The translations under genes and the position numbers were made by a program. The notes under the pieces were generated by a model, which searched no databases, was not told the DNA's origin, and was given only the letters and a program-made list of their open reading frames with translations. Below, piece after piece: positions 1 to 64,000 of a stretch of 64,000 nucleotides of DNA (position 1 is the stretch's first letter; each line of letters begins with the position of its first letter). The stretch is from an uncultured Rikenellaceae bacterium (GTDB lineage Bacteria; Bacteroidota; Bacteroidia; Bacteroidales; Rikenellaceae), in contig CAMQVY010000005.1 of assembly GCA_947038405.1 (NCBI GenBank), positions 1 through 64,000 on the forward strand, in the 5' to 3' direction.

Positions 1-5
1 CTTTT

Positions 6-98
6 GTGAAAACTACGTTTTCTGAGATTACTTGTTGAGTGCGACCACGCACCGCTGCCCGCGGAGGGCAGTTCCCTGCGTCTAGCAAACTAAACTAG
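6..98 (+). repeat. Two-hairpin dispersed repeat, copy R1
   Basis: First of two tandem copies (period 143 bp with R2). The core holds hairpin 1 at 39-52 (GTGCG, loop ACCA, CGCAC) and hairpin 2 at 55-71 (CTGCCC, loop GCGGA, GGGCAG), followed by a tail CTAGCAAACTAAAC. It is preceded by a GAAAAC/GTTTTC palindrome at 8-20. The same core recurs across the window on both strands. Confidence 0.85.
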
Positions 99-148
99 TC
101 TATGAACTGTCTGCGACGCGAAACTTTAAAAAGTTCCATCAAACTTTA

Positions 149-235
149 GTGAAAACTACGTTTTCTGAGATTACTTGTTGAGTGCGACCACACACCGCTA
201 CCCGCGGAGGGCAGTTCCCTGCGTTTAACAAACAT
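149..235 (+). repeat. Two-hairpin dispersed repeat, copy R2
   Basis: Second tandem copy, nearly identical to R1 and starting 143 bp after it. It differs in hairpin 1 (right arm CACAC instead of CGCAC) and hairpin 2 (CTACCC instead of CTGCCC), each leaving a single mismatch. The spacer between R1 and R2 carries AAACTTT/AAAGTT and CAAACTTTAGTGA motifs also present in the array at 59221-59534. Confidence 0.85.
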
Positions 236-244
236 AACCCACAA

Positions 245-282
245 AAAAATCCCCTTAAGAGAGAACTCTTAAGGGGATTTTT
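245..282 (-). terminator. Rho-independent terminator of the M60-like peptidase gene
   Basis: A perfect 17-bp stem (245-261 with 266-282) closes a 4-nt AGAA loop. It lies 27 bp past the stop codon of the minus-strand gene and is followed on that strand by a run of T. Confidence 0.9.
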
Positions 283-308
283 AGATATATATTAACTCAC
301 AAGGTGAA

Positions 309-1856
309 TTAATCTTCGTATGTTGTAACATCTTCAGATGGCTTAGGAAGATTCATATCTTTAATCTCCTTTTTAACTTTAGCTACCATTTCGTCAGTCA
401 TCTTATAGTTAAATGTACCATAATCTCCGATTTCAAACTCGCCAACGTAGAAGAATCCCCACTTATCAAAGAAGTCAGTAAGGTCTTTTTTCGCAACTTT
501 ACAAACAGTTTTAACAAAGTTAAGTTGGTGCTTAGCAACCTCATTCTTACCTCTGTCACCCCAGCCACCACCAGCTGTATTTGCATTCTTACGTAACTCT
601 TCAAATAGGTCTGCGTAGAAATCCTTATGACCATTTTGTGAGAAGTATAGCTCTAGTTGCCAAAATGGAACTAAGCTGCACATTACATCACCGTTTTTCA
701 GGTAAGATATCTTTTTGTCAATAATATTTTTTCTTGCTCTTGCGTAGCTTTTACCAGCAGATAATCTACTTTTTACACCGAAAGATTTAGTAACATACAT
801 TGTAATGATGTTATTACTAACTTCTCCAAGTCCACCCCAGTTTAAGTATGGTCTTAATTGGTGTACGTGTCCTACCTCATGGCTAAATCCCCAACAAGGA
901 TCACCTGAAATAACAACGTCTGGATTAGCTACCATTCCCATAGCGTATCCTTGAGGAGCACCCATGTAAGCAACACCATCACCATCACGGAACATATAGT
1001 AGTTGAAGTTTACACGTGCTAAGATACGGTTTTTAGGTATTTTATTATACTTCTCAAGTCCGATAAATCTGTGTTGTCTTCTAACAAGAGAGTCGTAATT
1101 TGACATAAGGTCTACACCTCTTCCTCCAGCGTGTTTTTGTAGATCTTTAACTGGGTATGCAATTTGTACGTATCTTCCTCTTGCATCCATAATAGGATAT
1201 ACAGCATTTTTAAGAAGGCTATCCCAGTCACTATTGTCATTTTTAGTTATATCGAAATAACCATTAACTTTGTCATTAAGGAAATGGACAGAGATTTCGT
1301 TTTCAGTCTCAGGCTTATCAGAGTAGTAGCTGATGTATGCAAGACCAGATTTCTTAATATCTATTTTGTTGACACCATTAGATATTTTATATACATCTTT
1401 ATGTAGTCCCCATCCCTTTGGATCTTTTGTAGGATCCATTCCTTCTGGAGCTCTACGATTCCAGTTTGGAACAAGTAGTTTAATCTCTTTACCCTCTGCA
1501 ATGTTATCAACTAGAATAGTTTGCTCTCCTGCCTCAAGGTATATTCCTGTCATACCTTCGTAGTTTGAGTATCCATTACCAATGTGCAGTTGGCGTCCTA
1601 GTTCGTTAGGATTTAGTACTGCATTGTATTTAGCTAATCTGTAGTCAGTAGAGTACGTTTTGTTGTACAATGCTATTGCAAGTTCTCTAAGTTCTGCGTC
1701 TTGGATTTTTATAATATCTTTTGCTTTCACTCTTTTCGCAAGAGATGTTCCCATTTTGTCTCCAAAGATCTCCATTGGATCGTTGATTTTATCACTTTTT
1801 GCTGAGCAAACAGAACAGCTTACTAGTAATAAAACAACCGATAATAAATTCTTCAT
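309..1856 (-). CDS. M60-like (enhancin-type) secreted metallopeptidase
   Basis: 515 residues. The N-terminus has a hydrophobic signal with a possible lipobox (Leu-Val-Ser-Cys, Cys14), so it is probably exported and perhaps lipid-anchored. The zinc motif HEVGH is at 326-330, and Glu345 in GLGEVSNN fits as the third ligand, as in the M60-like gluzincins (PF13402), which include mucin- and glycoprotein-cleaving enzymes. The region before the motif would be the N-terminal part of the M60 fold. The gene stands alone on the minus strand, with a strong terminator after it and a TATATTTG -7 box at 1887-1894 before it. The family call rests on the zinc motif, its context and the size; the substrate is not known. 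A mucin or host glycoprotein target is only an inference from the family and from the GH20 and GH2 genes in the window. Confidence 0.8.
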   Translation of the reverse strand: MKNLLSVVLLLVSCSVCSAKSDKINDPMEIFGDKMGTSLAKRVKAKDIIKIQDAELRELAIALYNKTYSTDYRLAKYNAVLNPNELGRQLHIGNGYSNYEGMTGIYLEAGEQTILVDNIAEGKEIKLLVPNWNRRAPEGMDPTKDPKGWGLHKDVYKISNGVNKIDIKKSGLAYISYYSDKPETENEISVHFLNDKVNGYFDITKNDNSDWDSLLKNAVYPIMDARGRYVQIAYPVKDLQKHAGGRGVDLMSNYDSLVRRQHRFIGLEKYNKIPKNRILARVNFNYYMFRDGDGVAYMGAPQGYAMGMVANPDVVISGDPCWGFSHEVGHVHQLRPYLNWGGLGEVSNNIITMYVTKSFGVKSRLSAGKSYARARKNIIDKKISYLKNGDVMCSLVPFWQLELYFSQNGHKDFYADLFEELRKNANTAGGGWGDRGKNEVAKHQLNFVKTVCKVAKKDLTDFFDKWGFFYVGEFEIGDYGTFNYKMTDEMVAKVKKEIKDMNLPKPSEDVTTYED

Positions 1857-1886
1857 AATTGTCGTTTTAATTAGGTTAATATCTCA

Positions 1887-1894
1887 CAAATATA
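1887..1894 (-). promoter_or_regulatory. Putative -7 element of the M60-like gene
   Basis: Reads TATATTTG on the minus strand, matching the Bacteroidota TAnnTTTG box, 31 bp before the start codon. No TTG was seen at the usual distance upstream. Confidence 0.45.
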
Positions 1895-2049
1895 TTAAAA
1901 AGAATCCAAAGAATCTATGTTAGTCCAACTAAATTATAGCTTTTATAGTTTAAAAGGGTTGAAAAATAGCGTAGTAGTGCGGCTTTTTACTATTTTAGAA
2001 CTCTAAAAATAACCCCTCACTACTACGCTAAATATTCTATTTTGGTACT

Positions 2050-4728
2050 TTATTTTATAATTTTCCCCATTTTATTTTTTGTATCTACTAAATCTTTCAC
2101 ATTTAAGTTTCTGTTGTGAAATAGCTGTACTCCATCTGTCGGAGAGATTATTGTTTCCGAAACAAGTTCAATTAAGTCAACTTTTTTTACTTTTTCGCCT
2201 AAAGGAGGGAATATCAAAGTTAAACAGATACTTTTATTTTTCTGATCTTTAACTACTAACCCTTGTCCTAGTGGTATATCATTTTTTATACCTCTAATTT
2301 TATATCTATTTTCTGTTTTGTAATCCATCAAGTATGTGTTTTCACTCACACCAAACCAATACATATTGTTCGAAGGTGTAATCACAAAGTCTACTAGTGT
2401 CTCGGTCTCTTTATTCTCTATACCAATAGCTCTCTCATGTAATAAAGGGCTAAATATAGGATATCTATGCTTACTATCTTTGTCAAATACAATATAATCA
2501 GGAAGTCCATTGATTTGATCCTCTCTTAATGTGTAGTCTTGTGATGTATTGCCATTAAAAGTTTGGGTTGTTGATGTTGTTCCTGAAATTTTTCTACGTT
2601 GTAGTTTCTTGGCATCTAGGTTTAGGATAAGCATAGGACTGCCGTTTGACGGTGGTACTAAAGTCTCATATGCCTTCTCAATGAAATCTAATCTATTTAC
2701 TCCTGGATCCAATGGTTCGAAGATTAGAGTGAAGCAAATATCTCTGTCTTTATAGCCTTTGACGATCAGTAGCTCTTCTAGTGGCATTCCTCCTTTTATA
2801 CCTTTTATTTTGTACTGTTTGCCTGTCTTTGTATCTACTAAACACGTGTTTTGGCTCAGACACCACCAATATACATCGTAGCTTGGTCTAAGAACAAGAT
2901 CTACTAATGTCTCATTTTCGGTAACTTCGATACCAATAATATTTTCACCATATGATCCCCATTTATTTGTTTTAACATATTTCATGTAGTCTGGAACAGC
3001 ATTAATTTGAGCATCACTTAGTGTGTAGTATTTTTCTGGATCATCATATCTTGACTTCACTGGAGTTGTAACTTTGCCCTTATGAGTTGGCATTTTTATG
3101 TCTCTCGATTCTCGTTGTATACCATCTTTCTTCAATAGATGGGTTGAAATTAATTCAGACACTGGATCTCCAATCATATCTGGTCTTCCAAAAATTTCTA
3201 CTAATGTAGCAATATCTTTATCACTAGGTCTAGTGTCTCCTGTAACTACAACTGTTTTTGAATTACTATTGTTTTTATTGTATAGTATATTTATGGCTAG
3301 ATTGTTGCTCGAAGGTACTATTACACTTATTTTGTTTAAATCTCCGGATTTGTCTTCAACATAATAAGTAAGTGTCTCCTTGGAGGTATCTTCGGGTACA
3401 AATTTATAACGCAGTCTTGCTTGTGGATATTTCTTTTTCAGTGAGTCACTGATCGTATATGTAGTGAAAAATTGCTCTGCTGCTGCCTTGTTATTTTTTG
3501 ATGATGTTGCTGCATTATCTTTAGGTGTTTCGTTGTCCTTCACTATAAGTTCAGCAGGGAACACTGAGTCCTTGGGAGCGGATGTAGTGTATAACTTAAA
3601 TGTAGTACTCTTTTCGTTCTTATCGTCTTTGGTTGAGGCATCCGCAAGTTTCACATACATTTCCCCATCATTACTAATAGATTGTGTATCACTTACCTTC
3701 TCTGAGCTATTTTCTGACACCTTATCTTTTGGTGAGTTATCAGCTTCCACGTGCTTAAATGAAACTAATACAAAGGCTCCAACTAGGGATACCGTAGCAA
3801 TAGAAGCTCTAAGTGCGAAGTATTTAAATGTTTTTTTATCTTTCATCATGATCATACGTTTTTTTATAAGAGAGTGGTTGAATCCATTCGCTATAATTGG
3901 CGACTTGGATAATATCTCTTCAAATAGGTAAATTTGATATGTTTTAATATTTGCACCGTTTTTTATGACGTTATTATCGGCTTGAAATTCGTGTATAGAG
4001 CCTAATTCGTTGCGAACAAGCCATACTATGGGGTTAAACCACATAAATACGCACATTAGTTCCGATACATTTTTATCTAAGTAGTGGCGATTCGAGATAT
4101 GGGAGAGCTCATGTTGTATAATCATGTTTAACTTATCCCCTTGCGCAGCTCTATTTACAAAGATATCACGCATAAAGGAGAATGGTGTCTCCACTAATGC
4201 ACTGCGATGTAATTCTATCCCATTGCAATTCTCACGAGTAGCCCATCTTTTGATTGAGCGTATTTTTTGTACCTGATGACCTACTATAAACGTTCTAATT
4301 AGGATTACTAAGATGTATAAAGCCCCTAGAATAGATGCTACGTTCAATAGACCATTAATGTTTGTATCTTGTTCTTGTATTACTAGTGGTTTAATTTGAA
4401 CTTGAGGCTCAAAATTAATAGGCATGGTAGTCGGCACTACAACTTGAGAGGTGGACTCATTTGTATTATCGACTAAATCGATAACTAAATTTTTAATCTG
4501 TTGAACTTTCGGATTCTCCCCTCCCATACTTTGCACCTTTTCAGGTACTGGTATTACGTTAAAAGATGAAGATGCACCAAGTAGGGCAACAATTGGAATG
4601 AGGAGTAGATAAGCTCTAGTGAAGTTATACCGACATTTATACCTAAGAAATAGGATATACACGAGGTATAATATAGCTGATACTCCAATAAATTCCATTA
4701 AAAATATTAAAATCTCAATCGATCCCAT
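2050..4728 (-). CDS. BlaR1/MecR1-type M56 sensor metalloprotease with duplicated C-terminal domain
   Basis: 892 residues. The N-terminal third has several membrane segments and the M56 zinc motif HELSH (206-210) with Glu247 in HEFQAD as probable third ligand. This is the cytoplasmic protease of the BlaR1 class, which inactivates its partner repressor after signalling. Another membrane segment follows near 305-325, then a long low-complexity Ser/Asp/Lys region. There is no penicillin-binding sensor domain. Instead the C-terminal part carries two related copies of a roughly 135-residue unit, each opening with YTL-x3-QIN-x2-PDY and containing a TLVD segment. It lies 8 bp after the BlaI-like gene on the same strand, so they form one operon. 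The sensed ligand is unknown; beta-lactam sensing should not be assumed. Confidence 0.85.
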   Translation of the reverse strand: MGSIEILIFLMEFIGVSAILYLVYILFLRYKCRYNFTRAYLLLIPIVALLGASSSFNVIPVPEKVQSMGGENPKVQQIKNLVIDLVDNTNESTSQVVVPTTMPINFEPQVQIKPLVIQEQDTNINGLLNVASILGALYILVILIRTFIVGHQVQKIRSIKRWATRENCNGIELHRSALVETPFSFMRDIFVNRAAQGDKLNMIIQHELSHISNRHYLDKNVSELMCVFMWFNPIVWLVRNELGSIHEFQADNNVIKNGANIKTYQIYLFEEILSKSPIIANGFNHSLIKKRMIMMKDKKTFKYFALRASIATVSLVGAFVLVSFKHVEADNSPKDKVSENSSEKVSDTQSISNDGEMYVKLADASTKDDKNEKSTTFKLYTTSAPKDSVFPAELIVKDNETPKDNAATSSKNNKAAAEQFFTTYTISDSLKKKYPQARLRYKFVPEDTSKETLTYYVEDKSGDLNKISVIVPSSNNLAINILYNKNNSNSKTVVVTGDTRPSDKDIATLVEIFGRPDMIGDPVSELISTHLLKKDGIQRESRDIKMPTHKGKVTTPVKSRYDDPEKYYTLSDAQINAVPDYMKYVKTNKWGSYGENIIGIEVTENETLVDLVLRPSYDVYWWCLSQNTCLVDTKTGKQYKIKGIKGGMPLEELLIVKGYKDRDICFTLIFEPLDPGVNRLDFIEKAYETLVPPSNGSPMLILNLDAKKLQRRKISGTTSTTQTFNGNTSQDYTLREDQINGLPDYIVFDKDSKHRYPIFSPLLHERAIGIENKETETLVDFVITPSNNMYWFGVSENTYLMDYKTENRYKIRGIKNDIPLGQGLVVKDQKNKSICLTLIFPPLGEKVKKVDLIELVSETIISPTDGVQLFHNRNLNVKDLVDTKNKMGKIIK

Positions 4729-4736
4729 AATGTGCT

Positions 4737-5099
4737 CTATTTTTCGTTAATAATAGCTATAAGTTCCTCTTTCTCCTTTTCAGTCATACTCTCTTTTTTT
4801 ACGAAAAAAGATATTAATGATAGAGCTGAGTTATCGAAAAAAGTTTTTTTAGCACTTTTCAAAAAGAAATTAGTGTACTCTTCTTGCGATACAAGAGGGT
4901 AGTATCTAAAGCTCTTTCCAAATGTTTCGTATGAAACGAACCCTTTGTCAACAAGGATGCGCATCATTGAAGATATTGTAGTGTATGCTGGACGTGGTTC
5001 TGGTATATTGTTTATGATATCATTTAAGAACCCTTGTTCAATTTTCCACAATATTTGCATTGTTTCAAGTTCAAGTTTTGTTAAGTGTTTATCTTTCAT
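4737..5099 (-). CDS. BlaI/MecI-family winged-helix repressor
   Basis: 120 residues, the usual BlaI/MecI length. The N-terminal half is a winged helix (LTKLELETMQILWKI, then AYTTISSMMRILVDKGFV as the recognition region) and the C-terminal half is the short helical dimerisation segment. It is the first gene of the operon with the M56 sensor protease, whose relatives cleave such repressors. A promoter and a pair of AACTAA/TTAGTT-type dyads sit directly upstream, the arrangement expected for autorepression. No beta-lactamase gene is nearby, so its other targets must lie elsewhere. Confidence 0.9.
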   Translation of the reverse strand: MKDKHLTKLELETMQILWKIEQGFLNDIINNIPEPRPAYTTISSMMRILVDKGFVSYETFGKSFRYYPLVSQEEYTNFFLKSAKKTFFDNSALSLISFFVKKESMTEKEKEELIAIINEK

Positions 5100-5139
5100 A
5101 ATAGTTATTTTTTTTTGTACTCTATTTGTTCTCTTTTCA

Positions 5140-5184
5140 CAAATATATAACTAATAATTTAATTGCACAACTAATCTTTTAGTT
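5140..5184 (-). promoter_or_regulatory. blaI promoter with two overlapping operator dyads (block A)
   Basis: On the minus strand the -7 box is TATATTTG (5147 to 5140) and TTG lies at 5170-5168, 20 bp upstream. One dyad (5149-5164, AACTAA...TTAATT) fills the spacer and a second (5169-5184, AACTAA...TTAGTT) overlaps the -33 element. The dyads start 20 bp apart, about two helical turns. Binding by the BlaI-like protein is inferred from position and symmetry. Confidence 0.65.
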
Positions 5185-5210
5185 ATTGTAAGGTAAATAA
5201 AAAAAACTAT

Positions 5211-5268
5211 GTTGAGTGTGATCACACACCGCTGCCCGCATAGGACAGTTCTCTACTTATATCAAACT
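5211..5268 (+). repeat. Two-hairpin dispersed repeat, copy R3
   Basis: Hairpin 1 at 5216-5229 is GTGTG, loop ATCA, CACAC: both arms have changed relative to R1 so pairing is kept. Hairpin 2 at 5232-5248 is CTGCCC, loop GCATA, GGACAG (one mismatch). The tail ATCAAACTA matches the family. It sits between the two operator blocks. Confidence 0.8.
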
Positions 5269-5377
5269 ATTTTTAGGAGTTAAGTCCAATCATCTATCAA
5301 CGCTCGCAGAGAAATATGTATTAAGCTAACTTTTCATATGATTTAATTTTTAAGGTTTAGTTTTGAAGTCTTCATTG

Positions 5378-5422
5378 CAAATGTATAACTAATTATTTAA
5401 TTATACAACTAAAGTTTTAGTT
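5378..5422 (-). promoter_or_regulatory. Second BlaI-type promoter/operator (block B)
   Basis: This repeats block A about 238 bp upstream. The -7 box is TACATTTG (5385 to 5378) with TTG at 5408-5406, spacing 20. Dyads lie at 5387-5402 and 5407-5422; the latter is a perfect 7+2+7 palindrome. It points the same way as block A, towards blaI, with repeat R3 between them. Confidence 0.6.
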
Positions 5423-5609
5423 ATACATAAAAAAGATGATGTAGTATCGTGTAATATATTAGTTGTTAGTTTATTATGTGGGAGGTGTATTGTGCGAAAT
5501 TTAATTGTGGAGAGTATAGGTGCTCTATATTTGTATAGCACTTATATAAAATTTTATTGAAAACGATCTTTTCTTTTGTGACTTTGTAAGAACTATTTAA
5601 TAAAAGAAC

Positions 5610-5617
5610 TATCTTTG
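5610..5617 (+). promoter_or_regulatory. Putative -7 element before the 39-codon ORF
   Basis: TATCTTTG, a perfect Bacteroidota -7 box, 27 bp before the ATG at 5645. The closest TTG (5584-5586) is 23 bp upstream, a little far. Confidence 0.45.
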
Positions 5618-5644
5618 TTGGAGTTATAGCTGAACTTTGTAATT

Positions 5645-5764
5645 ATGGAACGATCAATAACACATCTATCTGAGGTTCCTGATCAGATCTATGAATATAT
5701 GTTGATAGGGGTTGAGGTACTTATATATGTACAAGAGAGGATTTGTAAAGAGAAATTAACATAA
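5645..5764 (+). CDS. Possible 39-residue small protein
   Basis: ATG-initiated frame of 39 codons ending TAA. The product begins MERSITHLSEVPDQ and contains an amphipathic-looking middle (YEYMLIGVEVLIYVQERI). Support is a perfect TATCTTTG box just upstream and normal-looking codon use. Against it are the short length, no recognisable family and a position in a region littered with repeats. It could also be the remnant of a longer gene. Nothing can be said about its function. Confidence 0.3.
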   Translation: MERSITHLSEVPDQIYEYMLIGVEVLIYVQERICKEKLT

Positions 5765-5770
5765 AAAATA

Positions 5771-5820
5771 GTTCAGTGCGACTGCGTACAGTAGCCCATA
5801 TAGGGCAATTAATTTAAACT
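5771..5820 (+). repeat. Two-hairpin dispersed repeat, copy R4
   Basis: Hairpin 1 at 5776-5789 (GTGCG, loop ACTG, CGTAC, one G-T pair) and hairpin 2 at 5794-5806 (GCCC, loop ATATA, GGGC). The second stem is kept although its loop differs from the other copies. It ends 19 bp before the rlmB start codon, so it would be in the leader of that mRNA if transcribed from upstream. Confidence 0.7.
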
Positions 5821-5839
5821 TAAAATAAATAGAAAAAAT

Positions 5840-6571
5840 ATGGCAAAGAACATTGTTTTTGGAATACGTCCAATAATTGAGGCGATTGAGACAGGTAATC
5901 AGATTGATAAGATATACTTTCGTAAGGGAGCTGATGGACAACTCATCAATGAGTTAAAAGATATATGTCGCAGACATAAGGTAAATATTCAAGAAGTACC
6001 TATCGAGAAGTTAAACCGTTTGACAACTGGAAATCACCAAGGTGTCGTAGCTTTGATGGCGGCTATTGAGTACGTTGAGCTAGATGATATTATCGATGGA
6101 ATCCCAGAGAACGAAACACCTTTGATTGTGGTTTTTGATGGTGTAACAGATGTTAGAAACTTTGGAGGTATTGCTCGTAGTGCTGAGTGCGCTGGTGCTC
6201 ACGGATTGATTACACCTATTAAGAGTTCTGCACCAGTTAACGCTGATGCTATTAAGACTTCGGCTGGAGCACTTACTCGTATTCCTGTTTGTAGAGTTGG
6301 TAGTATTAGAACTACACTTAGATCTCTTCAAGTTAATGGATTCCAGATTGTTGCAGCTACGGAGAAGAGTACAACTCTTATTTATGACGCTGATTTCTCT
6401 AAGCCAACAGTACTTGTTATGGGTAGTGAGGATTTGGGTATCTCAAGAGAGGTTATGAAGTTGTGTGATGTTCAGCTTGCAATTCCTTTGGTTGGAGAGA
6501 TTGAGAGTTTGAACGTTTCTGCTGCTGCGGCAGTAATGCTTTACGAAGTAGTAAGACAAAGAATCCACTAG
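5840..6571 (+). CDS. rlmB: SpoU-type 23S rRNA (guanosine-2'-O-)-methyltransferase
   Basis: 243 residues, the standard length for the TrmH/RlmB branch of the SPOUT superfamily. The N-terminal substrate-binding domain begins with FGIRPIIEAIE. The three SpoU motifs follow: DVRNFGGIARSAECAGAHG, VMGSEDLGIS, and IPLVGEIESLNVSAAAAVMLYE at the C-terminus, which forms the trefoil-knot AdoMet site. It would 2'-O-methylate 23S rRNA (G2251 in E. coli). The M20 deacylase gene starts 50 bp later on the same strand. RlmB is the best fit among SpoU paralogues, though TrmH or other 2'-O-methylases cannot be fully excluded. Confidence 0.9.
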   Translation: MAKNIVFGIRPIIEAIETGNQIDKIYFRKGADGQLINELKDICRRHKVNIQEVPIEKLNRLTTGNHQGVVALMAAIEYVELDDIIDGIPENETPLIVVFDGVTDVRNFGGIARSAECAGAHGLITPIKSSAPVNADAIKTSAGALTRIPVCRVGSIRTTLRSLQVNGFQIVAATEKSTTLIYDADFSKPTVLVMGSEDLGISREVMKLCDVQLAIPLVGEIESLNVSAAAAVMLYEVVRQRIH

Positions 6572-6586
6572 AGAAAACTAATCGCA

Positions 6587-6607
6587 GAAAACTCTGTTTT
6601 CTGTCAT
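6587..6607. repeat. Palindromic GAAAAC/GTTTTC motif
   Basis: Perfect 8-bp arms CAGAAAAC and GTTTTCTG around TCT (6585-6603), followed by an AT two bases on. The same motif occurs at 8-28, 151-171 and 38887-38907. It lies between rlmB and the M20 gene and may act as a weak terminator or attenuator. Confidence 0.55.
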
Positions 6608-6621
6608 TTACTGTTATAATT

Positions 6622-7680
6622 ATGGATGCTTTGTATTTGGAGTCTGTTGAGTTGTTGAAAAAGCTTATCTCTACTAAATCATTTAGTAGAGAAGAGGCGG
6701 CTACGGCTGATATACTATCCAACCATCTGAAAATGATTGGAGTGGAAAATATCAATCGCTTGAACAATAATATATGGGCATATAATAAATATTTTGACTC
6801 TGAGAAGCCAACGATATTACTAAACTCTCATCATGATACCGTAAAGCCAAATGGGGCATATACTAGAGATCCTTTTGCGGCAGATGTTGAGGGGGATAAA
6901 TTGTATGGATTGGGTAGTAACGATGCTGGTGCGAGTTTAGTCTCTTTGATTGCGTTGTTTAAACACTTCTATAATCGGTCGGATTTGAGATACAACTTTT
7001 GTATTGCACTTACGGCAGAGGAAGAGGTTGGAGGTTTCAACGGAATGGAGTCTATTGTATCTCTTCTTGGGAATCTTGATTTTGCTATTGTTGGAGAGCC
7101 AACATTGATGCAACTAGCAATTGCCGAGCGTGGTTTGATGGTTATTGATTGCGTTGCAGTTGGTAAATCGGGACACGCTGCAAGGGAAGAGGGTGACAAT
7201 GCGATATTTCGTGCAATAGAGGATATTAATTGGCTTAATAGCTACAAATTTGAGAAGGTAAGTTCTCTTTTTGGGCAGGTAAAGATGTCTACAACGATTA
7301 TAAATGCTGGAACGCAACACAATGTTGTTCCTGCAGAGTGTAGTTTTACTGTTGATGTTAGAGTTACTGAGATGTACACTAATGAGGAGGTTTTATCCGT
7401 TATTAAGGAGAATTTAGCCTCTAATGTAAAAGCTAGATCAACAAGGTTGAGGTCATCTTCAATTGATCCATCTCACCCAATTGTAAAGGCTGGTGAAGAG
7501 CTTGGTCGTACGACATATGGATCGCCAACAACTTCGGATCAAGTCTTTTTGAGTGTACCATCACTTAAAATTGGAGTAGGAGATAGTGCAAGGTCTCATA
7601 GTGCGGATGAATTCGTCTACCTTACTGAGATTAAAGATGGTATTGAATTATATATTAAAATGTTAGATAAAATATTGTAG
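6622..7680 (+). CDS. M20-family deacylase of arginine biosynthesis (ArgE-like)
   Basis: 352 residues of the M20/ArgE/DapE fold. Metal-site segments are visible: NSHHDTVKP, the LGSNDAGAS aspartate segment, the TAEEEVGG acidic motif (catalytic Glu and metal ligand), and SHSADEFVY near the C-terminus supplying the last histidine. A dimerisation domain lies between about 165 and 275. Its stop is 3 bp before argH, so it should act in arginine synthesis. In Bacteroides the matching step removes a succinyl group from N-succinyl-L-citrulline rather than an acetyl group from acetylornithine. That substrate is plausible here but not shown by sequence alone. Confidence 0.85.
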   Translation: MDALYLESVELLKKLISTKSFSREEAATADILSNHLKMIGVENINRLNNNIWAYNKYFDSEKPTILLNSHHDTVKPNGAYTRDPFAADVEGDKLYGLGSNDAGASLVSLIALFKHFYNRSDLRYNFCIALTAEEEVGGFNGMESIVSLLGNLDFAIVGEPTLMQLAIAERGLMVIDCVAVGKSGHAAREEGDNAIFRAIEDINWLNSYKFEKVSSLFGQVKMSTTIINAGTQHNVVPAECSFTVDVRVTEMYTNEEVLSVIKENLASNVKARSTRLRSSSIDPSHPIVKAGEELGRTTYGSPTTSDQVFLSVPSLKIGVGDSARSHSADEFVYLTEIKDGIELYIKMLDKIL

Positions 7681-7683
7681 ATT

Positions 7684-9018
7684 ATGAAACTTTGGCAAAA
7701 GAGTGGTGACGCTAATGAGCGTGTAAGTAGTTTTACGGTTGGAAAAGATAGAGAGATGGATCTTATGCTCGCTGAGGCAGATGTTTTAGGATCTTTAGCT
7801 CATACACGAATGTTAGAGACTATTGGACTCTTGGGTAGTGATGAGTTGGAATTGGTACAGAAGGAGCTTAAAAATATCCATAAAAGTATCATTGATGGTG
7901 AATTTGAGATTGAAGATGGTGTTGAGGATGTGCACTCACAAGTTGAGTTCATGTTGACACAAAGTATCGGTGAGGCTGGTAAAAAAATACACAGTGGACG
8001 TTCTCGAAATGATCAAGTTTTAGTAGATTTAAGAATCTTTTTGAGGAGTGCAATTAAAGGTATTGTTGAGGATATTATTCCTCTATTCAATACATTGCAA
8101 CGCCTCTCTGAGACGCATAAAGATGTATTAATGCCAGGTTACACGCACCTGCAAATTGCGATGCCATCATCTTTCGGATTGTGGTTTGGTGCATATGCAG
8201 AGTCTCTTGTAGATGATATGCAGATGCTATTGGCTTCATATAAGATATGTAATCGTAATCCGCTTGGTTCGGCTGCTGGATATGGATCTTCATTTCCGTT
8301 GAATAGAACAATGACAACAGATTTATTGGGTTTTGATTCAATGAGTTATAATGTTGTGTATGCTCAAATGGGACGTGGAAAGAGTGAGCGTATCGTTGCA
8401 CAAGCGCTATCTTCGGTTGCGGCTACATTGGCTAGATTATCTATGGATAATACAATGTTCTTGAGTCAGAATTTTAGTTTTATATCATATCCAGAGGAGC
8501 TTACTACGGGGTCGAGTATCATGCCGCATAAGAAAAATCCTGATGTTTGGGAAATTATGCGTGGTAAGTGTAATTTGATACAAGGATTACCTAATCAAAT
8601 CGCTATGATGACAACGAATCTTCCTATTGGATATAATAGAGATTTACAGCTATTGAAAGAGGTTCTTTTCCCTGCAATTGAGCAGATGAGAGAGTCTATT
8701 CAGATGGCTACATTTATGCTAGAAAATGTTAGTGTAAAAGGGGGTATTCTTGAAGATAGTAAATATGACTATATATTTAGTGTTGAGAGCGTAAATAACC
8801 TCGCATTATCAGGAGTGCCTTTTAGAGAGGCGTATAAAGAGGTAGGTTTGGCAATTGAAAGAGGGGAGTTTAAACCTGAAAGAACTGTTGAACATACACA
8901 TGAAGGAAGTATTGGAAATCTATGTAACATCCAAATTGCAGAGTTAATGCACGATATATTGTCTCAATTTAGCTTTGAGAAAGTAGTGAGTGCAGAGGCT
9001 GAATTGTTGGGGTTATAG
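7684..9018 (+). CDS. argH: Argininosuccinate lyase
   Basis: 444 residues. The fumarase/aspartase superfamily signature GSSIMPHKKNPD is intact and includes the catalytic serine loop. Upstream are the conserved HSGRSRNDQV and GYTHLQ segments of argininosuccinate lyase. It cleaves argininosuccinate to arginine and fumarate, the last step of arginine biosynthesis, in the cytoplasm as a tetramer. It follows the ArgE-like gene by 3 bp and they are surely co-transcribed. The other arginine genes are not in this window. Confidence 0.97.
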   Translation: MKLWQKSGDANERVSSFTVGKDREMDLMLAEADVLGSLAHTRMLETIGLLGSDELELVQKELKNIHKSIIDGEFEIEDGVEDVHSQVEFMLTQSIGEAGKKIHSGRSRNDQVLVDLRIFLRSAIKGIVEDIIPLFNTLQRLSETHKDVLMPGYTHLQIAMPSSFGLWFGAYAESLVDDMQMLLASYKICNRNPLGSAAGYGSSFPLNRTMTTDLLGFDSMSYNVVYAQMGRGKSERIVAQALSSVAATLARLSMDNTMFLSQNFSFISYPEELTTGSSIMPHKKNPDVWEIMRGKCNLIQGLPNQIAMMTTNLPIGYNRDLQLLKEVLFPAIEQMRESIQMATFMLENVSVKGGILEDSKYDYIFSVESVNNLALSGVPFREAYKEVGLAIERGEFKPERTVEHTHEGSIGNLCNIQIAELMHDILSQFSFEKVVSAEAELLGL

Positions 9019-9059
9019 GTTGTTTGTATTAAGCAGTTTTTATTTATCGAAAAGAAATA

Positions 9060-9067
9060 TAATTTTG
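9060..9067 (+). promoter_or_regulatory. Putative -7 element
   Basis: TAATTTTG fits TAnnTTTG, 17 bp before the ATG at 9085. The upstream -33 region has only T-rich sequence. Confidence 0.4.
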
Positions 9068-9084
9068 TATAAACCGATTGAATT

Positions 9085-9384
9085 ATGTTAGGATTAGGAT
9101 CTTTTGGGCATAGAAATGCTCGCCAATTTGAGTATAGACCACGCTATTTTGACCCAGAAAAAGCTGCGAGAGATGAGCGTCGTAAACAGTTGCATGGTGA
9201 AGTTAGTAAGGATGATGAGCCCGATAAGGAGTATCGTCCAGGTCAATATGTGAGAATGAGTATGTATGCTAGACGTGGTATCGGTGCAGCTAATATATCA
9301 AAAGAGAGTAGCGGAATCTTGAAAAGGGTTGTAATGGTTATTGTTGCCTCTTTTGCGATAGGTATGGTGTGGCTGTTGTCATAG
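9085..9384 (+). CDS. Small tail-anchored protein of unknown function (paralogue of 12021-12281)
   Basis: 99 residues. The N-terminal part is basic and soluble, with QFEYRPRYFDPEKAARDERRK and the motif RPGQYVRMSMYARRG. A single hydrophobic helix at the extreme C-terminus (VVMVIVASFAIGMVWLL) would anchor it with the N-terminus in the cytoplasm. The protein encoded at 12021-12281 has the same plan and shares the FEY-P-R and PG-Y---M patterns. Small proteins opening with an FxYxPRYYDP motif are, as far as I recall, common in Bacteroidota, but I know no function for them. A weak hairpin follows. Confidence 0.75.
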   Translation: MLGLGSFGHRNARQFEYRPRYFDPEKAARDERRKQLHGEVSKDDEPDKEYRPGQYVRMSMYARRGIGAANISKESSGILKRVVMVIVASFAIGMVWLLS

Positions 9385-9407
9385 ATTATAACTTTACACT
9401 TAAATGC

Positions 9408-9431
9408 AATGCCCTGTTTAGGTGGGGCATT
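9408..9431 (+). terminator. Weak terminator-like hairpin
   Basis: AATGCCC (9408-9414) pairs with GGGCATT (9425-9431) around a 10-nt loop, 24 bp past the stop of the 99-residue protein. It is followed by a T-containing but broken run. Confidence 0.45.
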
Positions 9432-9495
9432 TCTGCTTTATGGCAGGGGCCAGATATTATTTAAATAGAACTTTTATTACTTAATACCTTATATT

Positions 9496-10224
9496 ATGAT
9501 GAGTAATACGAATTACAAACAGACATTAATTGTTTTTGCTACAATTCTAGCCATTGGTGTAGTTGCTTTAGGAGCACTTCTTAAGAGTGGAATCGTAGGC
9601 CTTAAAGATTATGATCGAATAATATTAGTAAAAGGTTCTGCCGAAATAGAGGTAGAGGCAGACAACGTAATTTGGCCTATATCCTTTAAAGTAGCAGGTA
9701 ATAATCTGTTGTCACTTTATTCTGAGATGGAGGATACGGAGCAAAAAATTAAGCAATTTCTAAGGGAACAGAACATAGCAGACAGTACAATATCTGTTGC
9801 TATTCCTGTGGTTTTGGATGCAAGTACTGACCAATATAACTCATCAAATAAGGTAGCATTTAGGTATGTAATAACATCTTCGATTACAGTAAACACTCGA
9901 GAAGTTGGGAATACACTAAAAGCGATGCAGTCTGTCTCAGAACTTATAAAGCAGGGTATCGCAATTAATAGCTCTCAATGGGGTCGTTCATCTGTAATAT
10001 TTGATTTTAATGGACTAAATGATATCAAGCCCAAACTTATTCAACAAGCGACGGCAAATGCTCGTATTTCTGCCGAGAAGTTTGCAATAGATTCAGATAG
10101 TAAGCTAGGGAAGATAAAGACGGCTCGTCAGGGAGAGGTTGTTATTAGTACTCCAGATATCACAACGCCCTACAAAAAATCAGTTAGAGTGGTTACAACT
10201 ATTGAATATTTCTTAAAAGATTAA
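9496..10224 (+). CDS. SIMPL (DUF541) domain protein
   Basis: 242 residues. One N-terminal membrane helix (about 10-30) is followed by a periplasmic SIMPL/DUF541 domain: it opens with VKGSAEIEVEADNVIWPISFKVAG and ends with KKSVRVVTTIEYFL, the usual pattern for this family. Members are membrane-anchored envelope proteins without a defined biochemical role; some are linked to oxidative stress or surface structures. A second ATG one codon downstream (9499) is an equally good start. It stands alone, with about 110-bp gaps on each side. Confidence 0.8.
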   Translation: MMSNTNYKQTLIVFATILAIGVVALGALLKSGIVGLKDYDRIILVKGSAEIEVEADNVIWPISFKVAGNNLLSLYSEMEDTEQKIKQFLREQNIADSTISVAIPVVLDASTDQYNSSNKVAFRYVITSSITVNTREVGNTLKAMQSVSELIKQGIAINSSQWGRSSVIFDFNGLNDIKPKLIQQATANARISAEKFAIDSDSKLGKIKTARQGEVVISTPDITTPYKKSVRVVTTIEYFLKD

Positions 10225-10372
10225 ATGTATTGAAAATAAACTAAATAATCGTCTTCTTAAAAGGATAGGATACCTCACGCCAAATGAATAATTTGGATTC
10301 AGTTGCATTAGAAAGTTGAATTCAGCTTCAAATAGAGCTTTAAAACACTTAACTAAATAAAAAAACTAACCT

Positions 10373-11812
10373 ATGAAATTTGTAAAACAATTAGTGCCTA
10401 TCCTATTATTAGGGCAGACATTATTCGTAACAACCTCTTCAGCGTACCCTAAAGATTCGGATGTTGAGAAGCCTGGAATTGTACATGCGGTAACAGATCT
10501 TTCTCATTCATTCTCATTTTATGCTGACAATCGTTTTCATAGTCAGTATCTTAAAGATGGAAAAGGTGCAACAAACTGGTGTAATTTATACAATTATGAC
10601 TTTAGTAATGCTAATTTATTGGTACTTCTAGGTTGTGATGATAGGGTATCTTACTTGCCAAAAGATATTAAAGCTATAAAGAAATTTGTATCTTCGGGTG
10701 GTGGAGTTGTTATCCTTGGAAGTGAAGGAACAAAGTCTCAGAATGAACTAGCTGAAGCGTTTGGTGTTTCGTTTAAAGGTAAAACAGAACAACCTTTAAC
10801 TTATGTTGACGACAGTAAAGTTATTGGAAACAATGCGTCAGCACTTGAGATTAACAAAAAAGGTTGGGATGTTCTTGTGAAAGATAAGAATGGAGCTGCG
10901 GTACTTGCTAAGAAACAATTTGGTAAAGGTCAAATGTTGATTGGATCTCGTTCTATTGCTGGATCTCATCCTAATGCTTCGGACTCTATTAACGCTAAGA
11001 TGTGGAGTCCACTGTTGAAACAAGTTGCTTCAGGTAAAGTTGTTGATCCAAGTAAACCTCATAATAGTAGAGGTATTGGTTCTTTAGAGAATAAGGATGA
11101 TAACGAAACGTTTGTACTTAGTTACAATGAGTATTTGAAGCCATTTGCTGCTGATATGCTAGATATTTCAAATAGATGTATGCCATTTATTGAGAAGCGT
11201 ATGGGAGTACCTTTGTCAAAAGGTATGGGATCTGAGATTACGTTGTTAGCTACTGATGGTGGTGGATTTTCTAGTGGAAATGTTATTGCACTTGCTGTAT
11301 GGTGGGGTGGTTTCCCAGAGAAAGAAGATGGTATGATTGAGTTTATCACACATGAATCTGTACACTCGTGGGTTCTACCATATCCTGAGGTATGGAATGA
11401 GCCTATTGCAACATATGTTGGTAATCTTGTGATGGTCGATATGGGACATGAAGAGGAGGGAATGCGTCGTATTAATGCGCAGGTTGCCGCTGGTCTAAAG
11501 CATGATCCTAAAATGGATAAATATGATTTAAGTGGTAATGCTATTGATGGTTCTGCGAAGTTAACTGGTGGAGCTGCAAGAGATATTCATTGGGGTAAAA
11601 CATATTGGATTTTTGAGGAGTTAAGAAAAGATTATCCAGATATCGTATCTCGTTACTTTAAGACAAAGCGTGAGATGGTTGGAAACAAAAAACTTAAATC
11701 TTACGATATGAATAACACTGTTGCTGTATTGAGTGAGGCAGTAGGTAAAGATCTATTTCCATGGTTTAAGGAGCATGGTTTTGATGTCTCTAAAGCAAAA
11801 GCTGAACTTTAA
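10373..11812 (+). CDS. Secreted gluzincin-like metalloprotease with N-terminal GATase-like domain
   Basis: 479 residues with a clear signal peptide (hydrophobic segment ending in TTSSAYP). Residues about 75-130 (NLLVLLGCDDRVSYL ... FVSSGGGVVILGSEG) resemble the class I glutamine-amidotransferase-like/ThuA flavodoxin fold seen fused to peptidases. The zinc motif HESVH is at 327-331, and Glu343 in WNEPIATYVG lies 12 residues after it, as in gluzincins. The C-terminal end (VGKDLFPWFKEHGF) resembles the end of the M60-like protein at 309-1856 (AKKDLTDFFDKWGF), so the two may share a clan. The exact peptidase family and substrate are not known to me. Confidence 0.65.
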   Translation: MKFVKQLVPILLLGQTLFVTTSSAYPKDSDVEKPGIVHAVTDLSHSFSFYADNRFHSQYLKDGKGATNWCNLYNYDFSNANLLVLLGCDDRVSYLPKDIKAIKKFVSSGGGVVILGSEGTKSQNELAEAFGVSFKGKTEQPLTYVDDSKVIGNNASALEINKKGWDVLVKDKNGAAVLAKKQFGKGQMLIGSRSIAGSHPNASDSINAKMWSPLLKQVASGKVVDPSKPHNSRGIGSLENKDDNETFVLSYNEYLKPFAADMLDISNRCMPFIEKRMGVPLSKGMGSEITLLATDGGGFSSGNVIALAVWWGGFPEKEDGMIEFITHESVHSWVLPYPEVWNEPIATYVGNLVMVDMGHEEEGMRRINAQVAAGLKHDPKMDKYDLSGNAIDGSAKLTGGAARDIHWGKTYWIFEELRKDYPDIVSRYFKTKREMVGNKKLKSYDMNNTVAVLSEAVGKDLFPWFKEHGFDVSKAKAEL

Positions 11813-11833
11813 TTAGTTTATTGTTATTATAAT

Positions 11834-11895
11834 GCGCCGCCCGCGCAGAGCAGTTATGTCAACTTAGACGTATAACAGCTCTGTGCGGGCGGTGC
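11834..11895. repeat. Long hairpin made of two inverted repeat cores (R5)
   Basis: The arms 11834-11857 and 11872-11895 pair over 24 bp with one mismatch and two G-T pairs, around a 14-nt loop. Each arm carries the GCCCGCGCAGAGCAGTT-like second half of the dispersed repeat in opposite orientation. It starts 21 bp past the protease stop codon and could work as a terminator in either direction, though no T-run follows. Confidence 0.8.
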
Positions 11896-12020
11896 TGTAT
11901 GCCCCGTATGCTATTAATGTTGTGTATGGTTTGTTATTGTCGTTAAGTTTTTGTAATATTGCATTACGATTTTACTTCTTATTTTATCATTCATTGTTAT
12001 ACTAAATAATAACTATTATT

Positions 12021-12281
12021 ATGTTTAAATGGATTGTTAGTTTTTTTACATTTGCGCAGGCTAGTTGGGTGCGTAAACCTCGTAGATTTGAGTACCCAAG
12101 ACTTAGTGGTGATCAAGAGTATTGTCCTGGAGATTATCTAAAGAGTCGTATGTGTTCGCGACGTGAGTCCCGAATGGTGGAAGAGAGTAAAAAGAAGAAG
12201 CAAAAAAGAACACAGAATATTATTTTATTGATACCAGTACTACTATATATGTTATTTATTTTGATTTTTGTAGTCTTTTAA
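12021..12281 (+). CDS. Small tail-anchored protein of unknown function (paralogue of 9085-9384)
   Basis: 86 residues. The N-terminus has a short hydrophobic stretch (WIVSFFTFAQA), then RKPRRFEYPRLSGDQEYCPGDYLKSRM, a strongly basic run (KKKKQKRTQN), and a C-terminal membrane helix (IILLIPVLLYMLFILIFVVF). The FEY...PG-Y---M pattern and C-terminal anchor match the 99-residue protein at 9085-9384. mutL starts 18 bp after its stop, so they are probably co-transcribed. No function is known to me. Confidence 0.75.
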   Translation: MFKWIVSFFTFAQASWVRKPRRFEYPRLSGDQEYCPGDYLKSRMCSRRESRMVEESKKKKQKRTQNIILLIPVLLYMLFILIFVVF

Positions 12282-12299
12282 TAATTTTTGATTTTTTTA

Positions 12300-14282
12300 A
12301 TGGCAGACGTTATAAAACAATTACCTGATTTTGTTTCAAATCAGATTGCAGCTGGAGAGGTGGTCAATAGACCATCTTCTGTTGTTAAGGAGCTTGTAGA
12401 GAACGCAGTAGATGCTGGTGCTACAAATATTACAGTTAACTTCAAAAATGGAGGTAAAGACCTTATCCAGGTTGTCGATAATGGTTGTGGAATGTCTGTT
12501 ATTGATGCTAGATTGGCTTTTGACAAACATGCTACGAGTAAGATATCTAGTGTAGATGATATATACGCTCTTTCGTCACTTGGATTTAGGGGTGAGGCTT
12601 TGGCATCGATTGCATCTATTGCTGAGGTTGAACTTAAATCAAGAAGAGAAGATAGTGATGTTGGCACACGGGTTGAAATTAATGGAGGTAAATTTGTTAA
12701 TCAAAGTGTTATTAGCTGTGCTGTTGGATCTCAATTTGCAATAACAAATTTGTTCTATAATATTCCAGCAAGAAAGCGGTTCTTAGATAAGAGCACGAAG
12801 GAGGCTGGGTATATTCATACTGAGTTTAATCGTGTTGCATTATGCCATCCTGAGGTTGAATTTTCACTATATGATAACGATGCTTTAGTATTAAAGTTAC
12901 CTATTGGAACGCTAAAACAGAGAATTGTTGGAGTTATAGGTAAGGGTATGACAACCAAGTTGCTAGAGGTTGATGCTCATACTACACTAGGCTCTGTTAA
13001 GGGGTATATTGGTCGTCCTTCATCTGCAAAAAAGAGTAATAGGGATCAGTATTTGTTTGTAAATGGGCGTTATTTTAAGAGCCCATATTTCCATAAAGCA
13101 ATTTTGACAGCTTATGAAAAATTAATTGCACCAACATATCAACCTTCATATTTTATATATATTGATATAGAGCCAGATAAGATTGACGTTAATGTGCATC
13201 CACAAAAAATTGAGGTTAAATTTGATGATGGAGCTGCATTGTGGCAGATAATAAGTGCTTCGGTAAGAGAGTCTATTGCTAAGAGTGGTCAAGCTCCGCA
13301 GATGGATTTTGAAATGGATACATCTCTCGATATTCCCGTATTGCAGATGCAGAGTCAAGATGATAGAGTGATGAGAGAGCCTATTATAAAATCAAATCCT
13401 GCGTTTAATCCTTTTGATCGTTATAGTGGTGCAGTTGTGCCTCGTAGTATCTCTGAGAGTGGAAAGGGGTTGCTAAGGAGTAAATTTGAGGGCAATTTTT
13501 ATAATGATGAGTTTGAGATTGTAGACCATGAAGATTACTTTGATAGCTCAACAGATCGTGCTATTGAGAGTTATAATGACTCGGTTCATAGTGTACCTAC
13601 TGATGATGAGAGTAGTGAAGATATTTCATATGAAAGTTCATTAATGGAGTTCATAGAGGGAGAAGAAGATACTCAGATTAAGGTTGAGTTTGAGGAGCAG
13701 CAGCCAGTAGCCGAAGTTAAAGATATTTTATCAATAGGGAAGAGATATATTGCAACAGTAATTGATGATAATCTATCTATAATTGATACTTGCCGAGCGT
13801 ATGAAACAGTTTTGTATTATAGATATTTAAAGGTTGTTGGTAGTGGTAGTTCTGTGACACAGCAACTTCTATTTCCAGAGAGTATGATTTTATCAATTGA
13901 TGATTATCAACTGTTGAAGCAGTGCGTTAGTGATTTTGATACCATCGGATTTGATATTGTTTTTAAAGATGAACACGCTATTGATATAATGGGAGTTCCC
14001 GCGGAGTTTTCGGAGATTCCAACGCAAGAGCTATTGTATGATTTGTTAGATGGAATGCGTGATGACATCACCTCTATTGATGATGTACGTAGAGAGCACC
14101 TTGCGAGTGTAATTGCTAAAGTCGGTTCCGCTGAGTATAGACGTGGTGGTGTACGCAAATGTAATGTTGAGCAGTTGATAGAGGAGTTGATGGTTACTCC
14201 GAATCCAAGTTTTACACCATCGGGCTTGCCAATTATGACAACTTTATCTCAACAAGAGATCGGAGCTAAATTTACGAAGTAG
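12300..14282 (+). CDS. mutL: DNA mismatch repair protein MutL
   Basis: 660 residues from the ATG at 12300; an in-frame ATG four codons earlier gives a poorer N-terminus. The GHKL ATPase motifs are complete: ELVENAVDAGAT, DNGCGM, TSKI with GFRGEALASI, and a PARKRFL segment. A long acidic linker (about 380-480) leads to the C-terminal dimerisation domain. The endonuclease motif DQHA-x2-E-x4-E is degenerate here: residues 496-507 read DTCRAYETVLYY, keeping the first Asp and Glu but losing Gln, His and the last Glu. The protein should still couple MutS to downstream repair. It sits in a run with the small protein before it and a rhomboid protease 20 bp after it. Confidence 0.95.
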   Translation: MADVIKQLPDFVSNQIAAGEVVNRPSSVVKELVENAVDAGATNITVNFKNGGKDLIQVVDNGCGMSVIDARLAFDKHATSKISSVDDIYALSSLGFRGEALASIASIAEVELKSRREDSDVGTRVEINGGKFVNQSVISCAVGSQFAITNLFYNIPARKRFLDKSTKEAGYIHTEFNRVALCHPEVEFSLYDNDALVLKLPIGTLKQRIVGVIGKGMTTKLLEVDAHTTLGSVKGYIGRPSSAKKSNRDQYLFVNGRYFKSPYFHKAILTAYEKLIAPTYQPSYFIYIDIEPDKIDVNVHPQKIEVKFDDGAALWQIISASVRESIAKSGQAPQMDFEMDTSLDIPVLQMQSQDDRVMREPIIKSNPAFNPFDRYSGAVVPRSISESGKGLLRSKFEGNFYNDEFEIVDHEDYFDSSTDRAIESYNDSVHSVPTDDESSEDISYESSLMEFIEGEEDTQIKVEFEEQQPVAEVKDILSIGKRYIATVIDDNLSIIDTCRAYETVLYYRYLKVVGSGSSVTQQLLFPESMILSIDDYQLLKQCVSDFDTIGFDIVFKDEHAIDIMGVPAEFSEIPTQELLYDLLDGMRDDITSIDDVRREHLASVIAKVGSAEYRRGGVRKCNVEQLIEELMVTPNPSFTPSGLPIMTTLSQQEIGAKFTK

Positions 14283-14302
14283 AATGAAATTTTAATAATA
14301 TT

Positions 14303-14962
14303 ATGATAGGACAGAGAATATTTAATGAAACACCACCAGTTGTAAAGAACATTATAATAATTAATGCTCTAATTTTCTTGGCGATTAATATCTTACCGCA
14401 AGATACATCTACCTTTATGATAGAGAAGCTAGGACTATTTTTTCCAACAAGTCCATTTTTTAGCCCATATCAGTTTGTTACTTGTATGTTTTTACAGGCA
14501 GACTTTTTCCATTTTTTCTTTAACATGTTCTCTTTGTGGATGTTTGGTCGAATAGTGGAGTACGACTTGGGTAGTAAGCGATTTTTAATTTATTATATGG
14601 TTTCAGGTATTGGTGCATCGCTTATTCATATGTTATCTCTATGGTATGAGATTTCTGATCCAGCATTAAGTCAAATGGCAGTGGCTCAAATAGAGAGGAC
14701 TGTTACATTAGGTGCATCGGGAGCTGTTTTTGGACTTTTGTTAGCATTCGGAGTATTCCATCCAAATAATGTTATAATGTTGATGTTTCCACCAATTCCT
14801 ATAAAAGCAAAATATTTTGTTATAATTTATGGTGTTATAGAATTAAGTTTGGGAATATCGGGTGTAGACTTGGGTATAGCCCATTTTGCTCACCTAGGAG
14901 GTCTGTTATGGGGATATATATTATTGCGTTGGTGGAAGGCTAGGGGGAAAATATATTTTTAG
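14303..14962 (+). CDS. Rhomboid-family intramembrane serine protease
   Basis: 219 residues with six predicted membrane helices. The catalytic serine is Ser139 in GASGAVFG and the catalytic histidine is His197 in the AHLGG motif; an HFFFNMFSLW segment in the second helix provides the usual conserved His/Asn pair. Rhomboids cut membrane proteins within or next to their transmembrane segments. It starts 20 bp after mutL, on the same strand; rhomboid genes commonly follow mutL in Bacteroidota as I recall. The substrate is unknown. Confidence 0.92.
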   Translation: MIGQRIFNETPPVVKNIIIINALIFLAINILPQDTSTFMIEKLGLFFPTSPFFSPYQFVTCMFLQADFFHFFFNMFSLWMFGRIVEYDLGSKRFLIYYMVSGIGASLIHMLSLWYEISDPALSQMAVAQIERTVTLGASGAVFGLLLAFGVFHPNNVIMLMFPPIPIKAKYFVIIYGVIELSLGISGVDLGIAHFAHLGGLLWGYILLRWWKARGKIYF

Positions 14963-14999
14963 TAATAAATTTTGAAGCGAGTTATTAGTATATTGTAGT

Positions 15000-16127
15000 A
15001 TGTTTAAGAAAACGAGTAAAAAGACGAGCTATTCTCTGTTGATTTTTGATTTTGTTACCTATTTAGTAACAATTTGCGCTGTATTAGCACTAATAGTAAC
15101 CTATGTTGCAGGCTATATTAATCCAGAAAAGAGTCCAATATTTTCTCTATTTTCGCTAGTTGCACCAATTGTATTTTTAGTGAATATTATACTTCTTTTA
15201 TATTGGATTATTCGATGGAGAGTCTTTTGGATCTGTTTAACTTTGATCCCGTTAATACTCGGAGTTGGATTCCTATTACGTGTATTTCAACCGTCAATTG
15301 CTAAAGAGTATAAAAATGGTGGAGAGAAGGGTGATATTAATATTATATCCTATAATGTCCATGGGTTTATAGATACTGATTTATCTAATAAAGATGATAC
15401 AATGGACTCTATACTTAGCTTTGTGGCGCAATATAACCCTAATATATTGTGTTTGCAGGAGTTTCAGACGTCAAAAAAAATAAAAGAATCTGAAGTTGAG
15501 CTAAAATTAAAGGGGCTTAAATATAGTGCATTTGATTACAGAATAAAATCTGCTAATGGTGGGTTTGGACTAGCAATATACTCATCATATCGAATATTGA
15601 GATCTAGTATCGTGGAATTTAAAAACAGCTCAAACTCAATGATGTGGGCTGATTTATTGATTGGCAAAGGTGATACACTAAGAGTGTTTAATAACCATCT
15701 TCAGTCGACGACCATCGGGGGAAGCAGCTTAAAATATATCGAAGACCATAAATTTGTATCTAATAAAAATGACTCATTAGAGTTTAATATATTAGATAAA
15801 TTAATACGTAATAATATTGCTAGGTCAAATCAAGTAGACTCAATAGCACCAATGATAGAGGGTTCACCGTATCCAGTAGTTGTTTGTGGTGATTTTAATG
15901 ATACTTCGATGTCCTATACTTACCGAGTTATGCGTGGGGATTTGAAGGATAGTTTCGTAGAGAAGGGTAGTGGATTATCTGGTACTTTTAAGAGGTTGTT
16001 TAACCTTCTAAGGATAGATTATATATTTCATAGTGATAGTTATACAACCAAATCTTATGACGCTCCATACAATGATTTTTCCGATCATAATCCCGTTGTG
16101 GTTACAATAAAAAGAGCTTTAGAATAG
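15000..16127 (+). CDS. Membrane-anchored endonuclease/exonuclease/phosphatase (EEP) family protein
   Basis: 375 residues. Three N-terminal membrane helices (about 12-100) are followed by an EEP domain. Conserved pieces are visible in order: NIISYNVHGF, ILCLQEF (metal-binding Glu), the NHLQS histidine segment, VVCGDFND (Asp and Asn), and the final SDHNPVVVTI with the catalytic Asp-His pair. Family members hydrolyse phosphodiesters in nucleic acids, sphingolipids or inositol lipids; this membrane-tethered type is uncharacterised. It starts 37 bp after the rhomboid gene, and its stop codon lies within the terminator stem. Confidence 0.85.
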   Translation: MFKKTSKKTSYSLLIFDFVTYLVTICAVLALIVTYVAGYINPEKSPIFSLFSLVAPIVFLVNIILLLYWIIRWRVFWICLTLIPLILGVGFLLRVFQPSIAKEYKNGGEKGDINIISYNVHGFIDTDLSNKDDTMDSILSFVAQYNPNILCLQEFQTSKKIKESEVELKLKGLKYSAFDYRIKSANGGFGLAIYSSYRILRSSIVEFKNSSNSMMWADLLIGKGDTLRVFNNHLQSTTIGGSSLKYIEDHKFVSNKNDSLEFNILDKLIRNNIARSNQVDSIAPMIEGSPYPVVVCGDFNDTSMSYTYRVMRGDLKDSFVEKGSGLSGTFKRLFNLLRIDYIFHSDSYTTKSYDAPYNDFSDHNPVVVTIKRALE

Positions 16128-16145
16128 AAATTCTAAAGCTCTTTT
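16110..16145 (+). terminator. Rho-independent terminator overlapping the EEP stop codon
   Basis: A perfect 16-bp stem (16110-16125 with 16130-16145) with an AGAA loop and T-run. The stop codon is at 16125-16127, so the stem begins inside the coding sequence. It is also suitably placed to stop dnaJ transcription from the other side. Confidence 0.9.
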
Positions 16146-16210
16146 TATATTTAGGCTACCGTTGCTATCAACTGTAACATAAGATGTTATTAGCCTTTTG
16201 AGCTTATAAT

Positions 16211-17371
16211 TTATCTGAAAAAGTTGTGCATTCTCTCAAATATATTCTGTTTTTCGCTGCATTCAGCCTTCTTAAATGATGCTGAATTAGCTAATTGGCT
16301 AATTAAACTCTTCTCCTCAGATGTTAACTTAGAAGGAACTGCAATATCTATAACAGCTAATATATCACCTCTACCATATCCATTAATATCAGGAAGTCCC
16401 TTACCTTTTAGTCTTAACACTTTACCCGAATGAGTTCCTGGTTCTATTTTTACTTTTGCCTTACCTTCTACAAGAGGGATCTCAATTGAGTCTCCAAGTA
16501 GAGCTGTTGGGATAGTAATGTTTAGATTATATATTAAATCGTTGCCATCTCTAATCAAGTATTTATCTTTCTCTTCCTCTATAAGTACGAGTAAGTCACC
16601 ATTGATTCCACCATGGAATGCAGCATTACCTTTTCCGCTAACAGAGAGTTGAATTCCTTCACCTACTCCAGCAGGTATCTTGATCTCAATAACCTCTTCG
16701 CCTTTAATATTACCGTTTCCTTTACACTTATCACAAGGAGATGTAATTATCTTACCCTCGCCATGGCAAGTTGGACACGCTTTAGTTGTTTGCGTCTTTC
16801 CAAAGAAAGTATTAACGATCTGAGTCACATGACCACTTCCATTACAAGAAGAGCAAGTTGAGTATGAGTTTGAATCTTTAGCACCACTACCTTTACACTT
16901 ATCACAAGATATCATCTTGTTAATCTTCAATTTCTTTGTAGTACCGTTTGCGATCTCTTTAAGATTTAATTTTACTTTTATCCTTAAATCTGATCCTTGA
17001 TTAACTGGAGCTCTTCCTGCTGATCCACCATTGAATCCGCCAAAACCTCCGAATTGACCTCCGAAAATATCTCCAAAATTACTGAAAATATCATCCATAG
17101 AGAATCCGCCACCACCACCGTAGCCGCCGCCATAGCCGCCACCACTGTTTGCAGCTTGGTGTCCAAACTGGTCATATCTAGCTTTTTTATCCTGGTTGCT
17201 AAGTATATCGTAAGCCTCAGCAGCCTCTTTGAACTTATCTTCAGCCTCTTTATCCCCTGGATTTTTATCTGGGTGGTGCTTAATAGCCGCTTTTCTATAC
17301 GCTTTTTTTATCTCGTCTGCATTTGCGCCCTTAGTAACACCAAGCACCTCATAATAATCTCTTTTTGCCAT
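16211..17371 (-). CDS. dnaJ: Chaperone protein DnaJ
   Basis: 386 residues with the full type I layout. The J domain carries the HPD motif (33-35). A Gly/Phe-rich region follows, then four zinc-binding repeats ([32 protein letters not shown]) and the C-terminal substrate-binding domains. DnaJ stimulates DnaK ATPase and delivers unfolded clients. It lies 63 bp after grpE on the same strand; dnaK is not in this window. Confidence 0.98.
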
Positions 17372-17434
17372 AATTATATATATCCTAACATTTTGTATGT
17401 GTATCGAAATCCTAACCTTTTTGTTTCGTTGTTA

Positions 17435-18043
17435 TTACTCTCCAACAACAACTTTTGCGTAACGAACAACCTTATCATTAAGTTTATAACCCTTCTCAAC
17501 AACATCAATAATCTGTCCTTTTTTATCTTCATCAGTAGGGAATTTTGCAATTGCCTCATGGAAATCTGTATCAAGAGGAAGTCCTACTGCTTCAATCTCT
17601 ACAAGCCCTTTATTTTTTAGAGCCTCATTTAGTTTTAGTGAAATTAGAGAAATTCCCTCTCTTATTGCATCTACATCCGTAGCTGTTTCCGTAGCTTTGA
17701 TTGCTCTATCTACATCATCAAGAGTTGGTAGTAGAGCTTTCATTACACCTTCACCTCCGCTAGAGATTAGATCCATCTTCTCTTTAAGAGTACGTTTTCT
17801 GTAGTTGTCAAATTCTGCTGATAATCTCAAATATTTATCTTTCCAGATTTCACTCTCATCTGCCACTTCTGCCGAATTGGCACTGTTATCTACCTCTTCA
17901 TCTGTCATACTGTCATTTGAATCGTCGTTGTCAACGCACTCTTGTGTTTGCTCATCGCAGATGTTTGTCTCATCTACATTAGGTGTGTTGTTGTCAACTG
18001 TTTCGTTTTCAGCTACATTAGCTTTGCAATCTTGTTTTGTCAT
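17435..18043 (-). CDS. grpE: Nucleotide exchange factor GrpE
   Basis: 202 residues. A long acidic N-terminal tail (about 1-70) precedes the coiled coil (KDKYLRLSAEFDNYRKRTLKEK) and the C-terminal beta domain, with the typical ending GYKLNDKVVRYAKVVV. GrpE releases ADP from DnaK. It is first in a grpE-dnaJ operon. I saw no clear TAnnTTTG box or CIRCE-like inverted repeat before it. Confidence 0.96.
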   Translation of the reverse strand: MTKQDCKANVAENETVDNNTPNVDETNICDEQTQECVDNDDSNDSMTDEEVDNSANSAEVADESEIWKDKYLRLSAEFDNYRKRTLKEKMDLISSGGEGVMKALLPTLDDVDRAIKATETATDVDAIREGISLISLKLNEALKNKGLVEIEAVGLPLDTDFHEAIAKFPTDEDKKGQIIDVVEKGYKLNDKVVRYAKVVVGE

Positions 18044-18196
18044 ATCTTTATATTATTATTTTCTTCTATTATTTATTCAAATAACATACCATTAATATTT
18101 TATGTCATGTTGTTTTGTTCCTAATTTCACTATATTGAGAGAACGACACCAACTCATGTTGAATTTTGGAAGTGGTGGTGTGTAGGTTATTTCGCT

Positions 18197-19219
18197 CTAT
18201 TTCTCATCGTATATTGATACTGGTTTTATTTGTGTGTAATCAAAATCACCCCATTGTACTCCAATGTATTCCAATGTATTTAGAATCTCTTCTACGTCCA
18301 TCACCGTTACTAGTTTAAGTCTTGTCTGCTTGAAGTCTGGAAGTCCTTTGAAATATGTAGATAGATGTCTTCTCATCTCTAATATTCCAACTTTATCTCC
18401 TTTTACTTCAACGGATTTAAGTAGGTGCTCTTTTGCGATTGCAACTCGTTCTGCAACAGATGGTTGCAGTAGTATCTCTCCAGTGTTTAAATAGTGTTTG
18501 ATCTCTTTGAATATCCAGGGGCGACCATATGTTGCACGTCCAATCATAATTCCATCAACTCCGTATTCGTCAAATGCTCGTTTTGCACCCTCCGCCGAGT
18601 TAATGTCACCGTTTCCTATTATTGGGATATTTATTAAAGGATTATTTTTAACTTTACCTATAAGGGTCCAATCAGCCTCACCTTTATACATTTGGCTACG
18701 TGTACGACCATGTATAGTTAGTGCTTTTACACCTATATCTTGTAGTCTCAAGGCGATCTCTTCTATGTTTTTGCTATCTTCATCCCATCCGAGTCTTGTT
18801 TTGACAGTAACAGGTAACTTTACAGCCTCTACAATTTGTCGAGTCATCTCAACCATTAGTGGAACATCTTTCATCATACCACTTCCAGCTCCACGACCTG
18901 CGATTTTTTTTACAGGGCATCCGAAGTTAATATCTATTAGATTTGGATTTGCACGTTCTGCAAGGATTGCAGCCTCTACCATAGGCTCAATCGTGTTGCC
19001 ATATATTTGTATTCCAACAGGTCTCTCTTGGTCTGAGATATTCAATTTAGCAATAGATTTTGCTGCATCACGAATCAAACCATCAGCTGAAATGAACTCT
19101 GTGTAGACCATATCAGCCCCAAATCCTTTACACATATAACGAAATGAAGGGTCTGTTACATCCTCCATTGGAGCCAAAAAAAGAGGTTTATCCCCTAATT
19201 CAATATTGTCAATTTTCAC
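18197..19219 (-). CDS. dusB: tRNA-dihydrouridine synthase B
   Basis: 340 residues of the Dus TIM-barrel family. Conserved parts are the FMN-site start LAPMEDVTDPSFR, DINFGCPVKKIAGRGAGSGM with the catalytic Cys, TVKTRLGWD, the LTIHGRTRSQMYKG segment, and GNGDI with IMIGRATYGRPW. It reduces uridines in the tRNA D-loop using NADPH and FMN. It is monocistronic with a TATTTTTG -7 box 22 bp before the start. The DusB subfamily is the best match for a single Bacteroidota Dus. Confidence 0.93.
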   Translation of the reverse strand: MKIDNIELGDKPLFLAPMEDVTDPSFRYMCKGFGADMVYTEFISADGLIRDAAKSIAKLNISDQERPVGIQIYGNTIEPMVEAAILAERANPNLIDINFGCPVKKIAGRGAGSGMMKDVPLMVEMTRQIVEAVKLPVTVKTRLGWDEDSKNIEEIALRLQDIGVKALTIHGRTRSQMYKGEADWTLIGKVKNNPLINIPIIGNGDINSAEGAKRAFDEYGVDGIMIGRATYGRPWIFKEIKHYLNTGEILLQPSVAERVAIAKEHLLKSVEVKGDKVGILEMRRHLSTYFKGLPDFKQTRLKLVTVMDVEEILNTLEYIGVQWGDFDYTQIKPVSIYDEK

Positions 19220-19240
19220 AGTTTACTATATTATTTCCTG

Positions 19241-19248
19241 CAAAAATA
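19241..19248 (-). promoter_or_regulatory. Putative -7 element of dusB
   Basis: TATTTTTG on the minus strand, 22 bp before the dusB start codon. Confidence 0.45.
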
Positions 19249-19437
19249 GTGATATTTGACCAATAAATCAGCATATAAGGCTCATTTTTATAATAAAAAA
19301 ATATTTATTGTATTCTTAGATATAAAAGGGTATCTTTAGTATAGTTTGAAACTTTACTTTTCAGGTTGATTATCTCGAAAATTATGACTATTTTTACGAA
19401 ATATTTTCTATTAAAACTAACTATTAAAAAATATTTT

Positions 19438-21804
19438 ATGATTAAACGTTCTATTTTAGTCTCAGTATTGTCTATGTTTTTGGCTGGTGCCAGCTATGGA
19501 CAAATACGTAAAATTGATGAGGCAAGCTTTGCTGATCTTGAAAAAATGGGTAAAGCATTAGTTATGCCTAAACAAGATGGTGCTGGTGCATTAGTCTCAT
19601 TACCTACTGTTCCTAGAGGATATATCCTAGAGCTTAAAGGTAGTGATAAATTATCTGTTATTAGTGCAGAGGGAGAGATTGGTAATCCAATAACTAATCA
19701 AGATGTAAAGTTGTTTTTTGTTCTGCGTGATCTTAAAACGGGAAATCAAGTTGAAATCACTCATCTTGGAGTTACGATTCCGACTAAAGTGAGTATTGAT
19801 GCGGGTAAAAATGTTAAGCCTGAAGTTGTGCCTGCTCTTCAAGAGTGGATTGGTTTGGATGGTACATTAGCTATCTCGCCAAAGGGTACTATAACATTAG
19901 CTTCTGATACTGAAAAGGAGTTTTTATCACGTGCAGAGATTTTTGCAGCAGACTTAAACGAGATGTTTGGCTTTAAGTATAAAGTAAAAGTTAGCGATAA
20001 AGCGGGTGATATTCACTTCTCTTGGAGTAAGGATGAGTCTCTTGAAAAAGAGGGTTATCGTATCGCAATAGAGGAGGGTATTAAGATTGAAGGTTTAACT
20101 CCTGAGGCTCTATTTTGGGGTACAAGATCAATCCTTCAAATGTTGGTACAAGATGAGACTAGTATATCGAAAGGTATAATTCGTGACTACCCTAAATATG
20201 CTAAGCGTGGATTTATGATTGATTGCGCTAGAAAATTCGTTGAATATGAGTTTTTGCAAGATTATGTAAAAATATGTGCTTTCTATAAGATGAATGATCT
20301 TCACGTGCATTTAAATGATAATGGGTTTAAGCAGTTTTTTGATAATGATTGGGATAAAACATACGCAGCTTTTAGACTTGAGAGTGAGTTCTTCCCTGGG
20401 TTAACATCTAAGGATGGTTTCTACACTAAAGACCAATTTCGTCAACTACAACTTGATGGTATGGAGTTAGGTGTAAATGTCATTCCTGAAATTGATGTTC
20501 CTGCGCACTCACTTGCTTTTAGTCATTATCGTAAATCTTTAGGTAGTGAGAAGTATGGTTTAGATCATTTAGATATTCAAAAAGAGGGTACATATCAGTT
20601 TTTAGACTCTCTTTTTTCTGAGTATTTAGGTGGTGAGAATCCTGTATTTGTAGGTCCAGATGTTCACATCGGTACTGACGAGTACTCTCAATCAGAAGCT
20701 GAGCAGTTTAGAGCTTTTATTGATCACTATTTACGTTATGTTAAGAGTTTTGGTAAGCGTCCACGTTTCTGGGGATCTCTTTCTCATGCAAAAGGTAAAA
20801 CTCCAATTTTAGTTGAAGATGTATTGATGAGCGTATGGTATAACGGATACTCTGATCCTCGTGAAGCAATTGATATGGGTTACCAAGTTATGAGTATTCC
20901 TGATGGACTTACATATATTGTTCCTGCGGCTGGTTATTACTATGACTACTTAAATATTGGACACCTGTATAAGAACTGGGAGCCTAAGACCATCGGCAAT
21001 AAAACTTTTGCTGAAGGACATTCAAGTGTTGAAGGTGGTGCTTTTGCTGTGTGGAATGACCACGTTGGAAATGGAATTTCAGAGCACGATATTCACAATA
21101 GAGTATTTCCTGGAATTCAAGTTATGGCTGAGAAGATGTGGCATGGAGCGAGCTCTACACCATTTGAGTCGTACTCTAAGCTTGCTAAGGTGATGCCAGA
21201 AGCGCCAGGTGTAAATATTGCTGGTCGTATCGAGAGTAAAGGTGCTATTGCTTTGCAATATGATTTCACAACTAAAAAAATGGTTGATATCTCTGGAAAT
21301 GGTTACAATGTAGTCGCTAAAGATGGTGTTAAATGTGTTGGAGATAAAGGTCTTGCTTTTGTAAAAGGTAGTGTTGTTGAGACACCTATCGAAGAGGTTG
21401 GTTATGGCTATAATGTCAATTTTAATATCGTAAGAGATGGTATCGCTGCTGATTCGACTGTGTTGTTTGAATCAGATTTTGCTCAAGTGTTCTTGACAAA
21501 AGGTGAGGCATATAAATTAGGATTTAAAAGAGATGGATACCGCTTCACATTTAAGAATGAATTTAAGCGCGGAGAGTCTTATAATATATCTATTGAGGGT
21601 GATCACAAAGGAACTTCTCTTTATATTGATGGTAAATTGATCGAGCGTTTAGAGGGTAATAAATTAGAGTTTACAAATGCTGCTAGTGGTAAGGTTGAAA
21701 AGTTACATCTTCAACAAACATTACAATTCCCATTACGTTATATTGGTGGCGAGAATGGAACTTTTGTAGGGTCTATAAAGGATTTAAAAGTAACAAAGAA
21801 ATAG
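19438..21804 (+). CDS. Secreted GH20 beta-N-acetylhexosaminidase with C-terminal lectin-like domain
   Basis: 788 residues from the ATG at 19438, chosen because it puts a clean signal peptide (MIKRSILVSVLSMFLAGASYGQ) at the N-terminus; the frame is open 24 codons further up. A GH20b-type N-terminal domain leads to the GH20 barrel. The catalytic Asp-Glu pair is D414-E415 in HIGTDEYS, and VHLNDNGF and GVNVIPEIDVPAHSLAF are typical barrel strands. The last 160 residues look like a LamG/concanavalin-type beta sandwich. Such enzymes release terminal GlcNAc or GalNAc from glycans. A near-consensus -7 box TATCTTTA lies at 19331-19338. The gene stands alone. Confidence 0.9.
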   Translation: MIKRSILVSVLSMFLAGASYGQIRKIDEASFADLEKMGKALVMPKQDGAGALVSLPTVPRGYILELKGSDKLSVISAEGEIGNPITNQDVKLFFVLRDLKTGNQVEITHLGVTIPTKVSIDAGKNVKPEVVPALQEWIGLDGTLAISPKGTITLASDTEKEFLSRAEIFAADLNEMFGFKYKVKVSDKAGDIHFSWSKDESLEKEGYRIAIEEGIKIEGLTPEALFWGTRSILQMLVQDETSISKGIIRDYPKYAKRGFMIDCARKFVEYEFLQDYVKICAFYKMNDLHVHLNDNGFKQFFDNDWDKTYAAFRLESEFFPGLTSKDGFYTKDQFRQLQLDGMELGVNVIPEIDVPAHSLAFSHYRKSLGSEKYGLDHLDIQKEGTYQFLDSLFSEYLGGENPVFVGPDVHIGTDEYSQSEAEQFRAFIDHYLRYVKSFGKRPRFWGSLSHAKGKTPILVEDVLMSVWYNGYSDPREAIDMGYQVMSIPDGLTYIVPAAGYYYDYLNIGHLYKNWEPKTIGNKTFAEGHSSVEGGAFAVWNDHVGNGISEHDIHNRVFPGIQVMAEKMWHGASSTPFESYSKLAKVMPEAPGVNIAGRIESKGAIALQYDFTTKKMVDISGNGYNVVAKDGVKCVGDKGLAFVKGSVVETPIEEVGYGYNVNFNIVRDGIAADSTVLFESDFAQVFLTKGEAYKLGFKRDGYRFTFKNEFKRGESYNISIEGDHKGTSLYIDGKLIERLEGNKLEFTNAASGKVEKLHLQQTLQFPLRYIGGENGTFVGSIKDLKVTKK

Positions 21805-21829
21805 AGGTTTAGGTAATCTCAGTTCATTA

Positions 21830-21864
21830 AAAAAGGTACGAATCATTACGATTCGTACCTTTTT
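21830..21864 (+). terminator. Rho-independent terminator of the GH20 gene
   Basis: A perfect 15-bp stem (21830-21844 with 21850-21864) with a 5-nt loop, 26 bp past the stop codon. Confidence 0.9.
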
Positions 21865-22040
21865 ATTATTAATATATATTGTTGACTAATAATATAGTTT
21901 ATTTATAGTTATATTATTCTAAGTATATTAGGGATTTTACAATCTTGACTACAAGATAGAATCATTCATATCAGTTCTGCAATCAATATAGGTTTGATAT
22001 ATAAACGGTTGTAGATATAATAAATAGTAGATAAAAAAAA

Positions 22041-22068
22041 GTAGCTAGAATATATACATTCTAGCTAC
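22041..22068 (-). terminator. Rho-independent terminator of the metallophosphoesterase gene
   Basis: GTAGCTAGAAT and ATTCTAGCTAC form an 11-bp stem with a 6-nt loop. On the minus strand a run of eight T follows. It lies 11 bp past the stop codon. Confidence 0.85.
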
Positions 22069-22078
22069 TACTTTTTAT

Positions 22079-23149
22079 CTATTTTATAATCATCTTAAAC
22101 TCATCATATGACTCTCGTCTCCAAGCTTTATTTGCAGTAGTTGGAGAGAATCCAAATAAAGGAGAGTAGGTCTTTACTAGTACTGTTTTCCCATCAGGAA
22201 GAAACTCTAATATTCTAAGCCATCCGTCACCGCCATTACCAAACCACTCTCTATCTGCAGTTTGTGCATTAAACATCATTTGGTGGATACTATTACCTGC
22301 CTTATTAATGTCCTCACGCATACTGACGTTATCATCATCATTACCAATAGTGCAGTAGTGACCACAAATAAGCAGACGAATATTTGCAACAGGCTCAATC
22401 AACTTATTCCATATCGCCACACCATAATTTGGCTCAGCAAGGTCATAATCCTCTTCAAGGATGAGCTCTCCATCACCATCTTGGTATGAGTGAGTTAGGA
22501 ATATAACTTTATGATCTGAGAATCTAGTACTTTCAGATATTCTTTTTGCCCAAGAAAGTACTTCATCTCTAGGGGCAAATTCGGTATTAATTATAAGTAA
22601 GTCTCCCCAATACTCTGTTTTGATCTCAAATGCGGCATTCTCAAGTGTCTGCTCACCGTGTACATTAGTATAATAGCTTACCAGACTCTCTTTCCACTTA
22701 CTGTTTCTCTCTACGGGAAAATACTCATTAAATTTTGTTTTCCTATTTTCTGCCCTCACGTAGCCATAGTCGTGGTTTCCCGCACTAATCATATAAGGCA
22801 CTTTGTTATCCAACTTCTCAAACGCCTTTGATGAGGAGATCCACTGCTCTACTCCTGTTTGATCTCCACTAACTCCATCAGGCATCATGTGTTCATTCTG
22901 CTCAACCAAATCTCCCGTACAAAATACAGCCTTTATATTAAGGTTCGCAATTTGAGATGCTGTCCAAGCGGTCATTAGATCCATTACAGGTTGATTCCTC
23001 GCAAATTTAGCATAACTCTGAAGGTCGGGTAAAACAACGATTGAGAATGATTTTGGATCACTCAATGTGGGTTTTACAACAGCGTCTCCCTCTTTAGCTG
23101 ACGAAAATAGAGTCGTAAATACCAATAAGATTATTAATGTATATTTCAT
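22079..23149 (-). CDS. Secreted calcineurin-like metallophosphoesterase
   Basis: 356 residues with a signal peptide (MKYTLIILLVFTTLFSSA). The dinuclear metal-site motifs appear in order: VVLPDLQSYA, FCTGDLVEQNE, SAGNHDYG, FLTHSYQD and LLICGHYC. The HD/GNHD pattern shows a phosphoesterase, acting in the periplasm or outside. The substrate is not predictable; relatives are often near polysaccharide-use genes. It lies 65 bp downstream of the arginine decarboxylase gene on the same strand, so co-transcription is possible. Confidence 0.88.
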   Translation of the reverse strand: MKYTLIILLVFTTLFSSAKEGDAVVKPTLSDPKSFSIVVLPDLQSYAKFARNQPVMDLMTAWTASQIANLNIKAVFCTGDLVEQNEHMMPDGVSGDQTGVEQWISSSKAFEKLDNKVPYMISAGNHDYGYVRAENRKTKFNEYFPVERNSKWKESLVSYYTNVHGEQTLENAAFEIKTEYWGDLLIINTEFAPRDEVLSWAKRISESTRFSDHKVIFLTHSYQDGDGELILEEDYDLAEPNYGVAIWNKLIEPVANIRLLICGHYCTIGNDDDNVSMREDINKAGNSIHQMMFNAQTADREWFGNGGDGWLRILEFLPDGKTVLVKTYSPLFGFSPTTANKAWRRESYDEFKMIIK

Positions 23150-23214
23150 ACTGTTTTTTAATTTTACTGATTATGTATTTATAATAATTGGACAACAATA
23201 TTATTTAGACTTGG

Positions 23215-24606
23215 TTAGTAGCCTAAGATTCTCATCATTGAGCGGTAGCTCTGTTCCTTTGCAAATAACCTTGTGTAGTACTCGTGGTCATTTTTATCTC
23301 TATCTATAATAATATGCTTTGGTGCAGGGGTAAGGCAGTGTTGTATGCCTCCAAATCCGCCTAGAGCCTCTTGGTATGCCCCAGTGTGAAAGAATCCAAT
23401 GTATTGAGGGTCTTTAGATAGCTTTGGAAGGAATATCGCATTTGCATGCGACTCACCACTATAATAATCTTCACTATCACAAGTCAAACCACCTAAGAAT
23501 ACTCGTTGATACTCCTTGTCCCAGTTGTTTATCGCCAAAAGAATGTATCTTTGATTTATACCCCAAGTATCAGGAAGTGTTGTCATAAATGAGCTGTCGA
23601 TCATATACCAACTCTCTTTGTCATTCTGTTGCTTCTGATTGATGATAGAGAATAGCGATGCTCCGCTCTCACCAACTGTAAAAGAGCCAAATTCAGTGAA
23701 GATATTGGGCTCATCAACCTCTGCTTGAGCACATACATTCTTAATCTGAGATACGATCTCTTCAGTCATGTATTCGTAATCATAGTCAAATGCTAGGCTA
23801 CTTTTTATTGGAAATCCTCCTCCAATATTTAATGAGTCTAGGTGAGGACATATTTTCTTTAGTTCGCAATATACAGAAAGACACTTGTTAAGTTCATTCC
23901 AATAGTATGATGTATCTTTGATTCCTGTATTAATGAAAAAGTGCAACATTTTAAGTTGGAACTTTTTATTTTTCTTAATTTTTTGTTGGTAATACTCTAC
24001 AATGTCATTATATCGTATGCCCAATCGAGAGGTGTAGAAGTCAAATTTAGGCTCTTCTTCAGATGCAATACGTATTCCGATTTTGCACGGATGATCTATT
24101 ACAGAGTCAAACAACTCAAGTTCATCTTTATTATCTAATACTGGAATTGTGTTGCAGAATCCATTGTTTATTAATGATGCAATGTTTTGAACATATTGAG
24201 GGCGCTTAAATCCATTACAGATAATGTACCTATTCTTGTCTATTAATCCTCCATCATATAGAGCATTAACAATGTGAATATCATATGCTGAAGATGTCTC
24301 AATATGGATGTCATTTTTCAATGCCTCCTCAAGTATAAACGAAAAGTGAGAGCTTTTTGTACAGTAACAGTAGTTATAAGAGCCTTTGTAGTCCACTTTA
24401 GCCATCGCTACATTGAACATTCTTTTGGTTCTATTGATCTGAGCTGATATTTTTGGTAGGTACGTGATCTTTAATGGTGTGCCATATTGCTTGATAATAT
24501 CCATCAATGGCACGTCATTGAAATTTAATTCATTGTCCGTTACTGAAAATTCATCCTGAGGAAACTCAAAAGTTTGCTCAATAAGATCCATGTATTTATT
24601 CTTCAT
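23215..24606 (-). CDS. speA: Arginine decarboxylase, fold III PLP enzyme (short Bacteroidota form)
   Basis: 463 residues, much shorter than the enterobacterial SpeA. The PLP lysine is Lys84 in YCYCTKSSH. The barrel strands HFFINTG, SLNIGGGFPI (phosphate-binding glycine loop), and the C-terminal LGGLTCDSEDYY with the catalytic Cys-Asp pair match group IV decarboxylases. Sequence character follows the arginine decarboxylases I know from Flavobacteria and relatives, which make agmatine for polyamine synthesis. Ornithine or lysine activity cannot be ruled out from sequence. No agmatine-processing gene is next to it. Confidence 0.85.
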   Translation of the reverse strand: MKNKYMDLIEQTFEFPQDEFSVTDNELNFNDVPLMDIIKQYGTPLKITYLPKISAQINRTKRMFNVAMAKVDYKGSYNYCYCTKSSHFSFILEEALKNDIHIETSSAYDIHIVNALYDGGLIDKNRYIICNGFKRPQYVQNIASLINNGFCNTIPVLDNKDELELFDSVIDHPCKIGIRIASEEEPKFDFYTSRLGIRYNDIVEYYQQKIKKNKKFQLKMLHFFINTGIKDTSYYWNELNKCLSVYCELKKICPHLDSLNIGGGFPIKSSLAFDYDYEYMTEEIVSQIKNVCAQAEVDEPNIFTEFGSFTVGESGASLFSIINQKQQNDKESWYMIDSSFMTTLPDTWGINQRYILLAINNWDKEYQRVFLGGLTCDSEDYYSGESHANAIFLPKLSKDPQYIGFFHTGAYQEALGGFGGIQHCLTPAPKHIIIDRDKNDHEYYTRLFAKEQSYRSMMRILGY

Positions 24607-24787
24607 TTTATCTCTGTGTCGATTAGACTATTAATCTAAGTTAGTTACATGACAATAAATAGTCTGATTTGACTCAGCTACATACGTCATTATTATTATA
24701 ATGCAAAGTAGCTAATTATTTTTTGAATTATCAATACTTTAGCTCTCTTTTATGCGTAATTTAGTAGGTAATACAACTAAAAATTAT

Positions 24788-24795
24788 TACTTTTG
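24788..24795 (+). promoter_or_regulatory. Putative -7 element of the HU-like gene
   Basis: TACTTTTG fits TAnnTTTG, 29 bp before the ATG at 24825; probably drives the cluster that follows. Confidence 0.45.
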
Positions 24796-24824
24796 GAGAA
24801 AATTAGCCTTTCAAAACATTTTCA

Positions 24825-25508
24825 ATGATGATTAATGAAATTATTGTAACCCATTTATCAAGTAACAAAAGATTAGTTATTCCTAGTTTTGGTGCATTTT
24901 TGAAAAAGGAAAATAACACTATAACTTTTGTTGAGTTACTAAAAAAAGATGATGAAGTTTTAACATCTCTTATATCTAAGGGTATGGGGGTGAGCCATGA
25001 GTCTGCACTCTCGATTGTTGATGATTACATCAAATCAATAAAAGAGCAGGTAAGAACTAATGGAACTTATGTTGTTGGAACAATTGGTTCATTTGTAATC
25101 GGTGCGAATGGGGTATATAACCTTGTTTCTAATGACTCGAAAAAAGTTGAGCCTCCAAAGATAGTTAAACCTACTGTAGTGGCTCCAGTTTCAGTCTCAT
25201 CGACAGCGCAAGCAAAGAGCGTAGTGCCAGAGGTTAAACCAAAGATGGTAAGCCCTGTTCAACAGAGTGCCCCATCTGCACAACCATCACAATATCAGGT
25301 TAAATCACCTGTTGTAAAGGGTGCTTATAGTCAAAGTAAATCATCTGAATCAACAGGGTCTTCTGATCGATATAAACTCCAAAAAAGAGGAAATAAAAAG
25401 CAGATGGATCTTGTAATGATTATTGCAATAATTGCAGCTATATTGGCGTTGGCAATTTTGGTGTATGGTGCTATGGTTAGCAATCAAATGCCTGAATTTA
25501 ATCTGTAA
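24825..25508 (+). CDS. HU-CCDC81-like DNA-binding domain protein with C-terminal membrane helix
   Basis: 227 residues. The N-terminal 100 residues look like the bacterial HU-CCDC81 domain: LVIPSFGAFLKKENNTITF matches the HU-like strand and VGTIGSFVIGANGVYNLV a second unit. A Pro/Val/Ser-rich linker (about 110-190) leads to a membrane helix near the C-terminus (LVMIIAIIAAILALAILVYGAMV). This is the common Bacteroidota plan in which the HU-like part faces the cytoplasm and the tail reaches the membrane; related proteins often end in a SPOR domain, which is absent here. It could link DNA or septal structures to the envelope, but its function is unknown. A second ATG is at 24828. Confidence 0.75.
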   Translation: MMINEIIVTHLSSNKRLVIPSFGAFLKKENNTITFVELLKKDDEVLTSLISKGMGVSHESALSIVDDYIKSIKEQVRTNGTYVVGTIGSFVIGANGVYNLVSNDSKKVEPPKIVKPTVVAPVSVSSTAQAKSVVPEVKPKMVSPVQQSAPSAQPSQYQVKSPVVKGAYSQSKSSESTGSSDRYKLQKRGNKKQMDLVMIIAIIAAILALAILVYGAMVSNQMPEFNL

Positions 25509-25589
25509 CCTTTAGTGGTAAAATAGGTGTGTTGTATCTAAGTGTTTTTAGCTTTAAAATAGATAAATTAAATATATTTAACGATATTC

Positions 25590-26828
25590 ATGGATTTACT
25601 TTCGGTCAAACAACGGTTTGGTATTATTGGGAATAGTCCTGTGCTGAACAGAGCATTGGAAATTGCTGTTAGAGTAGCTAGTACCGATCTTTCTGTATTG
25701 GTAACAGGAGAGAGTGGAGTGGGGAAGGAGTTCTTTCCTCAGGTTATTCATGCTTATAGCCCAAGGAAACACAATAAATATATTGTGGTTAATTGTGGCG
25801 CAATTCCTGAGGGAACAATCGACTCTGAGCTATTTGGGCATGAGAAAAATTCATTTACTGGAGCTGCTGAAGCACGTAAAGGGTATTTTGAAGAGGCTGA
25901 TGGCGGGACAATATTTTTGGACGAAGTAGGAGAGTTGCCTCAGTCAACCCAGGTGCGATTGCTTAGAGTGTTACAAACTGGAGAGTTTCTAAGAGTTGGA
26001 TCTTCAATAACCAAAAAAGTAAATGTTAGAGTTGTAGCTGCAACAAATGCAAATATGCAGAACTCTATAGATTCAGGTCGATTTAGAGAAGATTTGTTCT
26101 ATAGACTAAATACTGTTCCGATAAGTGTGCCATCTCTGAGGGAGCGAAAAGAGGATATACACCTCATTTTTAGAAAATTTGCGACAGATATAGCAACTCA
26201 ATATCGTATGCCTGCAATATCTCTTGAGGATGATGCTAGGGTGATGTTGGAGAGCTATCAATGGGCTGGAAATATTCGACAACTAAAGAGTGTTGTAGGG
26301 CAGATATCCGCAATTGAAGAGAACCGTGTGATAGATTCTCGTATTATGAGTAAATACTTGCCTAATACTCATTCAAGAGTTCCAATGGTTGTGAGTGGTG
26401 AGGGGTTGAAAGATTTGAGTGATGAGAGAGATCTTCTATATAAGGTGTTATTTGACATAAAGAGTGATATTAATAAGCTCAAAGCAATGGTTACTGAATT
26501 GATGCCTGATTCTAAATTTGAATCTAAGTTTGACTCTAAATTCGATTCATATAAAAGCGAAGTTAAGGCTCTGTTACCTAGCTCTTTTCACCCAACACAT
26601 GAAGGGGAGAGTGCTATAAATAACGACTTGATGTTTGTTGATAGTGAAGAGGTGATTTATGATAATCTTCCATCGGTGGAGATGACTAAAGAGCAGGCTC
26701 AGCGAGAGAGTATAATAAAGGCTTTGAAAAAAAATAATGGAAAACGTAAAGAGGCAGCAAAAGAGTTGTTTATATCTGAACGTACACTATATCGAAAAAT
26801 TAAAGATTTAAATATAAATGAATTTTAA
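25590..26828 (+). CDS. Sigma-54-dependent transcriptional activator without receiver domain
   Basis: 412 residues, starting almost directly with the AAA+ domain. Walker A is GESGVGKE (40-47), Walker B lies in [12 protein letters not shown], and the arginine-finger region FREDLFYRL is present. The GAFTGA loop that contacts sigma-54 reads NSFTGA (87-92), so its first glycine is replaced. A linker holds three copies of a four-residue unit (SKFE/SKFD, 308-319). The C-terminus is a Fis-type helix-turn-helix ([21 protein letters not shown]). It overlaps lptE by 11 bp. This order, activator-lptE-unknown-secG, is conserved in Bacteroidota as I recall. Its target promoters are unknown. Confidence 0.9.
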
Positions 26829-27336
26829 GAGATTAATAAAGGCTGTTGCCTTAGTTGTGGTATTCACAACTGTACATACTGCTTGTACTGTAAAGTACTC
26901 CCTATCGGGAGCGTCTATACCTCTTGCGGCAAAAACTGTTAGTATAGCCTATTTTCCAAATAATGCTTTGATGGTTGCTCCTATACTTAGTCCAACGCTA
27001 ACGGATGAGTTGCAGTCAAGATTCCAGCGTCAAACAAGATTAACTCTTGTGCGTGAAGGGGGAGATTTAGATTTTGAGGGTGAAATTACAAATTACACCT
27101 CTACTCCAGCGGCAATATCTGGTGATGAAGAGGCGATTCTTAATAGATTAACGATTACCGTTAGGGTTCGATACACTAGTGTGCTTGAACCGCAATATAA
27201 TTATGAAAAAACATTCTCTGCATTTGAAGACTATGATAGTAATAAGCTACTTCAGGAGGTTGAAGGGGCATTAATATCACAGATCGTTGAGATGCTTGTA
27301 GAGGATATATTTAATGCAGCTGTGTCTAATTGGTAG
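26818..27336 (+). CDS. lptE: LptE-family LPS assembly lipoprotein
   Basis: 172 residues. The N-terminal hydrophobic segment ends in TAC with Cys23 as probable lipidation site. The mature part opens with KYSLSGASIP and has the short alternating-strand plan of the LptE family, with a central FEGEITNYTSTPAA segment. LptE plugs the LptD barrel in the outer membrane and helps insert LPS. Its start lies within the last codons of the activator gene, so translation is probably coupled. The Bacteroidota LptE family is very divergent; the neighbourhood supports the call. Confidence 0.8.
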   Translation: MNFKRLIKAVALVVVFTTVHTACTVKYSLSGASIPLAAKTVSIAYFPNNALMVAPILSPTLTDELQSRFQRQTRLTLVREGGDLDFEGEITNYTSTPAAISGDEEAILNRLTITVRVRYTSVLEPQYNYEKTFSAFEDYDSNKLLQEVEGALISQIVEMLVEDIFNAAVSNW

Positions 27337-27340
27337 AAGT

Positions 27341-28189
27341 ATGAATAGTCTTAGAGAGTACTTAATTTCAAGTGGGGAGAAGCCGATTCCTTCTGTAAAC
27401 TACCTTGAGGGAGTTGTAAAAGATTACCCTTGGTTTTCTATGGGACATAAGCTACTTGCTAGGGTATCTGGTAGGATAACTCCGCAGGTGGCATTGATGC
27501 TTTATATGCATAAGAGTCCCGCATTTTTTTATAAAGATTACCCACGAAGTGAAGCTGTAAGCTGTGATGTTGAGGAGCAAGGTAATATTGATACTAATGC
27601 TTTAGATGTTGAGAGTTGTGTTGTAGCTGACGCTACTCTTGTAGAGAGCAGAGAGGAGGTAGAGTTAACTCCTGTTGAATCTATCGCTCCGCCATTATCG
27701 ACGCCGCTACCACCTCCGCTACCACCTTTACCTCCACCTCCACCTCAGATGAAACCTGTATTATCTGAAACACCACCTCCAATGCCAAAGCGTGTTGAAG
27801 AGAAGGTAGAGATTGAGAGTATTCATGTGGTCGAAGATCGTTCTAAGAGTGAAATTATTGAGAAGTTTCTTACGGGTGGTGATCATAAAATAGTACCTAA
27901 AGATAATGTGCCAGAGTGTATCGTTGATGATGCTGTTTCTGTTGTCTCTAGTGGAAAAACGGACTACATAACACCAAAATTAATTAAGTCACAAAGTCGT
28001 ATTGAGTTCACTCCAGAGGATGATGATGAGTTTTTAACAGAGGAATTAGCGGAGATTTACAAAAAACAGGAACTTTATGAGCAATCAATGAAAATTTATA
28101 CCCGATTAAAGTTGATATATCCAGAAAAAAGTGTTTATTTTGCAGATATATTAAGTGGCCTTGAAAAACTAGTAGAAAAAAATAATTAA
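27341..28189 (+). CDS. Proline-rich protein of unknown function between lptE and secG
   Basis: 282 residues from the ATG at 27341, 4 bp after the lptE stop; an in-frame start inside lptE is less likely. The N-terminus (LREYLISSGEKPIPSVNYLEGVVKDYPWFSMGHKLLARV) is a helical domain. A strongly proline-rich stretch lies at about 115-150, then an acidic region. The C-terminal 50 residues (ELAEIYKKQELYEQSMKIYTRLKLIYPEKSVYFADIL) resemble one TPR-like helical hairpin. There is no signal peptide, so it is probably cytoplasmic, perhaps a scaffold. The place between lptE and secG suggests an envelope-linked role, but none can be assigned. Confidence 0.75.
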   Translation: MNSLREYLISSGEKPIPSVNYLEGVVKDYPWFSMGHKLLARVSGRITPQVALMLYMHKSPAFFYKDYPRSEAVSCDVEEQGNIDTNALDVESCVVADATLVESREEVELTPVESIAPPLSTPLPPPLPPLPPPPPQMKPVLSETPPPMPKRVEEKVEIESIHVVEDRSKSEIIEKFLTGGDHKIVPKDNVPECIVDDAVSVVSSGKTDYITPKLIKSQSRIEFTPEDDDEFLTEELAEIYKKQELYEQSMKIYTRLKLIYPEKSVYFADILSGLEKLVEKNN

Positions 28190-28205
28190 TTAAAATAAAA
28201 TAAGA

Positions 28206-28580
28206 ATGTATATTTTTTGCATTGTACTAATCCTAATTGCAAGTGGTTTGTTAACTCTTGCTGTTCTTGCTCAGAGTCCTAAAAGCGGTATGGCTGCTAA
28301 CTTTGGTGCATCAAATCAAGTTATGGGCGCTCGTCAAACATCTGATTTTTTAGAGAAGTTTACTTGGTCTATCTCTATCGCAATACTTGTATTGAGTCTT
28401 GCTGCAACTATGTTTATGCCATCTGATAAGATTGCATCTAGCAAAACGCAGTTAGAAGTTGAGATTGAGAACTCAATTGAGACTCCTGAGTCTTTATTGC
28501 CAAACCAAGTTACTACTCCAGCTCCAGAAGAAGTTGCTCCTGTGGCAACTGAGGTTGAAGAGGTAGAGGTGGTTAAGTAG
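28206..28580 (+). CDS. secG: Preprotein translocase subunit SecG
   Basis: 124 residues. Two membrane helices flank the SecG loop: LLTLAVLAQSPKSGMAANFG then ARQTSDFLEKFTWSISIAILVLSL. SecG binds SecYE and helps the SecA cycle. The tail after residue 80 is Glu/Pro/Val-rich and longer than in E. coli, as is usual in Bacteroidota. It starts 16 bp after the proline-rich protein and ends with a terminator. Confidence 0.93.
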   Translation: MYIFCIVLILIASGLLTLAVLAQSPKSGMAANFGASNQVMGARQTSDFLEKFTWSISIAILVLSLAATMFMPSDKIASSKTQLEVEIENSIETPESLLPNQVTTPAPEEVAPVATEVEEVEVVK

Positions 28581-28607
28581 TCAATACTTAGACATACAGA
28601 ATAATAG

Positions 28608-28644
28608 CAAGACGGAGGTGTAGGATTATTACATCTCCGTCTTG
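28608..28644 (+). terminator. Rho-independent terminator after secG
   Basis: 14-bp stem (28608-28621 with 28631-28644, one G-T pair), 9-nt loop, then TTTT. It ends the HU-like to secG transcription unit. Confidence 0.85.
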
Positions 28645-28671
28645 TTTTATCGTTTAATAATTAATATAACT

Positions 28672-28947
28672 ATGTTACGTCCTAACACAAAGTATAAATG
28701 GCTTATTGTATTAGCTCCTTGCGTCATTTTAATTATGATGCTTGCTCTGATGCAGTATTTATCATATCCTACTGTTGAATCTTTTGAACTTGAGTCAATA
28801 AATGTGTGGTCAATACTTCAAGGCTTGCATTTTGCACTAATGTTTGGTTTGGGTTTAAACTCTTTTAATAGTATAGTCACATTGATTACTATATTGATTG
28901 TTGTTTGGGTAACAATCTTCTACATAATCAGACGATTCGTGAAGTAA
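28672..28947 (+). CDS. Small membrane protein of unknown function
   Basis: 91 residues from the ATG at 28672; the frame is open upstream but would run into the secG terminator. Two or three hydrophobic helices are visible: WLIVLAPCVILIMMLALMQYL, a shorter ILQGLHFALMFGLGL, and IVTLITILIVVWVTIFYII. The C-terminus is basic (RRFVK). I do not recognise the family. It is bounded by terminators on both sides. Confidence 0.6.
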   Translation: MLRPNTKYKWLIVLAPCVILIMMLALMQYLSYPTVESFELESINVWSILQGLHFALMFGLGLNSFNSIVTLITILIVVWVTIFYIIRRFVK

Positions 28948-28987
28948 TAAATAGATGTAGATACAATATAGATAATATAAAACAAAT

Positions 28988-29025
28988 AAAACGAAGTTAC
29001 CAAATCTGTTCGGTAACTTCGTTTT
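28988..29025. terminator. Bidirectional terminator between the small membrane protein gene and valS
   Basis: A perfect 14-bp stem (28988-29001 with 29012-29025) and 10-nt loop, with A-rich and T-rich flanks. It lies between convergent genes, so it can serve both. Confidence 0.9.
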
Positions 29026-29050
29026 CTTTGTTTTATATTTTGTAAGCCAA

Positions 29051-31675
29051 CTAGCTTAGTTGCGATATTCTCTCTTTGATTGCTTTGATTTTTGCTTCAG
29101 AATCATCTTTCTTTGCATTCTCAGTATCAAGAACTTTCGCTGGTGCATTTTGAACGAAACGTTCGTTGTTCAACTTACCCATAACTGAGCGTAAGAATCC
29201 CTCAAGATAAACTAGCTCTTCATTTAGCTTTTTAAGTTCAGACTCCACATCAATTTTATCTCCTAATGGGATAAAGTACTCTGTCGTCTTAACGATAAAT
29301 GCCGCAGCTGTAATGTCCTTATCTGTTACACTCTCAATAGATGTAATGTTCGCCATCTTAGTAATAACAGCGTTGTAGGTGTCATTGTAGTTACTATCTG
29401 GAATAACTTTAAGCTCTAAAGTCTCTTTGTTTGGAAGATTCTTCTCTTTACGGATATTCCTTATTGAAGTAACGACATCTTTAACTATGTCAAACTCTTG
29501 TAGTAGCTCTTGATTGAACTCACTAGTTACAGGTTGTAGTGAAACCATGATACTCTCACCCTTCTCTCTTGGAGAGATATCTTGCCATAACTCCTCTGTA
29601 ATGAATGGCATGAATGGATGAAGTAGACTCATTAGCTTTTCAAAGATCTCTTTTGTCTGAGCTAGTGTTTTGCTATCAATAGGAGCTTGGTAAGCAGGTT
29701 TGATCATCTCTAAGTACCATCCCGAAAACTCATCCCAGAATAGTTTGTAAAGAGTCATTAACGCTTCAGAGATGCGGTAATCTTTGAAGTTATCATCTAC
29801 CTCTGCTATAGTTTTGTTTAATAGTGCATTGAACCACTCAATTGCGATTTTGCTACTTTCAGGCTGCTCAATTGTGGTGTCTACACTCCATCCGTTTACT
29901 AGACGATAAGCGTTCCAAACTTTATTGCTAAAGTTACGCCCTTGCTCACACAGTGAGTCCTCAAACATAAGGTCACTACCTGCTGAAGAGCATAGCATCA
30001 TTGCAACACGAACACCATCAGCACCATACTCTGCAATAAGGTCTATTGGATCAGGTGAGTTTCCTAATTGTTTACTCATTTTACGGCGTTGTTTATCTCT
30101 AACAATACCTGTAAAGTATACGTTACTAAATGGCTTCTCTCCTCTATATTCATAACCAGCAACAATCATTCTTGCAACCCAGAAGAATAGAATATCTGGA
30201 GCTGTTACAAGGTCATTTGTTGGGTAATAGTATTGAATGTCACTATTCTCAGGCTCGTTGATACCGTTGAATACAGATATTGGCCATAACCATGAGCTGA
30301 ACCATGTATCAAGAACATCTTCATCTCTGCGTAAATCAGAGATTGTTAAGTTGCTATCTCCACTTTTTTGTTTCGCTAATTCAAGAGCCTCTTCTTCTGT
30401 CTCGGCAACAACGTAACCACCTTTAGGGAGGTAGTATGCTGGGATCTGCTGTCCCCACCATAGTTGACGAGAGATACACCAATCTTTGACATTTTCCATC
30501 CAGTGCTTGTATGTATTCTTGAATTTTGCAGGTACAAGCTTAACTACGTCATCCATTACTGCTGTAAGTGCAGGTTTTGCTAATTCTTCCATCTGCAAGA
30601 ACCACTGCATAGATAGTTTTGGTTCGATAGGAGCACCTGTACGCTCAGAGCATCCAACTTTATTTGTGTATGGCTCAACTTTTTCAAGTAGATTTGCTGT
30701 TGCCAGGTCTTTCTCTATTTGGTCTCTTAGTACAAAGCGATCAAGTCCCTCATACATTCCAACTTTATCGTTGATAGTACCATTATCGTTAAATATATCA
30801 ATAACCTCTAGGTTGTATTTTTCTCCTAACATATAGTCATTGACATCATGTGCAGGAGTAACTTTCAATGCTCCAGTACCGAATTCAATGTCAACATAAT
30901 CATCTTTAATGATAGGGATTGAGCGATTTATTAATGGAACGATAACTCTCTTTCCATCCATATCTGCATATCTCTCGTCATTAGGATTTACGCAAAGAGC
31001 TGTATCTCCAAGGATGGTTTCAGGACGTGTTGTAGCCACAACGATGTATTTGTCGCTACCCTCAATCATATATTTTAGGTAGTATAATTTACCTTGTGAC
31101 TCTTTGTATATAACCTCTTCGTCCGATAGAGCTGTTTTTGCAGATGGATCCCAGTTTACCATCCTTACACCACGATAGATCTTACCTTTCTTGTGTAGAT
31201 CAATAAAAACCTTTATTACACTACTACTAAGGTCATCATCCATTGTGAAAGCAGTACGCTCCCAGTCGCATGAAGCCCCAAGTTTTCTAAGTTGATTTAG
31301 GATTATGCCACCATGTTTATCTTTCCACTCCCAAGCGTGTTTAAGGAACTCCTCCCTTGTAAGTGTTGATTTATCGATGCCTTCAGCCTTCAATTTAGCA
31401 ACTACTTTAGCCTCTGTTGCAATAGATGCGTGGTCTGTTCCTGGTACCCAACAAGCATTCTTACCCAGCATTCTAGCTCTTCTAACTAGAACATCTTGGA
31501 TTGTGTTGTTAAGCATATGTCCCATATGGAGCATTCCTGTAACATTTGGTGGAGGTATTACTACTGTATATGCCTCTCTGTGGTCTGGAGTTGAGTGGAA
31601 GTAATCCTGCTCTATCCAATACTCATACCACTTACTTTCAATCTCTTGCGGTGAATATTTATCGTTAATCTGCAT
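29051..31675 (-). CDS. valS: Valyl-tRNA synthetase
   Basis: 874 residues, class I synthetase. The HIGH motif is in [15 protein letters not shown] and the KMSKS motif reads [12 protein letters not shown], a form usual in this phylum. The CP1 editing domain contains [15 protein letters not shown]. The C-terminal anticodon-binding domain is followed by a coiled-coil arm ([33 protein letters not shown]) typical of ValS. It is monocistronic, with a perfect TATCTTTG box about 130 bp upstream. Confidence 0.98.
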
Positions 31676-31803
31676 TGTTATATAGTTTAAAAATTTCTCG
31701 TAAATTCTTTATTAAAATAGAGATAGTTTTTATTCGCTATCTGCGTTGTATGTCTACCGCGTATAGCTAAATATCAATTACCCTTATATATAATCGTAAT
31801 TTA

Positions 31804-31811
31804 CAAAGATA
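31804..31811 (-). promoter_or_regulatory. Putative -7 element of valS
   Basis: TATCTTTG on the minus strand, giving a leader of roughly 120 nt before valS. The 31676-32013 gap holds this and the lon promoter; nothing else was recognised there. Confidence 0.5.
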
Positions 31812-31914
31812 GCACTTACAACCGAAATTTCATATATCTATTTGCAATTTTTAAGATTATTTAAACGTTATACCTACTCTACGTAAGATTTAAATGTTTA
31901 TTTTGGTTGTATAA

Positions 31915-31947
31915 TTGATATAATTAAGCTAAAAAAACTTATCTTTG
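31915..31947 (+). promoter_or_regulatory. lon promoter
   Basis: TTG at 31915-31917 and TATCTTTG at 31940-31947, 22 bp apart, about 66 bp before the lon start codon. Confidence 0.6.
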
Positions 31948-32013
31948 TAGGTTCTGTTAGGGTTGGTATTCGCCCTTATGTGATTGAATAAAAATAAAAT
32001 TTATAAAATAGAT

Positions 32014-34440
32014 ATGGCTAAGAAGAGTAAGATAAAAATAGAGGATTTTTCAGGCATTTCAGATATGCTTGATGGTCGAGGGAGTGTGATTCCTATTATT
32101 ACGGGGGACGAAGACGATGTGATGCCAGAGGTGGTTATACCTGATATTTTACCTATATTAACTCTTAGAAGTTCTGTATTGTTTCCTGGATCTATTACAC
32201 CAATTACAGTTGGTCGTGAAAAATCTATGAAATTGATTAAAGACGTGGAGGAGTCGAGTGGTTTAATCGGGGCATTTCTGCAGAAAGAATCAAGTATTGA
32301 AGATCCTGCTAGCGATGACATATACAAGATTGGTACGGTAGCTCGTATTCTAAAGGTTTTGGATATGCCAAACGGTAATTTAACTGTCATTTTACATGGG
32401 TTGGAAAAGGCAGAAATTAATGAGGTGGTTACAACGAATCCTTATTTTAAAGCTACAGTAACGGGTCTGCAAGATACTGCACCAGATAAAAGTAACCTTG
32501 AATTTATAGCGCTTGTTGAGTCGGTAAAAGATATTGCGTTAAGCATTATCAATATCTCACCGTCAATGCCTAAAGAGGCATCTTTTGCGATAAAAAATAT
32601 TGATAGTAGTAGAGGTATTGTTAATTTTATATGTTCAAATCTCGATCTTGCGGATTCTGATAGACAAAATCTTTTGGAAGCTCCAGGGTTGATGGCTAGA
32701 ACCAAAATACTTCTTGAAATACTTATTCGTCAGTTGCAGCTTGTGGAGCTAAAGAGTGAGATACAAAATAAAGTTAAGTCTGATTTAGATACGCAACAGA
32801 GAGAGTATTTTTTACAACAACAAATTCGTACTATCCAGGAGGAGTTAGGTGGTGATCCTGCTGACAACGAAATTGAAGATATGATGAGAAAGGCTCTGAA
32901 AAAGAAGTGGAATGATGATATCGCACTACTATTTCAAAAGGAGTTAAATAAACTTGAGAGATTAAATCCTGCTGTTGCAGAGTACTCTGTTCAGGTTTCA
33001 TATTTGCAATTAATGTTAGAGTTGCCTTGGAATGAGTATACAAAAAGTAATATTGATCTTAATAAAGCTAGAAAAAGATTAGATGCAGACCATTTTGGTT
33101 TAGAGGAGGTTAAGGAGCGAATACTTGAGCACTTGGCGATAATCAAACTTAAAAAGGATCTCAAATCTCCAATCATATGTTTATATGGACCTCCGGGAGT
33201 TGGTAAAACATCTCTTGGTAAATCAGTTGCTGAGGCTTTGAAACGTAAGTTTGGTCGTATTGCACTTGGTGGTCTGCACGATGAGTCTGAAATTAGAGGG
33301 CACAGAAAAACGTACATAGGGGCTATGCCTGGACGTATTATCCAAACTATTAAACGTTGTGGATCTTCAAATCCAGTGATTATACTTGATGAGATTGATA
33401 AGGTTACTACTAGTAATCATGGAGATCCATCGTCAGCACTACTTGAGGTGTTGGATCCAGAGCAAAATACAACGTTCCATGATAACTACCTTGATGCAGA
33501 GTTCGATTTAAGTCAGGTATTATTTATAGCTACGGCGAATAATATCGCAAATATTCCAGCAGCACTGAGAGATCGTATGGAGATGATTAACATTGCGGGA
33601 TATACTGTCGAGGAGAAGTGTGAGATTGGAATGAAGCATCTATTGTCGAAACAGATTGAAGCGCATGGATTAAACTCTAAGCAGCTAAAAATATCTGACA
33701 AGGTTATGGTAAAAATAATTACTGAATACACTAGAGAGTCTGGAGTTAGAACACTCGACAAGAGAGTTGCTAAATTGGCACGTCATAGAGCTAAGAATGT
33801 TGGATTTGAAGAGGAGTACACTCCGAAGATCACTAATGAAGATGTGGAGCGAATCTTAGGGATGCCTAAATATCAGAGAGATATGTATGAGGTTTCCGAT
33901 ATGGTTGGTATAGTTACAGGGCTTGCTTGGACTGAAGTTGGTGGAGATATATTATATATTGAATCAATATTAAGCCCTGGTAAAGGTCGCCTAAACTTAA
34001 CGGGTAATCTTGGTGATGTAATGAAGGAGTCCGCTGCGATTGCTTTTGAGTGGGTTAAATCCAAGCATAAAGAGTATGGAATTGATATTGAGAAGTTTGA
34101 AAAAATGGATCTTAATATTCATGTTCCTGAGGGTGCTATTCCAAAGGATGGTCCTAGTGCTGGTATCACGATGGTTACATCTATCGTTTCAACATTTACT
34201 GGACGCAAGATTAAAAATCGTCTAGCAATGACAGGTGAAACAACTCTAAGGGGTAGGGTGATGCCTGTTGGTGGAATTAAGGAGAAGATTTTAGCTGCAA
34301 AACGCGCTGGAATTACTGATCTTATTTTGTGTAAAGATAATGAAAAAGATATTATGGAGATTCAAGCTAAGTACCTTACAGGATTGACTTTCCATTATGT
34401 CAAAACTAACGATGATGTACTTAAAATAGCGCTTGAATAG
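32014..34440 (+). CDS. lon: ATP-dependent protease La
   Basis: 808 residues from the ATG at 32014; an in-frame TTG ten codons upstream is less likely. The N-terminal LON substrate domain (about 40-240) and coiled coil (QREYFLQQQIRTIQEELG) precede the AAA+ domain, with Walker A GPPGVGKTSLGK and Walker B VIILDEID. The protease domain has the Ser-Lys dyad Ser715 (GPSAG) and Lys758 (GGIKEK). Lon degrades misfolded and some regulatory proteins. It is monocistronic with its own promoter and a hairpin after it. Confidence 0.98.
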   Translation: MAKKSKIKIEDFSGISDMLDGRGSVIPIITGDEDDVMPEVVIPDILPILTLRSSVLFPGSITPITVGREKSMKLIKDVEESSGLIGAFLQKESSIEDPASDDIYKIGTVARILKVLDMPNGNLTVILHGLEKAEINEVVTTNPYFKATVTGLQDTAPDKSNLEFIALVESVKDIALSIINISPSMPKEASFAIKNIDSSRGIVNFICSNLDLADSDRQNLLEAPGLMARTKILLEILIRQLQLVELKSEIQNKVKSDLDTQQREYFLQQQIRTIQEELGGDPADNEIEDMMRKALKKKWNDDIALLFQKELNKLERLNPAVAEYSVQVSYLQLMLELPWNEYTKSNIDLNKARKRLDADHFGLEEVKERILEHLAIIKLKKDLKSPIICLYGPPGVGKTSLGKSVAEALKRKFGRIALGGLHDESEIRGHRKTYIGAMPGRIIQTIKRCGSSNPVIILDEIDKVTTSNHGDPSSALLEVLDPEQNTTFHDNYLDAEFDLSQVLFIATANNIANIPAALRDRMEMINIAGYTVEEKCEIGMKHLLSKQIEAHGLNSKQLKISDKVMVKIITEYTRESGVRTLDKRVAKLARHRAKNVGFEEEYTPKITNEDVERILGMPKYQRDMYEVSDMVGIVTGLAWTEVGGDILYIESILSPGKGRLNLTGNLGDVMKESAAIAFEWVKSKHKEYGIDIEKFEKMDLNIHVPEGAIPKDGPSAGITMVTSIVSTFTGRKIKNRLAMTGETTLRGRVMPVGGIKEKILAAKRAGITDLILCKDNEKDIMEIQAKYLTGLTFHYVKTNDDVLKIALE

Positions 34441-34449
34441 AATTAAATT

Positions 34450-34489
34450 GTTTCCTGCGATCACGTTTTGCATAATGATTGCAGGAAAC
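34450..34489 (+). terminator. Hairpin after lon
   Basis: 14-bp stem (34450-34463 with 34476-34489, one G-T pair) and 12-nt loop, 9 bp past the stop codon. The T-run is poor (TATTAATAAAT), so termination strength is uncertain. Confidence 0.6.
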
Positions 34490-34515
34490 TATTAATAAAT
34501 TAAAATCTAAATACA

Positions 34516-35700
34516 ATGAATAAAGAGATTTCGCAAAATATACACTATATAGGTGTCAACGATAGAACGACTCATAGGTTTGAACAGCTATGGCCATTGC
34601 CACACGGAGTATCGTACAACTCATACCTTATAGTTGATGAAAAAACAGTATTAATTGATACACTTGATACCAAGTATATAGATGTTTTTATCGATAAAAT
34701 TAAGCAGACTATTGGTGATAGAGATCTAGACTATATTGTTGTAAACCATATGGAGCCAGATCATTCATCATCAATATCTATTCTAAAGGAGATATATCCA
34801 AAGGTACAGATTGTTGGTAATGCAAAGACAATATCAATGATTGAGGGGTATCATGCAAGTTTCGAAGACTCGATCATTGTTAAAGATGGAGAGTCTTTAT
34901 CTATTGGTGAGCGTGAATTATTCTTTTACTTGACACCAATGCTACATTGGCCTGAAACGATGGTCACATATGATGCTAAATCATCAACACTATTTACTGG
35001 AGATGCTTTTGGTTGCTATGGTGCGTTGAATGGAGGGGTTGTTGATTCAAGTATGAATACCGATATATATAGAGAAGAGATGATTCGATACTACTCTAAT
35101 ATTGTTGGAAAATATGGTGCTGCTGTTCAAAAGGCATTAACAAAATTAAGTGCTCTAAAAATAGAGACAGTTTGTTCTACGCATGGACCTATTTGGAGAG
35201 AGCAGAAAGATGATGTTATTGCTCTTTACGATAAGTTGAGCAGATATGATACAGACAAAGGTCTTGTGATTGCTTATGGTAGTATGTATGGAAATACAGC
35301 TCAAATGGCGGAGTCAATTGCGGCTGGAGCGTCAGATGCTGGGGTGAAAGATATTGTGATTCATAATGTGACAACATCACATGCTTCATACATATTAAAA
35401 GATATATTTAAGTATAATGGAGTTGTTATTGGCAGTCCAACTTATTCAAATGACTTATTTCCTGACGTTGCTAGTCTGTTGAAAAAAATAGAGACTAGAT
35501 CTATTAAGAATAGGGTATTTGGATGTTTCGGCTCTTACTCATGGGCTAGTAATGCCAAGAGTATACTGGCTCAATTTCCAGAGAAAATGAAATGGACTAT
35601 GCCAGTTGAACCTATTGAAATGAAGCAGGGATTTTCTAATGAGTGGGATAGTGTTGGCTACGATATGGGACAAAAATTAGCTCACTATATCAAAGAGTAG
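34516..35700 (+). CDS. A-type flavoprotein (flavodiiron protein, FprA-like)
   Basis: 394 residues. The N-terminal metallo-beta-lactamase-like domain carries the diiron motif H-x-E-x-D-H at 78-83 (HMEPDH) with further ligands in TPMLHWPET, FTGDAFG and CSTHGP. A flavodoxin domain starts near 253 (VIAYGSMYGNTAQMAESIA). There is no C-terminal rubredoxin or reductase domain, so this is class A. These cytoplasmic enzymes reduce O2 to water and/or NO to N2O, protecting anaerobes. It follows lon by 75 bp and ends with a strong terminator. Confidence 0.93.
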   Translation: MNKEISQNIHYIGVNDRTTHRFEQLWPLPHGVSYNSYLIVDEKTVLIDTLDTKYIDVFIDKIKQTIGDRDLDYIVVNHMEPDHSSSISILKEIYPKVQIVGNAKTISMIEGYHASFEDSIIVKDGESLSIGERELFFYLTPMLHWPETMVTYDAKSSTLFTGDAFGCYGALNGGVVDSSMNTDIYREEMIRYYSNIVGKYGAAVQKALTKLSALKIETVCSTHGPIWREQKDDVIALYDKLSRYDTDKGLVIAYGSMYGNTAQMAESIAAGASDAGVKDIVIHNVTTSHASYILKDIFKYNGVVIGSPTYSNDLFPDVASLLKKIETRSIKNRVFGCFGSYSWASNAKSILAQFPEKMKWTMPVEPIEMKQGFSNEWDSVGYDMGQKLAHYIKE

Positions 35701-35725
35701 TACTTTGTTTTGAGGTGTATATTAT

Positions 35726-35770
35726 AAAAATAGCGATACTAAACTTAAATGGTTTAGTATCGCTATTTTT
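35726..35770 (+). terminator. Strong rho-independent terminator after the flavodiiron gene
   Basis: A perfect 19-bp stem (35726-35744 with 35752-35770), 7-nt loop and T-run. It may also serve dapA from the other side. Confidence 0.92.
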
Positions 35771-35838
35771 TATGTAATTAACTGATCTTAACACAATAAC
35801 CACTTCTGGTCTGCACTGTCTTATTTCAGATAATAAAT

Positions 35839-36717
35839 CTATTTTAGACTAATTAATTTTGTTAGTTTTTCTGTAAGCTCATCAGTTGCGCTAACTAATG
35901 GCAAGCGCAGTGTGTTAGACATCATTCCCCCGATAGCTAGTGCTGCCTTTATGCCAGTAGGGTTACCTTCGGCAAAAAGAGCTTCAATAATCTCGGTCAG
36001 ACTATTGTTAATAGACTCTTGTTCAGAACTAGATTCCGAAGTGAATATTTTAGAAAATTTATCTGGATATAGATTTCCCACAACAGATATAACTCCATCA
36101 CCACCTATTTTTTTAAGTTCTAGCGCAAGGCTATCATCTCCAGAGATCACTTTAAAGTCACTATTTGGACGCCATTTCAAAAGGTTTGCCATATTAACAA
36201 TAGTGCCAGAAGCCTCTTTAACTCCTATAATGTTATCAAAGTCGGTAGCTAACTTCAATGTTGTATCTACACTCATTGAAACCCCTGTACGAGATGGAAC
36301 ATTATATAGTATTATAGGCACAGGAGATGCATTTGCAATAGCCTTATAGTGCTCATAGATACCTATTTGTGATGGCTTATTGTAGTATGGAACAACACTT
36401 AGAATTGCATCTATACCAGTAAAATCAGTTTTCTGAATCTCGTCTACAATATTTCTTGTACAGTTTCCACCAATACCAATAACTATAGGTAAAGATCTGT
36501 TTTTACTATTTACATCAATTATAAATGTTATAATCTCCTTCTTCTCTTCGTATGTAAGTGTTGGAGTCTCAGCTGTTGTGCCAAGAGCAACAAGATAGTC
36601 AACCCCTCCATCTGAAACGTGATTAATTAACTTTGCTAAGGCATCATAGTCAACCTCTCCAGATATTGTAAAAGGTGTCACTAAAGCAATACCTACACCA
36701 CTAATGTTATTTTTCAT
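35839..36717 (-). CDS. dapA: 4-hydroxy-tetrahydrodipicolinate synthase
   Basis: 292 residues, the family's normal length. The Schiff-base lysine is Lys167 in IGVKEASG; Tyr138 in LYNVPSRTG and the GTTAETPTL loop complete the active-site signature of DapA within the class I aldolase-like lyases. It condenses pyruvate with aspartate semialdehyde in lysine and diaminopimelate synthesis. ligA lies 37 bp upstream on the same strand, so read-through is possible. Other members of the family (sialate lyase, for example) are less likely given the GTTAE-TPTL form. Confidence 0.93.
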   Translation of the reverse strand: MKNNISGVGIALVTPFTISGEVDYDALAKLINHVSDGGVDYLVALGTTAETPTLTYEEKKEIITFIIDVNSKNRSLPIVIGIGGNCTRNIVDEIQKTDFTGIDAILSVVPYYNKPSQIGIYEHYKAIANASPVPIILYNVPSRTGVSMSVDTTLKLATDFDNIIGVKEASGTIVNMANLLKWRPNSDFKVISGDDSLALELKKIGGDGVISVVGNLYPDKFSKIFTSESSSEQESINNSLTEIIEALFAEGNPTGIKAALAIGGMMSNTLRLPLVSATDELTEKLTKLISLK

Positions 36718-36754
36718 ACAATTTGTTTATTTTAGTGTAAAGATAATATTTTTT

Positions 36755-38818
36755 CTAAAATAAACTACCTTGTGTTATATTATTTACATTTTCGATCTCT
36801 ATCGTATTAACTTTAACATCAACTGAGGGTGAAACCATATTAATAAACTCATTTTCAGAGATAATTTTAATATTTAGTTTAGTCGCCTTTGTTAACTTTG
36901 CAGGACCAATTTTTGTTCCTGCAATGAGATAGTTTGTATTTGATGAGACTGAAGATAGAATTTTACCACCGTGTTGCTCTATTATGGCTTTGAGTTCATC
37001 TCTACTGTGTAGGATAAATGATCCTGAAATAACGAAACTTTTGCCAGATAGATTGTCTGAAACTAACTCTACACTCTCTGCGCTCATTTGCAAATTTGCA
37101 GCACTTAGACGTCTAATTATATCCAAATTATTTTCATCTTTGAAGTAATCTTGAATACTCTCTGCTATTTTACTCCCTACTTCGTCAGCCTCTATAAGTT
37201 GCTCTACGCTTGCAGACATTATTGCATCTAATGTTTTAAAGTGTGATGCAATATACTTTGCAGTTGTCTCGCCAACAAATCTTATTCCAAGTGCAAAAAG
37301 TACTCTTGAAAATGGAATATTACGAGAATTAGCTACCCCTTTTACTATATTATCAGCAGATTTTGTGCCTAATCTTGGTAGTGACTCTAGTTGGTCATGG
37401 CGTAAACTGTATAGGTCTGCAATATTATTAACCAGACCATTGTTATGAAGTAGTACGATAGTTTCTCCGCCTAAACCATCTATATTCATCCCTTTACGAG
37501 CGACAAAATGTTCAATGCGTCCTAAAATTTGAGGAGCACAACCTCCTTGATTGGGACAGTATGATTTAGCTTCGCCTTCAAATCTTACTAATGGTGTTCC
37601 GCACTCTGGGCAGCTAAATATATACTCAAAGACTTCACTCTCAGAACTTCGCATTGATAGCTCAACCTCTGTTATTTTGGGTATTATCTCTCCGCCTTTC
37701 TCAACGTAGACCATGTCTCCAACTCGAATATCAAGAAGAGTTATCTGGTCTGAGTTATGAAGAGAGGCTCTTTTTACAGTAGTTCCTGCTAATTGTACTG
37801 GTTCTAGATTTGCAACTGGAGTTATAGCTCCTGTTCTACCTACCTGGAAATCAACTGAGATTAATTTAGTTAGTGCTTGTTCAGCTTTGAATTTATATGC
37901 AACAGACCATTTAGGTGCTTTTGCTGTCGTTCCTAACTGCTTTTGAATGTCGTATCTATTTACCTTTACAACAACACCATCTGTTGCATACGGTAACTCT
38001 ACACGCAGTTTGTCAATTGACTCAACATAACTCCAAATGTCATTAATATTTGAACAACGTTTAACGTGTTCAGAGACTTTGAACCCCCACTTCTTCAGTT
38101 GTTGGATATTGTCGTAGTGGTTTTTATATGGTAGATTTTCGCCGAGTAGATTGTATATATAACAATCCAAATTACGCTTAGCTACAACAGATGAGTTTTG
38201 TAATTTAAGTGTTCCTGCCGCTGCATTTCGAGGATTTGCAAATGGTTGTTCGTCATTTAATTCACGATCAGCATTGAGTCTGTCAAATGAACTGTAAGGT
38301 AGTAGGATTTCTCCTCTCACCTCAAAATAATCGGGATACCCACTTCCATGTAGCTCTAGTGGTACACTATTTATTGTCCGCACATTTTCAGTAACGTCAT
38401 CTCCTGAAGTACCATCTCCTCGAGTAACAGCCTTTAGTAACTTCCCGTCTTCATATATGATACAGATTGCTGTTCCATCGAATTTAAGTTCACACACATA
38501 TTCTACTGAACTCTCTAGCTCCTCCTCGACTTTACGACAAAAATCACTTAGTTCATCTTGAGAGTATGTGTTTGATAATGATAACATTGGATAGCGATGT
38601 TTCACACTCTCAAATCCATTTGATTGATCACTACCAACTCTTTTTGTTGGAGAGTTTATATCATCAAATTGAGGGTAACTACTCTCCATATCCTGAAGCT
38701 CTCTCAACAGTACATCAAAATCAAAATCACTTATGACGGGATAATTTTCAACATAATACCTGTAATTATGACTATTAATCTCTTTTCGTAACGCTTCAAT
38801 CTTACTCTTTATATCCAT
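36755..38818 (-). CDS. ligA: NAD-dependent DNA ligase
   Basis: 687 residues with all expected parts: the Ia domain (YYVENYPVISDFDFD), the adenylated lysine Lys112 in ELKFDG, an OB fold, a four-cysteine zinc finger (CPECG ... CPNQGGC), helix-hairpin-helix repeats, and a C-terminal BRCT domain (LSGKSFVISGSF ... NTNYLIAG). It seals nicks in replication and repair using NAD. It is preceded by a long hairpin that separates it from clpX. Confidence 0.98.
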   Translation of the reverse strand: MDIKSKIEALRKEINSHNYRYYVENYPVISDFDFDVLLRELQDMESSYPQFDDINSPTKRVGSDQSNGFESVKHRYPMLSLSNTYSQDELSDFCRKVEEELESSVEYVCELKFDGTAICIIYEDGKLLKAVTRGDGTSGDDVTENVRTINSVPLELHGSGYPDYFEVRGEILLPYSSFDRLNADRELNDEQPFANPRNAAAGTLKLQNSSVVAKRNLDCYIYNLLGENLPYKNHYDNIQQLKKWGFKVSEHVKRCSNINDIWSYVESIDKLRVELPYATDGVVVKVNRYDIQKQLGTTAKAPKWSVAYKFKAEQALTKLISVDFQVGRTGAITPVANLEPVQLAGTTVKRASLHNSDQITLLDIRVGDMVYVEKGGEIIPKITEVELSMRSSESEVFEYIFSCPECGTPLVRFEGEAKSYCPNQGGCAPQILGRIEHFVARKGMNIDGLGGETIVLLHNNGLVNNIADLYSLRHDQLESLPRLGTKSADNIVKGVANSRNIPFSRVLFALGIRFVGETTAKYIASHFKTLDAIMSASVEQLIEADEVGSKIAESIQDYFKDENNLDIIRRLSAANLQMSAESVELVSDNLSGKSFVISGSFILHSRDELKAIIEQHGGKILSSVSSNTNYLIAGTKIGPAKLTKATKLNIKIISENEFINMVSPSVDVKVNTIEIENVNNITQGSLF

Positions 38819-38846
38819 AATTTATTTATTTTGATAGAAATATAAT

Positions 38847-38902
38847 AGAAAACGAAGTTTTCAGAAAAGTTTTATCAAATTTTCCTGAAAACTTCGTTTT
38901 CT
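38847..38902 (-). terminator. Long hairpin between clpX and ligA
   Basis: About 22 bp of stem (38847-38868 with 38880-38902, one bulged C) and an 11-nt loop. It contains the GAAAAC/GTTTTC palindrome seen at three other places. On the minus strand it follows clpX, so it probably ends that operon, though the T-run is broken. Confidence 0.7.
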
Positions 38903-38933
38903 GCCATGAGTCTATAACGAAAATATTTTCTCC

Positions 38934-40196
38934 TTATTTTGCAGATTGAGCTAACTTAGCTTTGTCAATCTTCTCTTTAGCGTATTCAATTGTAACCTCA
39001 AAGTCTCCAACACTATCTTTTGATGGTAACTCAAACATTATATCAATCATAATTGACTCACAAATAGAGCGTAAACCCCTAGCGCCTAGCTTATACTCCA
39101 TAGCCTTATCAACAATATAATCTAAAACCTCATCATTGAATTTAAGTTCGATACCATCAAATTCAAATAGTTTATGATATTGCTTTATAATTGCATTCTT
39201 TGGCTCAGTAAGAATCGAACGTAAAGCATCTCTATTCAGTGGCTCAAGGTATGTTAAAACTGGCAGTCGACCAATTAACTCTGGAATTAAACCAAAAGAT
39301 TTTAAATCTTGAGGTAAAATATACTGCATAATATTATCAGTATCAATACGATGCTTATTAAGTTGACCATAACCTACAGCATGTGTATTCATCCTTTGTG
39401 TAATCTTCTTCTGAACTCCATCAAATGCACCTCCGCATATAAATAGTATATTCGCAGTATTCACTTGAACAAATTTTTGATCTGGATGTTTACGACCACC
39501 TTCGGGAGCAACATTTACAACAGTTCCCTCTAAGATTTTCAAAAGAGCTTGTTGAACTCCCTCTCCTGAAACATCTTTAGTAATTGATGGATTATCTCCT
39601 TTTCTAGCTATTTTGTCAATTTCGTCGATGAAGATAATTCCTCGCTCTGCTAATGCAACATCATAGTTTGCTACCTGAAGTAGTCTCGATAAGATACCTT
39701 CAACATCCTCTCCAACATAACCAGCTTGAGTTAAAACTGTTGCATCTACAATCGTAAATGGAACGTGTAGTAACTTAGCGATAGTACGAGCAAGAAGAGT
39801 TTTACCTGTTCCAGTCTCGCCAACCATTATGATATTAGACTTGTCAATCTCAATTTTGTTATTATCCTCTTCGCTGTGCATCAAACGTTTGTAGTGATTG
39901 TATACAGCTACAGACATATATTTCTTCGCAGAGTCTTGACCGATAACATATTGATCTAAGAAGTCTTTAATCTCTTTGGGTTTTAATAACTCTCCAATTT
40001 TAATCTTCTTAGGTCTATTGCTCTTCTTCTTAATAATTTCAGACTCTAGTAATACATGATATCCTCTATCAATACATTTATCACATATACATATTTCAGG
40101 TGAAAGACCTGAAAATGTCATTTTAGCGTCATAGCGAGGTGATCCGCAAAATGAACAGTTATCACCATCAACATTGTTACTCCTCTTCTTAGCCAT
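38934..40196 (-). CDS. clpX: ATP-dependent Clp protease ATP-binding subunit ClpX
   Basis: 420 residues. The N-terminal zinc-binding domain has Cys14, Cys17, Cys38 and Cys41. Walker A is GETGTGKT (126-133) and Walker B lies in [13 protein letters not shown]. The pore loop appears as GYVG, and the [13 protein letters not shown] segment is ClpX-specific. It unfolds tagged proteins and feeds them to ClpP. Its ATG shares one base with the clpP stop (TAATG), so translation is coupled. Confidence 0.98.
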
Positions 40197-40870
40197 TATT
40201 TATCTCTTTTTTTCAATACATCGTCAATTAACCCATATTCAACAGCCTCTTGTGCCTTCATCCAGTAATCTCTATCTGCATCTTTTTCGATTTTCTTATA
40301 AGATGCTCCACTATGAAGAGATATAATATCATAAAGTTCCTTTTTCAACTGCATGATCTGCTTTGCAGTGATCTCAATGTCAGATGCTTGACCTTGAGCT
40401 CCACCCAATGGTTGGTGAATCATAACACGAGAGTGGGGTAGTGCTAAACGTTTTCCCTTCTCTCCTGCTGTCAGTAATACTGCTGCCATGCTTGCTGCCA
40501 TTCCTGTACAAATAGTTGAAACATCAGAGTCAATTAGTTGCATAGTATCATATATTCCTAAGCCAGCACTTACAGAACCACCTCCAGAATTAATATAGAT
40601 TTGAATATCTTTTTTAGGATCTACGGATTCAAGAAATAATAGTTGTGCTTGAATTATATTCGCAGCATCGTCGTATATAGGTACGCCTAAGAATATAATT
40701 CTGTCCATCATCAATCTCGAAAATACATCCATTGTCGCAACATTTAGTTGACGCTCTTCGATGATTGTTGGAGATATATATGATGTGCTAATAGATTGGA
40801 AATCATGTAGTTTAAGGCTACTAATACCTAGATGTCCTTTTGCATATTTTTCAAATTCGCTCATTTTCAT
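40196..40870 (-). CDS. clpP: ATP-dependent Clp protease proteolytic subunit ClpP
   Basis: 224 residues with the catalytic triad Ser127 (GMAASMA), His152 (MIHQPLGG) and probable Asp201 (DRDYWM). The hydrophobic N-terminal processing region is longer than in E. coli, with an alternative ATG at codon 3. It forms the tetradecameric chamber that works with ClpX. The order tig-clpP-clpX is the classical one. Confidence 0.98.
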   Translation of the reverse strand: MKMSEFEKYAKGHLGISSLKLHDFQSISTSYISPTIIEERQLNVATMDVFSRLMMDRIIFLGVPIYDDAANIIQAQLLFLESVDPKKDIQIYINSGGGSVSAGLGIYDTMQLIDSDVSTICTGMAASMAAVLLTAGEKGKRLALPHSRVMIHQPLGGAQGQASDIEITAKQIMQLKKELYDIISLHSGASYKKIEKDADRDYWMKAQEAVEYGLIDDVLKKRDK

Positions 40871-40887
40871 ATCAAATGTTTATCCTA

Positions 40888-40936
40888 AAACTCCACGATA
40901 GGAGCTATGTCTAAATATAGTTCTATCGTGGAGTTT
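40888..40936 (-). terminator. Terminator-like hairpin between tig and clpP
   Basis: Outer stem 40888-40900 with 40924-40936 (13 bp), one bulge, then an inner 7-bp stem (40902-40908 with 40917-40923, one G-T). On the minus strand TTTTAGG follows. It may partly separate tig from clpPX. Confidence 0.65.
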
Positions 40937-40986
40937 AAAGAGTCTAAAACTATTTAAATTATTTATATGTCTCCTCTACTATTGTA

Positions 40987-41040
40987 GTTTGCTATGCGCA
41001 GATAACAACCTTTTTGAGGTGGTGCTGTGAGCTTGCATGG
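40987..41040 (-). repeat. Diverged two-hairpin repeat, copy R6
   Basis: On the minus strand the piece CTGCGCATAGCAAAC matches the R1 tail CTGCGTCTAGCAAAC, and a preceding TGC...CAGCACC part matches the core loosely. The hairpins themselves are decayed. It lies between tig and clpP. Confidence 0.45.
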
Positions 41041-41078
41041 AGACACAAAATTATTAAAACAGTTTTTGAGATTTATAT

Positions 41079-42413
41079 TTACTGTTTATTTAACTCGTCA
41101 ACTATTTTTCCGAAATCTTCAACAGAAACAGTTTTATCTTCAGTTGTAAACATTGGAATCACTGCGTCAATTACTTTACGCTCATATAGTTTCTCATAAA
41201 TTTTGTTAGCCTCTTCTTTGTTAGAAAGAACCTGCTCTGCATATTGAGTTAACATTGCGTCCTCAAGAGAAGCCATTCCGTATTGAGCAAATTGCATTAG
41301 TGTTAATGCTTTAGCCTCCTCAAGAACGTCATCTTTAGTAACCTCAATATTTAACTCTTTAACATAGTGCTTTTGGATAAGATTCCAACGCATCATATTA
41401 AGGAATGGAGTGAAATCTTTTTCAATCTCTTCCATTGTGAATTTACCTTCGTTGATTGTGAACAACCACTTCTTCAAAAATGCCTCTGGCATAACCAATG
41501 CAGCTTTGTCAAGAATCATCTTCTTAACATCAATTGAAAATAGTTGATTTGTTTCACGACCTAGTTCAGCTCCGATTTGTCCCTTAATGTACTCCTCAAG
41601 ACCCTTCTCATCTGTAATATTTCCCTCTGGGAAAGCCATTTTGAAGAACTCCTCGTTTAATTCAGGGTTAGCAAATTTACGAATATTAGTAATTGTAAGT
41701 TTGAAATTAGGGTTAATTCCCTCTAACTCTTCTGCTTTAACTTGAAGAATAGATGCACGCTGCTCAGTTGTTTTGTAAAGCTCCTCGATGTTAACTTCCA
41801 TCTCATCACCAATTTTCTTGCCAATGAATGGTTTTCTATCCTCTTCGCTCATTGAGATTAGACCAACATATGCGTCAGTAACATTAATCTCTGTATTGTC
41901 TAAAGTAACAGTTAATGCTTCGTCTAACTCAACAACAGGAACATCTACCAATTTACCAAATTTACGTAGGTAGTTCTCGCGGTAGCTAGAAGACATCTCT
42001 TCGTTTATCTCAATATTATTTTTTACAACAACATCTTTGTCTGTAAAATCGATTTTAACCTCAGGTGATGCTGCAAATTCAAATATGAATTCGTGCTCTG
42101 TATTGTTATCAAAATCAAGAGCTACTTGATCTGTGCTAGGGATAACATCTCCAATAAAGTTGATTCCTTCGCTTTCGATATACTCAAAACATGCTTTTGA
42201 AGCTGCTCTGTAAGCCTCTTCTGCAACTGCTCCTTTTTTGTACATCTTGCTAACAACACCCATTGGAACCATACCTGGACGGAATCCTGGTACGTTTGCT
42301 TTGCGCTTGTACTCACGAAGAGCTTTTTCTACTGCTTCGTTATAATCAACTTCACTAATTGTGACTTTCAATAAAGATGTTAAATCTTCACGATTTTCTC
42401 TTACAATATTCAT
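41079..42413 (-). CDS. tig: Trigger factor
   Basis: 444 residues. The N-terminal ribosome-binding domain shows the conserved start (EVDYNEAVEKALREYKRKANVPGFRPGMVP) with the GFRPG signature near residue 43. The prolyl-isomerase-like middle domain is short and degenerate, as usual for Bacteroidota trigger factors, and the C-terminal helical domain follows. It is the ribosome-bound chaperone for nascent chains. It precedes clpP and clpX on the same strand with its own promoter. Confidence 0.93.
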   Translation of the reverse strand: MNIVRENREDLTSLLKVTISEVDYNEAVEKALREYKRKANVPGFRPGMVPMGVVSKMYKKGAVAEEAYRAASKACFEYIESEGINFIGDVIPSTDQVALDFDNNTEHEFIFEFAASPEVKIDFTDKDVVVKNNIEINEEMSSSYRENYLRKFGKLVDVPVVELDEALTVTLDNTEINVTDAYVGLISMSEEDRKPFIGKKIGDEMEVNIEELYKTTEQRASILQVKAEELEGINPNFKLTITNIRKFANPELNEEFFKMAFPEGNITDEKGLEEYIKGQIGAELGRETNQLFSIDVKKMILDKAALVMPEAFLKKWLFTINEGKFTMEEIEKDFTPFLNMMRWNLIQKHYVKELNIEVTKDDVLEEAKALTLMQFAQYGMASLEDAMLTQYAEQVLSNKEEANKIYEKLYERKVIDAVIPMFTTEDKTVSVEDFGKIVDELNKQ

Positions 42414-42462
42414 ATTATTTTGCTTAATAAATTTTAATCTTTTAAATCTAAAATAGATACTA

Positions 42463-42492
42463 CAAATGTAGTTATTTTATATGAGACCTCAA
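42463..42492 (-). promoter_or_regulatory. tig promoter
   Basis: On the minus strand TACATTTG (42470 to 42463) with TTG 19 bp upstream (42492 to 42490). Confidence 0.6.
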
Positions 42493-42520
42493 AATAAATT
42501 TTGGTAATTGAGGCTCTAGC

Positions 42521-42560
42521 AAAATAAGTGAAAAAAACGTAAGTTTTCTTCACTTATTTT
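42521..42560 (-). terminator. Terminator-like hairpin downstream of prs
   Basis: 18-bp stem (42521-42538 with 42543-42560, one mismatch) with a GTAA loop; the arms end in A and T runs. It lies about 60 bp past the prs stop, beyond repeat R7. Confidence 0.7.
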
Positions 42561-42563
42561 ATT

Positions 42564-42618
42564 GATTTGCCCTCCCACTATACACGAGCTATGCTGTGTG
42601 GTTGCAGGGAACATATAG
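42564..42618 (-). repeat. Diverged two-hairpin repeat, copy R7
   Basis: On the minus strand it contains CCCTGCAACCACACAGCATAG and later GAGGGCA, aligning with the array copies at 59221-59534. Hairpin 1 keeps only CTG/CAG, and hairpin 2 is interrupted by an extra AT-rich piece. It is just past the prs stop. Confidence 0.6.
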
Positions 42619-42622
42619 TTAT

Positions 42623-43564
42623 TTAGAATATAAATCTAGAACTAATCTCTTTGTAATTGTGAACTCTCTCGATAACGTCTGAGAATAGATCCGCAACACC
42701 TAATACTGTAAATTTAGATAGGTCTTGTGTTTGATCTAAAGCGATTGTATCAGTAACAATAATCTCTGATAATTGACTCGCATTGATTCTATCGTATGCT
42801 GGACCTGACAATACAGGGTGAGTGATAGCTGCTCTAACACTCTTTGCACCTCTACTCATAAGCATATCTGCCGCTTTCGTAATTGTACCTGCTGTGTCAA
42901 TCATATCATCTAAGATGATAATATTTCTATCTTCAACATCTCCAATTGCAGTCATACTACCAACAACATTCGCTTTTTCGCGTTGCTTATGGCTAATAAT
43001 CATAGGAGCATTTAAATATTGAGAGTATGCGTGAGCACGTTTTGCCCCTCCCATATCTGGAGCTGCAATCGAAAGATTCTCAATTTTCAAGCTATTTAGG
43101 TAAGGGATAAAAATACCACTAGCATATATATGATCAACTGGAATATCGAAGAATCCTTGAATTTGATCTGCATGAAGGTCCATTGTCATAATTCTATCAA
43201 CACCTGCAGCAACAAGTAAATTTGCAACAAGTTTTGCTCCGATAGAAACTCTAGGACGATCTTTTCTGTCTTGTCGTGCCCATCCGAAATATGGCATAAC
43301 TGCGATTACACGATGAGCTGAAGCTCTATGTGCAGCATCAATCATTAGAAGTAACTCCATTAGGTTGTCTGTTGGAGGAACTGTCGACTGTATGATAAAT
43401 ACAGTACAACCTCTAATACTTTCATTGAACGATGGTTGAAATTCACCATCACTGAATTCAAGTACTGAAGAGTCTCCAACTTCAGTACCATAACTTTTTG
43501 CTATTCGCTCTGCAAGATCACGTGACTCTCTACATGCGAAAAATTTTAGCTTATGTATCGCCAT
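42623..43564 (-). CDS. prs: Ribose-phosphate pyrophosphokinase (PRPP synthase)
   Basis: 313 residues, the usual class I length. The ATP-site flexible loop FGWARQDRKDRPRVSIGAK, the MTMDLHADQIQGFF segment and the PRPP-binding loop IILDDMIDTAGTI are intact. It makes PRPP from ribose 5-phosphate and ATP for nucleotide, histidine and tryptophan synthesis. It is monocistronic, with a TACTTTTG box 33 bp before the start. Confidence 0.97.
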   Translation of the reverse strand: MAIHKLKFFACRESRDLAERIAKSYGTEVGDSSVLEFSDGEFQPSFNESIRGCTVFIIQSTVPPTDNLMELLLMIDAAHRASAHRVIAVMPYFGWARQDRKDRPRVSIGAKLVANLLVAAGVDRIMTMDLHADQIQGFFDIPVDHIYASGIFIPYLNSLKIENLSIAAPDMGGAKRAHAYSQYLNAPMIISHKQREKANVVGSMTAIGDVEDRNIIILDDMIDTAGTITKAADMLMSRGAKSVRAAITHPVLSGPAYDRINASQLSEIIVTDTIALDQTQDLSKFTVLGVADLFSDVIERVHNYKEISSRFIF

Positions 43565-43596
43565 TATATTTATAGGTATAGGATTTGTTTATGGTA

Positions 43597-43604
43597 CAAA
43601 AGTA
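43597..43604 (-). promoter_or_regulatory. Putative -7 element of prs
   Basis: TACTTTTG on the minus strand, 33 bp before the prs start codon; no TTG at the usual spacing. Confidence 0.45.
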
Positions 43605-43644
43605 CGATATTATAAGATAATTATAAAATTTTATACAATCTTTT

Positions 43645-44241
43645 TTAATAATTTTTCAGACATGTATCAATAAAAGAGAGAATTTCTTCTTTTCCTGTTT
43701 TTTTCTCTGCTGAAGTAACGAACATTGTTGGGAGTTCTTCCCATTGTTCTAATAATCTTTTTTTGAATGCAGCGATATTGGAGTGTGTCTGACTGGTAGA
43801 TTGTTTGTCGCACTTAGTAAATACAATGCCAAAGGGGATACCCTGATTTCCCAACATTTCAATAAATTCAAGATCTATTTTTTGCGGCTCAAGTCTTGAG
43901 TCAATAAGTACAAACAGATAGTGCATCTTGTCACAGTTCTGTACGTAATTAAGGATTAATTTTGAAAACTCGCCTCTAGCTTGCTTTGAAACTCTCGCGT
44001 AGCCATATCCAGGTAAGTCGACGATATACCAACCATTATTGATTGTAAAGTGATTAATGAGTTTTGTTTTTCCTGGAGTTCCACTCACTTTTGCTAATCC
44101 ATTTTTTGAAGTTAGCATATTGATTAACGATGATTTACCAACGTTACTTCGTCCGATAAATGCAAATTCCAAAAAATCATCATTAGGTATTTGTGAGAGC
44201 TTTTGGCTACTACACTTAAATTCCGCTGAAGTTATATTCAT
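43645..44241 (-). CDS. engB: Ribosome biogenesis GTP-binding protein YsxC/EngB
   Basis: 198 residues of the EngB branch of TRAFAC GTPases. G1 is GRSNVGKSS, G2 lies in GTPGKT, G3 is DLPGYG and G4 is TKCDK; G5 appears as TSAEKKTG. It assists assembly of the large ribosomal subunit. It is a single gene with its own promoter (TTG-19-TACCTTTG). Confidence 0.95.
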   Translation of the reverse strand: MNITSAEFKCSSQKLSQIPNDDFLEFAFIGRSNVGKSSLINMLTSKNGLAKVSGTPGKTKLINHFTINNGWYIVDLPGYGYARVSKQARGEFSKLILNYVQNCDKMHYLFVLIDSRLEPQKIDLEFIEMLGNQGIPFGIVFTKCDKQSTSQTHSNIAAFKKRLLEQWEELPTMFVTSAEKKTGKEEILSFIDTCLKNY

Positions 44242-44269
44242 TCTATGTAATTAAAATATTTAATATCGG

Positions 44270-44299
44270 CAAAGGTAATAAAAACTAATAGTTTCCCAA
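44270..44299 (-). promoter_or_regulatory. engB promoter
   Basis: On the minus strand TACCTTTG (44277 to 44270) with TTG at 44299-44297, spacing 19. Confidence 0.6.
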
Positions 44300-44348
44300 C
44301 TATATAAATACTATTTGTTGGTTGTGTGACCGCCATAGTACATAAAAA

Positions 44349-44384
44349 AAAGAGCAGAGTGTCAATGAAGACAATCTGCTCTTT
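44349..44384 (-). terminator. Rho-independent terminator of gapA
   Basis: AAAGAGCAGA pairs with TCTGCTCTTT (10 bp) around a partly structured 16-nt loop; a T-run follows on the minus strand. It is 19 bp past the gapA stop. Confidence 0.85.
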
Positions 44385-44403
44385 ATGTATGATACAATTA
44401 AAA

Positions 44404-45435
<1,032 letters not shown>

Positions 45436-45452
45436 TTATTAAATTTTCGACA

Positions 45453-45483
45453 CAAAAATAGATATTATTTACTTCGCAAACAA
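45453..45483 (-). promoter_or_regulatory. gapA promoter
   Basis: On the minus strand TATTTTTG (45460 to 45453) with TTG at 45483-45481, spacing 20. Confidence 0.6.
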
Positions 45484-45592
45484 ATATTGGCGAGATAACT
45501 TTACAATTATTTAACGTTGAAGTTCAAATGCTAGTTTTGTGTCCTATGTATTATTGTTTGATGCTTAGTAATGGGTAATGAATATTTATCGT

Positions 45593-46348
45593 TTATAATG
45601 TAGCTAACTTTGCTCGTTTTGCCATTGCTGAGGCAAAGACAAACTCATTTAACTCCTTATTATCGGATCTTAATATATCATCATTACTACCTTCCCACCA
45701 CTTGTTACCTTTGTGTATGTAGACTATTTTATCGCCAATCTCCATAACAGAGTTCATGTCATGGGTATTTATAATTGTTGTTATCTGGTACTCTTGTGTA
45801 ATCTCTTTGATTAGATTGTCGATAACGCATGATGTCACAGGATCTAGTCCTGAGTTAGGTTCGTCACAAAATAGGTACTTAGGGTTCAATACGATTGCGC
45901 GTGCAATAGCTACACGCTTGACCATACCTCCACTAATTTCGGCAGGGTAGCGTTGGTTAGCATTTAATAGTTCAACTCTATTTAGACAGAAATTAACTCT
46001 CTCTAACTTCTCCTCTTCGGTTTGGTTAGTGAAGAGATCTAGTGGCAGTTTTACATTATCCTCTACGGTTGATGAGTCTAGTAGTGCGCCACCTTGGAAT
46101 ATCATTCCAATATCTTTTCTTATTCTCTTTAGGTCCTTGAAGTTAAGGTCTGAGAAACATACATCATCATAGTAAATTGATCCACTGTCAATAGGGTGTA
46201 ATCCAACTAGAGATTTCAGCAGCACAGTTTTCCCTGATCCACTTTGACCTATAATAAGGTTTGTTTTGCCCTGTTCAAAAACTGTAGTAATGTTATTGAG
46301 TACAATGCGATCATTGAATGATTTAACTAGGTTTTCGGTGCGGATCAT
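45593..46348 (-). CDS. ABC transporter ATP-binding protein, MlaF-like
   Basis: 251 residues. Walker A is GQSGSGKT (34-41), the signature is SGGMVKRVAIARA and Walker B is YLFCDEPNSGLD, a pattern typical of MlaF/Mce-type ATPases. It overlaps the MlaE-like permease gene by 4 bp, so the two proteins form one transporter. In Gram-negatives this system moves phospholipids between inner and outer membrane. The usual MlaD/MCE-domain partner is not encoded next to it. Confidence 0.93.
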   Translation of the reverse strand: MIRTENLVKSFNDRIVLNNITTVFEQGKTNLIIGQSGSGKTVLLKSLVGLHPIDSGSIYYDDVCFSDLNFKDLKRIRKDIGMIFQGGALLDSSTVEDNVKLPLDLFTNQTEEEKLERVNFCLNRVELLNANQRYPAEISGGMVKRVAIARAIVLNPKYLFCDEPNSGLDPVTSCVIDNLIKEITQEYQITTIINTHDMNSVMEIGDKIVYIHKGNKWWEGSNDDILRSDNKELNEFVFASAMAKRAKLATL

Positions 46349-47088
46349 CCTATTAAGATTAACTGAGTTATTATTAAATTGAAGATCAATATTGTTATTG
46401 AGCTAACTACAACAGCTTTAGTACTTGCTTTTCCCACTTCGAGTGAATTACCCTTAGCATAGTAGCCATAAAATCCAGATATAGATGTAATTATTGCGGC
46501 AAATACTGCTGTTTTAATAAGAGAGTATGTGATTGAAAATGGTTTGAAATCCATTTTTAATCCATCTATATATGTATCTGGGTTCATAATACCTGTAAAC
46601 ATTGCGACAAAATATCCTCCTGCGCATCCGATACCGATACTTAGTATTGTAAGGAATGGAAAAAAGAGTACTGTTGCTATGATTTTAGGTAGTATAAGGT
46701 ATCCTGCTGAGTTTACTCCCATAATTTCTAGGGCATCAATCTGCTCTGTAATTCTCATTGTTCCAATTTCAGAGGCGATGTTACTTCCAACCTTACCTGC
46801 TAATATCAGTGCTACAACAGTGGAGCTAAACTCCATAATCATCACCTCTCTGGTTGCATATCCAATCAGAACTTGTGGTATAAATGGTGACTCTAAGTTG
46901 ATTGACATCTGTAGTGTGACAACTGCTCCCATAAATATTGAGATAATAGCTGCTATGCCAATTGAATTGAAACCAAGAGCTTCGACTTCAAATAAAATTC
47001 GTTTTCTATATATTTTAATCTTTTCGGGCTTAGAAAAGACTTTTGTCATTAGTATATAGTACTTGCCCAGAAATTCAAAAAACCTCAT
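46345..47088 (-). CDS. MlaE-family ABC transporter permease
   Basis: 247 residues with five or six membrane helices. The MlaE/YrbE pattern is clear: FEVEALGFNSIGIAAIISIFMGAVVTLQ, then the VVALILAGKVGSNIASEIGTMRITEQIDALEIMGVNS segment, which is the coupling region of this family. It lies 2 bp after the DUF4834 gene and overlaps the MlaF-like gene by 4 bp. The predicted role is phospholipid or related lipid transport across the envelope. Confidence 0.94.
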   Translation of the reverse strand: MRFFEFLGKYYILMTKVFSKPEKIKIYRKRILFEVEALGFNSIGIAAIISIFMGAVVTLQMSINLESPFIPQVLIGYATREVMIMEFSSTVVALILAGKVGSNIASEIGTMRITEQIDALEIMGVNSAGYLILPKIIATVLFFPFLTILSIGIGCAGGYFVAMFTGIMNPDTYIDGLKMDFKPFSITYSLIKTAVFAAIITSISGFYGYYAKGNSLEVGKASTKAVVVSSITILIFNLIITQLILIG

Positions 47089-47090
47089 AA

Positions 47091-47402
47091 TTATTTAACC
47101 TCTTCAAAATCAACATACTCGCCTACGTTTTGGCTCACTTTTTTCTCTGTGCTTGTAGATTGTTGCACCTGTATTTTGCCCTCTTGTTTTTTTGCTTTCT
47201 CCTTAACTTCTTCTTTATCTGTCCCATTGTGTGGGCGATTCCAATTAGATTGATTTTGTCCAGTGTAGTTGCCTTTGGCTCCGAATTGCTGTTGAAATTC
47301 TCTCTGTTTTTTCTTTATAAAGTAACTTAGTGCAATACGACCAATAAATCCTAGTAGGTAAAAACCTAAAATGGTACATATTATAAATATCAAAAATCCC
47401 AT
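47091..47402 (-). CDS. DUF4834-like small membrane protein
   Basis: 103 residues. The N-terminal helix (FLIFIICTILGFYLLGFIGRIALSYFI) is followed by a charged, Gln/Lys-rich tail that ends in EYVDFEEVK, the plan of the Bacteroidota DUF4834 family. Its function is unknown. It is first in a run with the MlaE- and MlaF-like genes, 2 bp before mlaE. Confidence 0.75.
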   Translation of the reverse strand: MGFLIFIICTILGFYLLGFIGRIALSYFIKKKQREFQQQFGAKGNYTGQNQSNWNRPHNGTDKEEVKEKAKKQEGKIQVQQSTSTEKKVSQNVGEYVDFEEVK

Positions 47403-47441
47403 GTTGTGAGTTTAAATTATTTTTGAATAATATTAATTATT

Positions 47442-47482
47442 ATGCACAGAAAAAAAATGTGCATTAGTGAAGTGCAAATATA
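47442..47482 (-). promoter_or_regulatory. Putative promoter and leader hairpin before the DUF4834-mla operon
   Basis: TATATTTG on the minus strand (47482 to 47475). Just downstream in the leader ATGCACA (47442-47448) and TGTGCAT (47458-47464) form a short inverted repeat. The remaining gap up to the tRNA gene shows only that gene's promoter. Confidence 0.4.
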
Positions 47483-47695
47483 ACGAGTTTTTTTTGAATT
47501 AAGTACACTATCTTGTCATTGCATTGAAATTTATCGTTTAATTAGTTGTGATTATATGTTTTATAGTAGTAAAAAACTTGTTATTAAGAGAGAATGATTC
47601 TTTATTTATTTACTGATTTACAGATGACTACTCCTTACAATTAGCAGATATTATGATAGTGAATCGGATCGTAGGGTTAAAATTTAGTTATTCTA

Positions 47696-47725
47696 TTGTA
47701 TAATTATTTTTTTTGTTTATCTTTG
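47696..47725 (+). promoter_or_regulatory. tRNA-Met promoter
   Basis: TTG at 47696-47698 and TATCTTTG at 47718-47725, spacing 19: an excellent Bacteroidota promoter 22 bp before the tRNA. Confidence 0.7.
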
Positions 47726-47747
47726 CACAGCTTTTAAGAGATTAAAT

Positions 47748-47821
47748 GGCGGGATAGCTCAGCTGGTTAGAGCACATGATTCATAATCATGAGGTCCCGG
47801 GTTCAAGTCCCGGTCCCGCTA
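47748..47821 (+). tRNA. tRNA-Met (anticodon CAT), probably elongator
   Basis: The cloverleaf is complete: acceptor GGCGGGA with TCCCGCT, D stem GCTC/GAGC, anticodon stem CATGA/TCATG with loop TTCATAA (anticodon 47782-47784), T stem CCGGG/CCCGG with TTCAAGT. The discriminator is A and CCA is not encoded. The anticodon stem lacks the three G-C pairs of an initiator tRNA. A tRNA-Ile with lysidine-modified CAT is the less likely alternative. Confidence 0.93.
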
Positions 47822-48016
47822 CAAGTTAAAGACTAAGCAGTTACATGAATAATGTAGCTGCTTTTTTTGTACACTAAAATGTGGCGTTGCATGTGCCTAG
47901 CGGAGAAGTGTTCCTAAAAGGGTGTATTCTTCAAGCGTTCTATATCGACTACACTTATAATAATTTATAAAGAGGCTTAATATCCACGAATAGTTAAACA
48001 TATTTTAAAGTTATGA

Positions 48017-48024
48017 TAACTTTG
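48017..48024 (+). promoter_or_regulatory. Putative -7 element of the cytochrome bd operon
   Basis: TAACTTTG, 51 bp before the ATG at 48075; no TTG at the usual spacing. Confidence 0.4.
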
Positions 48025-48074
48025 TCACAATATTTGTAGTGAAATAGTTTAATGTTATAAATGCCTCTGAAAGT

Positions 48075-48278
48075 ATGGGTCTACTAAAAGGAATATTTTA
48101 TTTTTATGTCAACGGCTTTCGTGAGATGAAGGTCGGTAAGCAGTTATGGTTATTAATACTACTAAAACTGTTTATTATGTTTGTCATTATTAAACTGCTA
48201 TTTTTTAGAAGTAAGACACCTAACTTTGATAATAAATCTGATAAGGCGATCTACTACAGAGAGCAACTTACAAATTAA
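48075..48278 (+). CDS. DUF4492-type small membrane protein next to cydA
   Basis: 67 residues. A basic N-terminal part (FYFYVNGFREMKVGKQLW) is followed by one membrane helix (LLILLKLFIMFVIIKLLFF) and a charged tail. This is the DUF4492 pattern, found directly before cydA in Bacteroidota. It lies 14 bp before cydA. It may play the part that CydX has in E. coli (stability of the oxidase), though that is inference. Confidence 0.8.
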   Translation: MGLLKGIFYFYVNGFREMKVGKQLWLLILLKLFIMFVIIKLLFFRSKTPNFDNKSDKAIYYREQLTN

Positions 48279-48292
48279 ATAATTTTATATTT

Positions 48293-49849
48293 ATGTTTGA
48301 ACTAATTGATTGGTCGAGGGCTCAATTTGCTCTTACTGCAATGTATCACTGGATCTTTGTCTCTTTGACGCTAGGTTTAGGATTTATATGTGCGATAATG
48401 GAGACTATATACCTTAGAAAAGGTAAAGATCCAAAATGGAAAAGTGCTACTAAATTTTGGATGAAACTTTTTGCAATTAACTTTGCCGTTGGAGTTGCTA
48501 CTGGTATAATTTTGGAATTTCAGTTCGGTACTAATTGGTCTAATTACTCATATTTTGTAGGGGATATTTTCGGAGCACCATTAGCTATTGAGGGTATGTT
48601 TGCATTTTTTATGGAGTCTACATTTGTGGCGGTGATGTATTTCGGATGGGATAAGGTTTCTGATAGATTTCACCTGACAGCAACTTGGTTAACGGCCTTT
48701 GGTGTTGTTCTATCTGCAATATGGATTCTTATTGCGAATGCGTGGATGCAATACCCAGTTGGAATGGAATTCAATCTGCAAACGGCACGTAGTGAGATGG
48801 TTGATTTTTTCGCACTTGTTTTCTCCGAAGTTGCAATTGTTAAGTTTTGGCACTCTATTATGACTGGCTCTCTTACCGCTGCGGTGTTTGTTACGGGTAT
48901 ATCCGCATGGTTCTTGTTGAAGAGGAGAGATGTTGATTTTGCGAATAAAAGTATAAAAGTTGCATCGATTGTGGGTATCATTGCGAGTATTGCTGTTGCT
49001 TATACGGGAGATAAATCAGCAGTTCAAGTTGCGTCGCATCAACCTGTGAAATTTGCTGCATTTGAGGCTATATATGAGGGTGCGGAGAGTGCAGATTTAA
49101 CACTATTCGGATTTTTGAACTCTGATAAAACTCTTCATAATGATGAAGAGGTATTTAATGGAGAGTGGAAGGTTGAATCATTACTCTCTTTTTTAGCATT
49201 CCATGATATGGGCTCTTTTGTTCCAGGGTTTGAGGATCTTGTATATGGAAATGAAGAGAGAGGGATTATGGGTGCTGATGAGAAAATGGAGAGGGGGCAA
49301 TTTGCAATAGAGCAGGTGAGAAGATATAATCAAGCTGTAAAGAGTAATGATTTGGAGACTAAAAATGAGATAATCGGGCTTTTTGATCGCTCAACAGAGG
49401 AGGGTATGGCATTCCATGATGAGTACTTTAGTTATTTTGGATATGGGTATCTAACCTCTCCAGATGAGATCATTCCTCCTATTGGATTGGTATTTTATAG
49501 TTTTAGGGTAATGGTTGGTTTGGGATTGTACTTTATATTTATGTTTATTGCGGTGCTGTGGCTTCAGTATAAAAATATTCTCGGCAAATATAAAGTTGTG
49601 CATTATATATTAATAATCTCAATCCCTTTTGTATATATATCATCTCAAGCGGGTTGGATTGTCTCAGAGGTGGGGCGTCAACCATGGACAGTTCAAGATT
49701 TACTCCCTGTTTCTGCATCTTTGTCGAGTATAAACTCTGTTAATGTTATTACTACATTTTTCATATTTGCGACTTTGTTTACGATACTTCTTATTGCAGA
49801 GCTTAAAATTATGTTTAAACAGATTAAGATAGGTCCACAAGAGGATTAG
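48293..49849 (+). CDS. cydA: Cytochrome bd ubiquinol oxidase subunit I
   Basis: 518 residues, many membrane helices. His19 in TAMYHWIFVSLTLG is the heme b595 ligand position, and the VGRQPWTVQDLLP segment near the C-terminus is a CydA hallmark. The Q-loop region between about 250 and 330 is of the extended-Bacteroidota kind. It oxidises quinol and reduces O2 at very low concentrations, serving respiration or oxygen removal in an anaerobe. Confidence 0.97.
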   Translation: MFELIDWSRAQFALTAMYHWIFVSLTLGLGFICAIMETIYLRKGKDPKWKSATKFWMKLFAINFAVGVATGIILEFQFGTNWSNYSYFVGDIFGAPLAIEGMFAFFMESTFVAVMYFGWDKVSDRFHLTATWLTAFGVVLSAIWILIANAWMQYPVGMEFNLQTARSEMVDFFALVFSEVAIVKFWHSIMTGSLTAAVFVTGISAWFLLKRRDVDFANKSIKVASIVGIIASIAVAYTGDKSAVQVASHQPVKFAAFEAIYEGAESADLTLFGFLNSDKTLHNDEEVFNGEWKVESLLSFLAFHDMGSFVPGFEDLVYGNEERGIMGADEKMERGQFAIEQVRRYNQAVKSNDLETKNEIIGLFDRSTEEGMAFHDEYFSYFGYGYLTSPDEIIPPIGLVFYSFRVMVGLGLYFIFMFIAVLWLQYKNILGKYKVVHYILIISIPFVYISSQAGWIVSEVGRQPWTVQDLLPVSASLSSINSVNVITTFFIFATLFTILLIAELKIMFKQIKIGPQED

Positions 49850-49871
49850 TTTATATTTAAAAATTACAATT

Positions 49872-51014
49872 ATGGAAATTTACTCACTTTTACAGCACTA
49901 TTGGTGGTTTATAATATCTCTGCTTACAGGTATTTTAGTTTTTATGTTATTTGTGCAGGGCGGGCAGACTTTGATATATAGTATCGGGAAGGAGCAGCCC
50001 GAAAGAGATCGGATACTTGGGGCTTTAGGGCATAAGTGGGAGATTACATTTACAACTCTTGTAACTTTCGGCGGGGCATTTTTCGCATCATTTCCGCTCT
50101 TCTATTCGACTAGTTTTGGTGGGGCATTTTATGTATGGATGTTAATCCTCCTAGTATTTGTTATACAAGCTGTCGGATATGAGTTTCGTAAAAAGCCATC
50201 TAATTTATTAGGAGAGAGAACGTACGATTTTTTTCTGTTTTTAAATGGTTTTCTGGGGACACTCCTCTTAGGATGTGCTGTTGGTACTATGTTTACTGGT
50301 GGCGAGTTTGTTGTTAACCGCAATAATATTGTCAACACAGTGGGACAAAATGTGATTTCAGTGTGGCAAAATCCGCTACTGGGACTTGAGGCGCTATTTG
50401 ATTATCGAAATGTCGCACTTGGGTTAGCTGTTTTTTTCTTGTCAAGAGTCCTTGCAATACACTACTTCTTCAACTCTGTAAGTACAAAAAAAATTAGGGC
50501 GAAAGCGAAGAGACCGCTATTGATCTCTTCAATTGGATTTGTTGTTAGTTTTTTAACATTTCTGATCTCTATACTATTCAGTAGTGGAGTAACCTATGAT
50601 CCTCTTTTAGAGACCTTTTTACGGGAGGACTTTAAGTATTTTATTAATATGCTTGAACTACCCATTGTCTCATCTCTTCTTATTGTTGGAGTAGTTGCTG
50701 TTTTATATGCTATATTTATTGGATTGACAAAGCGGAGTGACAATGCTATATGGTTTAGTGGTGCAGGGACGATTGTTACGGTGACAATGTTACTCCTGTT
50801 GGCTGGATATAATAATACGGCATACTATCCGTCATTGTCCGATATAAATAGCTCTTTGACCATTTCAAATAGCTCTTCGAGTGAATTTACGCTCACTGTA
50901 ATGAGTTGCGTATCACTTATTATTCCAGTTGTTATTTGGTATATTTGGTATGCTTGGAAGAAGATGGGGCGCTACAATAATAAGAGTAGTGACCAATCTA
51001 ATTATAAAAAATAG
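49872..51014 (+). CDS. cydB: Cytochrome bd ubiquinol oxidase subunit II
   Basis: 380 residues with about eight or nine membrane helices. The opening LQHYWWFIISLLTGILVFMLFVQGGQTLIYSIGK and the KWEITFTTLVTFGGAFFASFPLFYSTSFGGAF segment are typical for CydB. It pairs with CydA 22 bp upstream. No cydDC assembly genes are nearby. Confidence 0.96.
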   Translation: MEIYSLLQHYWWFIISLLTGILVFMLFVQGGQTLIYSIGKEQPERDRILGALGHKWEITFTTLVTFGGAFFASFPLFYSTSFGGAFYVWMLILLVFVIQAVGYEFRKKPSNLLGERTYDFFLFLNGFLGTLLLGCAVGTMFTGGEFVVNRNNIVNTVGQNVISVWQNPLLGLEALFDYRNVALGLAVFFLSRVLAIHYFFNSVSTKKIRAKAKRPLLISSIGFVVSFLTFLISILFSSGVTYDPLLETFLREDFKYFINMLELPIVSSLLIVGVVAVLYAIFIGLTKRSDNAIWFSGAGTIVTVTMLLLLAGYNNTAYYPSLSDINSSLTISNSSSSEFTLTVMSCVSLIIPVVIWYIWYAWKKMGRYNNKSSDQSNYKK

Positions 51015-51022
51015 GTTATATG

Positions 51023-51074
51023 TCTCCTCGCTCATGCACTACCAACTGTTTAGGGCAGTTCAGACAAACTAAAT
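51023..51074 (+). repeat. Diverged two-hairpin repeat, copy R8
   Basis: TAGGGCAGTTC followed by GACAAACTAAA matches the second half and tail of R1; the first hairpin is decayed. It lies between cydB and argS. Confidence 0.6.
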
Positions 51075-51121
51075 ATCTTAGAATCGCTTAGGAAATAGAA
51101 CGTATTTATAAAAATTATATT

Positions 51122-51129
51122 TATCTTTG
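51122..51129 (+). promoter_or_regulatory. Putative -7 element of argS
   Basis: TATCTTTG, 47 bp before the argS ATG; the -33 region shows no clear TTG. Confidence 0.5.
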
Positions 51130-51176
51130 TCCTAATTTAGTTTAGAATATTAGAAAATATAGTTTAACGATACTTT

Positions 51177-52958
51177 ATGAATATAGAACAATTACTTCAG
51201 CAGAGAGCATTAGATGCAGTCTCAACACTTTATGCAATAGATCAGCAAGATTTAGTGCAGATACAGAAAACACGTAAAGAGTTTGTGGGAGATTTTACCC
51301 TTGTTGTGTTTCCTATTTTGAGACAAAGTAAGAAGTCTCCAGAAGCAACAGCAAATGAAATTGGTGAATTGATGGTTGCTAATAGCCCTGAAATTGACTC
51401 TTTTAATGTTGTTAAGGGTTTTCTAAACCTCTCGATGACTTCGTTATTCTGGACAGATGCACTAAATAGAGTCGTTGAGGATGCTAATTTTGGTGTTGCT
51501 GCGAGTACAAATAAGACTATAATGGTTGAGTACTCATCGCCTAATACAAATAAACCACTACATTTAGGTCATATTCGTAATAACCTTTTAGGATACTCTG
51601 TTTCTCAAATCTTGAAGGCTAATGGTCATAATGTTATCAAAGTAAATCTAGTTAACGATAGAGGTATTCATATCTGTAAGAGTATGCTTGCATGGCAGAA
51701 ATTTGGTAATGGAGAGACACCACAATCAACTGGAATGAAGGGTGACCATCTTGTTGGTAAGTATTATGTTGAGTTTGATAAGCACTATAAAAGTGAGATC
51801 AAATTATTGATGGAGCAGGGTATGAGTGAGGATGATGCCAAGAAAAATGCGCCAATGATACTTGAAGCTCAAGACATGTTGCGTAAGTGGGAGGCAAAGG
51901 ATAGTGAAGTATACTCTCTTTGGGAGACAATGAACGCATGGGTGTATGCTGGTTTTGATGTAACTTATAAAGCTTTAGGTGTTGATTTTGATAAAATATA
52001 CTATGAGTCTCAAACATATCTTTTAGGTAAAAGTATTGTTGATGAGGGTTTAAATAGGGGTGTTTTCTTCCGCAAAGAGGATAATTCAATTTGGATAGAC
52101 CTTGAGGCTGATGGTTTAGATCAGAAATTGCTTCTTAGAGCAGATGGAACGGCTGTTTATATGACTCAAGATTTAGGTACTGCTGTTACTCGTTTTGAAG
52201 AGAATAAGCTAGATGATTTGATATATGTAGTTGGTAATGAGCAAAATTATCACTTCCAAGTTCTAAAATTAATACTTAGTAAGTTAGGTCATAAGTGGTC
52301 AGATAATATTTCGCATCTTTCATATGGTATGGTCGAATTGCCAGAGGGTAAGATGAAATCTCGTGAGGGTACTGTTGTTGATGCAGATGAATTAGTTGCA
52401 GAGATGGTTGAGACTGCAAGAGATATGTCTAATGAACTTGGTAAGTTAGATAGCTGTACGGAAGATGAGGCTACAAAAATATGTAATATGGTTGGCTTAG
52501 GTGCGCTAAAATACTTTATTCTTAAAGTAGACCCTCGTAAGACAATGTTGTTTGATCCAAAGGAATCTATCGATTTTAATGGTAATACAGGACCATTTAT
52601 ACAGTATACTCATGCGCGTATATGTTCAATACTACGTAAGGCTGAGGAGGCTAAAATTAACTTTGAAGGTAGTGTTGATATGGGAGCATTATCACCAGTG
52701 GAGATTACTCTTGTTAAGATGATCGTTGATTATCCTGCGGCAGTTAAGCAGGCTGGAGAGACATTCTCACCAGCAATTGTAGGTAGTTATGTATATGACT
52801 TAGTTAAGTTATTCAATAGCTACTACCATGATAATCCTATTATAAAAGAGGAGAATGTTGAGGTTCGTAAAGCTAAGTTGATTTTATCTGCTCAAATTGC
52901 AAAAATTATCGCAAAAGGTATGAATCTAATGGGTATTGATGTCCCTGAAAGAATGTAA
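51177..52958 (+). CDS. argS: Arginyl-tRNA synthetase
   Basis: 593 residues. The N-terminal Add1 domain leads to the HIGH motif in SSPNTNKPLHLGHIRNN. The KMSKS position is occupied by GKMKSREG, the common form in ArgS from this phylum. The C-terminal DALR anticodon-binding domain (FIQYTHARICSILRK ... LYDLVKLFNSYYHD-like region) is complete and ends GIDVPERM. It is monocistronic with its own promoter. Confidence 0.98.
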   Translation: MNIEQLLQQRALDAVSTLYAIDQQDLVQIQKTRKEFVGDFTLVVFPILRQSKKSPEATANEIGELMVANSPEIDSFNVVKGFLNLSMTSLFWTDALNRVVEDANFGVAASTNKTIMVEYSSPNTNKPLHLGHIRNNLLGYSVSQILKANGHNVIKVNLVNDRGIHICKSMLAWQKFGNGETPQSTGMKGDHLVGKYYVEFDKHYKSEIKLLMEQGMSEDDAKKNAPMILEAQDMLRKWEAKDSEVYSLWETMNAWVYAGFDVTYKALGVDFDKIYYESQTYLLGKSIVDEGLNRGVFFRKEDNSIWIDLEADGLDQKLLLRADGTAVYMTQDLGTAVTRFEENKLDDLIYVVGNEQNYHFQVLKLILSKLGHKWSDNISHLSYGMVELPEGKMKSREGTVVDADELVAEMVETARDMSNELGKLDSCTEDEATKICNMVGLGALKYFILKVDPRKTMLFDPKESIDFNGNTGPFIQYTHARICSILRKAEEAKINFEGSVDMGALSPVEITLVKMIVDYPAAVKQAGETFSPAIVGSYVYDLVKLFNSYYHDNPIIKEENVEVRKAKLILSAQIAKIIAKGMNLMGIDVPERM

Positions 52959-53022
52959 TATTTACTCTATTTTATCTGCTTGCAACTATTTGGTGTTGTT
53001 TGCATGTTAGAGTTAAAGAAGT

Positions 53023-53061
53023 AAGAAGCTGTCTCAAAATTAGCATTTTGGGCAGCTTCTT
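53023..53061 (+). terminator. Rho-independent terminator of argS
   Basis: 18/17-nt arms (53023-53040 with 53045-53061, one bulge) and a TAGC loop, followed by TTTATT. It is 64 bp past the argS stop. Confidence 0.85.
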
Positions 53062-53100
53062 TTATTAAATACATTTAAGCCATAACTTGTAATGATTTCG

Positions 53101-53108
53101 TATCTTTG
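53101..53108 (+). promoter_or_regulatory. Putative -7 element of the DEAD-box gene
   Basis: TATCTTTG, 39 bp before the ATG at 53148. This excludes the upstream TTG at 53106 as start codon. Confidence 0.5.
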
Positions 53109-53147
53109 TCTCTTGAAGCAATGCTGTTAATTAATTATACAATAATT

Positions 53148-54344
53148 ATGAATTTTGAAACACTGGGACTAACCTCTAATTTAATTAGTCAACTCAATAA
53201 ATATAATATATCAGAGCCTACAGAGATTCAGCATGTAGTTATTCCTAAAATACTATCTGGAGATAGTGTATTAGCGACATCTCAGACAGGAAGTGGTAAG
53301 ACACTTGCCTATCTTCTGCCATTAGTGCAGTTAATAACGACACAAAAGGTAGATAATGAGATTCAAGCGGTGATTTTGGCTCCTACACGCGAACTTGCTC
53401 AGCAAATTGGAGAGGTTTGTGAGATGTTATGTGAGGTTACCGATTTACTACATACGGTTTTGTATGGTGGTGTTGAGTATGCACCACAGGTAGAGTCTTT
53501 AAGTCGCATACCTCATATTATTATTGCAACTCCCGGTAGAGTGATAGACCTACTGGAACAGAGTCTCTTTACTATGAGTGATCTGAAATATTTTGTGTTA
53601 GATGAAGTGGATCAAATGCTAGATTTAGGTTTTAGAGAGCCAATATTAAATCTTTCAAAGTTGAGGGCAAAGAGTGCAATGACGTTATGTTTCTCTGCAA
53701 CAATACCAGAGAAAGTGAGCCAAATAGTTTTTGAGTTAGATGGTAATATTGAAAATATAAGTATAGATAATCAAAAATTAGCTGTTGAATTAATTGAGCA
53801 GTTTGGATATTTTGTGGAGCAGCGCATGATGGACCCACTACTACTTCATGTATTAAGGAGCGAGAAGCCGCAACATGTTATTCTATTTACTCGCTCACGC
53901 AAAATGGCAGATAGGCTTGCGAAGTTACTTGTAGAGAACAATATGAGTGCTGAGGCTATGCATAGCGACCGTTCGCAAACAGCTCGACAATATATCTTAG
54001 GACGATTTAAATCTGGAGAGACTCGGATTATTGTTGCGACAGACCTTATTGCACGAGGTATTGATGTTGAGAATGTGACTCATGTCATTAACTATGGATT
54101 ACCCCAAGATCCTGAGCAATACATACATCGTATAGGTCGTACGGGGAGAGCTGGTCGCACTGGGAAGGCTATTTCGCTGTGTTGTCCTATTGAGAAAACT
54201 CTTCTTGGAGCTACATGTAAGCTAATGAAGCAACACATCACAATGAACACAAACCATCCTTATCAAACAGCGGAACTAACTAAATTGATGGCTCTAAATG
54301 ATGCTCCAATAAAGTCAGATAAGTTGAAAAGGAGACGTAAGTAA
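53148..54344 (+). CDS. DEAD-box ATP-dependent RNA helicase (RhlE-like)
   Basis: 398 residues from the ATG at 53148. Motifs in order: Q motif (EPTEIQHVVIPKI), motif I QTGSGKT, Ia PTRELAQQ, Ib TPGRV, and motif II, which reads DEVDQMLD rather than DEAD. Motif III is SATIP, V is ATDLIARGIDVENV and VI is HRIGRTGRAG. The variant DEVD keeps the catalytic Asp-Glu. A short basic tail ends the protein. It probably remodels rRNA or mRNA. The phosphatase gene follows 32 bp later. Confidence 0.93.
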   Translation: MNFETLGLTSNLISQLNKYNISEPTEIQHVVIPKILSGDSVLATSQTGSGKTLAYLLPLVQLITTQKVDNEIQAVILAPTRELAQQIGEVCEMLCEVTDLLHTVLYGGVEYAPQVESLSRIPHIIIATPGRVIDLLEQSLFTMSDLKYFVLDEVDQMLDLGFREPILNLSKLRAKSAMTLCFSATIPEKVSQIVFELDGNIENISIDNQKLAVELIEQFGYFVEQRMMDPLLLHVLRSEKPQHVILFTRSRKMADRLAKLLVENNMSAEAMHSDRSQTARQYILGRFKSGETRIIVATDLIARGIDVENVTHVINYGLPQDPEQYIHRIGRTGRAGRTGKAISLCCPIEKTLLGATCKLMKQHITMNTNHPYQTAELTKLMALNDAPIKSDKLKRRRK

Positions 54345-54376
54345 ATAGGTTTTAAATAGATATTTAACAGTAAAAA

Positions 54377-55036
54377 ATGGGAATTAAATTAGTAATATTC
54401 GATCTTGACGGAACTCTTATTAACTCAATAGGAGGTTTGTCTGCGGCTTGTAATGCTGCGCTTGAGACAAATGGGTTTCCGACACATAGTGATGCTGATT
54501 ACTGTCAAATGGTTGGGAATGGTATTGGTAAGCTAGTTGAGCGAGCTATGCCAGAACATATGCGTACAGAAGAAAATATTCACAATATTAAAAATGAGTT
54601 TCTACAATTCTATACAAATAATATATCATTGAATACTTCTCCATATAGTGGAGTTACACAGCTACTTTCTGATTTAGAGAGGCTGGGTGTTATACTTGCT
54701 GTTGCATCGAACAAATTTCATAGTGGTACAGTAGAATTGGTTAAAACCTTTTTTGGTGATAATCTCTTCATAGCTGTTTCGGGTAACATCGAGGGTACTC
54801 CTCTTAAACCACATCCCCAAATTGTGGAGGATATTATAACTAAATCGGGAGTGTTAAAGAGTGAGGTACTTTATGTTGGAGATTCTGACGTTGATATAGA
54901 GACGGCTCGTAATGCAGGTGTTACAAGTGTTGGTGTTAGTTGGGGTTTACGAGGTCGTGAGGAGCTAATTGCGGCAAAGGCTGATGTCATTATTGATTAT
55001 GCACACCAACTACTGGATTATGTGAAAGAGTCGTAA
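54377..55036 (+). CDS. gph: HAD-family phosphoglycolate phosphatase
   Basis: 219 residues. HAD motif I is FDLDGTLINS, motif II includes VASNK, and motifs III-IV lie around KPHP and LYVGDSDVDIETARNAG. Size and cap type match Gph, which removes phosphate from 2-phosphoglycolate made during DNA repair. HAD substrate assignments from sequence alone are uncertain. It follows the helicase by 32 bp and is probably co-transcribed. Confidence 0.8.
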   Translation: MGIKLVIFDLDGTLINSIGGLSAACNAALETNGFPTHSDADYCQMVGNGIGKLVERAMPEHMRTEENIHNIKNEFLQFYTNNISLNTSPYSGVTQLLSDLERLGVILAVASNKFHSGTVELVKTFFGDNLFIAVSGNIEGTPLKPHPQIVEDIITKSGVLKSEVLYVGDSDVDIETARNAGVTSVGVSWGLRGREELIAAKADVIIDYAHQLLDYVKES

Positions 55037-55040
55037 TAAT

Positions 55041-55090
55041 TCGCTGCATTTATGTAGTGCCACTCGAATAGGGTAGTTATGTCAAATCAT
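55041..55090 (+). repeat. Diverged two-hairpin repeat, copy R9
   Basis: GTAGTGCCACTCGAATAGGG followed by TAGTTATGTCAAAT aligns with the second half of the family (compare CAGTTATGTCAAC in R5). Pairing is mostly lost. It lies between convergent genes. Confidence 0.45.
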
Positions 55091-55105
55091 GCGATCTATA
55101 AAGTC

Positions 55106-55687
55106 TTATAATATACTTCTCTTTAAGCGACTCAGATGCACAGGTGTAATGTTCAGATAAGACGCAATGTAGTGTTGTGAAATGCGCTGAAGTATGTCGG
55201 GAAACTGACATTTCATATTATTATACCTTTCGAGTGGAGTTAGCATGTATATGTCCTGAATTACACCACTCCATAGAAAGAAGTATTTTTCAGCAATTAT
55301 TCGTCCTAGTTTCTCTCCCTCACGTATGGATTTATATGTATCATTCAGCATATCGATAGATATTAACGCTAGATTAGTATCTTCTAGTGCTTGGATTGAG
55401 TATTTAGAGTGTGAGCCTTTTAGGAAACTTTCATAGTCTGTGGCGAAAGTATTCTCAAGAGAGAAGTGAAAAGTCTTCTCTTCTCCATTCTCATTTGTAA
55501 AATATGTTCTTAACACTCCATTAAGGACAAAATAGATATCGGAAGACAAAGAGCCTTCCGACAAAACTATTTCTCCCTTGCGAACTTTTCGGAATCGTAA
55601 CATTGATGAGAAATAATCCCACTCATCATCATTAAGTTCCACATATTGAGATAATAACTCTCGAATACTTTCATTAGCAGAGTTCAT
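55106..55687 (-). CDS. Crp/Fnr-type cyclic-nucleotide-binding-domain regulator
   Basis: 193 residues. The N-terminal cupin-like domain (VRKGEIVLSEGSLSSDIYFVLNGVLRTYF ... FATDYESFLKG) is of the CAP_ED type. The C-terminal part is a short helix-turn-helix that reads ISQHYIASYLNITPVHLSRLKRS, as in the many small Bacteroidota Crp-like proteins. There is no Fnr-type cysteine cluster. It is last in an operon with SDR and ALDH genes, 2 bp after ALDH, and may control that operon. The effector is unknown. Confidence 0.87.
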   Translation of the reverse strand: MNSANESIRELLSQYVELNDDEWDYFSSMLRFRKVRKGEIVLSEGSLSSDIYFVLNGVLRTYFTNENGEEKTFHFSLENTFATDYESFLKGSHSKYSIQALEDTNLALISIDMLNDTYKSIREGEKLGRIIAEKYFFLWSGVIQDIYMLTPLERYNNMKCQFPDILQRISQHYIASYLNITPVHLSRLKRSIL

Positions 55688-55689
55688 AA

Positions 55690-57048
55690 TTATAGAATAC
55701 GTTTCATTAGCTTAAAATACTTGAATGGTGCATATTTGAATGGTAGGTCAATCCATTCTGGTGTATTCACAACTCCTCTTCTATTGCTAAATGTTAAAAA
55801 ACTATCCTTACCATGATACTTGCCCATTCCGCTACTTCCAACTCCTCCAAAAGGTAGATTGTGATTCGCTATGTGCATTAAGGTATCATTTATGCACATA
55901 CCACCAGAAGTTGTCCTATTCATAATTTTTTTACCTCCTTTGCCAAAATAGTATAGAGCTAAAGGCTTCTCTTTATTGTCAAGATAATCAAAGACTTCTG
56001 TTATGTTATCGAAGGTCATAACGGGTAAAATAGGACCAAATATCTCATCCTGCATAATCAATGAGTCCGAGTGAATATTATCTATGATTGTAGGTGCAAT
56101 ATATCTGTCATTCTCATTGATTTCTCCGCCACAATATATGTCACCCTCATTCATCAGCTCTTTGAGTCTGTCCATAGCACCTTTGTTTATGATGCGTGGA
56201 TATACTCGACTTTCACTGACTTTTTCACCATACATTTCAGTTATTTTACTCTTTAGTTTGGTTAGTAGAGTATCTTTTATGCTTTTATGTACAAATAGAT
56301 AATCGGGAGCAATACAAGTTTGTCCAGCATTGATAAATTTACCCCAAACTATTCGACTGGCAGTAATTTCTAAATCTGCATCACAATCAACTATACATGG
56401 ACTCTTACCACCTAATTCCAAAATTAATGGAGTTAGATTATCAGCCGCCGCTCTGCTTACTATTTTACCTAAAGCTGTGCTTCCAGTGAAAAATATAATA
56501 TCAAACTTCTGTTCAAGTAGTGCTCCATTAACCTCTCTTCCTCCTAATACGATGTCAATATAATTAGGGTCATACAACTCCTTAACCATCTTTTCGATTA
56601 GCGTTGCAGTTGCATCAGCATTAGGAGAGGGTTTCAACATGGCGCAGCATCCAGATGAAATAGCACCAATTAATGGATTGAAAACCAATTGAAAAGGGTA
56701 ATTCCATGGTGCAATGATTAATGCAACTCCCAAAGGTTCGCAGACAATACTGCTAGTTGAGGGGAAAAGGTGCATCGGGTTTTTAACCTTTTGAGGCTTA
56801 GCCCACTTTTTTAGATGCTTAATATGATTGTCAAGCTCTTGAAGTACAACGCTAATCTCTGTTAAATAGACCTCTTCAGGGGATTTCCGTAAATCTTCCC
56901 ATAGAGCCGCTTCGATATCACTCTGCTTCTCTTTAATCAGTTGCTTTAGTTTAGATAGTTGCTTTAGGCGAAACTTAACACTTTTTGTCTTTTGTGAGCG
57001 AAAGAACTCTCTCTGCCCATTTATACTTTTAATTATCCTCTCTTTCAT
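55690..57048 (-). CDS. Aldehyde dehydrogenase, class 3-like
   Basis: 452 residues, the short class 3 length. Conserved parts are IAPWNYPFQL, FFTGSTALGK, the general base Glu211 in LELGGKSP, and the nucleophile Cys245 in NAGQTCIAPDY. The C-terminus ends in a hydrophobic/basic tail (FKYAPFKYFKLMKRIL), which recalls the membrane-associating tails of fatty-aldehyde dehydrogenases. It oxidises aldehydes to acids with NAD(P). Two bases separate it from each neighbour: SDR upstream, Crp-like regulator downstream. Confidence 0.92.
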   Translation of the reverse strand: MKERIIKSINGQREFFRSQKTKSVKFRLKQLSKLKQLIKEKQSDIEAALWEDLRKSPEEVYLTEISVVLQELDNHIKHLKKWAKPQKVKNPMHLFPSTSSIVCEPLGVALIIAPWNYPFQLVFNPLIGAISSGCCAMLKPSPNADATATLIEKMVKELYDPNYIDIVLGGREVNGALLEQKFDIIFFTGSTALGKIVSRAAADNLTPLILELGGKSPCIVDCDADLEITASRIVWGKFINAGQTCIAPDYLFVHKSIKDTLLTKLKSKITEMYGEKVSESRVYPRIINKGAMDRLKELMNEGDIYCGGEINENDRYIAPTIIDNIHSDSLIMQDEIFGPILPVMTFDNITEVFDYLDNKEKPLALYYFGKGGKKIMNRTTSGGMCINDTLMHIANHNLPFGGVGSSGMGKYHGKDSFLTFSNRRGVVNTPEWIDLPFKYAPFKYFKLMKRIL

Positions 57049-57050
57049 AA

Positions 57051-57857
57051 TTATTTTTTGCGTCCTACAAATTTATCCATTGTTTTATATATTCCCAGTA
57101 TATTTCCAGCAATGTAGTCAAAAACTGAAACAGGCAGAAGTGCTTGACCCAATCTCGCAAAGAAATATAGACTACGTGAGATAGATCTCATTTTTACATC
57201 TTTTTGTATTGACCTAATAATCGTTGTAGCTGTTTTTTCTGGATCAAGAATTGGAATTATAGACTGAACTCCATCAAACATACCTGTATTTATGTAGTAA
57301 GGCATAATTGTAGTAACCTTTACATTCTTTTTCATCTGCTGCATCTCAAGACGCAGACTATCTGACCAACCAATAACTGCCCATTTACTTGCTGCATATA
57401 CCGACATTTTGGGATTCGTTATAAATCCTGCCGAAGATGCAATGTTACATATATGTCCTGAATTTTGATTTAGCATACCCTCCAAAAATTGAAGTGTTAC
57501 ATACATCGGAGCATTTGTATTTACATTCATCACACTCTGTATATCTGATACAGAATGATCCATAAAATATTTCCCAACAACAATTCCTGCATTATTAATC
57601 AATACATCTACAACACCTATCTCTTTTTTTACTTTATCAGCACTATTTTCAACCTCATTAATATTCGATATATCAACATAATAACCATAAATATTACCCA
57701 GATTGGAGTACTCTTTTATTGTGTCATTAATATTAGACTGGTTTATATCCCAAATGATGACATTAGCCATGTTCTCTAACATCTTTCTGGCAATTATCTT
57801 GCCAATACCCGATGCGCCACCAGTAATTAGTACATTTTTATCCTTAAAATCTTTCAT
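57051..57857 (-). CDS. Short-chain dehydrogenase/reductase
   Basis: 268 residues. The cofactor motif is TGGASGIGK (12-20), NNAG is at 88-91, and the catalytic residues are Ser141/142, Tyr154 and Lys158 (YAASK). The C-terminal part carries a hydrophobic region (about 230-255) as in membrane-associated classical SDRs of the DHRS/retinol-dehydrogenase-like group. It leads the SDR-ALDH-Crp operon. Acting in sequence with the ALDH, it could convert an alcohol to an aldehyde and then an acid, or work in reverse. The substrate is not known. Confidence 0.9.
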   Translation of the reverse strand: MKDFKDKNVLITGGASGIGKIIARKMLENMANVIIWDINQSNINDTIKEYSNLGNIYGYYVDISNINEVENSADKVKKEIGVVDVLINNAGIVVGKYFMDHSVSDIQSVMNVNTNAPMYVTLQFLEGMLNQNSGHICNIASSAGFITNPKMSVYAASKWAVIGWSDSLRLEMQQMKKNVKVTTIMPYYINTGMFDGVQSIIPILDPEKTATTIIRSIQKDVKMRSISRSLYFFARLGQALLPVSVFDYIAGNILGIYKTMDKFVGRKK

Positions 57858-57873
57858 CCCTTTAATTTTAATG

Positions 57874-57904
57874 CAAAATTAGATAACTAAAGGTGTCGCT
57901 GCAA
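57874..57904 (-). promoter_or_regulatory. Promoter of the SDR-ALDH-Crp operon
   Basis: On the minus strand TAATTTTG (57881 to 57874) with TTG at 57904-57902, spacing 20, 17 bp before the SDR start codon. Confidence 0.6.
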
Positions 57905-58001
57905 TAACATTTGTTAATATATACATAAAAGTTTCTCGGAATCGTAAACTAAATCCGTGCAGAGGGTAGGGTATTTATAATACTATATAGTTAGTTTGGA
58001 T

Positions 58002-59195
58002 CTATTTGCGGATTGAACGAAGCTCTTTTAATATGATAATTTGCATAGTACCAACAACAGTAATGTATAATCCGAGTACTATAATTAATGGTATCCATAT
58101 GTTACTACCCATGTTGCTAACGCCAAGGTACTCGGTCATAGTAGGTAGGTATAGTTGTCTTGCAAGTAGACTTAGAATATAAGCTAAGACAAAACTACAT
58201 GAACTAAGAAGTAGTGTTGCTTTCATGTATGGTCTAAAGATACTCTTGAGTGGAAAACCTAATATAAATAGATTGAAAATTTTGATTCTGTTTCGTTCGA
58301 TAAGCAAAAAGAGACTTAATACTAATAGAATGAGAGACATAATAGTAATAATAATACCTATGAACAGTGTTACGCTTACAATAAATGTGACTGTTTTACT
58401 GACAGTTTCATAATCGAAAACCTTATTTTCAATCTCGTAACCATTTGATTTAAGATTGCTTAATATAGATTCACTCTGTTTTGGATCTACACTAGCTATT
58501 AATCTATTCGGATCAGTTTTACCTTTGTTTGTAAAGTTTTCATTTCCCCAAACAACAAACTCTTTCGGTGCAAGAATTGTATTTATTCTCGATGAAAAAC
58601 CAACTACATATCCATTGAACGAGTGGCTGTTGCCCATATGGTCATATACAGTTATATCTAATTTGATACTTTGGATTAACTCATCTGATAGTTTTGGTAG
58701 ACCTGTCGCTGGAGCAAAGCCAAAGTTATATAAATTTATATAGTTTTTTGGGACTATTATCGGGATCTCTTTGCTATTGGGAGTGAATGTCCATCGGTCG
58801 CTTTTAACATCAATATACTCTGCATCAACAGACTCGAAGAACATCTCTGTTGTGTAGCCCATGCCTCTTGAGCTTATTGAAACTCCTGCTTGAACCCTAA
58901 AATTACTTGAAGTGAAATCACCAACACTACCAATGCCATCCATATCTTTTATCTCATTTATTTCATCGTTTGAAAATGAGAGATTGGATGAAAATAGTCC
59001 TGAGAGAGTACCAACTTTTTTAGTCAGAATAATATACTCAGACTCCAAGGTTGTTTTCTCAAGGGCTTTTCGTACATCGAAAAAAAATTGAACGGATATT
59101 ACAACAATTGCGACACCGACAATCTGCGTAAGCATGAAACATAGTATTCGTTTTTTTGAGAGCTCACCAAGGAGTAAACTGTATATCTTATTCAT
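58002..59195 (-). CDS. FtsX-like/MacB-type ABC transporter permease
   Basis: 397 residues. One N-terminal membrane helix (ILCFMLTQIVGVAIVVISVQFFF), a periplasmic domain of about 220 residues, then three C-terminal helices (TVTFIVSVTLFIGIIITIMSLILLVLSLFLL and two more). This is the type VII ABC layout shared by FtsX, LolCE and MacB. Its natural partner is the ATPase at 59537-60178, from which it is separated by a 341-bp gap that holds three tandem repeats. No MacA-like adaptor is next to it. The cargo is unknown. Confidence 0.85.
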   Translation of the reverse strand: MNKIYSLLLGELSKKRILCFMLTQIVGVAIVVISVQFFFDVRKALEKTTLESEYIILTKKVGTLSGLFSSNLSFSNDEINEIKDMDGIGSVGDFTSSNFRVQAGVSISSRGMGYTTEMFFESVDAEYIDVKSDRWTFTPNSKEIPIIVPKNYINLYNFGFAPATGLPKLSDELIQSIKLDITVYDHMGNSHSFNGYVVGFSSRINTILAPKEFVVWGNENFTNKGKTDPNRLIASVDPKQSESILSNLKSNGYEIENKVFDYETVSKTVTFIVSVTLFIGIIITIMSLILLVLSLFLLIERNRIKIFNLFILGFPLKSIFRPYMKATLLLSSCSFVLAYILSLLARQLYLPTMTEYLGVSNMGSNIWIPLIIVLGLYITVVGTMQIIILKELRSIRK

Positions 59196-59220
59196 AATTT
59201 ATAAATTTGTTGGTTTTTGG

Positions 59221-59534
59221 AAACTAGGCTAAGAACTGCCCTCCGCGGGCTACGCTGCGTGATCGCAGAGAACTTATACATTATAACAAACTAAACTCAC
59301 TAAAAATTTGGTCAAACTTTATAAAGTTTGTTGCCAAAGGCAGTTTTGTAAGACTAGACTACGAACTGCCCTTCGCGGGCTGCGCTGCGTGATCGCAGAG
59401 AACTCATACATTATAACAAACTAAACTCACTAAAAATTTGGTCAAACTTTATAAAGTTTGTCGCCAAAGGCAGTTTTGTAAAACTAGACTACGAACTGCC
59501 CTTCGCGGGCTGCGCTGCGTGATCGCAGAGAACA
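59221..59534 (-). repeat. Tandem array of three two-hairpin repeats (R10-R12), period 130 bp
   Basis: Cores start at 59234, 59364 and 59494 and are nearly identical. On the minus strand each has hairpin 1 (CTGCG, loop ATCA, CGCAG) and hairpin 2 (GCCC, loop GCGGA or GCGAA, GGGC). The spacers contain a perfect palindrome CAAACTTTATAAAGTTTG (59313-59330 and 59443-59460) and a CAAATTTTTAGTGA motif like that between R1 and R2. The array fills the gap between ABC ATPase and permease genes. Confidence 0.9.
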
Positions 59535-59536
59535 GA

Positions 59537-60178
59537 TTATAAATAAATAATTTTATCGTATTCCATTACCATATCTTTACCTATTGAGGTGACTATAACT
59601 CCAGCCCCAGTCTCTTTAACTTCCTCCATAAGGAGTTTTGATACCTCCATAGAGGTGTTGTCATCAAGGTGACTCGTTGGTTCGTCAAGAACAATAAAGT
59701 CGAATGGTTGACATAGTGCTCTGATTAATGCTACACGTTGTTTTTGCCCATATGATAGTTTTGATACTAGAAAATCCTCTCTTTGTCCAAGTCCAAGCCT
59801 TGCCATCGAAGAGGTAATCCACTCATTAGTACGGTAGTTAGTAAGAGAGTTCTTAATTAAAATATTCTCAATGGCAGACATTCCGTCAAATAGCATGAGA
59901 CCTTGAGGTAGATAAGACAAACACGTTTGGCGCAGAGAGCTCCAACTCTCTGCATCAAACGTGTTTATATTCTTTTCATCAAAGCAAATTGCACCTTTAT
60001 AATCATCTCTATATCCTATAATATAGCTACAAAAAGATGATTTTCCACGACCTGATTCCGATTTTACGAGGTATTTTTTACCCTTTTCAAATACAATATC
60101 ATTACCCCATAGTGATGAGTTTGTCTCCATATCAGAGAATACCCTTGGGATGCAACCGTTTAATTTTATAGTTATCAT
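59537..60178 (-). CDS. ABC transporter ATP-binding protein (LolD/MacB-type)
   Basis: 213 residues. Walker A is SESGRGKSS, the signature is LSYGQKQRVALIRAL and Walker B is FIVLDEPTSHLD. Compact size and sequence fit the ATPases that pair with FtsX/LolCE-like permeases. Its ATG follows the DUF4836 gene stop with no gap, so the two are translated together. The likely permease is encoded beyond the repeat array at 58002-59195. Confidence 0.9.
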   Translation of the reverse strand: MITIKLNGCIPRVFSDMETNSSLWGNDIVFEKGKKYLVKSESGRGKSSFCSYIIGYRDDYKGAICFDEKNINTFDAESWSSLRQTCLSYLPQGLMLFDGMSAIENILIKNSLTNYRTNEWITSSMARLGLGQREDFLVSKLSYGQKQRVALIRALCQPFDFIVLDEPTSHLDDNTSMEVSKLLMEEVKETGAGVIVTSIGKDMVMEYDKIIYL

Positions 60179-61744
60179 TTATTGGATTGTAGGTAATAAC
60201 TCTATAACTTCAACTGCGATAGTATTAAGAGCGTTATTCTCCTTATTTTTCATATTAATAGTAGTCTCTGCAGATGTTGGAGTTTTAGAAATCATCTCAA
60301 TATTTTCAATTTCTGGTAATATTGGAATCTCTTGCTTACCCATTTGTGCTACTGCTAGACCCATTGCTGGAGAGCTCATTAAGTTGTCTATACGTAGATC
60401 AAGACCACCATATAAACCTTTAGCCTTTTTAGCAAATGGAGTTGATTTGAAGTTATTATCAAGAGCGACTCCTTCGTTAAATGCTTTGAATGTTGTTGGA
60501 GAATTAGTGATATAAAATACATTATCTTTAATACCCACTTCAATATTTACAATGCTAGCATTAACAACGTATTGATTTTCAGATTTTCTTGTTACCATTG
60601 GAGCTGGGATATATGAAATAAGGTTATTTAATATATCGTTATTTTTCACGTCAGCCATAAATACAATCTCTGGCATCATAGGTAGTGTATTTATTGTGAA
60701 TACACACTCTCCATTAAATGATGACATTATATTTAATAAAACCTCATCAACGACCTTTTTACTTGCCATAAGTGCTCTATTTACCTCTTGAGTACTTGGT
60801 TTATTTTGAAGATTTGCTGCTGCCTTCTCAATTTCTTCAAAATATAGATCTGTAATTTGTTTAGTCAAATCAAGTAACTCTTTTGAATCTCCATCATTTG
60901 ATACTGCTCCATTTGCATACATAATGTAGTTAGAAGGAATGTACTCGTCGAACTTGCCGCTAGTCTTTGCATAGTATTTCTCAAGAGCCTTAGTAATTTC
61001 ATTAGCCTCTAGATCTATAATTGTGTTCATAATAACTTTACCTTTTTCAAAGTCTATATAGTTAGTTGTTATGAAGTTTATAGGGAATTTCATCAATGGG
61101 TAGTTTTGATCCATAATTTGCATGAATCCCATATCACTATTCTCAGTTTGTAACTTTTTAAAGGCATCTGTTGAAGTAATAGACTCTTTTTCTCCACTCA
61201 TTATAGCTTTAATATACTTCTCTGGTGTTAATGTACTTGTTGGATTCGTACCGCCAAACATCGTTGCAAACTTGTCGTCTTTAGCTATGATAATAAAAGA
61301 GGTGCCCTTGTAAACGATAGCTATTCTATCGTTATATGCAAGTGAATAATCAACTACAGTTGTGTCACTATTAAGATTCATCTCTTTTTTTAGAAGATCA
61401 AATGTCGGTATAAATTCCTCTGTATTTTTGATTTTTGCAACTACACCAAATATTAGATCATTTGTCATAAAAGCATATACAGGCTCTGATGAGTCATATT
61501 TGTCGATGTTTTGACTAATGACACCAATATCTTTCATATCTTTTGTGATGATTGCCAACTGTTCTGAAGTTATTGCTGCATCATCTTTCAGTTTGTCAAC
61601 ATCGACACTTGCAACATAGAAACTGTTTGCTGGGATAAGGTTGTAGTATTCACTCTCATTATTAGTCGTTGAGTCACAAGAGATGATAAATAGAGATATT
61701 ACTGATACTGCAGTAATACGGATTGATTTTTTAATACTCTTCAT
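60179..61744 (-). CDS. DUF4836-family lipoprotein
   Basis: 521 residues. The signal ends in a lipobox (Ile-Ile-Ser-Cys, Cys23). The mature protein opens with YYNLIPANSFYVASVDVDKLKDDA, the pattern of the Bacteroidota DUF4836 family, and is made of repeated alpha/beta units with stretches like IVYKGTSFIIIAKDD. The function of the family is unknown. It is directly joined to the ABC ATPase gene, so it could be the substrate-binding or sensing partner of that transporter. A near-perfect promoter precedes it. Confidence 0.85.
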   Translation of the reverse strand: MKSIKKSIRITAVSVISLFIISCDSTTNNESEYYNLIPANSFYVASVDVDKLKDDAAITSEQLAIITKDMKDIGVISQNIDKYDSSEPVYAFMTNDLIFGVVAKIKNTEEFIPTFDLLKKEMNLNSDTTVVDYSLAYNDRIAIVYKGTSFIIIAKDDKFATMFGGTNPTSTLTPEKYIKAIMSGEKESITSTDAFKKLQTENSDMGFMQIMDQNYPLMKFPINFITTNYIDFEKGKVIMNTIIDLEANEITKALEKYYAKTSGKFDEYIPSNYIMYANGAVSNDGDSKELLDLTKQITDLYFEEIEKAAANLQNKPSTQEVNRALMASKKVVDEVLLNIMSSFNGECVFTINTLPMMPEIVFMADVKNNDILNNLISYIPAPMVTRKSENQYVVNASIVNIEVGIKDNVFYITNSPTTFKAFNEGVALDNNFKSTPFAKKAKGLYGGLDLRIDNLMSSPAMGLAVAQMGKQEIPILPEIENIEMISKTPTSAETTINMKNKENNALNTIAVEVIELLPTIQ

Positions 61745-61855
61745 AGTAAACTTAGATTTAAGTTAGATACAGCGCTAGCATTTATATCTAGCTGGAACTG
61801 GTAAAAAATTTACTTATTCGGCTTGTATTTTTTAAGTAATTAGAATAAGTATCTA

Positions 61856-61885
61856 CAAAGATAGCTTTTTATGGTTATTATCCAA
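61856..61885 (-). promoter_or_regulatory. Promoter of the DUF4836-ABC operon
   Basis: On the minus strand TATCTTTG (61863 to 61856) with TTG at 61885-61883, spacing 19. The leader before the start codon is about 105 nt. Confidence 0.7.
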
Positions 61886-61977
61886 ATCATTACGTATGTT
61901 TTTTGCTTAATTCACACTATTTATATAGTCGAATAAATATTTTATTGTAGAAGTTAAAAACTGCGTGTAATATATAT

Positions 61978-62044
61978 AAAGCGAGTGAAAATCGGTAGCA
62001 TATTAAGTAATAATACTTAAACACTACCGATTCTCACTCGCTTT
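61978..62044 (-). terminator. Two-tier hairpin after the GH2-like gene
   Basis: Outer stem of 21 bp (61978-61998 with 62024-62044, one G-T or A-C) and, after a small internal loop, an inner 7-bp stem TTAAGTA/TACTTAA (62003-62009 with 62014-62020). It lies 69 bp past the GH2-like stop codon; TTTATATATA follows on the minus strand. The rest of the 61745-62112 gap holds the DUF4836 promoter. Confidence 0.75.
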
Positions 62045-62112
62045 GTAGTTAGTAATTGGGTTTTATTTCAACCTAATTAATGTAATATTTCATGTAAATT
62101 AGATATCCGTTA

Positions 62113-64000
62113 TTATGATTCAGAGACTAAAATAAGTTTTGTTATCATAATATTTGGTCCTTTTGTCGCAGAGACATTGATATTAAGTATACCATCATTT
62201 GAATCCTCCCTCATAATGTGTATTTTTATCCATTTCCCATCTTTTGTATGCTCTCCGATACTGAACTCTCTGCCCTCAACAATAATTTCGCCATCTCTAC
62301 CATTGTCATTCCAATCATGTACAAATAGATGTAGCTCTCCGATTATTCCTTGTGGGCATTTAAGTTGTATGTCAAGCTCTTTACCATGCCATGCTTGAGA
62401 GACATCATCCTTCCAGCAACCATCGGCATTAACTTTGTAGCTGCTATTTTGTAGTAGTTGAACTTTGTCAAGAGATTTATCCCATGCGTCATCTCCATTA
62501 GATTTTTTGTTCCCAGCACACTCAATATAGATTAAAGCCTCTTCAAACTCTTTTGGAGCAACTATTTTTATTGGTTTTCCTTGTACCAAAAGCTTATTTA
62601 GGTAGTTAACTTCAAGACTCTGTTTTGGGCTAAATTTATCAGACTTCATATACTCTATAATAGATTGTTGTAGTGTAGCCCCAACATTATTACTTGTGAA
62701 GTCAAATCCACACACGATTAATGAACCATTCCCAACTTTAGCTTCAAATATACCTCCAAGGCGATTGTTACGGTGGAAGTCATCAATTGGTTGAGCTATA
62801 ATCTCAAAATCTTTAGGTTGATCGTTTAAGATAAAACCTCTAGCATTTTTATATATTGCTTCCCATTGCCAGTCACTATGGCGATCTGTTGGAAAGTTAT
62901 CAAACATAGGGTGTTTAGAGTCTATTACCATACCGATAGTGTTGCACTTTTGACCAGGGAAGAATGTATATGACCAGTATAGAGGTGCAAATGATATATG
63001 GTTGTATGTATTTTGATCTCCGAGTCGTGCAGCCATAAGTAAAACTTTCTCTCCTTTGGCTAATCTCTCTTGACACTCTTCGTCAAATGCTGTGCAGATG
63101 TACGGTTGTGAACTATCACTCTTTTTGGCATTTTTTGTATCGACCTTTTTTATTTGTGGATAGACCCAAAATCTCCATCTATTTTTTATTGGGCGATTTA
63201 CAAATCCAATCTCTATGTTAAGTTGTTCTGCCGATGTGAACTTATCTAATGATGCAGATATGTTTGAGATAATATTACTTGTTCCTATTTTGAATTCAAT
63301 GCTTTCAGTTGTATCTGAATCGTAGCATATACCATCATTATCATAGATTCTCCAATATATTTTATCTTCTATATCATACTGACCATGGTGTGCAATTTGT
63401 ACTCTACCCTCTAGTGTTTCGTTGCTATTCCATGTAAATCTCTTTATACGTAACAGAGGTACAAGTGTGTCGCAATGTGTTCTGAACCACTCTGGAGTTG
63501 TAATCCCTTTACTTTCATAAAATACATCTAACCAGCCAATTAATGCTTCGCCTTGACCTTGGTAATCCTGCATGCTTAGTAGTTGTAGACCTGCACATGA
63601 TGGTGTACGGAGGAATGACTCTATTTCTGATTTGTACATCAATTGATTTAATGCTCCTGAGCAATCTGCAAAATCATCATTTTTATGTGCAACACCATTT
63701 GCAAGAGCTTGTTCGTAGAACTCTTCAAAGTTACGAGCCTTTAAAACTCCAGTATATTTTTTTATCTCATCCCAACGTGGATATACTGGCCATTGTCCAA
63801 TTTCATGAGCAATAGTCGGTACTGGAGATTTTGAGTATACCTCTTCAAAATCCCAGTCTGTACTAGCGCCGTGCATACCCCTTGATCCTCCAACACCTGG
63901 AACATAATGAGTTGCCATATATTGATCTACGGGCATAATTTTTCTTGCCGCCGACACGCTGTATAAGCGTCTACTATCGCTCTCTTTGTATGGTTCTAAC
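62113..64000 (-). CDS. GH2-like glycoside hydrolase, C-terminal part (cut by the window edge)
   Basis: The frame is open to position 64000, so the N-terminus lies outside the window; the GTG at 63957 is not a credible start. The visible part (about 628 residues) begins at the end of a GH2-type barrel. The segment PTIAHEIGQWPVYPRWDEIKKYTG places the probable nucleophile Glu at 63802-63804, and GLQLLSMQDYQGQGEALIGWLDVFYESKG is typical of large Bacteroidota GH2 enzymes. Beta-sandwich domains follow, with a region (GNGSLIVCGFDF) suggesting a GATase-like fold, and a last jelly-roll-like domain. Activity could be beta-galactosidase, glucuronidase or another exo-activity. A long hairpin ends the gene. 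Confidence 0.75.
   Translation of the reverse strand, partial: LEPYKESDSRRLYSVSAARKIMPVDQYMATHYVPGVGGSRGMHGASTDWDFEEVYSKSPVPTIAHEIGQWPVYPRWDEIKKYTGVLKARNFEEFYEQALANGVAHKNDDFADCSGALNQLMYKSEIESFLRTPSCAGLQLLSMQDYQGQGEALIGWLDVFYESKGITTPEWFRTHCDTLVPLLRIKRFTWNSNETLEGRVQIAHHGQYDIEDKIYWRIYDNDGICYDSDTTESIEFKIGTSNIISNISASLDKFTSAEQLNIEIGFVNRPIKNRWRFWVYPQIKKVDTKNAKKSDSSQPYICTAFDEECQERLAKGEKVLLMAARLGDQNTYNHISFAPLYWSYTFFPGQKCNTIGMVIDSKHPMFDNFPTDRHSDWQWEAIYKNARGFILNDQPKDFEIIAQPIDDFHRNNRLGGIFEAKVGNGSLIVCGFDFTSNNVGATLQQSIIEYMKSDKFSPKQSLEVNYLNKLLVQGKPIKIVAPKEFEEALIYIECAGNKKSNGDDAWDKSLDKVQLLQNSSYKVNADGCWKDDVSQAWHGKELDIQLKCPQGIIGELHLFVHDWNDNGRDGEIIVEGREFSIGEHTKDGKWIKIHIMREDSNDGILNINVSATKGPNIMITKLILVSES

Follow-up and report, generated by a model that had tools for sequence, protein, structure and literature searches.

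Two tandem candidate BlaI-type promoter/operator blocks upstream of a blaI gene in a Rikenellaceae bacterium

Upstream of the blaI-type gene in the window, by which we mean the whole 64,000-nucleotide stretch of DNA that was analyzed, there are two tandem-dyad blocks of the same design, here called A and B, and these blocks are real and more than chance. As an explanation for the arrangement as a whole, we favor with moderate confidence that A and B would be tandem BlaI-repressed promoters, of which B would be the promoter of a since-lost first gene and would itself still be in use.

Two blocks of one design and the neighboring genes

The genes and blocks of the region are listed below.

4737-5099, minus strand: blaI-type repressor gene, 120 aa (PF03965, E 3.4e-28; matches to solved MecI/BlaI structures)
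2050-4728, minus strand: blaR1-like M56 metallopeptidase gene, 892 aa, with two C-terminal repeats (PF05569)
5840-6571, plus strand: RlmB/SpoU-type rRNA methyltransferase gene, divergent neighbor (profile match)
5140-5184, minus strand: block A, candidate promoter/operator of blaI, from sequence reading, repeat search, own-genome pattern scan and matrix scan; -7 box TATATTTG at 5140-5147, inner dyad at 5149-5164, outer dyad at 5169-5184, TTG at 5168-5170
5378-5422, minus strand: block B, second candidate promoter/operator, designed as A, from the same searches and conserved in the sister genome; -7 box TACATTTG at 5378-5385, inner dyad at 5387-5402, outer dyad at 5407-5422, TTG at 5406-5408

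The PF03965 match spans residues 6-118 of the 120 in the BlaI-type protein, which also matches MecI (1okr, E 4.2e-9), and the protein is predicted to belong to the BlaI/MecI family (PF03965), with the penicillinase repressor domain extending over the whole of it. The BlaR1-like protein contains the HEXXH motif as HELSH and gave a match to PF05569 (E 5.8e-12), which was the only Pfam family matched; no Pfam match to a penicillin-binding sensor domain was obtained, and the NCBIfam model blaR1_generic scored 32.4 bits against a cut-off of 400. The protein is an M56 peptidase, but the name blaR1, as used in the preliminary description, needs care without a match to the penicillin-binding domain, and for the same reason the signal need not be a beta-lactam.

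The genus sample consists of two genomes, that of the window (G000) and a sister genome (G001). Between these, the BlaI-type proteins are 96% identical and the BlaR1-like proteins only 73% (838 codons aligned), which suggests fast evolution of the sensor part of the latter. The two C-terminal repeats of the BlaR1-like protein are shared with a separate secreted-type protein that is encoded before blaI in a relative, G002. A gene for an M60-type (enhancin-like) peptidase (309-1856) follows the blaR1-like gene on the same strand after 193 bp, and since this gene order is kept in the sister, the M60 peptidase may be one of the products controlled with the operon. Contig C8 of the window genome (856-1197, locus L039) has another BlaI-type gene, with 34% identity. 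As judged by eye, another operator-like dyad, AACTA-N7-TAGTT, is present twice ahead of this gene, 21 bp apart, and it is kept at the corresponding sister locus, L038.

Read on the minus strand, block A (5184 to 5140) is AACTAAAAGATTAGTTGTGCAATTAAATTATTAGTTATATATTTG and block B (5422 to 5378) is AACTAAAACTTTAGTTGTATAATTAAATAATTAGTTATACATTTG. Both follow a common plan of a TTG, a 20-bp spacer and a TAnnTTTG element (TATATTTG or TACATTTG), and in each block one dyad of the AACTAA-N4-TTAGTT type is located inside the spacer and another over the TTG, with dyad starts 20 bp apart. The repeat search recovered A and B as a direct repeat of 47 nt with 87% identity and a start-to-start distance of 238 bp. 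The preliminary description of two blocks of the same design at this distance, both oriented to blaI and with a copy of the repeat R3 (5208-5268) between them, was thus confirmed, as was its statement that B has the more perfect palindrome, the arms of the outer dyad being 7 bp in B as compared to 6 bp in A.

The genome of the window (2,382,558 bases, 94.7% complete) was searched with the 36-bp tandem pattern, and with up to three mismatches A and B were the only matches, each on both strands, as compared to 1+1 matches for the backward control. Single 16-bp dyads with at most one mismatch were recovered at chance level from the same genome (119+128 matches versus 135+128 for the backward control), which would fit with A and B being a chance likeness in AT-rich DNA. 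However, a position matrix built from 39 blocks of other genomes gave scores of 52.6 for B and 46.2 for A, whereas the maximum over 20 Markov-shuffled windows was -0.2; the next-best site in the window scored -6.6, leaving aside readings of A and B themselves. Both blocks also passed the 45-bp block test (up to three mismatches, close upstream of blaI) with one mismatch each, and the control gave no match in 492 genomes. A chance likeness is already refuted for the tandem block, and we regard its probability as negligible.

A genome-wide dyad search had been suggested earlier for defining the regulon, and its outcome was divided: the tandem pattern is specific to A and B, but single dyads could not be used for this purpose in the window genome, where their number is that expected by chance and a perfect dyad on contig 33 is located within a coding frame.

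A single block before blaI in Bacteroidales

With up to three mismatches, the 45-bp block was identified in 49 of 200 genomes from the family and in 79 of 295 genomes from the order, representing 62 of 184 genera, and in both samples the control gave no matches. The two samples overlap in G000, G019 and G036, and together they yield 127 of 492 distinct Bacteroidales genomes. Among the matches listed for the family, 46 of 53 block places lie no more than 300 bp upstream of a same-strand blaI match (median 57 bp), while three are 857-1106 bp upstream of blaI and for four the listed matches include no blaI; left out of the 53 places were 34 further matches in G069, a genome with operator-like dispersed repeats, and six opposite-strand block readings. 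In the upstream DNA examined from family loci L040-L067, many of which are among the training blocks of the matrix, exactly one block with a score above 20 was present at 23 of the 28 loci. The remaining five scored between -3.7 and 10.3; by eye, two dyads with different spacings are present at four of these loci and a single dyad at the fifth, L052.

The location of the block before blaI across the family and the order supports its identification as a candidate BlaI-type promoter/operator, and so does the absence of variation at its recognition positions in the two genus genomes, where other positions vary. From these sequence patterns, a single block is predicted to be the normal autoregulatory promoter/operator of blaI in Bacteroidales. 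Block A would be one of these, since a single block of the same design normally precedes blaI. The comparison also provides an operator definition for the Bacteroidales BlaI type, two dyads 20 bp apart over the -33 element and the spacer, which can be used for regulon searches.

Two other genomes in the samples may be mentioned here. G069 (loci L097-L102) has 35 matches to the block pattern. Seven of these were inspected; they are 36-bp repeats in intergenic DNA, almost self-complementary and lacking a proper -7 box (e.g., L100:1175-1210), which gives the impression that operator-like palindromes have become dispersed over the genome. On contig C69 of G013 (locus L103, 676-4039), one M56 gene is located between two blaI genes, all in the same direction, with a pattern-matching block ahead of the first blaI only.

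Conservation of block B and the DNA downstream of it

Among the 492 genomes, G000 and G001 are the only ones in which two intact blocks were detected on one strand no more than 300 bp apart, and this two-promoter architecture was not detected in any genome outside the genus. The nearest other case, in G462, is a degenerate match with three mismatches and no good -7 box, located 84 bp from an intact block. The doubled block is unusual, and it is a real but modest variant of known regulation.

The four sites had been suggested in the preliminary description to allow DNA looping. In such a case BlaI, bound jointly at A and B, would hold the 238 bp of DNA in a loop, and repression would become tighter or graded. 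The recognition positions of all four dyads are invariant in the two genomes, as would be expected if they acted together, but the spacing between A and B is 238 bp here versus 167 bp in the sister, a difference that shifts the phase by about a quarter turn if one turn is 10.5 bp. Moreover, in the other relatives that gave a match, a single intact block is present near blaI, which weakens the suggestion further since autoregulation from a single block is the rule, and BlaI-family repressors are dimers, which also speaks against a loop. Phase-dependent looping is unlikely, and joint binding with looping in any form seems quite improbable to us.

When the two genomes are aligned, most of the gap upstream of B aligns poorly, with the exception of about 47 nt nearer rlmB, but B and the 13 nt following its -7 box show hardly any differences. 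The genomes differ at 7 of 45 positions in A and at 3 of 45 in B. Across the four blocks (A and B in both genomes), none of the 30 recognition positions is variable, as compared to 9 of the 15 other positions (Fisher p 5.6e-6). Differences at four-fold sites amount to 24/104 in rlmB, 57/227 in blaR1 and 15/36 in blaI, and under these neutral rates the 3 changes in B have p-values of 0.004, 0.0016 and 1e-7, respectively; for the absence of changes at the 30 recognition positions, the values in each block are 4e-4, 2e-4 and 8e-8. The 7 changes in A as a whole are not significant at the rlmB and blaR1 rates, and there is no significant difference between the change counts of A and B (p 0.31). Within the sister, only three positions distinguish A from B, and both dyad centers are shared, which may be due to gene conversion.

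Block B has no intact gene of its own and a stub ORF behind it, as might be expected of a non-functional fossil, or else B could be a recent duplication that has not had time to decay. Yet the duplication predates the split of the two genomes and the flanks share no similarity, and the fewer changes in B than neutral sites predict, together with the unchanged recognition positions, argue that B is not a decaying fossil. We consider either version very improbable.

The following features were identified downstream of B and in the remainder of the gap.

5338-5377, minus strand: leader after B, 40 nt, of which the first 13 nt are identical in the sister
5326-5337, minus strand: ATG-stop stub MKS*, present in both genus genomes
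5208-5268, minus strand: R3 copy with two hairpins between the blocks, candidate 3' end of the B transcript
5199-5206, minus strand: T8 run directly after R3, terminator-like candidate
5769-5810, minus strand: second R3 copy of the blaI-rlmB gap, in the rlmB leader region

The ATG behind B is located 40 nt from the -7 box (38 nt in the sister), and the corresponding distances for blaI behind A are 40 and 38 nt. In the two genomes, the stub reads ATG AAA AG(T/C) TA(G/A), with differences in the S and stop codons, and MKS* may be what is left of the beginning of a lost gene, or else a minimal ORF. Besides MKS*, no conserved ORF was found in the B-A interval of the two genomes compared, and another ATG, where the leader begins, gives unlike short peptides in the two.

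The repeat R3, about 60 bp in length, is dispersed and has two hairpins, and copies are located in the window at 30-91, 173-233, 5208-5268, 5769-5810 and 59225-59537. Within its helices, 5 of 11 pairs are changed on both sides (0/500 shuffles), a covariation that is suggestive, the copies being related. In the stretches examined, R3 copies are mostly located between convergent genes or behind genes, at their 3' ends, and the two copies of the blaI-rlmB gap are the exception to this placing in the window genome. The repeat is often found in arrays with a period of 125-150 bp, and since several of these are at contig ends, the arrays may exceed the assembled length.

Block B could also be a live promoter from which a short RNA is made, its length about 170 nt in the window genome and about 110 nt in the sister, and its end at R3 and the T run. 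This RNA, with or without the three-codon ORF, would be the only target of BlaI other than the operon of BlaI itself. Such an RNA would account for B and the first 13 nt of the leader being the best conserved part of the gap from the upstream side of B to A, for the retention of MKS* with changes confined to the S and stop codons, and for the two covarying hairpins of R3 followed by the T8 run. However, the body of the transcript is strongly different between the genomes, with about 70 bp present in one only, and the covariation is a property of the dispersed R3 repeat as such. In addition, the predicted fold of the B transcript was not clearly better than that of shuffles (z -0.55 and -1.2), a simple scan identified no standard terminator, and no Rfam family scored above its gathering score. 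We regard a short RNA as possible but doubtful. Somewhat less probable is the more specific proposal that in this genus BlaI controls just one target outside its own operon, namely a small RNA from promoter B with a conserved three-codon ORF and an R3 double-hairpin end, born from the shell of a lost gene.

A lost first gene and comparison with known systems

That B was the promoter of a lost first gene is suggested by the ATG-stop stub, by the R3 copy after the stub and by relatives with the order block, secreted-type gene, blaI. This order was identified in five relatives (G002, G025, G033, G088 and G182), and according to our own reading the first genes of all five start with a signal-peptide-like stretch. 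The first gene in G002 codes for a 315-aa protein that shares the C-terminal repeat of the BlaR1-like protein in the window; when the window genome was searched for a homologue, the matches were confined to these C-terminal repeats and a single locus on contig 13. In G025 and G033, the first gene codes for a DUF5128 propeller protein and a thioredoxin-like protein, respectively, while G088 and G182 have an aspartyl-protease-like protein, for which the Pfam match was made on the G088 copy; the blaI match in G088 is located at 44026-44379.

Under the lost-gene explanation, A and B would be two BlaI-repressed promoters in tandem. By analogy with the BlaI/MecI family, BlaI would bind each dyad as a dimer, covering the TTG and the spacer beside the -7 box and thereby blocking RNA polymerase, and signaling by the M56 protease would relieve repression at both promoters. 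A would be the usual autoregulatory promoter of blaI-blaR1, while B would once have been the promoter of a secreted protein or lipoprotein gene, the first of the operon. This gene would have disappeared, leaving behind the leader, the MKS* stub and an R3 element typical of gene ends. The operators and the -7 box of B appear to be under selection, which suggests that B still works, and most simply it would today provide this operon with an additional promoter/operator set under BlaI control.

The earlier suggestion that the distal block once served a gene now lost is thus favored by the stub, R3 and the five relatives, but the stub is the only remnant that was found: elsewhere in the genome, 5130-5440 matches only R3 copies, leaving aside its match to itself and one reversed block reading. 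A further point against a lost gene is that the other R3 copy of the gap is located 30 bp before rlmB and not at a gene end. Also, the loss of a gene gives no reason for B being kept afterwards. If correct, the doubled block would be a small case of regulatory DNA outliving its gene. More generally, the operon plan of block, secreted-protein gene, blaI and M56 gene appears to be a recurring one in which the first gene varies, and this gives a hint as to the signals and targets of these BlaI/M56 pairs.

In the open-licence PMC literature searched, no description was found of the Bacteroidales block or its doubling, and nothing in the consulted sections of PMC12578637 concerns a BlaI operator in Bacteroidetes. 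A gap with several BlaI operators has a precedent in the bla divergon of Bacillus licheniformis, where, in the sections consulted of PMC3305447, OP1, OP2 and OP3 are located between the divergent blaP and blaIR1. The region studied here resembles that system in having a BlaI-family repressor beside a BlaR1-type M56 protein, predicted autoregulation of blaI-blaR1 and several candidate operators in one intergenic gap. It differs in that both promoters have the same direction, to blaI, with no adjoining beta-lactamase gene, and in that the dyads are paired 20 bp apart on a Bacteroidetes promoter. As for the promoter itself, the sigma-ABfr consensus of Bacteroidetes is given in the sections seen of PMC7366714 as a -7 TAnnTTTG and a TTTG at about -33. 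The blocks are similar in their -7 TAnnTTTG and the TTG at about -33, but unlike sigma-ABfr promoters they have operator dyads overlapping the promoter elements. Compared to the single-block blaI promoter of Bacteroidales, the design and the place before blaI are identical, with two blocks here instead of one.
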